Assembly (NCBI RefSeq): GCF_016783915.1
Contig: NZ_JADHVT010000004.1
Span: forward strand, 1 to 64,000
Source of the DNA: Acidovorax sp.
GTDB lineage: Bacteria; Pseudomonadota; Gammaproteobacteria; Burkholderiales; Burkholderiaceae_C
Direction: 5' to 3'
Length of the DNA: 64,000 nucleotides
Shown one piece after another: positions 1 to 64,000 of this stretch (the stretch's first letter is position 1; every line of letters begins with the position of its first letter). Under the pieces are notes generated by a model. That model saw only the letters and a program-made list of their open reading frames with translations, ran no database searches and was not told the origin of the DNA. The position numbers and the translations under genes are program-made.

Positions 1-922
1 CCTTAAGCAAGGGGATCATGGCACGCACGCCCTTGGACAGCTCCAGCGGGTTGGCCGTGGCCTGGCGGATCACGCCCACCGAGATCGCATCGCGGCCGTT
101 GAGGCGTACGCGGCTGCGGTCGCTGGCAGGGCCTTCTTCGACCCGGGCCACATCACGCACGCGCACCGAGAACCCGTTGACCGTGCGGATCACGATGTCG
201 GCAAACTGTGCTGGGGTTTTCAGGTCGGTCTGGGAGGTCACGCTGAACTCGCGCTGCTGCGACTCAATGCGACCCGCAGGCAGCTCCAGGTTGTTGCGGC
301 GGATGGCGTCTTCCACATCCTGCGTGGTCAGGCGGTAGCCAGCCATGCGCTCGGGGTCCAGCCACACCCGCATGGCGTATTTGCGCTCGCCGTAAATCGG
401 CACGTCGGCCACACCGGTCACCGTCTGCAGCCGGGGCTTGACGATGCGGTTGATGAGGTCGTTGATCTCCAGCGGGCTGCGCGTATCGCTGCTGAAGGCC
501 AGCCACAGCACGGGCGATGCATCGGCCTCCACCTTGGCAATCACGGGCTCATCCACCGCGAGCGGCAGGCGGTTGCGCACGCGGGCGGTGCGGTCGCGCA
601 CTTCAGCCGCCGCGTTGTCGGCGTCCTTCTCCAGGCGAAACCGCACGCTGATCTGGCTTTGCTCGGCCCGGCTGATGGAGGTGATCACATCCACGGCGTC
701 GATACCGGCGATGGAGTCTTCGAGCGGCTTGGTCACCTGCGATTCGATGACCTCGGCCGACGCGCCCGCATACCGCACGCTGACGGTGACCACGGGTTCG
801 TCGATCTTGGGGTATTCGCGCACCGACAGACGCGTGAAGCTCACCGCGCCAATCAGCAGCACCAGCAGCGACAGCACGGTGGCAAACACCGGCCGGCGGA
901 TCGATATTTCAGCGAGTTGCAT
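1..922 (-). CDS. RND efflux transporter permease (AcrB/MexB family), N-terminal part, truncated by the window edge
   Basis: Minus-strand reading from ATG at 922: MQLAEISIRRPVFATVLSLLVLLIGAVSFTRLSVREYPKIDEPVVTVSVRYAGASAEVIESQVTKPLEDSIAGID, typical RND N-terminus; frame stays open to position 1. Confidence 0.93.
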   Translation of the reverse strand, partial: MQLAEISIRRPVFATVLSLLVLLIGAVSFTRLSVREYPKIDEPVVTVSVRYAGASAEVIESQVTKPLEDSIAGIDAVDVITSISRAEQSQISVRFRLEKDADNAAAEVRDRTARVRNRLPLAVDEPVIAKVEADASPVLWLAFSSDTRSPLEINDLINRIVKPRLQTVTGVADVPIYGERKYAMRVWLDPERMAGYRLTTQDVEDAIRRNNLELPAGRIESQQREFSVTSQTDLKTPAQFADIVIRTVNGFSVRVRDVARVEEGPASDRSRVRLNGRDAISVGVIRQATANPLELSKGVRAMIPLLK

Positions 923-962
923 GGCAGTCCAGGGGCATCAGAGGGTGACGACAGGCAGTCCG

Positions 963-2378
963 TCAGACGGGAGGGCGGCTGCCAGTGGGCGTGGACCGGC
1001 TGGAGGTTCCGGCCAGCTGGCAAGGGTTGGGGCCGGGCAGCGGATCAGTTTCGCTGCGAGCCGCCATCACGCGGGCCCCCGAGGGGGCGGCAACAGGAGA
1101 TGGAGATGCCGATGCCGCAGAGGTGCTCGGCGCAGGCGCAGGCGCATCAGCCACTGGTGCTGCCTTTTGGCCCGCCCCGGTCGCAGCACCTGAAGCGCCC
1201 GAAGCCGGCCGCGTTGCTGCGGCCGCCGCACCACCGTTGCCCTGCTTGCCCAGCTCCACCACGCGCACCTCTGTGCCGTCCTTGCGGATGCGCTGCTGGC
1301 CCGCCGTGACCACCAGGTCGCCGGTGCCCAAACCATCGACCACCTCCACCCACCCAGGCGAACGGGCGCCCAGCTTGACCGGTGTGCGGCGCGTCACCTT
1401 GCTGCCTGGCTCCTTGCCTTCCACCACCTTGAGCACATAGGGGCTGGTGCCGTCGGGCACGATGGCTTCCTCGGGCACCACGCGCGCGTCGCTGCGTTCG
1501 GAAAACACGGTCGTCACCCGCGCGAACATGCCGGGGCGCAGCTGCAGGCGGCGGTTGTCGATGCAGCCACGCACCGCGATGGCCCGCCCATCCGCATCGA
1601 TCTGCGGGCTGATGGCCTGCACCACGGCGGCGTAACGCGCGCCTGGCAATGCATCAAACGCTATCTGCGCGGCCTGCCCCGGGCGCACCTTGCTCTGCAG
1701 CCGCTCGGGCAGACGGAAGTCCACATAGACCGCATCAAGGTCTTCGATATTGACGATATCGGCCCCGTCCTTGAGGTAGTCGCCCACGTTCACGCCCCGG
1801 ATACCCGCAATGCCATCGAACGGGGCCACGATCTTCAGACGCTGGGCCGTTGCCTGGGCCAGCGCCAGCTTGGCCTGGGCCACCTCCAGGTTGGCGGCAC
1901 TCTCGTCCACCGAACGCTGGCTGATGAAGCTCTGAGCCACCAGCTCCTGGTTGCGTTTGTGGTTGGCCTGGGCGATGGACAGCTCGGCCTGGCTTTGCTG
2001 GATCTGCGCACGGGGGAGCTGGTCGTCAAACTGCACCAGCACCTGCCCGCGCTGAACGCGCTGGCCGTCACGGAAGTTGAGCTGGGTGATGCGCCCGCCC
2101 ACTTCGGGCCGCAGCATCACGCTCTGGCGCGACCGCAGGCTGCCCACGGCTTCAGCATCATCGCGCAGCGCCATCTGCCGCACGGTCACTGCCTCTACGG
2201 CCACAGGGCGGCCAGCACCAGCGGGTGCACCACCGCCAGCCGGTGTGCCAGCGCCTGCCCCCGCCTCGGCACGCTGCTGCGGCTGTGCGGGTTTCTGGAG
2301 CCACCAGGCAGCGCCCGATGCGGCAGCCATGCCGATGACAGCGAAAACGATGTACTTGTACTTGTTCTTGGACGCCAT
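963..2378 (-). CDS. RND efflux periplasmic adaptor (membrane fusion protein)
   Basis: 471 aa; N-terminal TM, barrel-sandwich lipoyl motif (LRPEVGGRITQLNFRDGQRVQRGQVLVQFD), Ala/Pro-rich C-terminus; upstream of the permease. Confidence 0.92.
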   Translation of the reverse strand: MASKNKYKYIVFAVIGMAAASGAAWWLQKPAQPQQRAEAGAGAGTPAGGGAPAGAGRPVAVEAVTVRQMALRDDAEAVGSLRSRQSVMLRPEVGGRITQLNFRDGQRVQRGQVLVQFDDQLPRAQIQQSQAELSIAQANHKRNQELVAQSFISQRSVDESAANLEVAQAKLALAQATAQRLKIVAPFDGIAGIRGVNVGDYLKDGADIVNIEDLDAVYVDFRLPERLQSKVRPGQAAQIAFDALPGARYAAVVQAISPQIDADGRAIAVRGCIDNRRLQLRPGMFARVTTVFSERSDARVVPEEAIVPDGTSPYVLKVVEGKEPGSKVTRRTPVKLGARSPGWVEVVDGLGTGDLVVTAGQQRIRKDGTEVRVVELGKQGNGGAAAAATRPASGASGAATGAGQKAAPVADAPAPAPSTSAASASPSPVAAPSGARVMAARSETDPLPGPNPCQLAGTSSRSTPTGSRPPV

Positions 2379-2512
2379 GGGTCAGTCAATCCAGTGAGGT
2401 GGGATGCGCAGTCACACAATGTAACAGTGGGTGTATGCAGCCGCAGCCACCCTCAGCAATATCCCCGGGGCATGCGCCGCTGGAGGTTGCAGGCTGTACC
2501 AGGCGCGGGCGC

Positions 2513-2534
2513 AAAAAAAGCCTCCAAAGAGGCT
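2513..2534 (-). terminator. Rho-independent terminator of rnhA
   Basis: Minus strand AGCCTC-TTTG-GAGGCT followed by T7. Confidence 0.8.
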
Positions 2535-2561
2535 TGCACGGGAGGAGTTGTCGGCGATGGA

Positions 2562-3011
2562 CTACCTGCGGCCCAGGGCCTGGTCCACGCCCCGGTTGGC
2601 CAGCGCGTCGGCCCGCTCGTTGCCTGGGTCGCCAGAATGCCCCTTCACCCAGCGCCATTCAATGCGGTGACCGCCGGCGCTGACCAGCGCATCCAGCCGC
2701 TGCCACAGCTCCACGTTCTTGACCGGCTGCTTGGAGGCCGTGCGCCAGCCCTTGGCCTTCCAGCCGTGAATCCACTCCGTGATGCCCTTGCGCACGTACT
2801 CGCTGTCCAGATACAGCGTCACGGCACAGGGGCGCTTGAGGGCCGACAACGCCTCAATCACCGCCATCAGCTCCATGCGGTTGTTGGTGGTGCCCAGTTC
2901 GCCGCCGAACAGCTCTTTTTCGGTCGCACCGGAGCGCAGCAATACGCCCCACCCGCCGGGGCCCGGATTGCCCTTGCAGGCGCCATCGGTGTAAATCTCT
3001 ACCTGGTTCAA
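2562..3011 (-). CDS. rnhA: Ribonuclease HI
   Basis: [25 protein letters not shown]...ELMAVIEAL...[28 protein letters not shown] at 3011 gives the usual ~149 aa, ORF track extends to 3074. Confidence 0.93.
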
Positions 3012-3086
3012 ACTCTGTTCCTGACAATGTGGTGAATGGTTGCTGGGCGGGGCATGGCCCCCCATGGCAACCACAAAAAACTGTGC

Positions 3087-3941
3087 TCAAGGCTTGTGCC
3101 GGGCCGCAGTGGGCGCAGTCCGCGAAGCACTCACCCCGCGCTGGGACGCCCGGTTGGCGATGGGCACGGTGCCCGCAGCGCGCTGGCGGTGGGAGCGCCA
3201 GGCGGGCTCCAGCAAACGCATGCCATGCACCCGTTTGACAGCAACCAGGAAATACGCGGCACCCAGAATGGGCCACCACTTCTCACCCAAAGGGTCCATC
3301 CAGCCAAAACGCTCCAGCCACTGCGGGCTGCGCACCGCTGGACGATAACAGCCAAACCGGGCCGATTCGACCTCGAAGTTCAAAAGCCGCAGCCAATCGC
3401 GCAGGCGGCGATAGCCGATGAACTCCCCCACGTCGGGCAGGTACAGCGTGCCCCGCCCCAGGCGCTGATACACGCGTGCACGCCGCTGCCGCAGGCCCCA
3501 CAGGCTGGTGGGGTTCAGGCCGCTGATGACCACACGCCCTTCGGGTACCAGCACCCGCTCCACCTCGCGCAGCGCAGCATGTGGGTCGATGCTCAACTCC
3601 AGTGTGTGAGGCAACACCAGCAGGTCCAGACTGGCAGCAGAGAAAGGCAGAGCCACAGGCTCGGTGAGCAGATCCACCGCGCGGCGCTGCAGCGGGCCGT
3701 CGTCACCACCCGCCTCCACAAAGGCGATGGAACCCTCCACGGCCTCTTGCCCCATGGCGAGCCACTGATGCGGCATGCGGTTGGCGCGCAGGCCGTCCAG
3801 CAACGGCATGCCGAGCTGAATGCTGTGGTAGCCAAAGATATCCGCCACCGCCTCGTCAAAGCGCGCCTGCTCCCATGCGAGCAGATAACGGCCGGGGGGG
3901 GAGTCGAACCAGTGGTGCAAACCTATAATTTGATCGCTCAT
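3087..3941 (-). CDS. Class I SAM-dependent methyltransferase
   Basis: MSDQIIGLHHWFDSPPGRYLLAWEQ...LDLLVLPHTLELSIDPHAALREVERVLVPEGRVVISGLNP; start ATG 3941..3939. Confidence 0.85.
   Translation of the reverse strand: MSDQIIGLHHWFDSPPGRYLLAWEQARFDEAVADIFGYHSIQLGMPLLDGLRANRMPHQWLAMGQEAVEGSIAFVEAGGDDGPLQRRAVDLLTEPVALPFSAASLDLLVLPHTLELSIDPHAALREVERVLVPEGRVVISGLNPTSLWGLRQRRARVYQRLGRGTLYLPDVGEFIGYRRLRDWLRLLNFEVESARFGCYRPAVRSPQWLERFGWMDPLGEKWWPILGAAYFLVAVKRVHGMRLLEPAWRSHRQRAAGTVPIANRASQRGVSASRTAPTAARHKP
3924..3929 (+). promoter_or_regulatory. Perfect -10 box TATAAT for gloB
   Basis: TATAAT 11 nt before the gloB ATG. Confidence 0.5.
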
Positions 3942-4716
3942 GAACTTGCTACCGCTGCCCGCCTTTACCGACAACTACATCTGGATGCTGCACGACGGCC
4001 ACCAGGCCATCGTGGTGGACCCGGGAGAAGCCGCGCCGGTGGAGCAGGCCTTGCACCGTTGCGGCCTGTCATTGCAGGCCATTCTAGTCACGCACCACCA
4101 TGCCGATCATGTCGGCGGAGTCGATGCACTGCGCCACGCCACCGGTGCACAGGTGTATGGTCCAGCGCGGGAGCGCATGCCCGAGCCGCTGTTGCGACTG
4201 GAGCAAGGCGACACCGTCACCACGCTGGGGCTGCAGTTCCAGGTCATCGACGTGCCAGGGCACACGGCGGGCCACATTGCCTACTACTGCCCCGAGATGG
4301 ACGGTGCACCCCTGCTGTTTTGCGGCGATACGCTGTTCTCGGGCGGCTGTGGCCGGCTGTTTGAAGGCACACCCGCGCAAATGCTCGACTCGCTGGACCG
4401 GCTGGCCGCACTGCCTGGCAACACCCGCGTGTGCTGCACCCACGAGTACACACTGTCCAACCTGAAGTTTGCGCGGGCCGTGGAACCTGGCAACGCCGCC
4501 CTGCTCCACTACAGCAGCCAATGCGAAGCCTTGCGGGCGCAGAACCAGCCCACACTGCCGTCGCACATGGCGCTGGAGCGAGACATCAACCCCTTTCTGC
4601 GCGTACGTCGGAGCCCGGTGGCACAAGCCGCCCAGGGCTACGACGCGCAGGTGCCCCTTGACGACGCCGTAGCGGTGCTGGCCGCGCTGCGTCAATGGAA
4701 AAACGAGTTCCGATGA
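3940..4716 (+). CDS. gloB: Hydroxyacylglutathione hydrolase (glyoxalase II)
   Basis: MNLLPLPAFTDNYIWMLHD...VTHHHADHVGG metallo-beta-lactamase motif, 258 aa. Confidence 0.96.
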   Translation: MNLLPLPAFTDNYIWMLHDGHQAIVVDPGEAAPVEQALHRCGLSLQAILVTHHHADHVGGVDALRHATGAQVYGPARERMPEPLLRLEQGDTVTTLGLQFQVIDVPGHTAGHIAYYCPEMDGAPLLFCGDTLFSGGCGRLFEGTPAQMLDSLDRLAALPGNTRVCCTHEYTLSNLKFARAVEPGNAALLHYSSQCEALRAQNQPTLPSHMALERDINPFLRVRRSPVAQAAQGYDAQVPLDDAVAVLAALRQWKNEFR

Positions 4717-6242
4717 AAATTTTGCACATTGCCTGCCTGGCTGGCCTTTTGTGGCTGACAGGCTGCGCCACCACGGGTTCGGCGCCGGACCAAGGATCCG
4801 CAGGCGGCAACACTACCAGCACGAAGAGCACGGCGACGCCCCACACACCCGTCATCCCTAACGGCCCGCTCAAGCCCATCACCGCAGCGCGGGCCGCGAG
4901 TGGCGAGGTAGCGTCGTTGTCGGCCCCCGCCGACTTGTGGGACCGCATACGGCGCGGCTTTGCCATGCCTGACCTGCAGCATGAGCTGGTGCAGGACCGG
5001 GAGCAGTGGTACGCCACACGCCCCGACTACATGCAGCGCATGACAGAGCGGTCGAGCAAGTACTTGTTCCACATCGTTGAAGAGCTGGAACGCCGAGGCA
5101 TGCCGACCGAGCTCGCGCTGCTGCCCTACATCGAAAGCGCGTTCAACCCCCAGGCAGTATCGAGCGCCAAGGCCGCGGGCATGTGGCAGTTCATGCCCGC
5201 CACGGGCAACTATTTCGACCTCAAGCAAAACGCCTTCCGCGACGACCGCCGGGATGTGCTCGCGTCAACCCGCGCGGCGCTGGACTACCTGCAAAAGCTC
5301 TATGGCATGTTTGGCGACTGGCATCTGGCCCTGGCCGCCTACAACTGGGGTGAAGGCAGCGTGAGCCGTGCCATTGCGCGCAACCAGAAGCTGGGCCTGG
5401 GCACCACCTACACCGACCTGAACATGCCTGCGGAAACCCGCATGTATGTGCCCAAGCTGCAGGCGGTCAAGAACATCGTGGCCAACCCCGATGCCTTCCG
5501 CACAGAGCTGCCCCTGATCGAGAACCACCCCTACTTTCAGACCGTGGACATCACACACGACATCGATGTGTCGCTGGTGGCCACGCTGGCGGGTATTCGC
5601 GAGGAGGATTTCCGGGCGCTCAACCCGTCGTACAAGCGACCCGTGATTCTGGCCGCAGGCACACCGCAGATTTTGCTGCCCTGGGACAACGCCAAGGTGT
5701 TCCAGCGCAACCTGGAGGCCAAGCGCGAAGGGCAGTACGCAAGCTGGACCGTGTGGTCTGTACCCACCACCATGACTGTGGCCGAGGCAGCACAACGTGC
5801 AGGCATGAGCGAGGCGGATCTGCGCAGCATGAACAACATCCCGCCGCGCATGCTCATCAAGGCGGGCTCGGCGCTGATGGTGCCCCGCTCCACCACCACA
5901 CGGCAAGACGTGTCGTCCCACCTGGCCGACAACGGTCAACTGAGCCTCACCCCCGAGATCGTCACCCGCCGTACCACAGTGCGCGCCGGCAAGGGAGACA
6001 CGGTGGCCAGCATTGCACGGCGCTACAAGCTGACGGCGGCCAACGTGGCGGACTGGAACGAGGTACGGGCGAATGCCGCGTTCAAGGTGGGCCAGCAGAT
6101 CGTGGTGTACCTGCCGGTGCGCCAGAGTCAGGCGCGCAGCGGTGGCAGCAGTGCCCGCGCATCGGCCGCCACCTCGGGCAAACGCCAGGCTCCAGCGCCT
6201 GCGCGGCGTGGCGGATCCCCCTCCAAGGTCAAGCGCCGCTGA
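4713..6242 (+). CDS. mltD: Membrane-bound lytic murein transglycosylase D with LysM domain, lipoprotein signal
   Basis: MKILHIACLAGLLWLTGCATTG lipobox; ALLPYIESAFNPQAVSSAKAAGMWQFMPATG SLT motif; LysM near C-terminus; ATGA overlap with gloB stop. Confidence 0.93.
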   Translation: MKILHIACLAGLLWLTGCATTGSAPDQGSAGGNTTSTKSTATPHTPVIPNGPLKPITAARAASGEVASLSAPADLWDRIRRGFAMPDLQHELVQDREQWYATRPDYMQRMTERSSKYLFHIVEELERRGMPTELALLPYIESAFNPQAVSSAKAAGMWQFMPATGNYFDLKQNAFRDDRRDVLASTRAALDYLQKLYGMFGDWHLALAAYNWGEGSVSRAIARNQKLGLGTTYTDLNMPAETRMYVPKLQAVKNIVANPDAFRTELPLIENHPYFQTVDITHDIDVSLVATLAGIREEDFRALNPSYKRPVILAAGTPQILLPWDNAKVFQRNLEAKREGQYASWTVWSVPTTMTVAEAAQRAGMSEADLRSMNNIPPRMLIKAGSALMVPRSTTTRQDVSSHLADNGQLSLTPEIVTRRTTVRAGKGDTVASIARRYKLTAANVADWNEVRANAAFKVGQQIVVYLPVRQSQARSGGSSARASAATSGKRQAPAPARRGGSPSKVKRR

Positions 6243-6316
6243 GCCGCAGACGCCTCAGCAAAGCCACCTGGGCCTGGCGAGCCCGGCATTGCTTGGCCGG
6301 TCGCTGGGCCCATGCA

Positions 6317-6469
6317 TCAGAACCGGAGCGTGTGCATGCCCAGCAGCCCCAGGATGCCCATGATGATGAGATAAAGCGCCACGATGGTGCTGAGCAAACG
6401 CGGCATGACCAGGATGAGGATGCCTGCGATCAGGGAGACGAGCGGACCGATGCTAAGGCTCAGCGACAT
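6317..6469 (-). CDS. Small 50-aa membrane protein (DUF3096-like)
   Basis: MSLSLSIGPLVSLIAGILILVMPRLLSTIVALYLIIMGILGLLGMHTLRF*, below the ORF-track size cutoff. Confidence 0.75.
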   Translation of the reverse strand: MSLSLSIGPLVSLIAGILILVMPRLLSTIVALYLIIMGILGLLGMHTLRF

Positions 6470-6630
6470 GGTGGATATTCCTTGAAAAATGGAACGAGGA
6501 TGGCGCAGCAGAACCGCTGCACGCGTGGTCTGCGCGATGCATATCGCGCAGTGTGATTGCGGTGCTATCGCAGGCGCCCGACACTGTAGTCGATGCCAGA
6601 GCCCTTGGAGCCTGCCGCCACAGCGGCTTA

Positions 6631-7722
6631 TCAGACGCTGTACTTTTGGCGGGCCTTGCGCACGAAGTCGCTGGTGGAGGTGCGAGCTAGTTCGACCTTG
6701 GCCTCGGCCAGTTCGGGCAGCACACGCGACAGCACCCGCAGTGCGGTGGCCGGTCCTTCGTCCGGCATCAGGCCGTTGGTGGAGTACGTCTCGCGCACCC
6801 GGCTGAACGCCGCCAGATACAGCCCCCGGTCACCCATCAGGTAGGCGGCGGGCACCGCCTTCACCAGATCTGCCGGGGCTGCCGTCTGCAGCCACTTGAG
6901 CGCATGCACGACGCCATTGACCAGCGCCTGGGCCTGCGCTGGCTGCTTCTGAATGAATGCCTGCGGGGCATACAGGCAACTGGCGGGCATGGTTCCATTG
7001 AACATGTCCTGCGCCGCCTTGAGCGAACGCAGGTCCCCCACAATGCGGGTGTCCGCCTTCTGCTCCAGCAAGGTCATGATGGGATCGGCATGGCACAGTG
7101 CATGCACCTGGCCGGAACGCAGCGCGTTCATGGCATTGGTGCCCGAGCCCACCCCCACAAAACCCACATCACGCAACGACACGCCCGCACGCATCAGCAT
7201 CAGACTGGCCGCCAGATGGGTGGATGAGCCCACCGACGACACACCCACCTTGCGCCCCGCGAGGTCGCCCAGGTCCTTGTACGCAGGCACCGACCGCAGT
7301 GACACACCCAGCGCCAGCTGCGGGGCCCGCCCCTGCAGCACCAGCGCACGGTACGCATGACCTCGCGCCTGCGCACGCAACACGTGCTCGAAGGCACCGG
7401 AACAGACATCTGCCGCACCGTCCTGTACCGCCTGCCAAGCAAGCGCCCCCGCCGAATAGTCCCGCACCACCACGTCCAAACCTTCGAGGCGGAAGTACCC
7501 CAGCGCATCGGCCAGCGCCAGCGGCAGGTGGTACAGAACGCCCTGCCCTCCGACCGCCACGGTCACCCGCCCGAGAGCCGCGCCATCGGTCTGCGCACGC
7601 ACCCGGATGGCAGGCGCCCACACCGCAGCCGCCGACAAGGCAGATACGGCGCCAAAGGCGCGGCGGGTGAGTGGAGGCAGAGACATGGAATCAGGCAAAA
7701 AGACAATGCTGCATTGCAACAA
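6631..7722 (-). CDS. ABC transporter substrate-binding protein (NMT1/SsuA-like)
   Basis: TAT-like LTRRAFGAVSALSAAAVWAPAIRVRAQ signal; GYFRLEGLDVVVRDYSAGALAWQAVQDGAADVCSGAFEH. Confidence 0.82.
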   Translation of the reverse strand: MLQCSIVFLPDSMSLPPLTRRAFGAVSALSAAAVWAPAIRVRAQTDGAALGRVTVAVGGQGVLYHLPLALADALGYFRLEGLDVVVRDYSAGALAWQAVQDGAADVCSGAFEHVLRAQARGHAYRALVLQGRAPQLALGVSLRSVPAYKDLGDLAGRKVGVSSVGSSTHLAASLMLMRAGVSLRDVGFVGVGSGTNAMNALRSGQVHALCHADPIMTLLEQKADTRIVGDLRSLKAAQDMFNGTMPASCLYAPQAFIQKQPAQAQALVNGVVHALKWLQTAAPADLVKAVPAAYLMGDRGLYLAAFSRVRETYSTNGLMPDEGPATALRVLSRVLPELAEAKVELARTSTSDFVRKARQKYSV

Positions 7723-7840
7723 TCGTGCCGCAGCACAGGCGAAACCGCATCAGGGTGAATCCCTGCGGGTTACTACGTACCGCGATAGACAGCCTTCAAC
7801 CGCAGCACACCGCAAGACGGGTGGCGCGCACCCGGGGCGC

Positions 7841-8266
7841 TCAACGGTAACCGATGAACAGGATGGCAATATTGACCAGAAAACCGCCGGCCCAGACTGC
7901 GCTGCGGGCCATCGGCATGTCGGCCACGTACATCATCACGTAGAAGATGCGCAGGAAGACATACAACAACGCCAGCAGGTCCAGTAACGTCTGCCCCGCG
8001 CCCAGCAGGTGCGCAATGATGACCGCACCAATGAAAAACGGCAGCGCTTCAAAGCTGTTGGCCTGCGCTGCGTTGGCGCGCCCGCGCCAGTCGGACTGCC
8101 GCGAGAGCCAGCCGCGCGGGTCGTGGTTGTCAAAACCGCCTTCTTTGCGGGACTTGCCAAAGTTGCCACTTTTGGCCAACCAGGCACAAGCGATGGGCAG
8201 CAGTGCGGCGAACAGCACGCACCAGTAGGCCACGGTGAACCGCGCGACGTGCAGGGTGGTATTCAT
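7841..8266 (-). CDS. MAPEG family membrane protein
   Basis: MNTTLHVARFTVAYWCVLFAALLPIACAWLAK...NSFEALPFFIGAVIIAHLLG...RIFYVMMYVADMPMARSAVW. Confidence 0.85.
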   Translation of the reverse strand: MNTTLHVARFTVAYWCVLFAALLPIACAWLAKSGNFGKSRKEGGFDNHDPRGWLSRQSDWRGRANAAQANSFEALPFFIGAVIIAHLLGAGQTLLDLLALLYVFLRIFYVMMYVADMPMARSAVWAGGFLVNIAILFIGYR

Positions 8267-8287
8267 TTTGGATGCTTTTGAGAGCAC

Positions 8288-8330
8288 CAGCGCAGCAAAT
8301 ACAAGCACTGGTAGCTATTAAATTGAGAGT
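8288..8330 (+). repeat. 43-bp two-hairpin repeat, intergenic copy upstream of the MAPEG gene
   Basis: AGCGCAGCAAATACAAGCACTGGTAGCTATTAAATTGAGAGTA. Confidence 0.65.
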
Positions 8331-8380
8331 ATTTTAGCCGCAGACGTTGTCCAGGAAACGGGCTGGCAGCGGCCTCTGCG

Positions 8381-8971
8381 TCACCGGCGATCCACCAGCG
8401 CATGCGCAATCGTGCCCAGGTCCACATACTCCAGCTCGCTGCCCACAGGCACGCCGCGCGCGAGCCGCGTGACGTGCAACCCACGGCTCTTGAGTGCCTC
8501 GCTGATCACATGCGCAGTCGCCTCCCCCTCGGCATTGAAGTTGGTGGCCAGAATCACCTCCTGGACGGTGCCATCCGTGGCGCGCTCCATGAGCTTGTGC
8601 AGGCCGATCTCCTTGGGACCGACACCATCGAGCGGACTGAGCCGCCCCATCAACACAAAGTACAGCCCCTTGAAGGCGCCGGTGCGCTCCAGCGCCGACT
8701 GGTCAGCCGGCGTCTCGACCACACACAGCCGCGTTGCATCGCGGTCAGGGTCTAGACAGGTGCTGCACACTTCCGCCTCGGTGAACGTATGGCAACGCGC
8801 ACAGTGGTGCACGGTGCCCACTGCCTCCGAGAGCGCCCGCGACAGCGCCAGCGCCCCTTCGCGATCATGCTGCAGCAAATGAAACGCCATGCGCTGCGCA
8901 GACTTCACCCCCACTCCCGGCAAGCGGCGCAGCGCCTGGATCAGAACGTCGAGGGAGTTGGTGGTGGACAT
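8381..8971 (-). CDS. recR: Recombination mediator RecR
   Basis: [24 protein letters not shown]; CxxC zinc motifs; Toprim domain; 196 aa. Confidence 0.97.
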
Positions 8972-9018
8972 GGGTTAGCGGGCGATGCGGATGAGCGGGT
9001 AGGAAAGAGCGGTGCCAG

Positions 9019-9043
9019 GCTTCGACAGGCTCAGCCCGAACGG
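9019..9043. repeat. Dispersed extragenic repeat fragment GCTTCGACAGGCTCAGCCCGAACGG
   Basis: Recognised as a sequence common in intergenic regions of many proteobacteria; single copy in this window. Confidence 0.5.
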
Positions 9044-9134
9044 ATGTGGGCAGAACATCATGGGTGTGCCTCCCCTGCCTTCACACCCCGCCCTCAAGGG
9101 CGTAGCGAGCGGGCGTCAGGCTAGGCGCGGGTGG

Positions 9135-9175
9135 CGGGAAACCGGAACGTACTTTCTGTACGTGAGGATTTCCCG
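9135..9175. repeat. Imperfect stem-loop in the ybaB-recR intergenic region
   Basis: CGGGAAA...ACGTAC-TTTCT-GTACGT...TTTCCCG. Confidence 0.5.
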
Positions 9176-9218
9176 ACGGGCCCAGCAACGACGCATCACG
9201 CCCACTCGGTAGCCGAGA

Positions 9219-9551
9219 TCAGAAAGGGAATTTCATGCCGCCGGGGAGGCCTGGCATGCCTTGGGTGAGCTTGCCCATCTTCTCCGAAGAAGTCTCCTCC
9301 GCCTTTCGCACCGCCGCATTGAACGCAGCCGCCACCAGATCTTCCAGCATGTCCTTGTCTTCGGCCAGCAGGCTCGGGTCGATGGTGATGCGCTTTACAT
9401 CGTGCTTGCAGGTCATGACCACCTTCACCAGACCCGCGCCCGATTCACCCTCCACCTCGATGAAAGCCAGTTCGTCCTGGGCCTTCTTGAGGTTGTCCTG
9501 CATCGCCTGGGCTTGCTTCATGAGGCCGGCGAGTTGTCCTTTGTTGAACAT
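9219..9551 (-). CDS. YbaB/EbfC nucleoid-associated protein
   Basis: [55 protein letters not shown], 110 aa, between dnaX and recR. Confidence 0.95.
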
Positions 9552-9780
9552 GGTGTGGTTTCCTTTGCTTTCTTTCTGGTTGATCGATTCCCACGTGGGG
9601 ACTGAAATTCAGTATCCGAAATTCACGGTATTGTGCTTTGCACCGTTAGCGGCCATCGAAACTGCCGCTGCCCAGACCAGTGCTCCCGCGCAAGGGCCGC
9701 CCCGCCGCGCTGGGAGCGTTCCCCTCCCGCGAAGCGAGAGAGGGGGAAGGCGCCGAAGGCGACTCAGGGGGTGTTTCATC

Positions 9781-11760
9781 TCACGCGGGTTTGATGCTGC
9801 CCGGCACGATTCTCGCGCCGTAGTCACGCATCAGCGATTGCACGAAGGGGTCGTTGTGCACGATTTCTTCCGCGCGGCGTTGGCGCTCGGCGGCGGCGGC
9901 GGCGTTGCGACGGGCAGGGCTGTCGATGACCACGCCCACTTCCACGCTGATCTGGGTCGCATGGCCCGCAGCTTCAAGGGCCGCACGCAGGCGCTCGCGC
10001 GCCGTGGGCTGGTTGAGCGATTCGCGCTCGACGCGCAACAGCCAGTGACCGCCGTCGCGCGCCACCAGCTGCGACTGCAGGGCCAGTTCGCGCACCAGCG
10101 CCGTGATAGCCTCTGCTGCCACCAGTTGCTGCACCGTGGCATGCCAGACGTCCCCCTCTTCGGTGGGGGTGTAGCGGGCAGATACCGGGGTCGGGGCAGA
10201 CAGTGGAAGCGGCTGCAACCGCTCGCCGGGCTCGGGGGACTCACGCACCGGGATTGCTACATATTCAGGAGCATTGTGTGCTTTGAATGATTGCGCTACA
10301 CCGGGATTTTGCTCAAACCTCTCGGTGGTGCGTACCGGCAACGCCGTGGCAGCGGGCGCAGCCGCAGTGGTCACAGTACCGGGCTCGTCAGAACCTGGCC
10401 ATGGGGGTGGCTCAGTCTCGTTGAACGACTCTGATGGATGGTCTCCGGCGCCAGAAGATGCGGTGCCTGCAGCCACTGCTGGAACTGGGGCCGTGACTGC
10501 AGGCGCTGGGGCCGCAGACGGAACTTGCGGGGCAGAAACTACCGCAGCCGCTACACGCCCGGGCACTGCCGAAGCACCTGCAGAGATGGTGCCTGAAGTG
10601 GGCGTTTCAGCCCGCGTCAGAGTTTTTTTTTCAGCCGGTCCGCCAACCCCACCCTGGGGCTTAAAGGCCAGCAGGCGCAGCAGCACCATGGTCAGAGCCG
10701 CATACTCATCCGGCGCCAGGCCCAATTCGCCGCGCCCGTGCAGGCACAGACTGTAGAGCAACTGCGTTTCATCGGCGGGCATCAGTGCAGACAGGCGGGC
10801 TGTCTCGGCTGCCTCGGGGTCATCGGCATCCACGGCCCCCGCCATCTGCGGCACGGCCTGGAACACGGCCATGCGCTGCAGCACGGCACTCATCTCTTCG
10901 AGCGTGGAGGCGGCAGACAGCCCGTTCATGCGCAGCGTGTCCGAGGTCTCCACCACGGTCTTCCCGTCACCCAGGGCGAGCGCTTCGATGAGCCGGAACA
11001 CGTAGGAGCGGTCCACCGCACCCAGCATCTGGCGCACACCGGCTTCCTGCAGCTGACCGCTGCCAAACGCAATGGCCTGGTCGGTGAGCGAGAGCGCATC
11101 GCGCATGGAGCCCCGCGCAGCGCGCGACAGCAAACGCAGCGCCTGCGGCTCGGCAGGCACGTTCTCATTGGCCAGTACGCGGGTCAGGTGTTCCAGCACC
11201 GTTTCGGGGGCCATGGGACGCAAGTTGAACTGAAGACAGCGGCTCAGCACCGTGACCGGCACCTTCTGCGGGTCGGTCGTGGCCAGTACAAACTTGAGGT
11301 ATTCGGGCGGTTCTTCCAGCGTCTTGAGCATGGCGTTGAACGCCGTGTTGGTCAGCATGTGCACTTCGTCGATCATGAAGACCTTGAAGCGCCCCTGCAC
11401 CGGCTTGTAGACCGCCTGCTCCAGCAGGCTCTGCACTTCGTCCACGCCCCGGTTGGAGGCCGCGTCCAGCTCGGTGTAGTCCACAAAGCGGCCGCTGTCG
11501 ATGTCAGTGCAGGCCTGGCACACGCCGCAGGGCGTAGCTGTGATGCCGCCATTGCCGTCCGCACCCTGGCAGTTGAGCGACTTGGCCAGGATGCGCGACA
11601 CCGTGGTCTTGCCCACGCCGCGCGTACCGGTAAAAAGGTAGGCGTGGTGCAGGCGCTGCTGGGTCAGCGCATTCGACAAGGCCTGGACCACGTGTTCCTG
11701 CCCCACCATCTCGGTGAAATTGCGGGGACGGTACTTGCGGGCGAGCACGAGGTAGGACAT
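9781..11760 (-). CDS. dnaX: DNA polymerase III subunits tau/gamma
   Basis: MSYLVLARKYRPRNFTEMVGQEHVVQALSNAL...GTRGVGKTT; contains A9 tract at 10623-10631. Confidence 0.96.
   Translation of the reverse strand: MSYLVLARKYRPRNFTEMVGQEHVVQALSNALTQQRLHHAYLFTGTRGVGKTTVSRILAKSLNCQGADGNGGITATPCGVCQACTDIDSGRFVDYTELDAASNRGVDEVQSLLEQAVYKPVQGRFKVFMIDEVHMLTNTAFNAMLKTLEEPPEYLKFVLATTDPQKVPVTVLSRCLQFNLRPMAPETVLEHLTRVLANENVPAEPQALRLLSRAARGSMRDALSLTDQAIAFGSGQLQEAGVRQMLGAVDRSYVFRLIEALALGDGKTVVETSDTLRMNGLSAASTLEEMSAVLQRMAVFQAVPQMAGAVDADDPEAAETARLSALMPADETQLLYSLCLHGRGELGLAPDEYAALTMVLLRLLAFKPQGGVGGPAEKKTLTRAETPTSGTISAGASAVPGRVAAAVVSAPQVPSAAPAPAVTAPVPAVAAGTASSGAGDHPSESFNETEPPPWPGSDEPGTVTTAAAPAATALPVRTTERFEQNPGVAQSFKAHNAPEYVAIPVRESPEPGERLQPLPLSAPTPVSARYTPTEEGDVWHATVQQLVAAEAITALVRELALQSQLVARDGGHWLLRVERESLNQPTARERLRAALEAAGHATQISVEVGVVIDSPARRNAAAAAERQRRAEEIVHNDPFVQSLMRDYGARIVPGSIKPA
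10255..10297 (-). repeat. 43-bp two-hairpin repeat, copy in dnaX
   Basis: AGCGCAATCATTCAAAGCACACAATGCTCCTGAATATGTAGCA (minus strand). Confidence 0.6.
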
Positions 11761-11860
11761 GCGGTCGATTCTACGGGCTGGGCCATGCGCCCCTGGCGCC
11801 GCCAGGGCAAACAAAACAGCCACTGAAAAATCAGGGCCTTCATCCGACGTACAATCGGCG

Positions 11861-11971
11861 GTGACGGGCCTCCTCGCATGGTGAAGCGGCCAACCGGGTC
11901 AGGTGGGGAACCAAGCAGCCCTAACTGTGGAGTCAGTGCCGGGGGTAAGGCTCGTCAACTTCTTCTTTTTT
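11861..11971 (+). ncRNA. ffs: Small bacterial signal recognition particle RNA (4.5S RNA)
   Basis: GACGGGCCTCCTCGC...GGTCAGGTGGGGAACCAAGCAGCC...AGTCAGTGCCGGGGGTAAGGCTCGTC: conserved SRP apical GGTCAGG/AAGCAGCC; 5' GACGGGCC pairs with 3' GGCTCGTC; TACAAT -10 at 11850; T-rich 3' end. Confidence 0.93.
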
Positions 11972-12034
11972 GCGCAGTCGCGCAAAAACTCTCCCCTCTA
12001 GAATTCCGTAGCGCGCCGGGCGCCTCACGCCCAC

Positions 12035-13411
12035 TCAAGCCCCTGCGGATTGCCCCAGCCAGCGCAGCGCCCCCTCCCCCGCTATACGGCCGCTGGCCAT
12101 GCTGGCGGTCAGCAGATAGCCCCCGGTGGGTGCCTCCCAATCCAGCATTTCGCCCGCGCAGAACACGCCTGGCAAGGCTGTGGCCATGAGGTGCACGTCC
12201 AGTGCCTCAAAAGCCACGCCACCCGCCGTGCTGATGGCTTCGTCCAGCGGCCGCGCGGCCACCACGGTGATGGGCAATGCCTTGATCGCATGGGCCAGTG
12301 CCACAGGGTCGTTCATGCCGTCCTTGCCCAGGTGCTCGTACAGGATGCCGGCCTTGATGCCGTCCAGGCCCAGGCGGCTCTTGAGGTGGCTGGAAAGCGA
12401 CCGGGAGCCGCGAGGGTGGCGCACCTCCACCAGAACGCGCTCAGGCGCATGGTCAGGTAACAGGTCGAGGTGGAAGGTGGCATGGCCGTGGGCTTGCACT
12501 TCGTCGCGCAACAGATGCGACGCGGCGTAAACAAGGCTGCCTTCGACTCCCGTGGCCGTGACCACAAACTCGCCCCGACGGCTGAAGCTGTGGCCCTGGC
12601 TGTCGGTGAAGTTGAGCACCACTGTCTTGAAAGGCTGGCCCACAAAACGCTCGGCAAAATGCGGCGTCCAGCCCACGGTCGGTGCAGGCGTGCGTCCCAA
12701 CAACTCCTGCAAAAAGGCGCGTCGCGTTTCGCCCGCTGGTGCGTCGGCACGCAGCACGTCAAAACCGCAGTTGGACGGGCGCAGCGGGGCCACGGCCACG
12801 CCCCGCTGCGCCAGCAGAGGCACCCATGCACCATCAGACCCCAGGCGCGCCCAACTGCCGCCGCCCAGCGCCAGCACAACGGCCTTGGCCGCCACCCGCA
12901 CCTCGCCAGCCGGTGCAGCCAAGAGCAGAGCGCCATCCTCGGCCCAACCCAGCCAGCGGTGGCGCATGTGGAACAGCACGCCCTGCCCGCGCAAGCGCTG
13001 CAGCCAGGCGCGCAGCAGCGGCGCGGCCTTCATGTCGGCAGGAAACACACGGCCCGAAGTGCCCACAAAGGTCTCCACCCCCAGCCCCTGCGCCCAAGCG
13101 CGCAGCTCGGGGCCGCCAAAAGCCTGAATCAGAGGCTCAATCTGTGATTCGCGCCCGGCATAGCGACTTACAAAAGGCGCATGCGGCTCGGAATGCGTGA
13201 GGTTGAGCCCGCCCTTGCCCGCGAGCAGAAACTTGCGCCCCACCGAAGGCATGGCGTCAAACAGGTGCACGGCCACCCCCGCCTGGGCCAACACCTCTGC
13301 GGCCATCAGGCCGGCGGGGCCACCGCCGATGATGGCCACGTCGCACTGCAAAGCCTCCGCAGACGAGGCGGATGCGGGGCGGGTATCGGAAGGAGGAAGG
13401 GTGTGGGACAC
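12035..13411 (-). CDS. NAD(P)/FAD-dependent oxidoreductase (HI0933/BaiN-like flavoprotein)
   Basis: CDVAIIGGGPAGLMAAEVLAQAGVAVHLFDAMPSVGRKFLLAGKGGLNLTHSE. Confidence 0.9.
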   Translation of the reverse strand: MSHTLPPSDTRPASASSAEALQCDVAIIGGGPAGLMAAEVLAQAGVAVHLFDAMPSVGRKFLLAGKGGLNLTHSEPHAPFVSRYAGRESQIEPLIQAFGGPELRAWAQGLGVETFVGTSGRVFPADMKAAPLLRAWLQRLRGQGVLFHMRHRWLGWAEDGALLLAAPAGEVRVAAKAVVLALGGGSWARLGSDGAWVPLLAQRGVAVAPLRPSNCGFDVLRADAPAGETRRAFLQELLGRTPAPTVGWTPHFAERFVGQPFKTVVLNFTDSQGHSFSRRGEFVVTATGVEGSLVYAASHLLRDEVQAHGHATFHLDLLPDHAPERVLVEVRHPRGSRSLSSHLKSRLGLDGIKAGILYEHLGKDGMNDPVALAHAIKALPITVVAARPLDEAISTAGGVAFEALDVHLMATALPGVFCAGEMLDWEAPTGGYLLTASMASGRIAGEGALRWLGQSAGA

Positions 13412-13465
13412 AGGAGGGCCTTGCTAAATAAGGGGCGTTGCGCTGCGGGGGGCCGGAGCAGCCGT

Positions 13466-16400
13466 TCAGAACAGAGAACCCTGCGGAGAATCCGCAGGCC
13501 CCGGCGGGGCGGGTGGGCGCACGGGCTTTGCTGGAGCGACCGGCGCAACGGGGGCGAGAGTATGCCCCACCGCAGGCGCGTGGGCCGCCGATGCCCCTGC
13601 TGCGCCCGGCGCATCGCCCACGATCACCAACCGCCCATCGCCCGTAAGGAACGCGGCGTACACCGCCTCGCCCGGCATCAGTGCCTGGACAGCTTCGCGG
13701 TAGCGCTGCAACTGGGCCACCAGCGCCTGCTGGCGCTGGGGTTGTGTGGCACTTTTGTAGTCCAGCACCCACCAGCCCGCCGCTGCGTCGTTGGAATGGG
13801 CCGCGCGGCGCAACACCAGCCGGTCGATGCGCAGGCTCTGGCCCTGGTAGTGCAACGGCGCTTCATTGATGGCGGTCTGCACCAGCGCAAGGTCCCACGC
13901 CCAGGCACCCTCGCCCGCCAGAATGGCCTGCGCCATGCGGGCGGCCAACTGTGCGGCAGGGGGGGCGATGTCGTGGTCCAGGGCCAGGCGGGCAATGCGC
14001 GCGGTGGGCCAACCCTGGACGCGCAAGTCGGCCAACGGGGCACCGGCTACACCTGCCTGCTCCAGCAGCTGGTGCATGGCATCGCCCTGGCGCGACAGGG
14101 GGGTGGATTCTCCGTCGCCAGGCATGGCCACGGGGGCGTCGCCTTGCGGTCCCGCAACGGGGGGGACGCGCGCGCTTTGCAGCGCCTCGGGCAGCGCAGG
14201 CAGGCTGGGAATGGTGAAGGTCTGCGCAGGCGCTGCAGCCCCCACCTCCCGCGCTATCGGGGCCAAGGCTTGCGTGTCTACCTCGGTCACCAACGGTGCC
14301 AAGCGGCTCCACCAGCTACCAGGGGCCGAGTTGCCAGGCTGCACCGAGGACAGCACCAGGCAATGCTTGGCACGCGTCATTGCCACGTAAAGCATGTTCA
14401 GCTCCTCGCGGCTGCGGGCCTGCTGCTCGGCGGCGAGGGCATCCACCGCGCTGGGTGGCGGGTTCGATTCGCTGGCCAAAAAGACGAAGGCCGACGGCAC
14501 GGCCTGCTCGCCAGGCCAGTCCACCAGCACGCCCATGGTCTCGGCCTTTTGCGGACGGGTGTCGGTGTCGAGCAGCAGCACACAGTCGGCCTCCAGCCCC
14601 TTGGCGCCGTGCACGGTGAGCAGGCGGATGGCCTGCGCATCAGCCCGGCCGGGTGCGCGCACACCGCCCTTCTTCATGGCCCGCACAAAGGCATAGGGCG
14701 TGAGATAGCGACCACCGTCATGCTGCAGCGATGCCGCCAGCAGCGCGCGCAGATTGGCCTGCACCGACTGGCGCTGGGTCACGGGTGCTGCGGCAGCAAA
14801 GCGGGCCAGCACGTCACCGTGTTCATAAATAGCGTGCAGCGCGTCGTGCGGCGGCAAACTGCCCACCCACGCCTGGTACTGAATCAAAACAGCTCCAAGC
14901 GCTTTATATTCATGCGCAAGCAGCTCACTTTTCAATAGCAAATCAAACCAGCTACTGCCTGCATGTTCCGGCTGACGGCGCAAGACAGCCAGGGCCACCA
15001 GGGCGTCGTCGCGCAGTCCAAACAGGGGCGACTTGAGCGCGCGCGCCAGCGACAGGTCGTGCGTCGGCGAGACCAGTGCATCGAGCAGCGCCACCATGTC
15101 CTGCACCTCAGGCGCGTCGAAGAGGTCGGCCTTTTCGGGCTGCACGCAAGGCAGGTGCAGGGCGCGCAGGGCCTCTTGCATGCTGGCCAGGCGGTCGCGC
15201 TTGCGGGCCAGCACCAGCACCTCTTTGGGCGGCGTGCCACTGGCGATCTGCGCGGCCACCCAGGCGGCGGCCTGGGTGCATTCGCGCATGCGCTGGGTCT
15301 CTTCGGCTTCGTGGCGGGGTTCGGTCAGGCTGTCGCGCCAGGCCAGGGGGTCTCGCGCTGTACTGCCTCCATCGCCCGCATCGTCGTCATCGGTGATGGC
15401 GGGCAGACGCAGCAGCTGGCCGGGGTGTTTGGATTCGGTGGTGTGGTCGCGGAATCCGCTGGTTTCGTGCTGCGCCTGAGCCTGGCCCATGACGGCGTTG
15501 ACGGCGCCGATCACGCCCTGCGCATTGCGGCGTGTGTGGTCGCAACTCAAAAGGTCGCCGCCCAGCCCATCTCGCACAAAGGCCTGTGCGGCGATGAACA
15601 CCTGCGGCTCGGCGCGACGAAAGCGGTAGATGCTCTGCTTGGGGTCGCCCACGATGAACACGCTGGGCGCGGCCGATCCGCCTCCTGATCCGGCATAGCC
15701 CGACAGCCATGCGTGCAGCGCCTGCCACTGCAGCGGGTTGGTGTCCTGAAACTCATCGACCAGCAGGTGGCGGATGCGTGCATCCAGCCGCTCCTGCACC
15801 CAGCCTGAGAGCACCGGGTCAGCCAGCATGACCAGAGCCGTGCGCTCCACATCGTTCATGTCCACCCAGCCGTGCTGCTGCTTGACCGCTACAAACTGCG
15901 CGATCAGGCAGCGCGCCAGCCGGGCCATGCGCTGCTGGTGTAACCAGGCCTCGTGCTGGCGGCGCGCGGTGAGCAGGCGCTGCAGCTCGGGCTCGGCCTC
16001 TTGAGCGGCGGGGAACTTCTCCAGGTTCTTGGACAGGCGGTCTTCCTTGGCGACGAACATCGCACGGCGCAATTGGTCCAGGCGCTGGTTCAGGTCAGTG
16101 CAGCCCAGCGCGTCGATGATGGCGTCGGCCGCCTTTTGCGGGGTCTTGTTCGCCTCGCCCCCCAGGGCGCTGGCACGGCTGCGCCAACGTTGAAGGGAGG
16201 CCTCGGTCTGCAAGGCCTCGGCAGGTTCTGCATACGCAGCCAGTTCGGGGTACGCCTGCTGGAACGGCGGCACGGACGCATCGACCACGCCAGCCTCGTC
16301 GGCCAGGTCAAACTCCACACGCTTGGCCAGCGCCGCTGCCAGGGCCTTGTGCGTTTGCGAGCGGCCATGGCGGGCCACCACGGCTTCGTAGTCAGCACGC

Positions 16401-16972
16401 AGACTGGCGCTGTCGGCCACGGTCTGCAAGAACGGCGGCCACACCTCGCGCACCGCCTCGGCGTCGTCTTCGAGTAGCTCGAAGTGCGCGGGCAAGCCTT
16501 GCTGTTGCAGCAGCGCCAGCGGGGCCGTGCCCAGCAGCGCGGCAAACCAGCTGTGGAAGGTACGGATCTGCACTGGGCGACCTGCCCCAAGCAGTTGGCG
16601 ATATAGATTTTGTAGCGCCTCGCGCTTTTCCAGAGCGCCCTGGGGGCTGATTCCTCTTGCAATCAGCTCTGCCGTCAGCGCCTCCAACGGTTTGTGGCTG
16701 AACTCCTCCAACCACTCCTGCAAGCGCTGGCGCATTTCGCCTGCGGCTTTTTTGGTGAAGGTGATGGCCAGGATCTCGTGTGGCGCACAGCCATCGAGCA
16801 GCGCACGCAGCATGCGCGAGACCAGCATCCAGGTCTTGCCCGCACCCGCGCAGGCCTCCACCGCCACGCTGCGTGCGGGGTCGCAGGCGATGGCGTAGAA
16901 GGCCTCGCGCGATACGGGACGGCCGTTGTGTTCGTAGGCGGCCTGGGTGGGTTGTGGAATGCTGACGGTCAT
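13466..16972 (-). CDS. AddA-like UvrD-family helicase/nuclease
   Basis: EACAGAGKTWMLVSRMLRALLDG Walker A; LLVDEFQDTNPLQW; C-terminal nuclease VLDYKSAT...QLQRY; 1168 aa. Confidence 0.9.
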   Translation of the reverse strand: MTVSIPQPTQAAYEHNGRPVSREAFYAIACDPARSVAVEACAGAGKTWMLVSRMLRALLDGCAPHEILAITFTKKAAGEMRQRLQEWLEEFSHKPLEALTAELIARGISPQGALEKREALQNLYRQLLGAGRPVQIRTFHSWFAALLGTAPLALLQQQGLPAHFELLEDDAEAVREVWPPFLQTVADSASLRADYEAVVARHGRSQTHKALAAALAKRVEFDLADEAGVVDASVPPFQQAYPELAAYAEPAEALQTEASLQRWRSRASALGGEANKTPQKAADAIIDALGCTDLNQRLDQLRRAMFVAKEDRLSKNLEKFPAAQEAEPELQRLLTARRQHEAWLHQQRMARLARCLIAQFVAVKQQHGWVDMNDVERTALVMLADPVLSGWVQERLDARIRHLLVDEFQDTNPLQWQALHAWLSGYAGSGGGSAAPSVFIVGDPKQSIYRFRRAEPQVFIAAQAFVRDGLGGDLLSCDHTRRNAQGVIGAVNAVMGQAQAQHETSGFRDHTTESKHPGQLLRLPAITDDDDAGDGGSTARDPLAWRDSLTEPRHEAEETQRMRECTQAAAWVAAQIASGTPPKEVLVLARKRDRLASMQEALRALHLPCVQPEKADLFDAPEVQDMVALLDALVSPTHDLSLARALKSPLFGLRDDALVALAVLRRQPEHAGSSWFDLLLKSELLAHEYKALGAVLIQYQAWVGSLPPHDALHAIYEHGDVLARFAAAAPVTQRQSVQANLRALLAASLQHDGGRYLTPYAFVRAMKKGGVRAPGRADAQAIRLLTVHGAKGLEADCVLLLDTDTRPQKAETMGVLVDWPGEQAVPSAFVFLASESNPPPSAVDALAAEQQARSREELNMLYVAMTRAKHCLVLSSVQPGNSAPGSWWSRLAPLVTEVDTQALAPIAREVGAAAPAQTFTIPSLPALPEALQSARVPPVAGPQGDAPVAMPGDGESTPLSRQGDAMHQLLEQAGVAGAPLADLRVQGWPTARIARLALDHDIAPPAAQLAARMAQAILAGEGAWAWDLALVQTAINEAPLHYQGQSLRIDRLVLRRAAHSNDAAAGWWVLDYKSATQPQRQQALVAQLQRYREAVQALMPGEAVYAAFLTGDGRLVIVGDAPGAAGASAAHAPAVGHTLAPVAPVAPAKPVRPPAPPGPADSPQGSLF
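14898..14940 (+). repeat. 43-bp two-hairpin repeat, copy in addA-like gene
   Basis: AGCGCTTTATATTCATGCGCAAGCAGCTCACTTTTCAATAGCA. Confidence 0.7.
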
Positions 16973-19575
16973 GGCGTCTCTTGCGCGGGCAACGCCTGTT
17001 CAGCGTCGGCCCAGTAGTCTTTGCGGCACAGGCCGCGCACGGCGCAGAACTCGCACACCGATCCCTCGCCCAGCGCGGGCAGCGGCGCACCGGCGGCGAT
17101 GCGGGCCATGTCGTGCTGGATGCCTTCGATGAGCACATCGCGCAGGTGCACCACCTCGTCTTGTTCGTGCAACTGTGTCTCGCCGCGCTCGCCTACGTTG
17201 ACATAAGCCGCGCGCAGGGTGTCGTGGCTCAACAAGGCCGCGTAAAAAGCAAGTTGGGTGTCCTCCGCTCCAGCCTTGATGCGCTGGCGGGTCACGCTGT
17301 CGCTTTCGGTCTTGTAGTCAATCACCAGTACCGCAGGCTCGCCGGTGGACGAGACCCCATCGATGCGGTCGATGGTGCCGACCAGCTCCAGGTCGCCCAG
17401 CGGCTGGCGGGCCTTGACCTCGGCCTGGCGGAAGGTGGCGCCCTGTTGCTCATGCCCTGCCAGCCATTGCAGGTAGCCGTCGCGCAGTTGCGTCCAGCCT
17501 GCGGCAAAGGGCAGAAAGTCGCCGTCTTGCAGGCGCTGCTCGCGGGTGACGGCCTCGGCGGCGGCGTCCATGCGGGTGCGGCGCTCGTCCAGGCCATCGG
17601 CCGGTTCCGCCAGCAAGGCTTCATGAAAGTGCTGCAGTACCGCGTGCAGCCAGGTGCCAAAGTCGCGCTTGTCCACTTCGGCATCCAGTTCGTCGGCCTC
17701 GCGCAGGCCCAGCTGGCGCTGTGCAAAGAAGCGGTACGGACAATGGCGCAGATCGGAATACGCGGTAGATGACAGGTGCGTCACCGGCAGCGCCTGGCCA
17801 ACGGGCAAGGGGCGCTGCGTGGGGGTGGCGGCCACATCGCGCGCACCGCGCTCGTCGGCTCCTGGCATGGCGGTGCCATCCAGTTGCAGAGCCAGCACCA
17901 GCGCGCTGGCCAGAAGGGGCTCGCCGCCCTCGTCACCGGTGCGCCACAGCACATCCACTACCGGCGTGCGCAGGGCATGGGTCCAGGCGGCACGCTGGGC
18001 GGTCTCCAGCGACTGGCGCGTGGGCAGGCCCCAGGCCTCGCGCTGCGCTTGGGACCATTCGCCCACGGGCTCGGGGGCAGGTTGCAGGCGCTTTTCGTCA
18101 CAGCCCGGTAGCACGGCGGCGGCGAAAGGGCGGCCCAGCAGTTGCGGCATGGGCAACACCACCACAGGGGCTCCGGCCGCCTGCGCGGCCACGTAGCGCC
18201 CGGCCTCCAGCACGTCTTTGGCCCAACGGGTGAATTCGGCCAGTGTCATGCGGCGACCCACACTGTCGCCCCAGCCGTCCAGTTCTGACTGCTGGCCGTC
18301 TTGCAGGCGCAGGGCGCCCAGCACGCGCATGCCGGCCGGGTCGGCCTGCAGGCCTTGCCACTGGCCCGCTTGCTCCAGCACGGCGCGCAGGGTTGGCAGC
18401 CACTGCGCCAGCGGGCGCGAAGTGCGCAGGGATTCGCGCCAGGCCTCCACCGTGGCCACGGTGCGGGCAAGGTGGGGCTGTGCACTCAAATCCCGGGCGG
18501 CAGCGGCGCTCCAGTACTGCACCACGCCCTTGCGCAGCCATTGCTCCAGGCGGTTGACCTCGCCAGACATCAGCGCGGGGGTGTGTTTGACCCAGTCCAG
18601 CACCTCGTTGGAGGAGGCATTCCACGCTGCGGCCTGCAGTACAGCCATGACCCGTGAAGCGGCGCGCGTGGTGGACAGAATCCAGCCGCTTTCATCGCGA
18701 ACCAAGACGCCACTGCTGTCCAGGTGGGCCAGCACACGGCGGATCAGTGCACGGTCCGTGGCCGCCAGGGCCACGGGCACCCGCCCCTGCTCGACGTGGC
18801 GCAGCACACAGGCCGCAGCGCGATGGGCCTCGTCTTCGGCGTCCGTTGCGACGCGCAGGGCCCACTGCGGCGGCGAATCGGCATCGTCGACCGGTGCGGG
18901 CAGCGCAATGCACAAACCTTGCTCACCCCAATGCGCCTGCAGGGCACGGGTCAGCACGTCAGACTGAAACCCCTCCAGTACCACCAGCGCATCCACCGCC
19001 CCGCGAACGCCAGGCTCAAACAGCACGTCGGTCGCATAACGAGATGCGAGTGCCCATTCCAGTGCCAGGCGCGCCACCAGAGCCTCGTAATGCAGAGCGG
19101 AGCCTTCCTCGGCCGTGGCCAGCAGCTTGCGGGCCTCGTCACCCCAGGCAGCGCGCAGCGCCGGGGGCACGGCGGCAACCACCGGGGCCAATTGGGCTGC
19201 GGCCTCCTGCAGTGGCGTGGCCAGCATTTCGCGCTGCGCGCCCTGCCCCACACGATCGAGCAGCGTGCGGGCCGTGAGCGTGTCGCGCGCCATATCGCCC
19301 GCCAGATCGTCGCCCGTGGGCTCAAATGCTTGCAACTGGCGAGCCCAGTTGCGGGTGGTTTCAAAACGTGGTGCAAAGCCCTGCGGAAACTGCTGAGCCC
19401 AATGGCGCTGGGCCCAGGGCATGAGCTGGGCGTAGGGCACCAGCACCACCGTGCGCGCCAAATGGGCGCCATGGGCTTGGGCATGCGCAGCCACCTGGGC
19501 CAGTGCGCGTTGCCACAGGGCGGTGCTTGCGGCCGCAAATCCACTGGTTTGATCGCTTTTCGCTATGACTGTCAT
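16969..19575 (-). CDS. AddB-like PD-(D/E)XK nuclease
   Basis: LRHCPYRFFAQRQLGLREADE, VLVIDYKTESD, CEFCAVRGLCRKDYW (putative 4-Cys Fe-S set); 4-nt overlap with addA-like gene; ORF track extends start to 19626. Confidence 0.85.
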   Translation of the reverse strand: MTVIAKSDQTSGFAAASTALWQRALAQVAAHAQAHGAHLARTVVLVPYAQLMPWAQRHWAQQFPQGFAPRFETTRNWARQLQAFEPTGDDLAGDMARDTLTARTLLDRVGQGAQREMLATPLQEAAAQLAPVVAAVPPALRAAWGDEARKLLATAEEGSALHYEALVARLALEWALASRYATDVLFEPGVRGAVDALVVLEGFQSDVLTRALQAHWGEQGLCIALPAPVDDADSPPQWALRVATDAEDEAHRAAACVLRHVEQGRVPVALAATDRALIRRVLAHLDSSGVLVRDESGWILSTTRAASRVMAVLQAAAWNASSNEVLDWVKHTPALMSGEVNRLEQWLRKGVVQYWSAAAARDLSAQPHLARTVATVEAWRESLRTSRPLAQWLPTLRAVLEQAGQWQGLQADPAGMRVLGALRLQDGQQSELDGWGDSVGRRMTLAEFTRWAKDVLEAGRYVAAQAAGAPVVVLPMPQLLGRPFAAAVLPGCDEKRLQPAPEPVGEWSQAQREAWGLPTRQSLETAQRAAWTHALRTPVVDVLWRTGDEGGEPLLASALVLALQLDGTAMPGADERGARDVAATPTQRPLPVGQALPVTHLSSTAYSDLRHCPYRFFAQRQLGLREADELDAEVDKRDFGTWLHAVLQHFHEALLAEPADGLDERRTRMDAAAEAVTREQRLQDGDFLPFAAGWTQLRDGYLQWLAGHEQQGATFRQAEVKARQPLGDLELVGTIDRIDGVSSTGEPAVLVIDYKTESDSVTRQRIKAGAEDTQLAFYAALLSHDTLRAAYVNVGERGETQLHEQDEVVHLRDVLIEGIQHDMARIAAGAPLPALGEGSVCEFCAVRGLCRKDYWADAEQALPAQETP

Positions 19576-19579
19576 AGCG
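19561..19579. repeat. 19-bp perfect palindrome over the addB-like start codon
   Basis: CGCTATGAC-T-GTCATAGCG. Confidence 0.7.
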
Positions 19580-19685
19580 TCGCAAGACCCGGCCACACCG
19601 GTGAACGTGGGATTGGTTTCTGTCACAATGCCCAGACTTTAAACGTACACCGGTCGCAACCCGCCCAAAATCAAGGAATTCCGCC

Positions 19686-20018
19686 ATGGCCAGCGAACTC
19701 ATCAAACATGTCTCCGACGCCAGCTTTGAAGCCGACGTGCTCCAACCGGGCTCCGCCGTGCTGGTGGACTACTGGGCTGAGTGGTGCGGCCCCTGCAAGA
19801 TGATTGCTCCCATCCTGGACGAAGTCGCAGGCACCTACCAAGGCAAGCTGCAGATCGCCAAGATGAACGTGGACGAGAACCGCGAAATCCCCGCCAAGTT
19901 CGGCATCCGCGGCATCCCCACCCTGATGCTGTTCAAGGATGGCCAACTGGCAGCCACCAAGGTCGGCGCGATGAGCAAGGCCCAGTTGACCGCCTTCATC
20001 GACCAACAACTGGCCTGA
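19686..20018 (+). CDS. trxA: Thioredoxin
   Basis: [22 protein letters not shown]...[13 protein letters not shown], 110 aa. Confidence 0.97.
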
Positions 20019-20030
20019 CCCACTGCCCCA

Positions 20031-20065
20031 AGCCCCCTCGGTACGACTGCCGATGGGGCTTTTTT
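20031..20065 (+). terminator. Rho-independent terminator after trxA
   Basis: AGCCCCCTCGG-loop-CCGATGGGGCT followed by T5. Confidence 0.8.
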
Positions 20066-20295
20066 GTTAAGCGATAGACCTGCGGGGAAACAACAGGCTG
20101 GCAGTTGCGCAACCTCACACCTTGCGCCCCTGAGGCCCCCGCATTTTTTCCTGTCATAATTCCCACAGATCACCGGGCTGCATGCATTGGCAGCCGGACC
20201 AAGATCCCTGGCGAGCCGGACCTGCAAACAGCAGCCCATTCGGCATCAGCCCACCTCCCCCAAGATTCATACCAGCTCCGCCAAGGAGTCAATCC

Positions 20296-21558
20296 ATGCA
20301 CTTAAACGAACTCAAGGCACTGCACGTGTCTGAAGTCCTGAAGCAGGCCGAAGAACTCGAAATCGAAAACACGGGCCGCATGCGCAAGCAGGAGTTGATG
20401 TTTGCCATCATCAAGAAGCGCGCCAAGGCGGGTGAGCAGGTGTTTGCAGACGGCGTGCTGGAAATCCTGCCGGATGGCTTCGGCTTTCTGCGCAGCCCCG
20501 ACACGAGCTTCACGGCCAGCACGGACGACATCTACATCAGCCCCAGCCAGGTGCGTCGCTTCAACCTGCACACCGGCGACATGATTGAAGGCGAGGTGCG
20601 TACGCCCAAGGATGGCGAGCGCTACTTTGCGCTGACCAAGCTCGACAAGGTCAACGACGGCCCGCCAGAGCAGAACAAGCACAAGGTGATGTTTGAGAAC
20701 CTGACGCCCCTGTTCCCCAAGGAGCAGATGCGCCTGGAGCGCGACGTCAAGAGCGAAGAGAACATCACCGGCCGCATCATCGACATCATCGCGCCCATCG
20801 GCCGTGGCCAGCGCGCCCTGATCGTGGCCCCGCCCAAGAGTGGCAAGACGGTGATGATGCAGCACATCGCCCATGCCATCACGGCCAACAACCCCGACGT
20901 ACACCTGATGGTGCTGCTGGTGGACGAGCGCCCTGAAGAAGTGACCGAAATGCAGCGCACGGTCAAGGGCGAAATCATCGCCTCGACCTTCGACGAGCCC
21001 GCCGCCCGCCATGTGCACGTCGCCGAGATGGTGATCGAGCGCGCCAAGCGCCTCGTCGAACTGAAGAAGGACGTGGTGATCCTGCTCGACTCCATCACCC
21101 GCCTGGCCCGCGCCTACAACAACGTTGTGCCCTCGAGCGGCAAGGTGCTGTCAGGCGGTGTGGACGCCGCCGCGCTGCAGCGCCCCAAGCGCTTCTTTGG
21201 AGCCGCCCGCAAGGTTGAAGAAGGTGGCTCGCTCACCATCATCGCCACGGCGCTGGTTGATACGGGCAGCCGCATGGACGAAGTGATCTTTGAAGAATTC
21301 AAGGGCACGGGCAACTGCGAAATCCACCTGAACCGCCGCCTGTACGAAAAGCGCGTTTTCCCCGCCATCGAACTGAACAAGAGCGGCACCCGCCGCGAAG
21401 AACTGCTGCTGGCCCCCGAGATCCTGCAAAAGACGCGCATCCTGCGCCAGTTCATGTACAACATGGACGAGATCGAGTCCATGGAATTGATGATCAAGAA
21501 CATGAAGGCCACAAAAACCAATGTGGACTTCTTCGACATGATGCGGCGCGGGGGCTGA
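20296..21558 (+). CDS. rho: Transcription termination factor Rho
   Basis: [66 protein letters not shown]; 420 aa. Confidence 0.98.
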
Positions 21559-21650
21559 TTCCCAGCCTGTGCAATAATAGAGGGCTTTTTCGTGCGGAAA
21601 GTACATCGGACTGGCCGGTGCGGCTCCCGCAGTTGACTCAAAGGAAGATC

Positions 21651-21905
21651 ATGAAAGAAGGCATTCACCCCAACTACCGCGAAGTTCTGTTCGTGGACCT
21701 GTCCAACGGTTTCAAGTTCGTGACGCGCTCGTGCGTGAACACCAAGGAAACCGAAACCCACGAAGGCAAGGAATACCCGCTGTTCAAGCTGGATACCTCT
21801 TCTGAATCGCACCCTTTCTACACCGGCACGCAAAAGTCCGTGGACAACATGGGTGGCCGCGTGGAGCGCTTCCGCAACCGTTTTGGCAAGACCGCAGCGA
21901 AGTAA
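21651..21905 (+). CDS. rpmE2: 50S ribosomal protein L31 type B
   Basis: [59 protein letters not shown]; lacks the CxxC pairs of type A. Confidence 0.95.
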
Positions 21906-21930
21906 TTCGCCCCTGCGTTTCCGCCAAAAA

Positions 21931-21960
21931 GGCAGCCCGGGCAACCGGGCTGCCTTTTTT
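21931..21960 (+). terminator. Strong rho-independent terminator after L31
   Basis: GGCAGCCCGG-GCAA-CCGGGCTGCC-TTTTTT. Confidence 0.92.
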
Positions 21961-22014
21961 CATGGGTTTTGCCTTTATTCTCGGTGGCTCCTCTGCCCTG
22001 CCGCCCACTGTCGC

Positions 22015-23715
22015 GTGACTCCACCCACCCCCGCCATCGTTACCCAGAACGCTGTCAGCCCACTGCCCCGCTGGGCGCTGCTGCTGCTGTGCATTGCCTA
22101 TGTGGTGCCAGGCTTCGTTGGCCGTGACCCTTGGAAGAATGCAGACGTCACCGCTTTTGGCTACATGTTGGAGCTGGCCCAAGGACGCACTCCTTGGCTC
22201 AGCCCGTTGCTCGGTAGCATGCCCCCTGAAACCGAAGGGCTGCTCCCTTACTGGCTAGGGGCCTGGGCTGTGCAGATGGCGCCTGCCTGGCTGTCGGCGG
22301 AGATGGCAGCGCGCATGCCGTTCCTTGCCCTCTTTGTCATCACGCTGGTTGCCACCTGGTATGGCGTGTACTACCTGGCCCGCAGCCCCGGCGCCCAACC
22401 GGTAGCGTTTGCCTTTGGCGGCGAGGCCCCCCCCCTCGACTACGCACGCGCCATTGCCGATGGAGCCTTGCTGGCACTGATCGCCTGCCTGGGCCTGGCA
22501 CAGCTGTCGCACGAAGTGACGAGCTATCTGGCGCAGCTCAGTTGCACCGCTCTGCTGTTTTTTGCGGTGGCGGCCATGCCACACCGTACCGTGGCGCCTG
22601 CGGTGGCACTGGTGCTGGGCATGGCTGGGCTTACGCTGTCCGGAGCCCCTGCCCTGACGGCCATGCTGGGCGTAGGCGGCATGGTGCTGATGGTCTTTGC
22701 GCCCGCTGGCCACACTGACCACCGCTGGCGCTGGGCCGCCATGCTGGCTGCCGCCACACTGGCGGTAGCCGCTGTGGCACAGGGTCTGGATCTGTGGCGC
22801 TGGCGCGTAGTGGGGTTCGATGGTGGCGGCAAGGACTGGCTGAGCCTGGCGCGCCTGCTGCTGTGGTTTGGCTGGCCGGCCTGGCCGCTGGCGCTGTGGA
22901 CCGTGTGGCGCTGGCGCCAGCAAATTTTCAGCCGTCCCGGCCAACGGCATCTACTGCTGCCCCTGTGGTTCACCCTGGTGTCGATTGGCGCGACCATCAC
23001 CACCCAGCCGGCCGACCGGGCCTTGCTGCTAGGCCTGCCCGCGATGGCTGCGCTGGCGGCATTCGCATTGCCCACGCTGCGTCGCAGTGTGGGGGCCCTG
23101 ATTGACTGGTTCACGCTGCTGTTTTTTACTGTATCGGCCCTCGCGATCTGGGTGATCTGGATTGCCATGCAGACCGGCGTACCTGCCAAGCCCGCTGCCA
23201 ACGTGGCCAAGCTGGCGCCGGGATTTGTGCCGCAGTTTTCGGTGCTGGCGTTGCTGGTGGCCGTGGCGGCCACCTTGGGCTGGTGCGGCCTGGTATGGTG
23301 GCGCGCGTCTCGCAACCGCGCACCCATCTGGAAGAGCCTGGTGCTGCCTGCTGGCGGTGCTGCCCTGGGCTGGCTTTTGCTGATGACCCTGTGGCTGCCC
23401 CTGCTGGACTACGCACGCAGCTATGGTCCGCAGGTGCGCAGTGTGGCGGCAGCCCTGGGGCCGGAGCCCGGGTGCATTCAGACCGTGGGGCTGAACCGCG
23501 CCCAGGTGGCGGCACTGCAGTTCCATGGACAGCTGTCGCTGCAGCGCGCAGGACTGCAGGATGAGTGCCAGTGGCTGCTGGTAGATAGCGTGTCCTGGCC
23601 GGCGTCAGAGCGCATGGTCCGTGCAGAGCTGTGGGAGCCTTGGGCCACCCTCCCCCGCCCAACCGACAAGAACGAGAACCTGCTGCTGTTCCACCGCGCG
23701 GCCCCGGCACGCTGA
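22015..23715 (+). CDS. Polytopic membrane protein, ArnT/PMT-like glycosyltransferase
   Basis: VGRDPWKNADVTAFGYMLELAQGRTPWLSPLLGSMPPETEGLLPYWLGA, many TM segments; GTG start at 22015 inferred. Confidence 0.7.
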   Translation: MTPPTPAIVTQNAVSPLPRWALLLLCIAYVVPGFVGRDPWKNADVTAFGYMLELAQGRTPWLSPLLGSMPPETEGLLPYWLGAWAVQMAPAWLSAEMAARMPFLALFVITLVATWYGVYYLARSPGAQPVAFAFGGEAPPLDYARAIADGALLALIACLGLAQLSHEVTSYLAQLSCTALLFFAVAAMPHRTVAPAVALVLGMAGLTLSGAPALTAMLGVGGMVLMVFAPAGHTDHRWRWAAMLAAATLAVAAVAQGLDLWRWRVVGFDGGGKDWLSLARLLLWFGWPAWPLALWTVWRWRQQIFSRPGQRHLLLPLWFTLVSIGATITTQPADRALLLGLPAMAALAAFALPTLRRSVGALIDWFTLLFFTVSALAIWVIWIAMQTGVPAKPAANVAKLAPGFVPQFSVLALLVAVAATLGWCGLVWWRASRNRAPIWKSLVLPAGGAALGWLLLMTLWLPLLDYARSYGPQVRSVAAALGPEPGCIQTVGLNRAQVAALQFHGQLSLQRAGLQDECQWLLVDSVSWPASERMVRAELWEPWATLPRPTDKNENLLLFHRAAPAR

Positions 23716-25082
23716 TGTCGGAGCTGTCCACCATTACCCGGCACGCCATGACCGTGCTGGCGGGGCAATTGGCCGTCATGGCATTCGGGGTGACGGACAC
23801 CATCGTGGCGGGGCGCTACAGCGAATTGTCGCTGGCCGCGCTGTCTGTGGGGTCGGCCATCTTCATCAGCGTCTACGTTGCGCTGATTGGCGTGCTCCAG
23901 GCGTTGCTCCCCGTGTGGGCCGAGCAGCGTGGCGCACAACAACCCGAGGCCGTGGGCCGATCACTGCGACAGGCCTTGTACCTGTGCGCTGCTGCTTCAG
24001 TGGTGGGCATGGCGGTGCTGCTTTCCCCAGGCGCGCTGCTGCGCTGGACGGAGGTACCGCCTGCGCTCCGCCCCCAGGTCGAAAACTACCTGGCGGTGCT
24101 GGCACTGGCACTCCCACCCGCCCTGCTGTTCCGGATCTACAGCACCCTCAACCAGGCCCTGGGCCATCCGCGCCTGGTGACTTGGCTGCAAGTGGGCTCG
24201 CTGTTCATCAAGCTGCCGCTGTCGGTGTGGTTCACCTTTGGCGGCGGCGGCCTTCCCGCTCAGGGTGTGGTGGGCTGCGCCTGGGCCACGCTGGTCGTCA
24301 ACTGCAGCATGCTGGCCTTGGCCGTGTGGCTGCTGCGCACGCAGGATATCTACACCCCCCTGGACCTGTGGCGCCGCATGGAGCCACCCCACTGGCCCAC
24401 CATTGCGGGATTTGCAAGGCTGGGCATTCCGGCCGGCCTGGCCGTGATGGTGGAGGTGACCTCCTTCACCCTGATGGCCTTGTTCATCGCGCGTCAGGGC
24501 ACCACCTCGGCGGCCGCCCACCAGATCGCCGCCAACATGGCTGCCGTGCTCTACATGGTGCCGCTGTCGCTGTCCATCGCCACCAGCGCGCGGGTGAGCT
24601 ACTGGCTGGGCGCACAGCAGCCCCAGCGAGCCCGCCAAGTGGTTTTGATGGGTTTTTCGCTCGCTGCGCTAGTGGGTATTGCCTTGGCAGCTATTCTATT
24701 GATAGCACGACACTCGATCAGCCAGATCTACACCGACAACGCCAGCGTGGCAGCCGTGGCCGGCACGGTGCTGGTCTGGGTGGCGGCGTACCACGCCGCC
24801 GATGCGGTGCAGACGCTGTGCGTGTTTGTGCTGCGCTGCTACCGCATCACGCTGGCGCCACTGGCGGTGTACTGCGCGCTGCTATGGGGTGCCGGCCTGG
24901 CAGGCGGCTACTGGCTGGCTTATGGAGGCAGCGGGCCTTGGTCGGGTGTGGCTTCGCCCACCCCCTTCTGGGCAGCTAGCGCGGCGGCGCTCGCCGTGAC
25001 CGCGCTGCTGTTTGTTGCCATGCTCTGGCGCGCCATCAGCCCGGCAGAGCAAAGCCACGCAAGCGGTTGGCCGGGAAGGTGA
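23715..25082 (+). CDS. MATE family efflux transporter
   Basis: MSELSTITRHAMTVLAGQLAVMAFGVTDTIVAGRYSELSLAALSVGSAIF; 455 aa; TGATG overlap with previous CDS. Confidence 0.9.
   Translation: MSELSTITRHAMTVLAGQLAVMAFGVTDTIVAGRYSELSLAALSVGSAIFISVYVALIGVLQALLPVWAEQRGAQQPEAVGRSLRQALYLCAAASVVGMAVLLSPGALLRWTEVPPALRPQVENYLAVLALALPPALLFRIYSTLNQALGHPRLVTWLQVGSLFIKLPLSVWFTFGGGGLPAQGVVGCAWATLVVNCSMLALAVWLLRTQDIYTPLDLWRRMEPPHWPTIAGFARLGIPAGLAVMVEVTSFTLMALFIARQGTTSAAAHQIAANMAAVLYMVPLSLSIATSARVSYWLGAQQPQRARQVVLMGFSLAALVGIALAAILLIARHSISQIYTDNASVAAVAGTVLVWVAAYHAADAVQTLCVFVLRCYRITLAPLAVYCALLWGAGLAGGYWLAYGGSGPWSGVASPTPFWAASAAALAVTALLFVAMLWRAISPAEQSHASGWPGR
24665..24707 (+). repeat. 43-bp two-hairpin repeat, copy in MATE transporter gene
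   Basis: TGCGCTAGTGGGTATTGCCTTGGCAGCTATTCTATTGATAGCA. Confidence 0.7.
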
Positions 25083-26379
25083 CTGAAAACACTGAGCCCT
25101 TGCCCAGGGTGCTGCTGATGTCCAGCCTGGCGCCATGGCGCTGCAGCACATGCTTGACGATGGCCAGGCCCAGGCCTGTGCCCCCGGTTTCGCGTGAACG
25201 GCTGCGGTCCACGCGGTAAAACCGTTCCGTCAGGCGAGGAATGTGTTCGGGCGCAATGCCGGGGCCAGTATCGTGCACAGAGAAAACAGCGCTGCCGTCA
25301 TCCTTGCGCAGCCACTGCACATCGATGGAGCCCCCTCCGGGGGTGTAGCGCACAGCGTTGTTGACGAGGTTGGACAGGGCACTCTGCAGCTCGGCAGGCA
25401 CGCCAGCAATCTCCCCCTCGGCACGCAACAGGTCGGCAGCCGGAAAACGGATCGCATGGGGGCGTTGCTGGTTCTGGGTGAGCAGCACCGACAGGGCGCG
25501 GCCCTCGTCTTCACAGCGCTGCATCAACGACTGCACTGGCGTCCAATCGGCCATGCCAGGCAGCGGACTACCCTCCAGGCGCGACAGCGTCAGCAAGTCC
25601 TGCACGACGCTTTGCATGCGCTGCGCCTGCTGCGCCATCATGCCCAGGTAGCGCGAGCGCTCGTCGGCGCTCAGTGGCAAAGTCTGCAATGTCTCGACGA
25701 AACCGGTCAGCACCGTGAGCGGAGTCCGAATTTCGTGCGACACATTGGCTACAAAGTCGCGCCGCATGGCGTCGGCCTGCTCCAGCGCCGTGACATCGCG
25801 CGACAGCAGCAGCGTGCGCCCGTCGTCATAGGGGTGCAGGTGCACCGAAATGCGCACGGGCCGCGATGGCGTGCTCAGGCGCCCCTCCAGCACCACATCG
25901 CTGGTGAAGTCCTTGGCGGCGAAGTAGGCCGTGAATTCGGGGTTGCGCAGCAGGTTGCCAATGGACTGCATGACGTCGCGCTGCGCATCAAAGCCAAACT
26001 GGTTGGCAGCCATCTGGTTGCACCACTCGATGCGGCCCTGGGCATCGAGCAGCACCACGCCATTGGGTGATGCCTGCAGGGCAGCAAGGATCTCCTGCAA
26101 CCGGTCCTGGCTATCCCGTATCTGCGCCTCCTGCTTGCGCAGCAGACGCCGCGCGCGGTCCGCCGCCTCGCCCCAGATGCCGCGCATGGACGGCACCGAC
26201 GCCAGCTCACCAGTGCGCAGCCAGCGCAGCACCCGCACGCCACGCAGCAGGTCCCAGACGAACCACGCCCAGGCAGCAATGGCCGCACCCAGTGCAGCGC
26301 CCCAAGGCCCACCTTGCCACCACCCCAGGCCACCACCCGCCAATTGCCACAGCAGGAAAAACGAAATACGCCACAGCAT
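25036..26379 (-). CDS. phoR: Phosphate regulon sensor histidine kinase PhoR
   Basis: DUF3329-like N-terminus, PAS, FVANVSHEIRTPLTVLTGFVETLQTL, HATPase; adjacent to phoB. Confidence 0.93.
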   Translation of the reverse strand: MLWRISFFLLWQLAGGGLGWWQGGPWGAALGAAIAAWAWFVWDLLRGVRVLRWLRTGELASVPSMRGIWGEAADRARRLLRKQEAQIRDSQDRLQEILAALQASPNGVVLLDAQGRIEWCNQMAANQFGFDAQRDVMQSIGNLLRNPEFTAYFAAKDFTSDVVLEGRLSTPSRPVRISVHLHPYDDGRTLLLSRDVTALEQADAMRRDFVANVSHEIRTPLTVLTGFVETLQTLPLSADERSRYLGMMAQQAQRMQSVVQDLLTLSRLEGSPLPGMADWTPVQSLMQRCEDEGRALSVLLTQNQQRPHAIRFPAADLLRAEGEIAGVPAELQSALSNLVNNAVRYTPGGGSIDVQWLRKDDGSAVFSVHDTGPGIAPEHIPRLTERFYRVDRSRSRETGGTGLGLAIVKHVLQRHGARLDISSTLGKGSVFSVTFPANRLRGFALPG

Positions 26380-26535
26380 GCGGATTGCAAAGCCTTCTCA
26401 GAAACGCCAGGGGCGCGACTCGCGCGCCCATTGATCCATCACATTCATCAATTGCTGCCGACAACGCCTGCCAGCCCGGGGCAGCCCGAGGTACCGCACC
26501 ACAGCACCATCGCAGGCAGCAGCGAGCCTACTCCA

Positions 26536-27243
26536 TCAGGCTGACAGCGGCACCTGCGGCTGGGCGGTGAGCCGGTAGCCCGCACCGCGCACGGTTTCCA
26601 CCATCACCGACGCCGCACCCAGAGCCTCGCGCAGCCGCTTGACATGCACGTCCACCGTGCGTTCTTCGATGAAAACATGGTCGCCCCACACCTTGTCGAG
26701 CAGCTGCGACCGGCTGTGCACACGCTCGGCATGCTTCATCAAGAAATGCAGCAGCTTGAACTCGGTAGGCCCCACCTTCAGGGGCTGGCTCTGGAATGTG
26801 ACCCGATAGGTCGCGGCGTCCAGCACCAGCTCGCCAATGGTCACGCTGTCACTCACCTGCTCGGGCGCGCGGCGGCGCAGCACCGCGCGGATGCGGGCCA
26901 GCAGCTCCTGCGTGGAAAAGGGCTTGGTGATGTAGTCGTCGGCACCGGCGTCCAGCCCGGCCACCTTGTCCGGCTCATCCCCACGCGCGGTGAGCATGAG
27001 GATGGGGATGGGCTTGGTGCGGCTGTCTGCACGCCACTTGCGCGCCAGCGACAGACCGCTCTGCCCTGGCAGCATCCAGTCCAGCAGGATCACATCGGGC
27101 AGCACGGCATCCAGCTCGCGCTGCGCGCTGTCGCCGTCTTCCGCCCAGAAGGGCTGGAAACCGTTGTGGCGCAGGTTGACTGCAATCAGTTCGGCAATCG
27201 CGGGTTCGTCCTCCACGATGAGGACACGGGGAAGCTTTCTCAT
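26536..27243 (-). CDS. phoB: Phosphate regulon response regulator PhoB
   Basis: PRVLIVEDEPAIAELIAVNLRHNGF...VILLDWMLPGQSG; winged-helix VDVHVKRLREAL. Confidence 0.96.
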   Translation of the reverse strand: MRKLPRVLIVEDEPAIAELIAVNLRHNGFQPFWAEDGDSAQRELDAVLPDVILLDWMLPGQSGLSLARKWRADSRTKPIPILMLTARGDEPDKVAGLDAGADDYITKPFSTQELLARIRAVLRRRAPEQVSDSVTIGELVLDAATYRVTFQSQPLKVGPTEFKLLHFLMKHAERVHSRSQLLDKVWGDHVFIEERTVDVHVKRLREALGAASVMVETVRGAGYRLTAQPQVPLSA

Positions 27244-27264
27244 GGTGAATCCAGCGCCCCGTAC

Positions 27265-27966
27265 TTACAGCACTGCGGACTCGATCTCGTCGAGGGCTGT
27301 GTGGCGCACGTCCTTGCCCTTGACCAGATAGATGATGAGCTCGGCCACGTTCTTGGAATGGTCGCCAATGCGCTCGATGGCCTTGGCGAGGAACAGCAGA
27401 TCCAGGCTGGGCGAGATGGTGCGGGGGTCTTCCATCATGTAGGTGATAAGCTTGCGCACGAAGCCGTCGAACTCCTTGTCGATGAGGTCATCCTCCTTGA
27501 GGATGGCGACCGCCGCCTTCACGTCCAGCCGTGCAAACGCATCCAGCGTCTTGCGCAGCTGGCCCGAGGCCAGCTCGGCCGCCACCCGCAGGTCGCTCGA
27601 TGGCAACGAGCGCGGGGCGCCGCCTTCGATGATGGAGCGCACCATGCGCGCCATCTTGTTGGCTTCGTCGCCCATACGCTCCAGATTGGCCGTGGCCTTG
27701 GAGAAGGCCAGCAGCAGGCGCAGGTCACGCGCGGTGGGCTGGCGGCGGGCGATGATGGAGGACAGCTCCTGGTCGATCTCGACCTCCATCGCATTGATGC
27801 GGGTCTCCATCGAAGCCACCGTCTCCACGGCCTCCAGGCTGAATTGCGACAGCGCGTACACCGCCTGGCGAATCTGCGACTCCACCAAGCCGCCCATTTC
27901 CATAACGCGGGCAGAGACGCTGTTGAGTTCGCTGTCGAACTGGGAGGAAAGATGTTTATCGGGCAT
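27265..27966 (-). CDS. phoU: Phosphate signalling protein PhoU
   Basis: MPDKHLSSQFDSELNSVSARVMEMGGLVESQIRQA...IERIGDHSKNVAELIIYLVKGKDVRH. Confidence 0.96.
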   Translation of the reverse strand: MPDKHLSSQFDSELNSVSARVMEMGGLVESQIRQAVYALSQFSLEAVETVASMETRINAMEVEIDQELSSIIARRQPTARDLRLLLAFSKATANLERMGDEANKMARMVRSIIEGGAPRSLPSSDLRVAAELASGQLRKTLDAFARLDVKAAVAILKEDDLIDKEFDGFVRKLITYMMEDPRTISPSLDLLFLAKAIERIGDHSKNVAELIIYLVKGKDVRHTALDEIESAVL

Positions 27967-27977
27967 CTGCTGTCTCC

Positions 27978-28766
27978 TTAGCCGAAACGGCCGGTGATGT
28001 AGTCTTCGGTTTCTTTGCGCTCGGGCTTGAAGAAGATCTGCTCGGTCGCACCGAACTCGATCATCTCGCCCAGGTACATGTAGGCGGTGAAGTCGCTGCA
28101 GCGGGCGGCCTGCTGCATGTTGTGGGTCACGATCGCAATGGTGTAGTCGTGCTTGAGCTCGTCGATCAGCTCTTCGATCTTGGCGGTGGACAACGGGTCC
28201 AACGCCGAGGTGGGCTCGTCGAGCAACAGCACCGAAGGCTTCACCGCCACGCTGCGCGCAATGCACAGGCGCTGCTGCTGGCCGCCGGAGAGCGACAGGC
28301 CGCTCTGGTGCAGCTTGTCCTTCACCTCGGTCCACAGTGCGGCCTTGGACAGCGCCCACTCCACGCGGTCGTCCATCTCGCTCTTGCTCAGCGTTTCATA
28401 CAGCTTCACGCCAAAGGCAATGTTGTCGTAGATGGACATGGGAAACGGTGTGGGCTTCTGGAACACCATGCCGATGCGGGCACGCAGCAGGTTGATGTCC
28501 TGCTTGGGGTCCAGGATGTCCTGGCCATAAAAGCTGATGGAGCCCTCGGCACGCTGGCCGGGATACAGGCTGTACATGCGGTTGAGCGTGCGCAGCAGCG
28601 TGGACTTGCCGCAGCCCGAGGGGCCGATGAAGGCGGTGACCTTGTGCTCGGCGATGTCCAGGCTCACGTTGCGCAGGCCCTGAAACTTGCCGTAGAAAAA
28701 GCTCAGGTTACGCAGCTCCAGCGCGTTCTTGCTGGCGGTGGCGGTAGCAGTGGCGTTCATTGTCAA
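27978..28766 (-). CDS. pstB: Phosphate ABC transporter ATP-binding protein
   Basis: [63 protein letters not shown]. Confidence 0.97.
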
Positions 28767-28821
28767 TTCCTGAAAATGGAGGCAGTCTTGTCGGTGGCTT
28801 CAGCAGGGGCAGCTGGTGGGA

Positions 28822-29676
28822 TCACAGGCGGTTCTTTTCGCGCAGGAAGACCCGCGCCACGACGTTGAGGATCAGCACCGACAGCGTGATGAGCAGCGCA
28901 CCGCCCCAAGCCAGGCGCACCCAGTTCTCATAGGGGCTCAGGGCGAACTGGAAGATCACGACCGGCAGGTTGGCCATGGGCGCGTTCATGTTGGTGCTGA
29001 AGAACTGGTTGTTGAGTGCGGTGAACAGCAGGGGCGCTGTCTCGCCACTGATACGGGCCACGGCCAGCAACAGGCCGGTCATCACGCCGCTGCGTGCAGC
29101 GCGCAAGGTGACCATGGTCGAGACCTTCCAGCGCGGAGCACCCAGTGCAAAGGCCGCTTCGCGCAGGCTGCCAGGCACCAGGCGCAACATGTTCTCGGTG
29201 GTGCGCACCACCACAGGCACTGCGATGAGCGACAGCGCCAGGCTGCCCGCCCAGCCCGAGAAGTTGCCCACGGTGGCCACCGCGATGGCATATACGAACA
29301 GGCCCAGCACGATGGAGGGAGCGGACAGCATGATGTCCGTCACAAAACGGGTCAGCTCGGCGGTCTTGCTCTGGTCCCCATATTCGGCTAGGTACACCCC
29401 CGCCAGCACGCCGATGGGCGTGGACACCAGCACGGAGAAACCCACCATCAGCAGGCTCCCCACGATGGCGTTGGCAAGGCCCCCGCCATCGGAGCCAGGT
29501 GCAGGGGTGGACTGCGTGAACATGTTCCAGTCCAGTGCGGCAAAGCCGTTGGACAGCAGCACGCTCAGGATCCAGAGCAGCACAAACAGACCCAGTGCCA
29601 TGGCACCCAATGACAGGGTCAGGCCAATGGCGTTGGAGCGCTGGCGCTTTTTGTAGAGTTGTTGATTGAATTCCAT
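28822..29676 (-). CDS. pstA: Phosphate ABC transporter permease PstA
   Basis: GVLAGVYLAEYG...FVTDIMLSAPSIVLGLFVYAI; operon position. Confidence 0.95.
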   Translation of the reverse strand: MEFNQQLYKKRQRSNAIGLTLSLGAMALGLFVLLWILSVLLSNGFAALDWNMFTQSTPAPGSDGGGLANAIVGSLLMVGFSVLVSTPIGVLAGVYLAEYGDQSKTAELTRFVTDIMLSAPSIVLGLFVYAIAVATVGNFSGWAGSLALSLIAVPVVVRTTENMLRLVPGSLREAAFALGAPRWKVSTMVTLRAARSGVMTGLLLAVARISGETAPLLFTALNNQFFSTNMNAPMANLPVVIFQFALSPYENWVRLAWGGALLITLSVLILNVVARVFLREKNRL

Positions 29677-29718
29677 GGGGCTTGTCTCTGAAGAGGGACG
29701 GGAGCTGGGCTGCGGGGC

Positions 29719-30738
29719 TTACAGGCCCTTGGCCTTCTCGGCACGCAGCAGCATGATCTTGGCGGCCGACAGCACCACAAACGTGATCACGAACAGCAGG
29801 AAGCCCAGCGCAAACAGCGTGGACAGATGGAAGTCCGCAGCTTCGCCGAACTCGTTGGCCAGCGTGGACGCGATGGAAGTGCCGGGCGAGAACAGCGACG
29901 TGGGCATGCGGTTGGCGTTGCCGATCACAAAAGTGACGGCCATGGTCTCTCCCAGGGCCCGACCCAGGCCCAGCATCACCCCGCCAATCACACCCTTCTG
30001 GGTATAGGGCAGCACCACGCGGCGCACCACCTCCCAGGTCGTACAACCCAAGCCATAAGCGGACTCGCGCAGGATGGGTGGAACGATCTCGAACACATCG
30101 CGCATCACAGCAGCCACAAAGGGCAACACCATGAAAGCCAGCACGATACCCGCCGCCAGAATGCCGAAGCCGTTGGTACTGCCGCCGAACAAAAAGCCGA
30201 TCAGCGGCATGGAGCCAAGCAGCTTCTGCACAGGCACCTGGAAGTGGTCTGCGAACAATGGCGCAAACACGAACAGGCCGAACATGCCGTAAATGATGGA
30301 CGGCACAGCCGCCAACAACTCCACCGCGGTGCCCAGCGGACGACGCAGCCACACTGGGCAGGTTTCCGTCAGGAAAAGCGCAATACCAAACGCGAGCGGC
30401 ACGGCAATCAGCAGTGCAATGCCCGCGCTGGCGAGGGTACCGACGATGGCAATCGCCGCACCGAATTCTTCATTGATGATGTCCCATTCAGCACGCCAGA
30501 TGAACTGGATGCCGAACTTGTGAAAAGCCGGCCACGCGTAGATGAACAGCGAGACGATGATGCCCAGCAGCGCCACCAGCACCAGCAGCGACAGGCTCTG
30601 GGTCAGCCGGTGGAAAACGATGTCCTGCAGCCGCTGCCGCTTGGCAATCGACACCATGGACGGTGTGGGGGCGTCCGTCGTCTTGACGGACACGGGTTGC
30701 GAACTCATGGTGGTTCCCACGCTCATGTTGACTCCCAT
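29719..30738 (-). CDS. pstC: Phosphate ABC transporter permease PstC
   Basis: [21 protein letters not shown]...[14 protein letters not shown]; operon position. Confidence 0.95.
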
Positions 30739-30763
30739 CTGGCTTCTGGAGACCCCACAAACC

Positions 30764-30800
30764 AGTGCCCATCGGCCAGACCAGCCGGCCGATGGGCACT
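30764..30800 (-). repeat. Strong hairpin in the pstS-pstC intergenic region
   Basis: Perfect 14-bp inverted repeat AGTGCCCATCGGCC / GGCCGATGGGCACT with 9-nt loop, no following U-tract. Confidence 0.85.
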
Positions 30801-30818
30801 ATTCTGGGGCAAACCGCT

Positions 30819-31841
30819 TTACTTCTTGATTTGCGACCAGACCTTGGAACGGATCTGCGCCGTCAGGGCGTCAGGCAGCGGCACGTAGTCCAGATCAGCC
30901 GCCATGGTCTTGCCGTTCTTGAAGGCCCAGTCAAAGAACTTCAGAACTTCGGCCGACTGGGCCTTGTCTGCAGGGTCCGCATACATAAGGATGAAGGATG
31001 CCGTGCTCACGGGCCAGCTGTTGGCGCCCTTGGCGTTCACCATCGAAATACCCATGCCAGGCACGCTGAACCAGTCGGCGCTCGCAGCAGCCGCCGCAAA
31101 AGTGGCGTCGTCGGGAGCCACATACTTGCCATCGGCGTTTTGCAGCTGCAAGAACGTCATGTTGTTCTTCTTGACATAGGCGTACTCCACGTAGCCCAGA
31201 GCGCCCTTCACGCGGGTGACGTTGGCGGCCACACCTTCGTTGCCCTTACCACCCACCGAAGACTGGGCAGGCCACTTCACCGCAGCACCCTTGCCCACCG
31301 TGTCAGCCCATTCCTTGCTGACGGCGCTCAAATAATCCGTCCAGTTGAACGTGGTGCCCGAGCCATCGGCGCGGTGCACGATGGTGATGTTCTGGTCGGG
31401 CAGCGTCTTGCCAGGGTTCAGGGCTGCCAGCTTGGCATCGTTCCACTTGGTGATCTTGCCCAGGTACATTTCAGCCAGCACGGTGCCGGTCACGCGCAGT
31501 TCGCCCGGCTTGAAGCCATCCAGATTCACCACGGGCACGGTGCCACCGATGATGGCGGGAAACTGCACCATGCCGTCCTTTTCCAGTTCAGCGCCCGACA
31601 AAGGGGCATCGGTAGCGCCAAAAGCCACGGTCTTGGCGCGGATCTGGCGGATACCACCGGAGGAACCGATGGACTGGTAGTTCAGGCCCACGCCGGTTTC
31701 CTTTTTGTAGGCTTCAGCCCACTTGGCATACATCGGAAAGGGGAACGTAGCGCCGGCGCCGGTGATGTCCGCCGCAAATGCGTTGCCCACTGCCAGGGCG
31801 GCCAGTGCTACTGCGACGGTTTTGAGAAATACGCGTTTCAT
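30819..31841 (-). CDS. pstS: Phosphate ABC transporter substrate-binding protein PstS
   Basis: MKRVFLKTVAVALAALAVGNAFAADITGAGATFPFPMYAKWAEAYKKETGVGLNYQSIGSSGGIRQI. Confidence 0.97.
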   Translation of the reverse strand: MKRVFLKTVAVALAALAVGNAFAADITGAGATFPFPMYAKWAEAYKKETGVGLNYQSIGSSGGIRQIRAKTVAFGATDAPLSGAELEKDGMVQFPAIIGGTVPVVNLDGFKPGELRVTGTVLAEMYLGKITKWNDAKLAALNPGKTLPDQNITIVHRADGSGTTFNWTDYLSAVSKEWADTVGKGAAVKWPAQSSVGGKGNEGVAANVTRVKGALGYVEYAYVKKNNMTFLQLQNADGKYVAPDDATFAAAAASADWFSVPGMGISMVNAKGANSWPVSTASFILMYADPADKAQSAEVLKFFDWAFKNGKTMAADLDYVPLPDALTAQIRSKVWSQIKK

Positions 31842-31895
31842 GAGGTACCTTTCGGCAGGGGTTAACAGGAACACAGCGAACTCTAGAGGTCTATC

Positions 31896-31913
31896 ATGAC
31901 AATTCAGTGACAC
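31896..31913 (-). promoter_or_regulatory. Putative Pho box for pstS
   Basis: Minus strand GTGTCACTGAATTGTCAT: two TGTCA units with 11-nt period. Confidence 0.65.
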
Positions 31914-31946
31914 AAAAGGACCGGTCCCAGGCTATTGCGACAACCG

Positions 31947-31974
31947 CCATGACGCCGAATGGATGGCGTCATGG
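31947..31974. repeat. Perfect inverted repeat in the pstS-ppx intergenic region
   Basis: CCATGACGCC-GAATGGAT-GGCGTCATGG. Confidence 0.85.
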
Positions 31975-31983
31975 ATATGTCAC
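31966..31983 (+). promoter_or_regulatory. Putative Pho box for ppx
   Basis: GCGTCATGGATATGTCAC: GTCA/GTCA units with 11-nt period facing ppx. Confidence 0.5.
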
Positions 31984-32106
31984 ACGATCCCATCACACTA
32001 GCCCCATAGTCCAACCACCTGCCCGCCCGGCCCCCAGCGGCCTGCGCCTCAGATGGGGTCACGCGCATCGCGGTACGATGCCGCACGAAGCTTCCACCAC
32101 ACACAC

Positions 32107-33585
32107 ATGCAGAACGGCACACGCCTCGCCGCAGTCGACCTCGGCTCCAACAGTTTTCGCCTGGAAATCGGGCGCTATGAGTTCGGGCACGTCCAGCGGG
32201 TGGAATACCTCAAGGAAACCGTGCGCCAGGGCAACGGGCTGGATGAAGACCGGAACCTGACTCGAGATGCCATGGAGCGCGGCTGGGCTTGCCTCGCGCG
32301 TTTTGGTGAGCGCCTGGCGGGTTTTCCCCGCGCCCAGGTGCGTGCAGTGGCCACGCAGACACTGCGCGAAGCACGCAACCGCGAAGAATTCCTGTCGCGC
32401 GGCAGTGAGATGCTGGGCTATCCCATTGACGTGGTGTCCGGTCCTGAAGAGGCTCGGTTGATTTATCAGGGCGTGGCCCGATTGCTGCCCCAGTCGGACG
32501 AGCGCCGCCTGGTGGTGGATATCGGAGGACGGTCCACTGAATTGATCCTTGGACAGCAGTTCACACCCCATGCTGTGGCCTCTTTCCGGGTCGGCAGCGT
32601 CGCGTGGTCACAGCGCTACTTTGCCAAGGGAGAGTTCTCTGCGCAGGCGTTCCTGGCGGCGGAAATCGCAGCCAAGGCGGTACTGGACGAAGCGCTGGAG
32701 ACTTTTCGCCCCGACGCGTGGGACGTGGCTTACGGATCGTCTGGCACGGCAGGCGCTGTGGGCGACATTCTGGCTGCCGCTGGAGGCCCGCAGGGTCTGA
32801 TCACCCGCGATGGGCTGAACTGGTTGCAGGAGCGTTTGATGCGCGCGCAAAGTGCAGACCGTCTGCGCATGGACGGGCTCAAGGAAGAGCGCCGCGCGGT
32901 CATTGGCGGTGGCATCAGTGTGCTGCGCGCTGTGTTTGACCTGCTGGACATCCGCGAGATGCAGGTTGCGCAAGGGGCACTGCGCCAGGGCGCCTTGTAC
33001 GATCTTCTGGATCGGGAGCAACCCGGAACCGACCTGCGCACCACCACCGTCCAGGGATTAATGCAACGGTTTGGCGTGGACATGGAGCATGCAGACCGCG
33101 TGGCGCGCACCGCCTGTGCATTGTTTGACCAGGCTGCCCCACCCGGGAGCGAACGTGCCAGCCGCAAGCTGGACTGGGCCGCCCGGCTGCATGAGATTGG
33201 CTGCCGCATTTCGCACAGCGACTACCACCGACACGGCGCCTACATTCTCGACAACACCGATGCCGCTGGCTTTGCTGTGCCGGAACTCCACCGTCTGGGA
33301 GTGCTGGTGCAAGGGCAGCGAGGCAAGGTGCGCAAGTTGGGTGTGGAACTCGACGACTCCATTTTTGTGCTGCAGCTTTTATGCTTGCGCTTGGCTGTGG
33401 CCCTGTGCCATGCGCGCCGGGAGCCCGATACCAAGGGCCTGTCGCTGCGTCTTGACAGGCAGCAATTTCAAGCCAGCGCCCGGCCCGGCTGGGCCCAGGC
33501 ATACCCGCAGTCCGCCCACCTTCTGCGCGAAGAAGTACAAGCCTGGCAGAAGACCCCTTGGGAGCTGACTGTTGACATGCCTTGA
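32107..33585 (+). CDS. ppx: Exopolyphosphatase (Ppx/GppA)
   Basis: MQNGTRLAAVDLGSNSFRLEIGRYEFGHVQRVEYLKETVRQG; LVVDIGGRSTELILG. Confidence 0.95.
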   Translation: MQNGTRLAAVDLGSNSFRLEIGRYEFGHVQRVEYLKETVRQGNGLDEDRNLTRDAMERGWACLARFGERLAGFPRAQVRAVATQTLREARNREEFLSRGSEMLGYPIDVVSGPEEARLIYQGVARLLPQSDERRLVVDIGGRSTELILGQQFTPHAVASFRVGSVAWSQRYFAKGEFSAQAFLAAEIAAKAVLDEALETFRPDAWDVAYGSSGTAGAVGDILAAAGGPQGLITRDGLNWLQERLMRAQSADRLRMDGLKEERRAVIGGGISVLRAVFDLLDIREMQVAQGALRQGALYDLLDREQPGTDLRTTTVQGLMQRFGVDMEHADRVARTACALFDQAAPPGSERASRKLDWAARLHEIGCRISHSDYHRHGAYILDNTDAAGFAVPELHRLGVLVQGQRGKVRKLGVELDDSIFVLQLLCLRLAVALCHARREPDTKGLSLRLDRQQFQASARPGWAQAYPQSAHLLREEVQAWQKTPWELTVDMP

Positions 33586-33596
33586 GGAGAGCAAGA

Positions 33597-33623
33597 AAAC
33601 GATATAAACTGTTTATATCGTTT
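33597..33623. promoter_or_regulatory. 27-bp perfect palindrome, candidate operator
   Basis: AAACGATATAAAC-T-GTTTATATCGTTT, 14 nt upstream of an ATG. Confidence 0.7.
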
Positions 33624-33637
33624 ATCAAATCTCTACC

Positions 33638-34165
33638 ATGACCACTGCCCCCACTACCCCCAGTACCGTTGTTGTGCCCGCCGCACCTGCAGCCCCGACC
33701 ACAAAAGCAGCCAAGCCGACCAAGCCAGCATCAGCCGTCAAGGCCCCCAAGGCAGTCAAACCAGCCAAAAAGGCCGTGGCAAAAAAGGCCTCTACCCCCA
33801 AGCCAGCTGTGGCGACCAAGCCAGTCGAGGCAGCAACTGCAGCAAAGCCAGGCAAGGCCAATGAGCCCAAAGCCAAAAAGCCCAAGTTGGTGCGTGACAG
33901 CTTCACCATCCCCAAGGACGAATACGCGGTGCTCGGCACCTTGAAAGACCGCGCCACGGCACTTGCCCATCCCGTCAAGAAAAGTGAGCTGCTGCGTGCG
34001 GGGCTCAAGGTGTTGGCGGGGCTGTCAGACAGCGCGTTGCACAGCGCCTTGCAAGCTGTGCCCTCCATCAAGACCGGTCGCCCCAAAGCCGATGTGGCAG
34101 AAGCCATGCCAAAAGCCGCAGCTAAGACAGCGGACAAGGCCAGCGGCAAAACAGGACGCAAGTGA
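33638..34165 (+). CDS. Histone H1-like Lys/Ala/Pro-rich protein with a compact C-terminal domain
   Basis: 175 aa; N-terminal KPAKKAVAKKASTPKPA-type repeats, then VRDSFTIPKDEYAVLGTLKDRATALAHPVKKSELLRAGLKVLAGLSD. Confidence 0.8.
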   Translation: MTTAPTTPSTVVVPAAPAAPTTKAAKPTKPASAVKAPKAVKPAKKAVAKKASTPKPAVATKPVEAATAAKPGKANEPKAKKPKLVRDSFTIPKDEYAVLGTLKDRATALAHPVKKSELLRAGLKVLAGLSDSALHSALQAVPSIKTGRPKADVAEAMPKAAAKTADKASGKTGRK

Positions 34166-34233
34166 AGTAGGCCCCAAGGCACCGCACGCCTTGGGCGAGG
34201 ATCCTCACAAGTCCGCTGGCATTTGTGGGTGAA

Positions 34234-34698
34234 TCAAAGAAACTCCGGTGACTGCACTGCCATCAGCACGGTCTGGCTGTGGTCCCAGCGCTGGCGCTGG
34301 CGCAGCCACCACACGGAGCCCTTGCGCACAGGGCACTCGGGGGCCTGGAGTTGCAGCAACTGGGCAACGGTCTGGCCTAGCATGGGCTGGTGCCCCACCA
34401 CCAGTACCGCGCCCTTAGCGTGCGGCCATTGCACAAGCTCCAGCAAATCCTGTGGTGTTCCGCCTGGCAACAACTCGGCACGCATCTTGAATTTGCGTCC
34501 CAAGGCATGGGCAGTCTGCTCAGTTCGCCGTGCTGGACTTGCCATCACCCTGAGGCCTTCCGGCAGTTGACGATCAAGCCAGGCGGCCATGCGCGCCGCC
34601 TGCTTCTCACCCCGGCTGGTAAGAGGGCGGGCAAGGTCATCGCCGCCATCTCCGGCCTCTTCCGCTTCGGCATGACGCCAAAGAATCAAATCCATCAT
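34234..34698 (-). CDS. sixA: Phosphohistidine phosphatase SixA-like histidine phosphatase
   Basis: MMDLILWRHAEAEEAGDGGDDLARPLTSRGEKQA RHxE motif; 4-nt overlap with ppk1. Confidence 0.88.
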   Translation of the reverse strand: MMDLILWRHAEAEEAGDGGDDLARPLTSRGEKQAARMAAWLDRQLPEGLRVMASPARRTEQTAHALGRKFKMRAELLPGGTPQDLLELVQWPHAKGAVLVVGHQPMLGQTVAQLLQLQAPECPVRKGSVWWLRQRQRWDHSQTVLMAVQSPEFL

Positions 34699-36890
34699 GC
34701 GGCCCCTGGCTCCTCGCGGCCGAGGGCAGGCCGCGGCCCATAGCGCACCATCAACGCGTTCTGCGCACCACGACCGTCCACAGGGTGCGCAGCGCGGTCA
34801 TAAGTGCCGCCGGCGTTCAACGTCCAGGCGTCCCGGTCATCACACAGGTAGGCCACCAAACATTCGTCGATGATCTGCTGGCGCAACGTGGCGTCGGTGA
34901 CCGGCCACGCCAGCTCCACGCGGCGCATCATGTTGCGGTTCATCCAGTCGGCACTCGACAGATAGAGGTCTTCCTCGCCGCCCGCGCGGAAATAGAAAAC
35001 ACGCGTGTGCTCCAGGAACCGGCCAATCACCGAGCGCACCCGGATGTTGTCAGTCACTCCAGGCACCTGCGCGGCCAGCATGCAGGCCCCGCGCACAATC
35101 AGATCGATGCGCGCGCCACGCTGCCCGGCGAGGATCAACGCTCGCATCAGCCCCTCGTCGGTCAGGGCATTCATCTTGGCCACAATCCGTGCGTCTTCTC
35201 CACGGCTTGCCGCCTGCCCCACGCGCTCGATTTTTTCTATCATGCGGCGGTGCAGATGGAACGGTGCAAGCATGAGCTTGCGTAGCTTGGGCGGCCGGTT
35301 CTGGCTGGCGAGGTGATTGAAAACACCATCCATGTCGGCGGTGGTCTCTTCATCTGCGGTGAGGTAACTCAGGTCGGTATACAGCTTGGCCGTGCGCACG
35401 TTGTAGTTGCCGGTGGACAGGTGACCGTAGCGGCGCAACTGCCGCCCTTCGCGACGTGTGACAAGCAGCATTTTGGCGTGGGTCTTGAGGCCCACCACGC
35501 CGTAGACCACCTGCGCACCAATCGACTCCAGCGCCTCAGCCCAATTGATGTTGGCCTCTTCGTCAAAGCGTGCTTTCAGCTCCACCACCGCCATCACCTC
35601 CTTGCCCCGGCGTACCGCCTCGCTGAGCAGGTCCATGAGTTCGGAGTCGGAGCCTGTGCGGTAGATGGTCTGTTTGATGACCAGCACCTGCGGGTCGTTC
35701 ACGGCCTCCCGCAAGAACGCGAGCAAACCATCAAAGCTCTCGAAAGGCTGGTGGATCAACACGTCGCGCTGGCGCAGCTGATCCATGATGGACACCCCCG
35801 GCTGAAGCTGCCTCGGCCATGCGGAGCTCCAAGGCGGAAACAGCAACGAGGGATCGTTCACCAAGTCCACCAGCTGATTCAGGCGCACGAGGTTCACAGG
35901 ACCATGTACACGGTACAAGGCCGCGCTGGGCAGATCAAATTGCTCCAGCAAAAAGTCGTACAGGAAGCGGGAGCAACCTGCAGAGACTTCCAGCCGAACA
36001 GCCTGTCCGTAGTGGCGGTGCTGCAGGCCCTGCCGCAAGGCAGTGCGCAGGTTGCGCACATCCTCTTCGTCCAGTGCCAGATCGGAATGGCGCGTGACAC
36101 GAAACTGCGAAAACTCCGTCACCTCCCGACCAGGAAAGAGGTCTTCCAGGTGGGCCCGCACGATGCTCGACAAGCTGACGAACAATGCCCCATCGGGCGC
36201 TACCTTCTTCGGCATGCGGATCAAACGGGGCAAGGCGCGCGGCACCTTCACGATCGCGATTTCGTTCTCGCGCCCAAAGGCATCGTGTCCCTTGAGGCGC
36301 ACAATAAAGTTCAGCGACTTGTTGGCCACCTGGGGAAACGGATGGGCAGGGTCTAGCCCCACCGGAATCAACAAGGGGCGGACCTCGCGCACAAAATACT
36401 CGTGTACCCAGCGCCTCTGCTCTGCGGACCGGTCGCCGTGCGCAACGATACGGATGCCATGTTGTGCAAATGCGGGGACCAGCGCTTCGTTGTATAGGGT
36501 GTATTGCCGCTCCACCAGGTCGTGCACCTGGGAAGATAGGGCCTCAAAAGATGCTGCGGTGTAGAGGCCCTTGGTCTCACCCTTCTTAGCCGCCGTGATG
36601 TGCGCTGCCGCACGCACTTCAAAAAACTCATCAAGGTTGGACGACACGATGCACAGATAGCGCAGCCGCTCCAGCAGCGGAACATCCGTGCGGACCGCCC
36701 AATCGAACACGCGTTCGTTGAATGCCAGGATGCTGTGGTCCCGGTCCAGAAACATGTGGGGCGTAACGCCAGCAGCAACCCCTACCGACGAAAGATCATT
36801 GTCATGTGACAAGGTGTGCGAGGAATACCCCACAGCATCGGTGTGCTCGGGCTGCAGAGGGACAGAATCAACAGGAGGCAGGGGCGGCAT
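34695..36890 (-). CDS. ppk1: Polyphosphate kinase 1
   Basis: FLDRDHSILAFNERVFDWAVRTDVPLLERLRYLCIVSSNLDEFFEVR...GLKTHAKMLLVTRREGRQLRRYGHLSTGNYN. Confidence 0.96.
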   Translation of the reverse strand: MPPLPPVDSVPLQPEHTDAVGYSSHTLSHDNDLSSVGVAAGVTPHMFLDRDHSILAFNERVFDWAVRTDVPLLERLRYLCIVSSNLDEFFEVRAAAHITAAKKGETKGLYTAASFEALSSQVHDLVERQYTLYNEALVPAFAQHGIRIVAHGDRSAEQRRWVHEYFVREVRPLLIPVGLDPAHPFPQVANKSLNFIVRLKGHDAFGRENEIAIVKVPRALPRLIRMPKKVAPDGALFVSLSSIVRAHLEDLFPGREVTEFSQFRVTRHSDLALDEEDVRNLRTALRQGLQHRHYGQAVRLEVSAGCSRFLYDFLLEQFDLPSAALYRVHGPVNLVRLNQLVDLVNDPSLLFPPWSSAWPRQLQPGVSIMDQLRQRDVLIHQPFESFDGLLAFLREAVNDPQVLVIKQTIYRTGSDSELMDLLSEAVRRGKEVMAVVELKARFDEEANINWAEALESIGAQVVYGVVGLKTHAKMLLVTRREGRQLRRYGHLSTGNYNVRTAKLYTDLSYLTADEETTADMDGVFNHLASQNRPPKLRKLMLAPFHLHRRMIEKIERVGQAASRGEDARIVAKMNALTDEGLMRALILAGQRGARIDLIVRGACMLAAQVPGVTDNIRVRSVIGRFLEHTRVFYFRAGGEEDLYLSSADWMNRNMMRRVELAWPVTDATLRQQIIDECLVAYLCDDRDAWTLNAGGTYDRAAHPVDGRGAQNALMVRYGPRPALGREEPGAA

Positions 36891-36929
36891 GGATACGCGG
36901 GTGCAGCAATTGCAGGATCGCTGCAGTAT

Positions 36930-38021
36930 TTAACGCCCAGATGACAACTGCGTGACAGACTTTGTGACAGACACAAAAACTCCCTGTTCGCTGGAGCGGG
37001 CTGGTACCAGATACTGCTGAAACAATCTTGCTGCATGGGCCCAGGTGAACTCCAGCGCCCTGCTGCGGGCCTCGGTGCGCGGAATGGCTAAAGCCTGCTG
37101 CGCGGCGACCAGCAGGCTGTCATGCAATACACCACCCACAGGTGCCTTCCCGTCTCCAGCCCCCAGCACCTCACGGGGGCCGTCTTCAGGAAAGGCAGCG
37201 ACCGGTGTGCCACAAGCCATCGCCTCCAGCATTACCAGCCCGAAGGTCTCTGAGCGGCTGGGAAACACAAAGACATCGGCCGAGGCGTAGACCTGTGCCA
37301 GCGCCTCCCGGTCCAGGATGCCGAGCCAGCGCACCTGAGGGTACTTGGCTTTCAGCCGCGCTTCCAGCGGACCTACACCGCACACCACTTTGGTTCCCGG
37401 CATGTCTATCTGCAAAAAGGCATCAATGTTCTTTTCATATGAAAGGCGGCCTACGTACAGCGCTACAGGATGAGCCAACACGCCAGTGAGCGGACTCTGG
37501 CATACCTCGCCGTGAAAGCGAAACGCCTGGGTGTCCACACCGTGCGTCCACAAACGAAGTTGACGAAAGCCTCGCTGCTCCAGCATCTGCAAGACGCCCT
37601 GTGTAGGCACCATTACCCCTGACGAGGGGCGGTGAAAATGCCTGAAAAGTGCATAGCCCCAACCCAGCGGTATGCGCAGGGCAGCCTGAAGAATCTCGGG
37701 GAACCGCGTATGAAAGGCTGTGGTGAAGGCCAAACCACGCTTGAGACAGTAACGACGCCCGGCCCACCCCAAAGGCCCTTCGGTGGCCAAATGAACGGCA
37801 TCGGGCTGCAGGGCGTCCAACTTGTGAGCGAGTAATTTGTAGGGTCGCACTGCCAGATCAATGCCCGCATAACCAGGGCACGGACGGGTAGCAAACTGGC
37901 CTGGATGCAGCACATGCACGTCATGCCCGACATCCTCCAGCTCCCGCACCAGCTCCACCAACGTGGTCACCACGCCATTGACCTGTGGTAGCCATGCATC
38001 GGTCAGCAAAGCGATCTTCAT
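36930..38021 (-). CDS. GT4-family glycosyltransferase, Agt-like
   Basis: MKIALLTDAWLPQVNGVVTTLVELVRELEDVGHDVHVLHPGQF...VYASADVFVFPSRSETFGLVMLEAMACGTPVAAFPEDGPREVL. Confidence 0.88.
   Translation of the reverse strand: MKIALLTDAWLPQVNGVVTTLVELVRELEDVGHDVHVLHPGQFATRPCPGYAGIDLAVRPYKLLAHKLDALQPDAVHLATEGPLGWAGRRYCLKRGLAFTTAFHTRFPEILQAALRIPLGWGYALFRHFHRPSSGVMVPTQGVLQMLEQRGFRQLRLWTHGVDTQAFRFHGEVCQSPLTGVLAHPVALYVGRLSYEKNIDAFLQIDMPGTKVVCGVGPLEARLKAKYPQVRWLGILDREALAQVYASADVFVFPSRSETFGLVMLEAMACGTPVAAFPEDGPREVLGAGDGKAPVGGVLHDSLLVAAQQALAIPRTEARSRALEFTWAHAARLFQQYLVPARSSEQGVFVSVTKSVTQLSSGR
36941..36958 (-). promoter_or_regulatory. Putative Pho box for ppk1, inside the 3' end of the upstream glycosyltransferase gene
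   Basis: Minus strand CTGTCACGCAGTTGTCAT, 11-nt period; another TGTCA at 36965-36969. Confidence 0.6.
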
Positions 38022-38887
38022 GCGGACACCTGTGTGGTCTGGCTCGACAGATTGGCCGCAGGCATAGCTGGCCATTGCAACAGCTCCAGTCGACCATCGA
38101 GATGCTCGACGAGTGCCGTGTGGCTCTCCACCCAGTCGCCATCGTTGCAATACAAGGTGCCGCCAATCTCGCGCATCTCGGCGCGGTGAATATGTCCGCA
38201 GACCACTCCATCATGCCCACGGCGACGGGCCTCTGCGGCCACCGCCACCTCAAAGTCGGTGACGTAGTTAAGCGCCTTTTTCACCTTGCCTTTCAGGTAT
38301 GCGGACAGCGACCAATACGGCAGTCCCATGCGTGCCCTGAGCGTGTTGAGATGGCGATTCAGCCTGAGCGTGAACTCATACAGGTTGTCACCGACATAGG
38401 CGAGCCATTTGGCGCACTGGATCACGCCATCAAAGTGGTCACCGTGCGTGACCCACAGGCTGCGCCCATCAGCAGTGGTATGCACTGCATCAGACACCAC
38501 CTCGATACCACCAAAAGAATGCCCCACAAATGCCCTGGCAAACTCGTCGTGGTTACCAGGAACAAACACTACGCGGCACCCCTTGCGCGCACGCCGCAAC
38601 AGCTTTTGCACAACATCGTTGTGGGCTTGCGGCCAGAACCACCGGCGACGCAACTGCCACCCATCCACGATGTCACCCACCAGGTACAGATGGTCGCTGG
38701 GATGGTGCTTCAGAAAATCCAGCAGCGCTACAGCCTGACAACCCGGTGTGCCGAGATGCAGATCCGAAATGAACACCGCGCGATATCGCTGTTGGCCGGC
38801 GAGCGATGCATGCGCGTCGGGCTCTGCATCCTGCGGCACCAGGGACTCGTTCAACCAGGGGCCCAGGGCGTCGAACGCGGCACGCAC
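38018..38887 (-). CDS. Metallophosphoesterase annotated-type UDP-2,3-diacylglucosamine diphosphatase family, PlcP-like
   Basis: FISDLHLGTPGCQAVALLDFLKHH...YLVGDIVDGWQL...VPGNHDEFAR...THGDHFD...CGHIHRAEM; ATGA overlap with glycosyltransferase. Confidence 0.85.
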   Translation of the reverse strand: MRAAFDALGPWLNESLVPQDAEPDAHASLAGQQRYRAVFISDLHLGTPGCQAVALLDFLKHHPSDHLYLVGDIVDGWQLRRRWFWPQAHNDVVQKLLRRARKGCRVVFVPGNHDEFARAFVGHSFGGIEVVSDAVHTTADGRSLWVTHGDHFDGVIQCAKWLAYVGDNLYEFTLRLNRHLNTLRARMGLPYWSLSAYLKGKVKKALNYVTDFEVAVAAEARRRGHDGVVCGHIHRAEMREIGGTLYCNDGDWVESHTALVEHLDGRLELLQWPAMPAANLSSQTTQVSA

Positions 38888-38890
38888 CGG

Positions 38891-39730
38891 TCAAGCTCCC
38901 AGAAAATGCTTGCGATAGCGGGGATGCAGGTCCGCCAGCCGCATCAGCATGGGCAGGTCGGCTGTATTGAAGTCCGGATCCCAAGCAGGCGCCCCCAGCA
39001 CGCGGGCTCCCAGTCGCAGGTAGCCCTTGATCAGGGCGGGGGGGTCCACTGCAATGGAGCCATCCAGATGCTCCACAGGCAGCGGCAGGCGTGGCAGCAC
39101 GTGGTATTCGATCGGTGCCAGGTGGGTCTTGCGCACTTGCTGCCAGATGCTGGCAGCAGCGTCGCCGCTGACCACCCCATTGTGGAGCATCGGAATGCTC
39201 GCGCAGCCAATCATCGTGTCGAGTTCGTTGCGTACCATGAAGTCCGCCAACGCACTCCACAGAGCCATGATCACGCCGCCGTGGCGGTGATCGGGGTGCA
39301 CGCAGCTACGGCCCAACTCCACCATGCGCGTGCGCAGCGTGCGCAAGCGCGTCAGGTCGAACTCGGTATCGCTGTACGTTCCGCCCACCCGTTTGGCCTG
39401 CGCGGGCGTCAGCACCCGGTAAGTCCCAATGACTTGCTGACTGTGGGCATCGCGCACCAGAAGGTGCTCGCAATAGTCGTCAAACAGGTCCACATCATGC
39501 CCAGGAATGGGGGTCGTCAATCGAGCGCCCATCTCTGCCGCAAACACCTCAAACCGCAGGCGTTGCGCCTCACGGACTTCGTCTACATGCCTCGCCCAAG
39601 TCACCTCGATAGCGCCACGCGCCGGGGCAACATGCGCCGCGCCCGGCACAACGCCAGGACGCTGAACAATACCGGTGCCAGCCGCCTCAGGCGATGTGGA
39701 CAACTGCATCAAAGTGGGCAGGTCGTTCAT
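38891..39730 (-). CDS. GNAT-family acyltransferase, OlsB/hemolysin-like
   Basis: EVREAQRLRFEVFAAEMGARL...DLFDDYCEHLLVRDAHSQQVIGTYRVLTPAQA...MVELGRSCVHPDHRHGGVIMALW. Confidence 0.8.
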   Translation of the reverse strand: MNDLPTLMQLSTSPEAAGTGIVQRPGVVPGAAHVAPARGAIEVTWARHVDEVREAQRLRFEVFAAEMGARLTTPIPGHDVDLFDDYCEHLLVRDAHSQQVIGTYRVLTPAQAKRVGGTYSDTEFDLTRLRTLRTRMVELGRSCVHPDHRHGGVIMALWSALADFMVRNELDTMIGCASIPMLHNGVVSGDAAASIWQQVRKTHLAPIEYHVLPRLPLPVEHLDGSIAVDPPALIKGYLRLGARVLGAPAWDPDFNTADLPMLMRLADLHPRYRKHFLGA

Positions 39731-39822
39731 GGACAACGTCTCCTTCGGTAAGAACGGGCACAGCTGGAATTTCCTAGAGGAGCGGCAATCCGCTTTCCTG
39801 GCCGGGAGTGTGAAAGCCGCGC

Positions 39823-39861
39823 ATGACACCCCCATGTCTCCGTTATGTCAAAGCCATGACA
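39823..39861 (-). promoter_or_regulatory. Four 11-bp-phased Pho-box-like half sites upstream of the OlsB-like gene
   Basis: + strand ATGACA-CCCCC-ATGTCT-CCGTT-ATGTCA-AAGCC-ATGACA at 39823, 39834, 39845, 39856. Confidence 0.6.
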
Positions 39862-39925
39862 CACCGCCGTGACCATTGACACAGGCCCCGCCAACGACCT
39901 GCATAATTGATTGAGGAACTCCACC

Positions 39926-42877
39926 GTGTCTTCACCCGCCCTGCCCCCCACCCGCAGCCCCATCGCAGTCTTTGTGGCAGTGTTTGTGCTGGCAGCAGCC
40001 TGTGCTGGGGCAGTGGTCTGGACGCTGGAACGCCAGGAACGTGCGCAGCAGCGCATCCAGGCGGCCGATGTGGCGGGCGATCATGTGCAGGCGCTGCAAC
40101 GTGCCATCGAGTTGGCCCTATCGGCCAACAACACCCTGGTGGCACTGGTGCGCCAAGGCCACGGCAACGTACCTCAGTTCGAGGAAATTGGCATGCAGAT
40201 GCTGCCGTTCTATCCGGGTATCGCGGCCATGGGTCTGTCCCCGGGAGGGGTGGTGCAGCAGGTCGTACCGCGCAAGGGCAACGAGAATTCGATTGGTTTT
40301 GACCAGCTCAACGATCCCCGCCAAGGGGCGGAGTCCGCGCGCGCACGCGAATCCGGCCTGCTGACACTGGCGGGCCCTATGGAGTTGGTGCAGGGCGGCC
40401 TGGGGGTCGTGGGGCGCCAACCGGTGTACCTGGAAGACGACCTGGGGCGCCGGAACTTCTGGGGGTTCACTTACGTCACCATCCGCCTGCCCGAGGTGCT
40501 GGCCACAGCCCGGCTACCCCAGCTCACGGAACGGGGTTTCCACTATCGACTGTGGCGTGTTCGCCCCGACAACAAACAGGAGCAGACGATTGCGACGTCT
40601 GACCCTCCGCCCACGAGCGACGCCGTAGGACGATCGCTGACCCTGCCCAATGGCCAGTGGACGCTCAGTCTGGCCCCTGCCAAGGGGTGGGGTGCGCCGG
40701 ACGTGCTGGCCCTGCGCTGTGCAGTGGGTTTGCTGTTTGCGTTGTTGATGGGCTACCTCGCGCGCTTGCTGGTCGAATTGAAGGCGCACGAGCGCGGCCT
40801 TGCTACACAGGTGGCCCAGCGCACCTCCGAAATCCAGGCCACGCAGCAGCAGCTGAGCGCGACCATCGACGCCATTCCCGATCCGTTGTTTGAATTCGAT
40901 CAGGATGGCCGTTATTGCAGCGTACATAGTCCCCGCGCCGAGTTGCTCATGGGCCCTGCTGACCAGTTGATCGGCCGCCATGTCACAGACGTGCTGCCCG
41001 CACTGGCCGCACTGACTGTGATGGATGTGCTCCATGAAGCACATTCCCAGGGCTGGTCCACCGGACGGCAAATCATGCTGGATCTGCCCGGCCTGGGGCC
41101 CACCTGGTTCGAACTTTCTGCGGCCCGCAAGACAGGCTCAGCGGGGGGGAAACCCCGCTTCATTCTGCTGTCCCGTGACATCTCTGAACGCAAGCGCTCA
41201 CAAGAACAACTGCAGCTGACAGCCCAGGTATTTGACCAGAGCGGCGAGGCCATCGTGATCGCCGATGCAGCCCACACCATCGTGCGCATCAATCGGGCAT
41301 TCAGCCGTATCACAGGCTACACAGAGGCGGAGGCCGTAGGGCGGTCGATGCGCCTGCTCACGGTGGCCGAGTCCACCCGCGACTTCAACGCTGACTCGGT
41401 GTACGCCCACCTGACTCAGCAGGGGCACTGGGAGGGTGAGGCCTGGGGCCGCCGCAAGGATGGATCGACCTACCCACAGTGGCTGTCCGTGAGCAGTGTG
41501 CGTGACGGCAACGGCAGTACCACCCACTCCATTACTTTGTTCCGCGACATCACGCTTCAGCGCGAGGCGCAAGACCGCATCCAGCGGCTCGCGCATTTCG
41601 ACCCCCTCACGGACCTGCCCAACCGCGCGCTCCTGTCCGAGCGTGCCCAGCGCCACATTGAACAAGAGCAAGCGCGGGGCGGAACACTGGCCCTGCTGTT
41701 CCTGGACCTGGACCATTTCAAGAACGTGAACGACTCCCTGGGGCACCGTATTGGCGACATCCTGCTGGTGGCCGTCGCGCGACGGCTGGAGTCGCTGCTG
41801 GGCCCGCAGGACACCGTATCGCGCCTGGGGGGTGATGAATTTTTGTTGCTACTGCCTGCTGCCTCGGCCGTGCAAGCGGCCGACGTAGCCAACCGGTTGC
41901 TGATCGCCGTGGCACAGCCGTTTCAGGTCGAGCCTTACGAACTCACAACCACACTGTCCGTGGGCATAGCCATGTATCCCGCGGACGGAGATTCGTTCGA
42001 CACCCTGTACCAGCGAGCCGATGCCGCCATGTACCGCGCCAAGCAAAGCGGGCGCAACCGCTTTGGCTTTTTCACTGCAGACCTGGAAGCTCGTACAGCC
42101 CGGGCCTTGCAGATCGAAAACGCACTGCGCCGGGCGCTGGAACGCAATCAGTTCGAGCTGCACTACCAACCCCAGGTATCACTTACCACGCGCCAGGTGG
42201 TCGGAGCCGAGGCGCTGCTGCGCTGGAGCCACCCCGAGCTGGGCATGGTGTCCCCGGCAGAATTCATCCCCGTGGCAGAGAGCAGCGGCATGATCGTCGC
42301 AATTGGCGAGTGGGTGCTGAACACTGCCGTGCATGACACCAAGCGCTGGCTGGACCTGCAATTGCCACTGCGGGCTGTGTCTGTCAACCTGTCGGCGGTG
42401 CAGTTCCGTCACCCACAGTTGCCTGAAATGGTGACGCGCTGCCTGCAACAGGCTGGACTGCCCGCCCGCCGGCTGGAGCTGGAACTGACCGAGGGCGCTG
42501 CAGTGGACGACCCCGCTGCGGCACTGGCCATGATGGACCAATTGCATGACCGGGGCGTGCGGCTGTCGATGGATGACTTTGGCACAGGATATTCGTCGTT
42601 GAGCTACCTCAAGCGCTTCCAGATCTACAAGCTCAAGATCGACCAGTCGTTTGTGCGCGACCTTGACGATGATGCCAACGACCGGGCCATCGTCAGCGCA
42701 ATCATCCGCATGGCACAGGCACTGGGCATGCAAACCACTGCCGAAGGGGTGGAGACCGATGGCCAGCTGGAGTTTCTGCGCGCGCAGGGCTGCGACGAAG
42801 GGCAGGGTTACCTGTTCAGCCGCCCTCTGGCGGCCGATGCATTTGAAGCCTACCTGCGGGAACACCTGGCCCGCTGA
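39926..42877 (+). CDS. CHASE-PAS-GGDEF-EAL cyclic-di-GMP turnover protein
   Basis: CHASE-like periplasmic region, PAS domains, SRLGGDEFLLLLP, GAEALLRW; GTG start with GAGGA upstream, ORF track starts at TTG 39911. Confidence 0.93.
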   Translation: MSSPALPPTRSPIAVFVAVFVLAAACAGAVVWTLERQERAQQRIQAADVAGDHVQALQRAIELALSANNTLVALVRQGHGNVPQFEEIGMQMLPFYPGIAAMGLSPGGVVQQVVPRKGNENSIGFDQLNDPRQGAESARARESGLLTLAGPMELVQGGLGVVGRQPVYLEDDLGRRNFWGFTYVTIRLPEVLATARLPQLTERGFHYRLWRVRPDNKQEQTIATSDPPPTSDAVGRSLTLPNGQWTLSLAPAKGWGAPDVLALRCAVGLLFALLMGYLARLLVELKAHERGLATQVAQRTSEIQATQQQLSATIDAIPDPLFEFDQDGRYCSVHSPRAELLMGPADQLIGRHVTDVLPALAALTVMDVLHEAHSQGWSTGRQIMLDLPGLGPTWFELSAARKTGSAGGKPRFILLSRDISERKRSQEQLQLTAQVFDQSGEAIVIADAAHTIVRINRAFSRITGYTEAEAVGRSMRLLTVAESTRDFNADSVYAHLTQQGHWEGEAWGRRKDGSTYPQWLSVSSVRDGNGSTTHSITLFRDITLQREAQDRIQRLAHFDPLTDLPNRALLSERAQRHIEQEQARGGTLALLFLDLDHFKNVNDSLGHRIGDILLVAVARRLESLLGPQDTVSRLGGDEFLLLLPAASAVQAADVANRLLIAVAQPFQVEPYELTTTLSVGIAMYPADGDSFDTLYQRADAAMYRAKQSGRNRFGFFTADLEARTARALQIENALRRALERNQFELHYQPQVSLTTRQVVGAEALLRWSHPELGMVSPAEFIPVAESSGMIVAIGEWVLNTAVHDTKRWLDLQLPLRAVSVNLSAVQFRHPQLPEMVTRCLQQAGLPARRLELELTEGAAVDDPAAALAMMDQLHDRGVRLSMDDFGTGYSSLSYLKRFQIYKLKIDQSFVRDLDDDANDRAIVSAIIRMAQALGMQTTAEGVETDGQLEFLRAQGCDEGQGYLFSRPLAADAFEAYLREHLAR

Positions 42878-43070
42878 CAACTCGGGTTGAACGCATCAGG
42901 CGCCTTGTCGCTCAGGCGCGTTGAAGGTTGAAGAGCTGGACTGGCGGCTGTCGTACGGCAGAACATGTGGCACCGCACCTGAGGCATACCCTCAAACGGC
43001 TTGTAAGCTGCCGCTGCTACACTTTGGCACAATTTTTGAGGCCATCTGGCCCTGCCGCCGTTCTGGTCTT

Positions 43071-45302
43071 ATGTATTCGCTGTTCAGCACTCCGCCCTCG
43101 CAGCGCGCCGGAGTGCCTCCTGACACCCCACTGCAACGCACCCTGCGTGAACAACAGACCCTCCTGGATAGCGCGGGAGTGGGTATCGTGTTCCTGCGCC
43201 AGCGCAGCGTGGTGCGCTGCAACCAGCGATATGCCGAAATTTTTGGCTATGGCAGCCCTGCCCGCTTGGTAGGACTCAATACCGAGGCTTTCTACCCAGA
43301 CCGCGATGCCTTTCGGGATCTGGGGCGCACCGCCTATCCCGTGCTGGCGCAGGGGCAGTCATTTCGCATCGAACGTCAGCTGCGCCGCCGTGATGGCACG
43401 CTGTTCTGGGGCAGCCTCACAGGAAGGCTCATCAATCCACACGACATCGGTGAGGGCTCGATCTGGATCGTGGACGACATCGATGAGCAAAAGCGTGCCC
43501 AGGCCGCACTGAATGCCGCTGTGCGCGAAAAACAATTGCTGTTTGACAGTGCCATGGTCGGCATCGTGTTCCTGCGCGACCGGTATTTGACCCGCTGCAA
43601 CCACCACTTTGAGCAGATGCTGGGCTTCGAGCCGGGTGAACTCATGGGCAGTTCATCGCGCCGCTGGTACGCCAGCGACGCAGCCTGGCAAGAAGTGGGC
43701 CGCCGCTGCTACCCGTCGCTGGTGGCAGGACAGTCGTACGAGGGCGAGGTGGAGCTATGCCGCAAGGACGGTACCCCCGTGATCTGCGAAGTCCGCAGCA
43801 AATGCATCGATCCGGCGGACCCTGCCCAGGGCACCATCTGGATCACCATGGACATCACCGACCGCAAACGCGCACAGGCGGTGTTGGCCCAGGCCCATGA
43901 GGAGCTGGAGCGGCAGGTGCAAGACCGCACGCGCGAGCTGCGCGAGACGGTGGAAAACCTGCACCGTGAAATCAATGACCGCAAGGCCGACCAGGAGCGT
44001 ATCTACTGGCTGGCTCACTACGATGCACTGACTGGCCTGCCCAACCGGGCCCTGCTCGCGGAACGTGCGCAGCAGGCCATTCAGGTGGCCCAGGAGAACC
44101 AGACACCGCTGGCCGTCATCTTCTTGGACCTGGATCACTTCAAGCACGTCAACGACTCTCTGGGTCACCGGGTAGGCGATGTGCTGCTGGTCGAGATTGC
44201 CAAACGCCTGCGCGCTGTGGTGCGCGACAAGGACACGGTGTCTCGCCTGGGAGGGGATGAGTTCATCCTGCTTCTGCGGGGCGCTGATGCGCGGGGCGCA
44301 GCCCGGGTCGCCAGCAAGTTGCAGGAGGCATCGCGTCAGCCGTACCAGATCGACCATCACGAGCTCACCATGGCCCCGTCGATGGGCATTGCGCTGTTCC
44401 CCCAGGACGGGCACGACTTCGACACGCTGACCCAATCGGCCGATGTGGCCATGTACCGTGCCAAGCTGGATGGGCGAAATACCTTTCGCTTCTTCACCCC
44501 CGAGATGCAGGCTCAGTCGGTGCGTGCCTTGCAGCTCGAAAACGCATTGCGCCGCGCCCTGGAGCGCGAGCAGTTTCACCTGCACTACCAGCCTCAGATG
44601 CACCTGGCCACGGGCACTGTACGCAGTGTGGAAGCCCTGCTGCGCTGGCAACACCCCCAGCTGGGTGCAATTTCTCCGGGAGAGTTCATTCCCATCGCGG
44701 AAGACAGCGGGCAGATTCTGCAAATCGGCGAGTGGGTGCTGCGCACAGCACTGGCCCAGCTCAAGACATGGCGCAGCTGCGGATTTCCCGAACTCACAAT
44801 GGCGGTCAACCTCTCGGCCATCCAGTTTCGCCAGCCACAACTGCCAGAGCTGGTAAGTCGGGTGCTGGCGGAGTCAGACCTGCCCCCTGATTCGCTGGAA
44901 TTGGAGCTGACGGAGGGCGTGGCCGTAGATGACCCCCATGCGGCAGTTGCCACCATGGACCAGTTGCATGCACGTGGGGTGCGAATGTCGATGGACGACT
45001 TCGGCACGGGCTACTCGTCACTCAGCCAGCTCAAACGATTCCAGATCTTCAAGTTGAAAATCGATCAATCCTTTGTGCGCGACCTGGGCAACGACAGCAA
45101 CGACCGCGCCATTGTCAGCGCCATCATCCGCATGGCGCAGGCGCTGGGCATGCGGACCACGGCGGAGGGGGTGGAAACCGAGAGTCAGCTGGCCTTTTTG
45201 CACGAACAAGGTTGCGACGAAGCGCAGGGCTACCACTTCAGCACGCCGCTGCCAGCAGAACAGCTGGAACGCTTCATGCGGCAACACACAACGGCGCACT
45301 AA
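43071..45302 (+). CDS. PAS-PAS-GGDEF-EAL cyclic-di-GMP turnover protein
   Basis: Two PAS repeats (LLDSAGVGIVFLRQR / LLFDSAMVGIVFLRDR), RLGGDEFILLLRG, SVEALLRWQHP. Confidence 0.93.
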   Translation: MYSLFSTPPSQRAGVPPDTPLQRTLREQQTLLDSAGVGIVFLRQRSVVRCNQRYAEIFGYGSPARLVGLNTEAFYPDRDAFRDLGRTAYPVLAQGQSFRIERQLRRRDGTLFWGSLTGRLINPHDIGEGSIWIVDDIDEQKRAQAALNAAVREKQLLFDSAMVGIVFLRDRYLTRCNHHFEQMLGFEPGELMGSSSRRWYASDAAWQEVGRRCYPSLVAGQSYEGEVELCRKDGTPVICEVRSKCIDPADPAQGTIWITMDITDRKRAQAVLAQAHEELERQVQDRTRELRETVENLHREINDRKADQERIYWLAHYDALTGLPNRALLAERAQQAIQVAQENQTPLAVIFLDLDHFKHVNDSLGHRVGDVLLVEIAKRLRAVVRDKDTVSRLGGDEFILLLRGADARGAARVASKLQEASRQPYQIDHHELTMAPSMGIALFPQDGHDFDTLTQSADVAMYRAKLDGRNTFRFFTPEMQAQSVRALQLENALRRALEREQFHLHYQPQMHLATGTVRSVEALLRWQHPQLGAISPGEFIPIAEDSGQILQIGEWVLRTALAQLKTWRSCGFPELTMAVNLSAIQFRQPQLPELVSRVLAESDLPPDSLELELTEGVAVDDPHAAVATMDQLHARGVRMSMDDFGTGYSSLSQLKRFQIFKLKIDQSFVRDLGNDSNDRAIVSAIIRMAQALGMRTTAEGVETESQLAFLHEQGCDEAQGYHFSTPLPAEQLERFMRQHTTAH

Positions 45303-45361
45303 GGGGCTGCGGGGCCACTCATGGCGAGGCAGGGACCGCTGCGTCGCCAAGCCCCCAGAAT

Positions 45362-46696
45362 TCAACCCGCGCGGGCGGCGTCAGCCAAGCGCTGCGCGCA
45401 AGAGCTGGCCAATTGCGCGTCGCGCGCCTCCACCATCACCCGCAGCAGAGGCTCGGTGCCACTGGCGCGGATCAGTACGCGGCCCGAGGAGCCCAACTGC
45501 TGCTCAACCGCGTGCGTGGCCTCTGCCAGTACGCGGTTGGCCTTCCAGTCCTGCCCTGGCGCCAGACGGACGTTGAGCAAGACCTGCGGGTAGAGCGTGA
45601 TGTCTGCCAACAGCTGAGCCAGCGTGCGGCCACTGCGCACACAAGCCTGCAGCACCTGCAGGGCACTGACCAGACCGTCGCCGGTGGTGTGTCGGTCCAG
45701 GGCCAGCAGATGCCCGGACCCCTCCCCGCCCAACACCCAGTGGTGGCGCGCCAGTTCTTCCAGTACGTACCGGTCACCGACCTTGGCGCGTACAAACTTC
45801 ACTCCCTTGGCCTGCAGCGCCACCTCTACCGCCATGTTGGTCATCAGCGTGCCCACCACGCCAGGCACGTGCTCGTCACGGCCCATGCGGTCTGCGGCCA
45901 TCAGGTACAGCAGCTCGTCACCGTTGTACAGCCGCCCCGTGGCGTCCACAATCTGCAACCGGTCTGCATCGCCATCCAGCGCAATGCCGTAGTCGGCACG
46001 GTTGGCACGGACAGCGCGTACCAAGGCGTCGGGGTGTGTGGCCCCCACTTCCTGGTTGATGTTGAGACCATCGGGTGCACAGCCAATCGACAGCACCTCT
46101 GCACCCAGCTCGTGAAACACCTTGGGCGCCACCTGGTACGCAGCACCGTGGGCGGCATCCACCACGATCTTCAGGCCCTTGAGCGTCAGGTCCTGGGGAA
46201 AGGTGCTCTTGCAAAACTCGATGTAACGCCCGGCTGCATCGTCCAGGCGTCGCGCCTTGCCCAGGCTGGCCGAATCGACCCAGACAGGTGGCTCGGACAG
46301 TGCGGCCTCCACCGCCAACTCCCAGGCGTCTGACAGCTTGGTGCCTTGTGCACTGAAGAACTTGATGCCATTGTCAGGGTAGGCGTTATGGCTGGCACTG
46401 ATGACCACGCCCAGACTGGCGCGCTGGGCGCGGGTCAGGTAAGCGACGCCGGGCGTGGGCAACGGCCCCAGCAGCACCACATCCACCCCTGCCGAGTTGA
46501 AGCCAGACTCCAGCGCGCTTTCGAGCATGTAGCCCGAGATGCGCGTGTCCTTGCCGATCAGCACCGTGGGCCGCTCCTCCGTGCGGCGCAACACGCGACC
46601 CACGGCATGGGCAAGGCGCAGCACAAAATCCGGCGTGATGGGCGGTTGCCCCACGGTGCCACGGATGCCATCGGTTCCAAAGTATTGGCGTGTCAT
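45362..46696 (-). CDS. glmM: Phosphoglucosamine mutase
   Basis: [52 protein letters not shown]. Confidence 0.97.
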
Positions 46697-46787
46697 GTTC
46701 TAGCGTCTCCTCGTACGGATCTCAGTATGTTGTTGTCGAAGGCAGGGTTTGACGCCCCACTACCCGGCTCCCTGATCGCTGACTCCC

Positions 46788-47618
46788 TCAGCCAGATCGC
46801 TGCATCGCGGACCACACAGCCAGCGCTGTCACCGTCTCGCGCACATCGTGTACACGCACCACCGATGCGCCCCGCTCCACCGACAGCAAGGCTGCGGCCA
46901 CACTGGGTATCATGCGCTGGTCTACCTCCAGCCCGGTGATCGTGCCCAGCGACGACTTGCGCGACCACCCTGCCAACAGCGGGTAGCCAGCGGCCAACAG
47001 CTCGGACTGTCGTGCCAGCAAGGCAAAGTTCTGTTCCACCGTTTTGCCGAAACCAATGCCTGCATCCAGCAGGATGCGAGCCTTTTCGACCCCAAGCGCC
47101 AGTAGATTATGCGCCTGCAGCTCTAAAAATGATAGCACCTGGGGCACTACATCCCCCTCCATAGGCGCCTGCTGCATGGTCTGCGGGTCGCGGTGCATGT
47201 GCATCAGGCACACGCCACACTGCCGGTGTGCAGCCACCGCCGCCGCAGCTCCGGGCTGTCGCAGGGCCCAGATGTCATTGACGATGTCAGCTCCCAGATC
47301 CAGCACAGCGCGCATGACGTCCGGCTTGTAGGTGTCCACCGAAATCGGAACACCCAGCGCCACAGCCTCACGCACCAAGGGAACGACACGAGACAGCTCC
47401 TCATCCAGCGGCACAGCAGGGCTACCCGGGCGGGTGGACTCACCACCGATATCCAGGATATCTGCGCCCTCTTTCAACAGCTGTTCGCAATGCCGCAGCG
47501 CAGCAACCGTGGAGCCATGGCGCCCACCATCGGAGAAAGAGTCGGGTGTGACGTTGACGATGCCCATGACCTGGGGACGGACCAAGTCAATTGCGAAGCG
47601 AGAGGTTTGCCAGATCAT
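46788..47618 (-). CDS. folP: Dihydropteroate synthase
   Basis: PQVMGIVNVTPDSFSDGGRH...DILDIGGESTRPGS. Confidence 0.96.
   Translation of the reverse strand: MIWQTSRFAIDLVRPQVMGIVNVTPDSFSDGGRHGSTVAALRHCEQLLKEGADILDIGGESTRPGSPAVPLDEELSRVVPLVREAVALGVPISVDTYKPDVMRAVLDLGADIVNDIWALRQPGAAAAVAAHRQCGVCLMHMHRDPQTMQQAPMEGDVVPQVLSFLELQAHNLLALGVEKARILLDAGIGFGKTVEQNFALLARQSELLAAGYPLLAGWSRKSSLGTITGLEVDQRMIPSVAAALLSVERGASVVRVHDVRETVTALAVWSAMQRSG
47095..47137 (+). repeat. 43-bp two-hairpin repeat, copy in folP
   Basis: AGCGCCAGTAGATTATGCGCCTGCAGCTCTAAAAATGATAGCA. Confidence 0.7.
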
Positions 47619-47693
47619 GCCGATCACACCCGTGCAGATTTCGAAATAGCGGCTCGATAAAGCATTCCGCAAGAAAAAACGATGGTCCCCATG

Positions 47694-47717
47694 AAAAACG
47701 GGGCACAAGGCCCCGTT
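47694..47717 (-). terminator. Terminator downstream of ftsH
   Basis: Minus strand AACGGGGC-loop-GCCCCGTT followed by T-run. Confidence 0.7.
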
Positions 47718-47741
47718 CAAACGGCTGGACCGCGAGCCCGG

Positions 47742-49661
47742 TCAGGCTGCCGTCGGTGCAGTGTCCGTGGCTACAGCTGGAGTGCCGCCACTGGAGTTAT
47801 CACCACCAGAGGGCGGGGTGCGTGGCGTCCAGTCCTTGGGAGGACGGGGTTCCTTGCCCGCCATGATGTCGTCCAATTGCTCGGTATCAATGGTTTCCCA
47901 TTCGAGCAAGGCCTTAGCCATGGCGTGCATCTTGTCGCTGTTCTCTTCGATCAACCGGCGTGCCAGGTTGTACTGCTCGTCAATGATGCGGCGCACTTCC
48001 ATGTCCACCTTTTCCATGGTCTGTTCGCTCATGGTGGTGGTCTTGGTGACCGAGCGGCCCAGGAACACTTCGCCTTCGTTCTCGGCATAGACCATGGGTC
48101 CCAGCGCATCCGTCATGCCGTAGCGGGTGACCATGTCACGGGCGATGTGCGTAGCCCGCTCGAAGTCATTGCTGGCACCCGTGGTCATCTGGTTCATGAA
48201 CACTTCTTCGGCGATCCGGCCGCCGAACAGCATGCTGATCTGGTTGAGCATGTATTCGCGGTCATAGCTGTAGCGGTCCTGCGCGGGCAGGCTCATCGTC
48301 ACACCCAGCGCGCGGCCACGAGGGATGATGGTGACCTTGTGCACCGGGTCGCACTTGGGCAGCAGCTTGCCGATCAGCGCGTGACCAGACTCGTGGTAAG
48401 CCGTGTTGCGGCGCTCTTCCTCGGGCATGACCATGCTCTTGCGTTCAGGGCCCATGAGGATCTTGTCCTTGGCCTTCTCGAAGTCCTGCATCTCGACGGT
48501 GCGCGCATTGCGGCGGGCAGCCATCAGGGCAGCTTCATTACACAGGTTGGCCAGATCTGCACCGCTCATGCCGGGGGTGCCACGAGCGATGATGCCAGGG
48601 GCCACATCCTGACCGATCGGGATCTTGCGCATGTGCACGTTCAGGATCTGCTCGCGGCCGCGGATGTCGGGCAGCGTCACATACACCTGGCGGTCAAAAC
48701 GGCCAGGGCGCAGCAAGGCGGCGTCCAGGATGTCAGGGCGGTTGGTGGCAGCCACCACGATGACGCCCAGGTTGGTTTCAAAGCCGTCCATCTCGACCAG
48801 CATCTGGTTCAGAGTCTGTTCGCGCTCGTCGTTGCCACCGCCAAGGCCAGCGCCACGCTGGCGGCCCACCGCATCGATTTCATCGATGAAGATGATGCAC
48901 GGGGCGTTCTTTTTGGCGTTGTCGAACATGTCGCGCACACGGGCCGCGCCCACGCCGACAAACATTTCCACAAAATCGGAGCCCGAGATGCTGAAGAACG
49001 GCACCTTGGCCTCGCCCGCAATGGACTTGGCGAGCAGCGTCTTGCCGGTGCCGGGAGGGCCCACCAGTAAAAGGCCACGAGGAATCCGGCCGCCGAGCTT
49101 CTGGAATTTTTGCGGGTCTTTCAGGAAGTCCACCACTTCCTTGACCTCTTCCTTGGCTTCGTCGCACCCGGCCACGTCCGCGAACGTGACTTGGTTGTTG
49201 TTCTCATCGAGCATGCGCGCCTTGCTCTTACCGAAACTGAAGGCGCCGCCCTTGCCGCCACCCTGCATCTGGCGCATGAAATACACCCACACTCCGATCA
49301 GCAGCAGCATGGGGCCCCAGCTGACCAGAAGTGTCATGAGCAAGGAGCCTTCTTCGCGGGGCTTCACGTCAAATTTGACGTTGTGGTTCAGCAGGTCACC
49401 GACCAGGCCACGGTCCAGCACCGAAGCATTCGTGCGGATCTTGCGATCGTCGGTGGTGACGGCCACAATCTCACCGCCGCTCAGCCCTTCGGGAATGGTG
49501 GCGCTTTTGATGCGGTTATTGCGGACTTCGTCCAGAAACTCGGAATACCCTACGTGGCCTGCGCTGGCGCCGCTGCGGGTGTCAAACTGCTTGAACACCG
49601 TGAACAGCACCATGGCGATGACCAGCCATACGGCAATTTTTGAAAACCACTGATTGTTCAA
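47742..49661 (-). CDS. ftsH: ATP-dependent zinc metalloprotease FtsH
   Basis: [57 protein letters not shown] start at 49661 inferred. Confidence 0.97.
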
Positions 49662-49841
49662 GCGGGGCTCCAGTTGCGGGGAACAGAAAACGGACACACT
49701 GCCGTCATGGCACGCATGTGCGGCCCATTTTAGGTCTTTCAAGCCACGAGGCCAGACCTATTCCCCCTCACGCCCATGGAATCAGCACGGACTTTGCGGT
49801 CGTAGATCACGGATTCTTGACCTGAGGCAAGCCTGGACAGG

Positions 49842-50498
49842 CTACTTTTTGAGACCCATGCCCACCAGGAACGTTTCGGACGACTTGTCGCGCGAAGCCT
49901 TGGGCTTCAAGGGTTTGACGACCTTGAAGGTCTGCTTGAACAGGGTGACCAGATCGCTGTATCCACTGCCATGGAACAGCTTGACCACCAGGGCCCCCTC
50001 CGGTTTCAAATGGTTGCACGCAAAATCCACGGCCAACTCCACCAGATGCGCAATCCGTGCCGCATCGGCCGACTCGATGCCAGACAGGTTAGGCGCCATG
50101 TCAGACACCACCACGTCCACCACCCGCCCGTCGAGCGCCTGCTCCAGTCGCTCCAGCACCTCGGGCTCGCGAAAGTCACCGTTCAAGTACGTAACGCCTT
50201 CAACAGGCTCCATGGGCAGGATGTCCAGCGCAATGATCACCCCGTTGAGCTGCCCCGCCGCAGCGCCTGCGGGCGACATGCGCCTGCGCAGATATTGGCT
50301 CCACGCACCAGGTGTGGAACCCAGATCGACCACCGTATGGCCCGGCTTGATGAGGCCCAGTTGCTCATCAATCTCCTTGAGCTTGTAGGCGGCACGGGCA
50401 CGGTAGCCTTCCTTTTGCGCCAATTTGACATAGGTGTCGTTCACGTGGTCGTTGAGCCACGCCTTGTTCACCTTCTTGCTCTGGGTTTTGACTTTCAT
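49842..50498 (-). CDS. rlmE: 23S rRNA (uridine-2'-O)-methyltransferase RlmE/FtsJ
   Basis: [36 protein letters not shown]...[15 protein letters not shown]; 218 aa. Confidence 0.96.
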
Positions 50499-50603
50499 AT
50501 AGCGGTATTGTCTCTCGACAATCGCTGCAGCTGGTGACTTGAAAGCCTGGCCGCGCACGGGAGGTAGAGTCACTCCACCACGGGCCGCAGACATAATACG
50601 GGT

Positions 50604-51077
50604 ATGCCCCAAATTCAACTGACTCCTGCCGAGCGCCGGGAACAACGCGCCAATGCCCACCACCTGGACCCCGTGGTCCTGATCGGTGGCGATGGCCTCA
50701 CCCCCGCCGTCAAGAAGGAAATCGACGCCGCCCTCAACGCCCATGGCCTGATCAAGGTACGTGTTTTCAACGATGACCGCGTGGCACGCGAGCTGATGTA
50801 CCAGGAGCTCACCGCTGAACTCAACGCTGCGCCCATTCAGCACATCGGCAAGCTGCTGGTGCTGTGGCGGCCCCAGCCTGTCAAAGAGCGTACCGTCGAT
50901 GAAGACCGTATGCCCGGCCCACGTGACGTCAAGGTGCTCAAGTACAGCAAACGTGGTGGACAGCGCCCCGAAATCAAGCAGTTGCGCGTGCTCGGCAACC
51001 AGCGCCTCACCTCAGGCGGCCAGATCAAGCGCGCCAAGCCCAAGCAAAAATCCATCAAGAAGCGCCAGGCAGACTGA
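50604..51077 (+). CDS. yhbY: YhbY family RNA-binding protein
   Basis: [57 protein letters not shown] domain. Confidence 0.93.
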
Positions 51078-51853
51078 TGACCGCTGAAGCAGTATCTGCA
51101 ACCGTTGCAGCACCTGCCGGCATGGCGCCCACTCGCCACATACTCTGCATGAAATGGGGCACGAAATACGGCCCTGAATACGTCAACCGGCTGTATGCCA
51201 TGGTGCGCCGACATCTGAGCGGGGACTTCCGTTTTATCTGCCTCACCGATGACAGCACCGGTATCCGCAGCGAAGTGCAATGCCTGCCCATCCCCGCACT
51301 GGATCTGCCGCCAGGCATTCCCGAGCGGGGCTGGACCAAGCTGGCCACCTTCAGCGCAGACTTGCATGGCCTGCGGGGCACCGCGCTGTTTCTGGACGTG
51401 GATGTGGTCATCACCGGCAGCCTGGATGATTTTTTCACCCAGCATGGCGAGTTCCTGATCATCCATGACTACAAGCGCCCATGGCGCATCACGGGAAACT
51501 CGTCGGTCTACCGCTTCGAACTCGGCGCCCACCCTGATGTTCTGGCGTATTTTCGCGAACATTTCTCCGAGATCCGCGCGCAGTTTCGTAACGAACAGGC
51601 CTATCTGTCCGACTTCTTGCACAAACAGGGCAAGTTGCAATACTGGCCCGCGGCATGGTGCCCCAGTTTCAAGTACCACGGGATACCGCCGTGGCCTACC
51701 AATTACTGGCGCGCACCGTTCGTGCCTGACGGCGCACGCATCGTGATTTTTCATGGGGAATGCAACCCCCCAGACGCGCTGGCAGGCAGGCGCAACCGCC
51801 GTTTCCGTTATATCCGCCCAGCCACCTGGGTGGCGGAGCACTGGCACGAATAG
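51077..51853 (+). CDS. Glycosyltransferase-like protein
   Basis: ILCMKWGTKYGPEYVNRLYAMVRRHLSGDFRFICLTDD...LFLDVDVVITGSLDDFF; TGATG overlap with yhbY. Confidence 0.75.
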   Translation: MTAEAVSATVAAPAGMAPTRHILCMKWGTKYGPEYVNRLYAMVRRHLSGDFRFICLTDDSTGIRSEVQCLPIPALDLPPGIPERGWTKLATFSADLHGLRGTALFLDVDVVITGSLDDFFTQHGEFLIIHDYKRPWRITGNSSVYRFELGAHPDVLAYFREHFSEIRAQFRNEQAYLSDFLHKQGKLQYWPAAWCPSFKYHGIPPWPTNYWRAPFVPDGARIVIFHGECNPPDALAGRRNRRFRYIRPATWVAEHWHE

Positions 51854-51934
51854 GCGCGGAGGCAGGCTGGCCGGTCACTCAGGACGCGACGTTCAGCCTG
51901 TAGCAGGTCCGCCGCTGAATCGATCACCTGACAT

Positions 51935-52405
51935 TCAATCGCTGGCGGACGTATCTTCCTCTACCGCGTGGGCTCCTGGCCGAAGCGTTTGCCAGAACAC
52001 TGCCAAGGCGCAGCCCCATTGCAATGCGTACATCACCGTGCCCACGCTGTGCCACAGGCGAAGGTCCTGACGGGCCACAATGCGGGGCGCCACACCAAAC
52101 TGGTTGAGCAACGCCAGCAGCAGGCCACCCAAGACGAACAGCATGGCAGCGCGCGCCCAGGGATATTGCGCCACTGCGTGCCGGGGCCTGGACAAGAGCA
52201 GCAACACCACACAGCACACCACGGCCACCCAGGTTTGAGCGGCAAACAGCCGGGCCGCCATCTGACCCGCCACAGAAGCGGACGGCAGATAGGCAAACAG
52301 CATGGGTACCACCAAAAATCCGATGGTTGTCAGGCTACCCCACCACAAGGCCGCCACCAAAGCGGGAAGTTTCGGGCGCACGCCCAGCCACACGACAGCC
52401 ATCAC
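51935..52405 (-). CDS. DUF4149-like four-TM membrane protein
   Basis: LVAALWWGSLTTIGFLVVPMLFAYLPSASVAGQMAARLFAAQTW. Confidence 0.75.
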   Translation of the reverse strand: MMAVVWLGVRPKLPALVAALWWGSLTTIGFLVVPMLFAYLPSASVAGQMAARLFAAQTWVAVVCCVVLLLLSRPRHAVAQYPWARAAMLFVLGGLLLALLNQFGVAPRIVARQDLRLWHSVGTVMYALQWGCALAVFWQTLRPGAHAVEEDTSASD

Positions 52406-52409
52406 ACCA

Positions 52410-52886
52410 TCACTGGTAGCTGACCGCCACTACCTCGTAGCGGCGAATGCCACCGGGGGCCTGCACCTCAGCGGTGTCGCCCTCTTCCTTGCCAATCAGC
52501 GCGCGCGCGATGGGGCTGGAAATATTGATCAGGCCCTGCTTGAGGTCCGCCTCGTCTTCGCCCACGATCTGGTACCTCACCATGTCTCCGGAATCTTCGT
52601 CTTCCAGTTCGACCGTGGCACCAAATACCACCTTGCCGCCACCATCGACCGCGCTGGGGTCGATGACCTGGGCCACTGAGAGCTTGCCCTCAATCTCCTG
52701 GATACGGCCTTCAATGAAACCCTGGCGGTCCTTGGCAGCGTCGTAGTCGGCGTTTTCACTCAGGTCGCCCTGCGCGCGCGCTTCGGCAATGGCCGAGATC
52801 ACCGCGGGACGCTCCACGGTCTTGAGTCGATGCAGCTCTTCCTTGAGCATTTCAGCGCCGCGCTTGGTGATTGGGATGGTGGCCAT
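52410..52886 (-). CDS. greA: Transcription elongation factor GreA
   Basis: [62 protein letters not shown]. Confidence 0.97.
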
Positions 52887-53002
52887 GCTGTTGAGTCTCC
52901 ACAAGTCAAAACGGTGAAAGTGCAATGCACTTCCACCGATCGGTCGCCACGCTGCCCCCCCCCGAAAATACCTGGGGGTGCACATGGCACATCTACAAAA
53001 GG

Positions 53003-53030
53003 AAACCGCCGCACGTTGCCGAGCGGCGGT
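53003..53030 (-). terminator. Terminator between carB and greA
   Basis: Minus strand ACCGCCGC-loop-GCGGCGGT-TTCCTTTT. Confidence 0.65.
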
Positions 53031-53068
53031 GTCAGATCAAGGGCAGATTATGCCGCTTTTGCTGCGGC

Positions 53069-56313
<3,245 letters not shown>

Positions 56314-56314
<1 letters not shown>

Positions 56315-57477
56315 TATTTCTTCTCCATCAGCGCGGTGAAGCGGTCAAACAGGTAGGCGATGTCGTGCGGGCCGGGCGATGCCTCGGGGTGGCCCTGGAA
56401 GCAGAACGCTGGCTTGTCGGTGCGCTCCAGCCCTTGCAGCGTGCCGTCGAACAGGCTGATGTGCGTGGGGCGCAGCGTGGCGGGCAGCGAGGCCATGTCC
56501 ACGGCAAAGCCGTGGTTCTGGCTGGTGATGCTCACACGGCCGTTGTCCAGGTCTTTCACCGGGTGGTTGGCACCGTGGTGGCTGTTGTCCATCTTGAAGG
56601 TCTTGGCGCCGCTGGCCAGGGCCATGATCTGGTGGCCCAGGCAGATGCCGAAGGTGGGCACGCCGGCATCAACGATCTGGCGTGTGGCTTCAATGGCGTA
56701 GTCGCAAGGCTCTGGGTCGCCAGGACCGTTGGACAGGAACACGCCGTCCGGCTTCATGGCCAGCACGTCGGCCGCAGGCGTCTTGGCAGGCACCACGGTG
56801 AGCTTGCAGCCACGTTCGGCCAGCATGCGCAGGATGTTCTTCTTCACGCCGAAGTCGTACGCCACCACATGGAAGCGCGGCGCAGCCTGTTGGCCATAGC
56901 CTTCACCCAGCTTCCACTCGGTCTGGTCCCAGGCATAGGTCGAAGGGGTGGTCACCACTTGCGCGAGGTCCAGGCCCTTCATGCTGGGCGCAGCCTTGGC
57001 AGCTGCCAGGGCTTCGTCGATGCGCGCCTGCGTGACGGACTCACCGGCCGCCAGACCCAGGATCGCGCCGTTCTGCGCACCCTTGTCGCGCAGCAGGCGG
57101 GTGAGCTTGCGGGTATCGATGTTGGCAATGGCCACCGTCTTTTCGCGCACAAGGTACTGCGAAAGCGTTTCGGTGGATCGGAAGTTGCTGGCCAGAAGGG
57201 GCAGGTCTTTGATGATCAGGCCTGCAGCATGGACCTTGTCGGCTTCGATGTCTTCCGCATTGACGCCGTAATTGCCGATGTGCGGATACGTCAGGGTGAC
57301 GATCTGCTGGCAGTAGCTGGGGTCGGTGAGGATTTCCTGGTAGCCGGTGATGGCGGTGTTGAACACCACTTCACCGACCGTGGTGCCGGTGGCACCGATC
57401 GAGTTACCGATAAAGACCGTGCCGTCTGCGAGCGCCAGGATGGCGGGCGGGAAGTTTCCCTTGAGAGACAAAAGCAC
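56314..57477 (-). CDS. carA: Carbamoyl-phosphate synthase small subunit
   Basis: [46 protein letters not shown]...[17 protein letters not shown] start inferred; 1-nt overlap with carB. Confidence 0.97.
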
Positions 57478-57742
57478 TGGGTTCTCCGGATGGTTACGGT
57501 CGCCCGGCGCCTGCAGACCACTCGCACACTCGAAGCGCGATGGTGCCAATGGCTGCTCTCAGATGGGTTGTTGCTTTGGGTGCGGTCGGGCGACGCTGTT
57601 GCGAGAAAAGCTCCCGATTATACCCTCCGTCGCTGACACCTCCGCAATGCACGCCTTGCATAACCCTGATACCAGCGTCTATGACCTGCGGGCCCAAGGC
57701 TCGCCCTGAGCGCCCATAGCACCGCGGCGGGCGCAGACAGGT

Positions 57743-58516
57743 TCAGCGCCCTGCCCCGCTCGCGTGCAGGCAGATGGCTGCAGCCGCTGCCACGTTCAGA
57801 GACTCCTCGCCACCGGGCTGGGCGATACGGATGCGCAAGGCAGCTCGATCCTCCAGAGCCGGACTGACGCCTTGTCCTTCGTGGCCCAGCACCCACGCAC
57901 AAGGCCAAGGCAAGGCTGCACGGTGCAGAAAATCGCCTGCGTGCGAGCTGGTGACCAGTAGCGGCACCTGCAGGGCAGCCAGATCGTCCAGCGCCAGCCC
58001 CTCGATCAGGTCGAGCGCGAAATGCGCCCCCATGCCTGCCCGCAAGACTTTGGGCGACCACAACGCGGCGCTGCCTTTGATGGCCGCCACCTGGCGGAAG
58101 CCGAAAGCCGAGGCGCTGCGGAGGATGGAGCCCACGTTGCCCGCGTCTTGCACCCTGTCCAGCACCACAGTGGCTGCATCGGGCCGCAGGGACGCCGCTG
58201 CGGGCAGTTCCAGGATAAAGCCCATCTGCGCGGGAGACTCCAGCCCGCTGATGTCTGCAAACAGCGCATCGGCAAGCACTATGAATTTCGTAGCTGCTTG
58301 GGCATATTCAATCTGCGCTTGTGGCCAAAAAGACTCTGAAAACACCGCCACCGATGCCCGCAGCCCCCGAGCGAGCGCAGCGCGGCACAAATGATCGCCT
58401 TCAAGCCAGACACGGCCCTGCTTGCGGTACGCCGTCGTGTCCTGGGCCAGACGGCGCAAATCCTTGACGAAGGTGTTATCGCGGGAATGGATGGCGGTCA
58501 CGGACGAGGATGTCAT
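57743..58516 (-). CDS. TrmH family RNA 2'-O-methyltransferase
   Basis: VVLDRVQDAGNVGSILRSASAFG...AWVLGHEGQGVSPALEDRAALRIRI...SLNVAAAAAI. Confidence 0.93.
   Translation of the reverse strand: MTSSSVTAIHSRDNTFVKDLRRLAQDTTAYRKQGRVWLEGDHLCRAALARGLRASVAVFSESFWPQAQIEYAQAATKFIVLADALFADISGLESPAQMGFILELPAAASLRPDAATVVLDRVQDAGNVGSILRSASAFGFRQVAAIKGSAALWSPKVLRAGMGAHFALDLIEGLALDDLAALQVPLLVTSSHAGDFLHRAALPWPCAWVLGHEGQGVSPALEDRAALRIRIAQPGGEESLNVAAAAAICLHASGAGR
58277..58319 (-). repeat. 43-bp two-hairpin repeat, copy in TrmH-family gene
   Basis: AGCGCAGATTGAATATGCCCAAGCAGCTACGAAATTCATAGTG (minus strand). Confidence 0.7.
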
Positions 58517-58536
58517 GGCAAATTTTCAGTGCCCGG

Positions 58537-59169
58537 TCAGGAGCCGGTGCGCAGGTTCTGGGCCACAGGCGCAAACGAGCGCCGGTGGTAAATGCAGGCA
58601 CCGTGCTCGCGCAAGGCTGCCATGTGCACGGCCGTACCGTACCCCTTGTGGCCGGCAAAACCGTACTGCGGAAACTCGTCATGCACCTGCGCGCACCAGC
58701 GGTCGCGATGCACCTTGGCGAGGATGGAGGCCGCCGAGATGGCAGGCACCAACGCATCGCCCTTGACGATGGCCTCCGCCGGAACGTCCAGCACGGGCAG
58801 CCGGTTGCCGTCCACCAGCACCATGGCCGGTTTGAGCCGCAGCCCCATGACGGCACGGCGCATGGCCAGCAGCGTGGCCTGCAGGATGTTGAGCTGGTCG
58901 ATTTCTTCCACGCTGGCCTCGGCAATGCTGCAGCACAGGGCCTTGGCGCGGATCTCGTCGTAGAGCTTCTCGCGCCGAGCGGCCGTGAGTTTCTTGGAGT
59001 CGGCCAGGCCTGCAATAGGGTGCAGGTCGTCCAGGATCACGGCGGCGGCCACCACTGGCCCGGCCAAGGGGCCACGGCCGGCCTCGTCCACCCCGGCCAC
59101 CAGGCCGGGGGGATGCCAGGGCAGGCAGGCCTGCTCAGGCAGCGGGGGCGAGGATCTTCTGGATCGCAT
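58537..59169 (-). CDS. rnhB: Ribonuclease HII
   Basis: [25 protein letters not shown]; start may be internal. Confidence 0.95.
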
Positions 59170-60298
59170 CGGCAGCCAGTTGGGGAGTGTTGCGCAGCAG
59201 GCTTTCGTGCAGGGCCGTAAAGCGCTGCTCCAGCGCCGTAATTTTCAGCGGTTGTTGGCGCCGCGCATCCAGCCAATGCAGCGTGGCTTCACACAGCGCC
59301 TGCGGCGTGGCGGCATCCTGGATCAGCTCAGGCACCACGAACTCACGGCACAAAATATTGGGCAGGCCTACCCAGGGTTGCAACTGCTTGCGGCGCATGA
59401 GCCACCAGCTGAGCGGGTGCATGTGGTAGCCGATAACCATGGGCCGCTTGAAGAGCGCAGCCTCCAGCGTCGCGGTGCCGCTGGCGATCAAGGTGGCATC
59501 ACACGCCGCGAGCACGGTGTGCGACTGGCCCGTAGTGATTTGCAAGGCCCCCCCCAACCCACACGCGCGCGCCACTTGTTCGATGCGGTCACGCAGTGCG
59601 GGCACCGCAGGCACTATCAATTTGATAGCTGACCGCGCTTTCAGCACTAGCGCTGCAGCCTCAAAGAATGGCTGCGCGATGTACTGGATCTCGGAGGACC
59701 GGCTTCCCGGCAGAATGGCCAGCACCTCATCAGAGTCCTGCAGACCGAGTTGCGCCCGGGCGGCAGCGCGGTCCGGCACCATGGGAATCACGCCTGCCAG
59801 CGGGTGCCCCACATAGGTGGCGGCAATGCCGTGCTGAGCGAGCAGCTCCGGCTCAAACGGGAAGATGCACAACACATGGTCTGCACTGCGGCGGATTTTT
59901 TCGACACGGTCGGCGCGCCACGCCCAGATCGAGGGGCAAACGAAGTGCACAGTCTTGATGCCAGCGGCGCGCAAATCGGCCTCCAGGCCCAGGTTGAAAT
60001 CGGGCGCATCCACACCAATGAACACATCAGGGCGGTCTTTGAGCAGACGCTCACGCAGCTGCTTGCGGATGCCCAGCAACTCGCGCAGCCGGCGCAGCAC
60101 TTCCATGCTGTAGCCGTGCACCGCCAGCTTGTCGCTGGGCCACCAGGCAGTAAAGCCACGGCGTGCCATCTGCGGCCCGCCAATGCCGCGGGACTGGAGC
60201 CCAGGCCAATGCGCTTGCATGCCATCGATGAGCAAGCCTGCGAGCAGGTCGCCCGACGTCTCGCCCGCCACCATGGCGACGCGGGGGGAAGCGGCCAT
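59135..60298 (-). CDS. lpxB: Lipid-A-disaccharide synthase
   Basis: [38 protein letters not shown]. Confidence 0.97.
59612..59654 (-). repeat. 43-bp two-hairpin repeat, copy in lpxB
   Basis: AGCGCTAGTGCTGAAAGCGCGGTCAGCTATCAAATTGATAGTG (minus strand). Confidence 0.7.
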
Positions 60299-60308
60299 TA
60301 CCGAGCCC

Positions 60309-61097
60309 TCAGCGCGCTATGCCGCGCGTTGCGTCGGCCAGGAACCGCTCCATCATCGCGGCATCCTCGCTGGCCTGCGGTGCGGACTGTGCCAACTCTG
60401 CAATGGCGGCGCGTGCGGCCTCCAGCGTGAGGCCCTGGCGGTAAATCAGCTTGTGCATCTGCTTGACTGCGGCAATGCGTTCGACCGAGAAGCCACGGCG
60501 GCGCAGCCCTACCACGTTGTAGCCACGCACGGCCAGCGGATTTCCATCCACCAACATGAAGGGTGGCACATCCTGCGACACAGCGCTGGCAAAGCCCACC
60601 ATGGCATGAGCACCAACCTTGACGAACTGGTGGATCCCAGTGAGCCCTCCCACCGTCACCCAATCGCCCAGATGCACATGGCCTGCCAGCGTGGTGTTGT
60701 TGGCCAGCGTGGTGTGGTTGCCCACATGGCAATCATGGGCGATGTGGGTGTACGCCATGATCCAGTTGTCATGGCCCACGGAGGTGATACCACCGGCCTG
60801 GGGCACACCCAGGTTCAGCGTGCAGAACTCGCGGATGGTGTTGCGGTCACCGATGACCAGCTCGGTCGGCTCGCCTGCGTACTTCTTGTCTTGCGGGATC
60901 GCGCCGATGGAGTTGAACTGGAAGATGCGGTTGTCAGCACCAATCGTGGTGCGCCCGTCAATTACGCAATGCGCACCGACCGTGGTCCCCGCACCAATGG
61001 ACACGTGTTCGCCGATGACTGAATATGGCCCCACTGTGACCGTGGGGTCCAGGCGGGCACCGTCCGCAACGATGGCAGTAGGGTGGATATTACTCAC
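60309..61097 (-). CDS. lpxA: UDP-N-acetylglucosamine acyltransferase
   Basis: [45 protein letters not shown] left-handed helix repeats. Confidence 0.97.
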
Positions 61098-61118
61098 GAT
61101 CCAACAGGCCTGAACCGA

Positions 61119-61559
61119 TCAACCCACGCTGCGCATGGTGCACATGAGCTCGGCCTCGCAGGCCACCTCTTCGCCCACGCTGGCCACGCCCTTGAACTTC
61201 CAGATGCCACCGCGCACGCGGTCGATGGTGATGGTCAGGATCAACTGATCGCCGGGCTCCACAGGGCGCTTGAAGCGCGCGCCGTCAATGCCGACAAAGT
61301 AGTAGATGTTGTTCTCATCGGGCACCTTGCCCATGGCATCGAACGCCAGCAAGCCTGCAGCCTGGGCCAGTGCTTCCAGGATCAACACACCCGGCATCAC
61401 CGGACGGCCAGGGAAATGCCCCATGAAATAGGGCTCGTTGAACGTAACGTTCTTGATGGCCTTTATGCGGGTGTTGCTCTCCAACTCGATCACCTTGTCC
61501 ACCAGCAAAAACGGGTAACGGTGGGGCAGTTGTTTGAGAATTGCGTGAATATCCATCAT
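61119..61559 (-). CDS. fabZ: 3-hydroxyacyl-ACP dehydratase FabZ
   Basis: [27 protein letters not shown]...[27 protein letters not shown]. Confidence 0.97.
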
Positions 61560-61575
61560 CGAGTTGTTCTTCCGT

Positions 61576-62559
61576 TCATGCTGCCTTGAGGGCCTGCTCC
61601 AGCGCCTTGATACGCTCGCGCAGGCTGTGCAATTGTTTGAGTGTGGCAGCGTTTTTTTCCCAGCGCGCATTGTCGTCGATGGGGAACATGCCGGTGTACT
61701 GGCCGGGCCGGGTCAGCGAGCGCGTCACCACCGTGGCGGCCGAAATATGCACGTTATCGGCCAGCTCCAGATGCCCCAACACGATGGCCCCGCCGCCCAC
61801 AGTGCAATGCGCCCCGATGGTGGCACTGCCCGCCACACCCACGCACCCAGCCATGGCCGAGTGTTTGCCGATCCGCACGTTGTGGCCAATCTGGATCAGG
61901 TTGTCGAGCTTCACGCCATCTTCGACCACCGTGTCCTGCAGCGCACCCCGGTCGATGCAGGTGTTGGCGCCAATCTCGACGTCATCTCCAATGCGCACGG
62001 CACCCAGTTGCTCGATCTTGACCCACTGCCCGTTTTCCGGCGCAAAACCGAAACCGTCGGCCCCAATCACCACGCCCGGATGCACGATGCAACGCGCGCC
62101 GATATGACAGCCCTCACCCACGGTGACACGCGACTTGAGCACGGTATCGGCGCCCACCGTGGCACCCCGCTCGACCACGCACAACGGACCAATGGTGGCC
62201 GAAGGGTGCACCTGTGCCGAGGGATCAACCACTGCACTGGGATGCACGCCGGATGGCCGCGCGGGCGCATTGCGCTGCCGCCACAACTGGGTGGCCCGGG
62301 CGAAGTACACGTAGGGGTTGTCAACCACAATGCAGGCACCACGCGCCAGTGCGGCGTCGCGCATGGTAGGCGCCACAATGACACAGGCCGCCCGGGAGGC
62401 GGCCAGTTGCTGTTGGTAGCGGGGGTTGCTCAGGAAACTGAGGTCTCCTGGGCCCGCGACCTCCAGTGGCGCAATGCGGGCGATGGCGGTTTCCCGCCCC
62501 CCTCCTTCCAGCGAACCACCGAGCGCATCAACAATGTGCCCGAGAAGCAAGCTGCTCAC
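61576..62559 (-). CDS. lpxD: UDP-3-O-acylglucosamine N-acyltransferase
   Basis: Hexapeptide repeats; [53 protein letters not shown]. Confidence 0.97.
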
Positions 62560-62583
62560 GCGCCACCTGTCCTGCGCAGCGGC

Positions 62584-63105
62584 TTACTTGGCAGCAGCAG
62601 CGGCATTCAGGGCCTTGATCACCTTGTCGGTGATGTCGTGCTTGGGGTTGATGTAGACGGCCTCTTGCAAGATCACATCGTACTTCTCGGCCTCGGCAAC
62701 CTGCTTGACCACCTTGTTGGCACGTTCCAGCACTTGCGACAGCTCTTCGTTCTTGCGAGCACTGAGGTCTTCCTGGAATTCACGGCGCTTGCGCTGGAAG
62801 TCACGGTCCTGATCCACCAGCTGGCGCTGGCGCGCGGTGCGCTGGCTCTCCGCCATGGTGGGTGCTTCACGCTCAAACTTGTCGCTGGCAGTCTTCAGGG
62901 TATTGCCCAGATCCACCAGCTCCTTCTCACGACGGGAGAACTCCTGCTCCAGCTTGGCCTGCGCAGCCTTGGCTGTGGTGGCTTCACGGAAGATGCGATC
63001 AGTGTTGACGAAACCGGCTTTGAACTCTTGCGCTTGTGCAGGGGCTGCGATGGCAACGGTGCCAAGCAGCAAGGCCACGGAGAGATGGCGAGAAAAGGAT
63101 TTCAT
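62584..63105 (-). CDS. skp: OmpH/Skp periplasmic chaperone
   Basis: KAGFVNTDRIFREATTAKAAQAKLEQEFSRREKELVDLGNTLK, signal peptide. Confidence 0.92.
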   Translation of the reverse strand: MKSFSRHLSVALLLGTVAIAAPAQAQEFKAGFVNTDRIFREATTAKAAQAKLEQEFSRREKELVDLGNTLKTASDKFEREAPTMAESQRTARQRQLVDQDRDFQRKRREFQEDLSARKNEELSQVLERANKVVKQVAEAEKYDVILQEAVYINPKHDITDKVIKALNAAAAAK

Positions 63106-64000
63106 TAGAAAGACGTTCCAATCTGGAATTGCAGTTTCTGGATTCTATCGCCGGCAAACTTGCGCACTGGCTGCGCAAATGCCAAACGCAAGGGGCCGAG
63201 CGGCGAAATCCAGCTCAGACCCAGGCCCACGGAGGCACGCATGTCACTGAAGGTAACTTTGTCGTTCTCGCCGTACACATTCCCCACGTCCAGGAACGTG
63301 AAGATCCGCAGGGTCCGGTCATTGCCAGCGCCCGGGAACGGAGCAATCAACTCGGTGTTCAGCGTGATCTTCTTGGGACCGCCCAACGATGCCCCGGTCA
63401 CATCACGCGGGCCCAGGGTACCCTGGTCGAAACCACGCACCGAACCAAGGCCACCGGAGTAGAAGTTCTTGAACACAGGGAATGGACGGCCGTTCAATCC
63501 CTTGCCATAGCCCGCCTCGCCATTGAATGCAATGGTGAAGCGCTTGTTGAGGGGGATGTATTGCTGATACTGGTAATTGGCCCGCACATAGCGCGCATCG
63601 CCCGCTACGGACCATTCGGAATTGAGGCGCTGGTAACGACCGGAATTGGGTGCCAGAGCGCTGTCCCGGTCGTCACGGGACCAGCCCACCGTCAAGGGAA
63701 TCGACGTGCTGCTGTAGCCGAACTTGTCGGCATAGAACAGGTAAGTGGCCGGAATGTTCGTCCCGGGCTTGATGCGGGTTTGCTCCAACCCGCCGCCAAA
63801 GAACACCGTGTCGGTCTCGCTGAAAGGCACCCCAAAGCGCACGGAGGTCCCCGTGGTGACCAGTTGGTAGTTACCGCCCTGGTCCTCATAAGGCTTGTCG
63901 GTGCGGTAGTACACATCGAGCGTGCGCGAGATGCCTTCGGGCGTGAAATACGGATTGGTCGTGCTGAATACCAGGGTGCGCCGGTACTTGCTGGTGTTGA
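63105..64000 (-). CDS. bamA: Outer membrane assembly factor BamA, C-terminal part, truncated by the window edge
   Basis: SVRGFDQGTLGPRDVTGASLGGPKKITLNTELIAPFPGAGNDRTLRIFTFLDVGNVY...RIQKLQFQIGTSF*; frame open to 64000. Confidence 0.96.
   Translation of the reverse strand, partial: NTSKYRRTLVFSTTNPYFTPEGISRTLDVYYRTDKPYEDQGGNYQLVTTGTSVRFGVPFSETDTVFFGGGLEQTRIKPGTNIPATYLFYADKFGYSSTSIPLTVGWSRDDRDSALAPNSGRYQRLNSEWSVAGDARYVRANYQYQQYIPLNKRFTIAFNGEAGYGKGLNGRPFPVFKNFYSGGLGSVRGFDQGTLGPRDVTGASLGGPKKITLNTELIAPFPGAGNDRTLRIFTFLDVGNVYGENDKVTFSDMRASVGLGLSWISPLGPLRLAFAQPVRKFAGDRIQKLQFQIGTSF

Follow-up and report, generated by a model that had tools for sequence, protein, structure and literature searches.

How a single dnaX gene might supply both the full-length tau subunit of the clamp loader and a short gamma subunit is the question raised by a run of nine A's (A9) in the dnaX gene of an Acidovorax sp., located in a stretch of 64,000 nucleotides analysed here as the window. 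The gene is followed on the same strand by ybaB/ebfC and recR (Table 1). Its frame is open upstream as far as a GTG at 11823, and full-length tau is 659 aa and 70.1 kDa when the ATG of MSYLVLARK is taken as the start.

Reading of the minus strand at the site (GCT GAA AAA AAA ACT CTG ACG CGG GCT GAA) confirmed the A9 and the immediate stops in both other frames that had been noticed in a preliminary description, and the product lengths and frame readings given there proved exact on retranslation. Conceptual translation after deletion of one A from the tract yields a 380-aa product (41.2 kDa) ending in EKKL; with one A inserted, or with a -1 shift by the ribosome, the product is 384 aa long (41.5 kDa) and ends in EKKNSDAG. 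The tract is situated at 57% of dnaX, directly past domain III, which ends at aa 365 according to Pfam. The short products end just beyond this domain, as had been proposed, and thus would be gamma-like. The zero frame past the tract remains open to aa 659, and the zero-frame stop that characterizes reversed dnaX genes was not present there.

Table 1 Features of the dnaX region in the window.
Feature	Position	Strand	Basis
dnaX CDS, tau 659 aa	9781..11760	minus	ORF list and Pfam DnaX domains; MSYLVLARK start common to relatives
A9 slippage tract (putative)	10623..10631	minus	Sequence reading
Codons GAA AAA AAA ACT CTG (EKKTL)	10618..10632	minus	Codon alignment, invariant in 30/30 Acidovorax loci
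TGA met when one A is lost (or two are gained), 380-aa product	10617..10619	minus	
TGA met after gain of one A or -1 ribosomal shift, 384-aa product	10607..10609	minus	
DnaX domain III (PF12169), aa 238-365, kept in short product	10666..11049	minus	Pfam
tau domain V (alpha-binding, PF12170), aa 534-654, missing from short product	9799..10161	minus	Pfam
GGGC/GCCC small hairpin, present, not conserved	10600..10613	minus	
ybaB/ebfC, next gene downstream of dnaX	9219..9551	minus	PF02575
recR, gene after ybaB/ebfC	8381..8971	minus	RecR Pfam domains

We evaluated whether the tract could be a chance run. In many bacteria, A/T runs inside genes are avoided at a length of nine (PMC1088944). A pattern search of the whole genome (4.95 Mb, 238 contigs) detected eight A9 runs, among which the dnaX run was the only one located mid-gene on the sense strand. 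A9 was present in all 30 Acidovorax dnaX loci. A synonymous change breaking the tract in close relatives had been named beforehand as a result that would refute slippage; none was found, as the codon alignment showed GAA AAA AAA ACT CTG identical codon for codon in every locus. These five were the only invariant codons of the domain III-V linker within the genus; in the long ORFs of the window, GAA accounts for 43% of Glu codons, AAA for 28% of Lys codons, and ACT for 9% of Thr codons. The single mid-gene sense run in the genome, its presence in 30/30 Acidovorax loci, and its presence in 74 of 130 genera, described below, indicate that the A9 is not due to chance. Another in-frame A9 was observed at G000:C47:34669-34677 (L268 position 1501), in the early part of a long open frame rich in repeats (MMLAWLKKKW).

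To cover the Acidovorax family, dnaX was located in one genome per genus, and the site region was tabulated for 130 genera. Exactly A9 in the same phase was found in 74 genera, A10 in one, A8 in one, and A_AAA_AAG in three; the other 51 had no run of A6 or longer. Tract length was thus exactly nine in 74 of the 76 genera with A8-A10. Among the A9 genera, the tract was located 6-29 codons downstream of the point where the AFKP segment closing domain III begins, and its position moved with linker length while its composition stayed constant in a linker otherwise hypervariable in both sequence and length. The Lys codons of the tract were always AAA. The following codon varied (ACT, ACA, AGC, AGT, ACG, or ACC); its only constant base was the initial A, which completes the run of nine. 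EKK(T/S)L was kept as a peptide across genera. The zero frame stayed open beyond the tract in all 74.

A9 was not found in 20 other families of the order, one of which had an A8 in a different phase. Among about 68 families of other orders, A9 or A10 with close stops in both frames was sporadic (L386, L393, and L409); these three, from other orders of the class, are possible independent slippage sites. A reversed dnaX was observed in L411 (G400, another order of the class), where a zero-frame stop directly follows an A11 and the C-terminal part of tau is open in the frame gained by one added A.

The A9 was strongly clustered (9 changes vs 50 for shuffled labels) on a gene tree calculated from a 108-residue segment (103 columns), which was poorly resolved and used for clustering only. 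A large group of about 44 genera was nearly all without A9, and two of the A_AAA_AAG genera were placed among A9 genera. Since the tract is absent from approximately 50 genera of the family, the A9 route to gamma is not universal in the family; genera of this type (e.g. L212-L245) either do without gamma or reach it by another route.

The off-frame stops were compared with a null in which the downstream codons of each gene were shuffled 300 times (n = 73 genera). In 66/73 genera, both stops lay no more than about 6 codons away, vs 1.5 expected (maximum 5 in 300 shuffles), although such counts are non-independent and overstate the independent evidence because the genera share ancestry. The insertion-frame (-1) stop was located within about 6 codons in 68 of 73 genera (14.9 expected), and the deletion-frame stop one codon past the tract in 63 of 73 (1.4 expected); within 3 codons, the latter was found in 71 of the 74 A9 genera. 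It was TGA, TAG, or TAA, in 15 different spellings. When CTG came right after the tract codons, the next base was A in 59/59 cases, and when CTA came there, the next base was A or G in 5/5, each combination producing an off-frame stop. CTG elsewhere in the linker was followed by A in only 7/92 cases. Amino-acid constraint would not couple CTG or CTA with the following base, and therefore the deletion frame itself is under selection. Judging from this coupling, what is maintained in the deletion frame is the stop, and no amino acid accounts for it. Shared ancestry is least able to explain away the coupled changes CTG-A and CTA-A/G.

Selection on this stop bears directly on the choice between the two routes that the preliminary description had left side by side, slippage and a -1 ribosomal shift. 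In the second, ribosomes would produce the 384-aa gamma by programmed -1 frameshifting on A_AAA_AAA, and the deletion-frame stop would be there by accident or as a backup. All A9 genera have A_AAA_AAA in phase, and the frequent -1 stop agrees with this route; in the window, it is the TGA at 10607-10609. However, -1 frameshifting uses one alternative frame, whereas slippage on A9 uses both, and -1 frameshifting explains neither the deletion-frame stop at 63/73 vs 1.4 with its 59/59 CTG-A coupling nor the retention of exactly nine A's, since A_AAA_AAG needs six. Selection on the deletion-frame stop thus leads us to prefer RNA-polymerase slippage over -1 shifting alone.

Shifting by ribosomes probably does occur in this family, because three genera, L149 (G159), L209 (G090), and L246 (G144), carry A_AAA_AAG in place of the A9, with a -1 stop 1 codon (L209, L246) or 3 codons (L149) away. 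Their other-frame stop is located at 8 codons in L149 and at 39 and 41 codons in L209 and L246. The placement of two of the three heptamer genera among A9 genera in the tree suggests switches between recoding mechanisms. The Acidovorax site itself has A_AAA_AAA followed by ACT in place of this heptamer, and in E. coli ribosomes shift less readily on A_AAA_AAA than on A_AAA_AAG (PMC5009743).

Stimulators of ribosomal shifting were also searched for. A conserved Shine-Dalgarno (SD)-like stimulator was rejected, as 62 of the 74 A9 genera had no match of at least 4 bases about 10 nt upstream; the sequence upstream of the tract varied within Acidovorax. Downstream folding gave z = -3.3 in the window and a mean z of -0.6 across 74 genera, in a weak test whose E. 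coli control also reached only -0.6. The GGGC/GCCC hairpin noted earlier is present at 10613-10600, but all four of its pairs form in only 3/30 Acidovorax loci, leaving a role for it unsupported, and no conserved downstream hairpin was evident, z being near background in this weak test. No match to the Rfam dnaX element was found. tRNA-Lys(CUU) was considered as a predictor of site type and rejected, as tRNA-Lys content did not strictly track site type over nine genomes (BLAST and ARAGORN): the Acidovorax genome has tRNA-Lys UUU and CUU, G141 with A9 had only UUU among those found, and G159 with A_AAA_AAG had both. Overall, we consider it unlikely that -1 shifting is the programmed source of gamma at this site. 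Some gamma may nevertheless be made by ribosomes, because A_AAA_AAA inside A9 is a possible -1 site and the -1 stop is conserved.

A different reading would make the tract a matter of its peptide or its DNA: it would be kept for Lys-Lys or as a DNA or promoter element for ybaB-recR, and the stops would be 'ambush' stops limiting the damage of unavoidable slippage. Conservation of EKK(T/S)L as a peptide fits this, stops would limit junk peptide, and A tracts can act in promoters, which would allow such a role here. However, the Lys codons of the tract are always AAA while only the first A of the variable next codon is constant, three genera swap the tract for A_AAA_AAG in the same linker, and about 50 genera have no tract despite a conserved domain III. 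We regard this reading as improbable. Homopolymeric runs mutate by strand slippage, and a phase-variable tract toggling dnaX between tau and gamma-only states by replication slippage was also considered. The zero frame open past the tract in all 74 A9 genera and a length of exactly nine in 74/76 argue against such toggling. tau is essential in E. coli and, by analogy, would be expected to be essential here. We give phase variation almost no credence.

We propose, with a probability of roughly three in four, that the A9 is a programmed RNA-polymerase slippage site of the Thermus type and the main route to gamma. The comparison across genera strongly supports the earlier suggestion of a gamma-like product made by slippage on A9. 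During transcription of dnaX, the nascent A9 would re-align on the template, yielding mRNAs with 8, 9, 10, 11, or more A's. Messages with A9 or A9+3n would be translated to full-length tau. Messages short of one A or with two extra would reach the stop one codon past the tract, and those with one extra the stop a few codons past it, so that off-frame messages would encode the 380- or 384-aa gamma. This protein would keep the AAA+, lid, and domain III regions and be without the linker and the alpha-binding domain V, and the single dnaX gene would supply both clamp-loader subunits. The sequences themselves show the tract, both off-frame stops, the conservation of these features with selection on the stops, and the arrangement of domains. 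From them we infer that slippage occurs and that it is mainly RNA polymerase, and not the ribosome, that slips; a gamma:tau ratio, about 1:1 in the Thermus type, and a function of gamma would be predicted on the same footing.

For the family as a whole, we lean toward a history in which dozens of genera around Acidovorax make gamma by Thermus-like slippage on an old A9, and some lineages have swapped it for an E. coli-type heptamer or lost the site. If true, these genera would provide a natural set of changeovers between two mechanisms of recoding that lead to one outcome. This type of slippage is already known from Thermus; what the present group would add is its lineage-wide conservation and the probable switches of mechanism in neighbours. 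No report of this site in Acidovorax, Comamonadaceae, or Burkholderiales was found in the literature searched, with most subscription papers outside the search. For dnaX genes with a single frame, Thermus has so far been the main case of gamma made by slippage. A proteobacterial clade that is mesophilic, can be cultivated in part, carries the same signature, and has heptamer or site-less neighbours would allow one to ask why lineages turn to RNA polymerase or to the ribosome to make one product, and whether they need gamma. Selection on both off-frame stops also offers a sequence criterion by which transcriptional slippage and -1 frameshifting can be distinguished where shifting truncates the product, a situation that Baranov et al. 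2005 (PMC1088944) described as difficult to treat by comparative analysis.

We compared the Acidovorax site with known systems. Caulobacter gamma arises by proteolysis of tau, as cited in PMC5009743; two DnaX forms come from one gene there, as predicted for Acidovorax, but the Caulobacter route has no recoding site. Reversed dnaX genes, in which tau needs the shift, occur in Chlorobi and others (PMC3711429). They share a poly-A site in dnaX and two products with the Acidovorax gene, but have a zero-frame stop after the tract, whereas Acidovorax tau is unshifted. The -1 shift in E. coli dnaX concerns the same gene, the same kind of short product, an A-rich in-phase heptamer, and a nearby -1 stop, and the GeneTack dnaX logo of this type includes Neisseria (PMC3711429). 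Acidovorax differs in that its heptamer is A_AAA_AAA, embedded in A9, and not A_AAA_AAG. It has no SD-like stimulator, a conserved stem-loop was not seen, and a second close stop is located in the opposite frame, where the E. coli stop is about 11 codons away. In Thermus thermophilus, gamma is made by transcriptional slippage (Larsen et al. 2000, as related in PMC1088944 and PMC5009743), and the same two accounts describe an A9, stops in both frames, and two tRNA-Lys. Acidovorax belongs to a proteobacterial lineage, its site lies 57% through the gene as opposed to about seven-eighths in Thermus, and slippage in it is deduced from a sequence signature. The two genes otherwise share a sense-strand A9, a single open frame for tau, and stops close by in each of the other frames, and both genomes have two lysine tRNAs.
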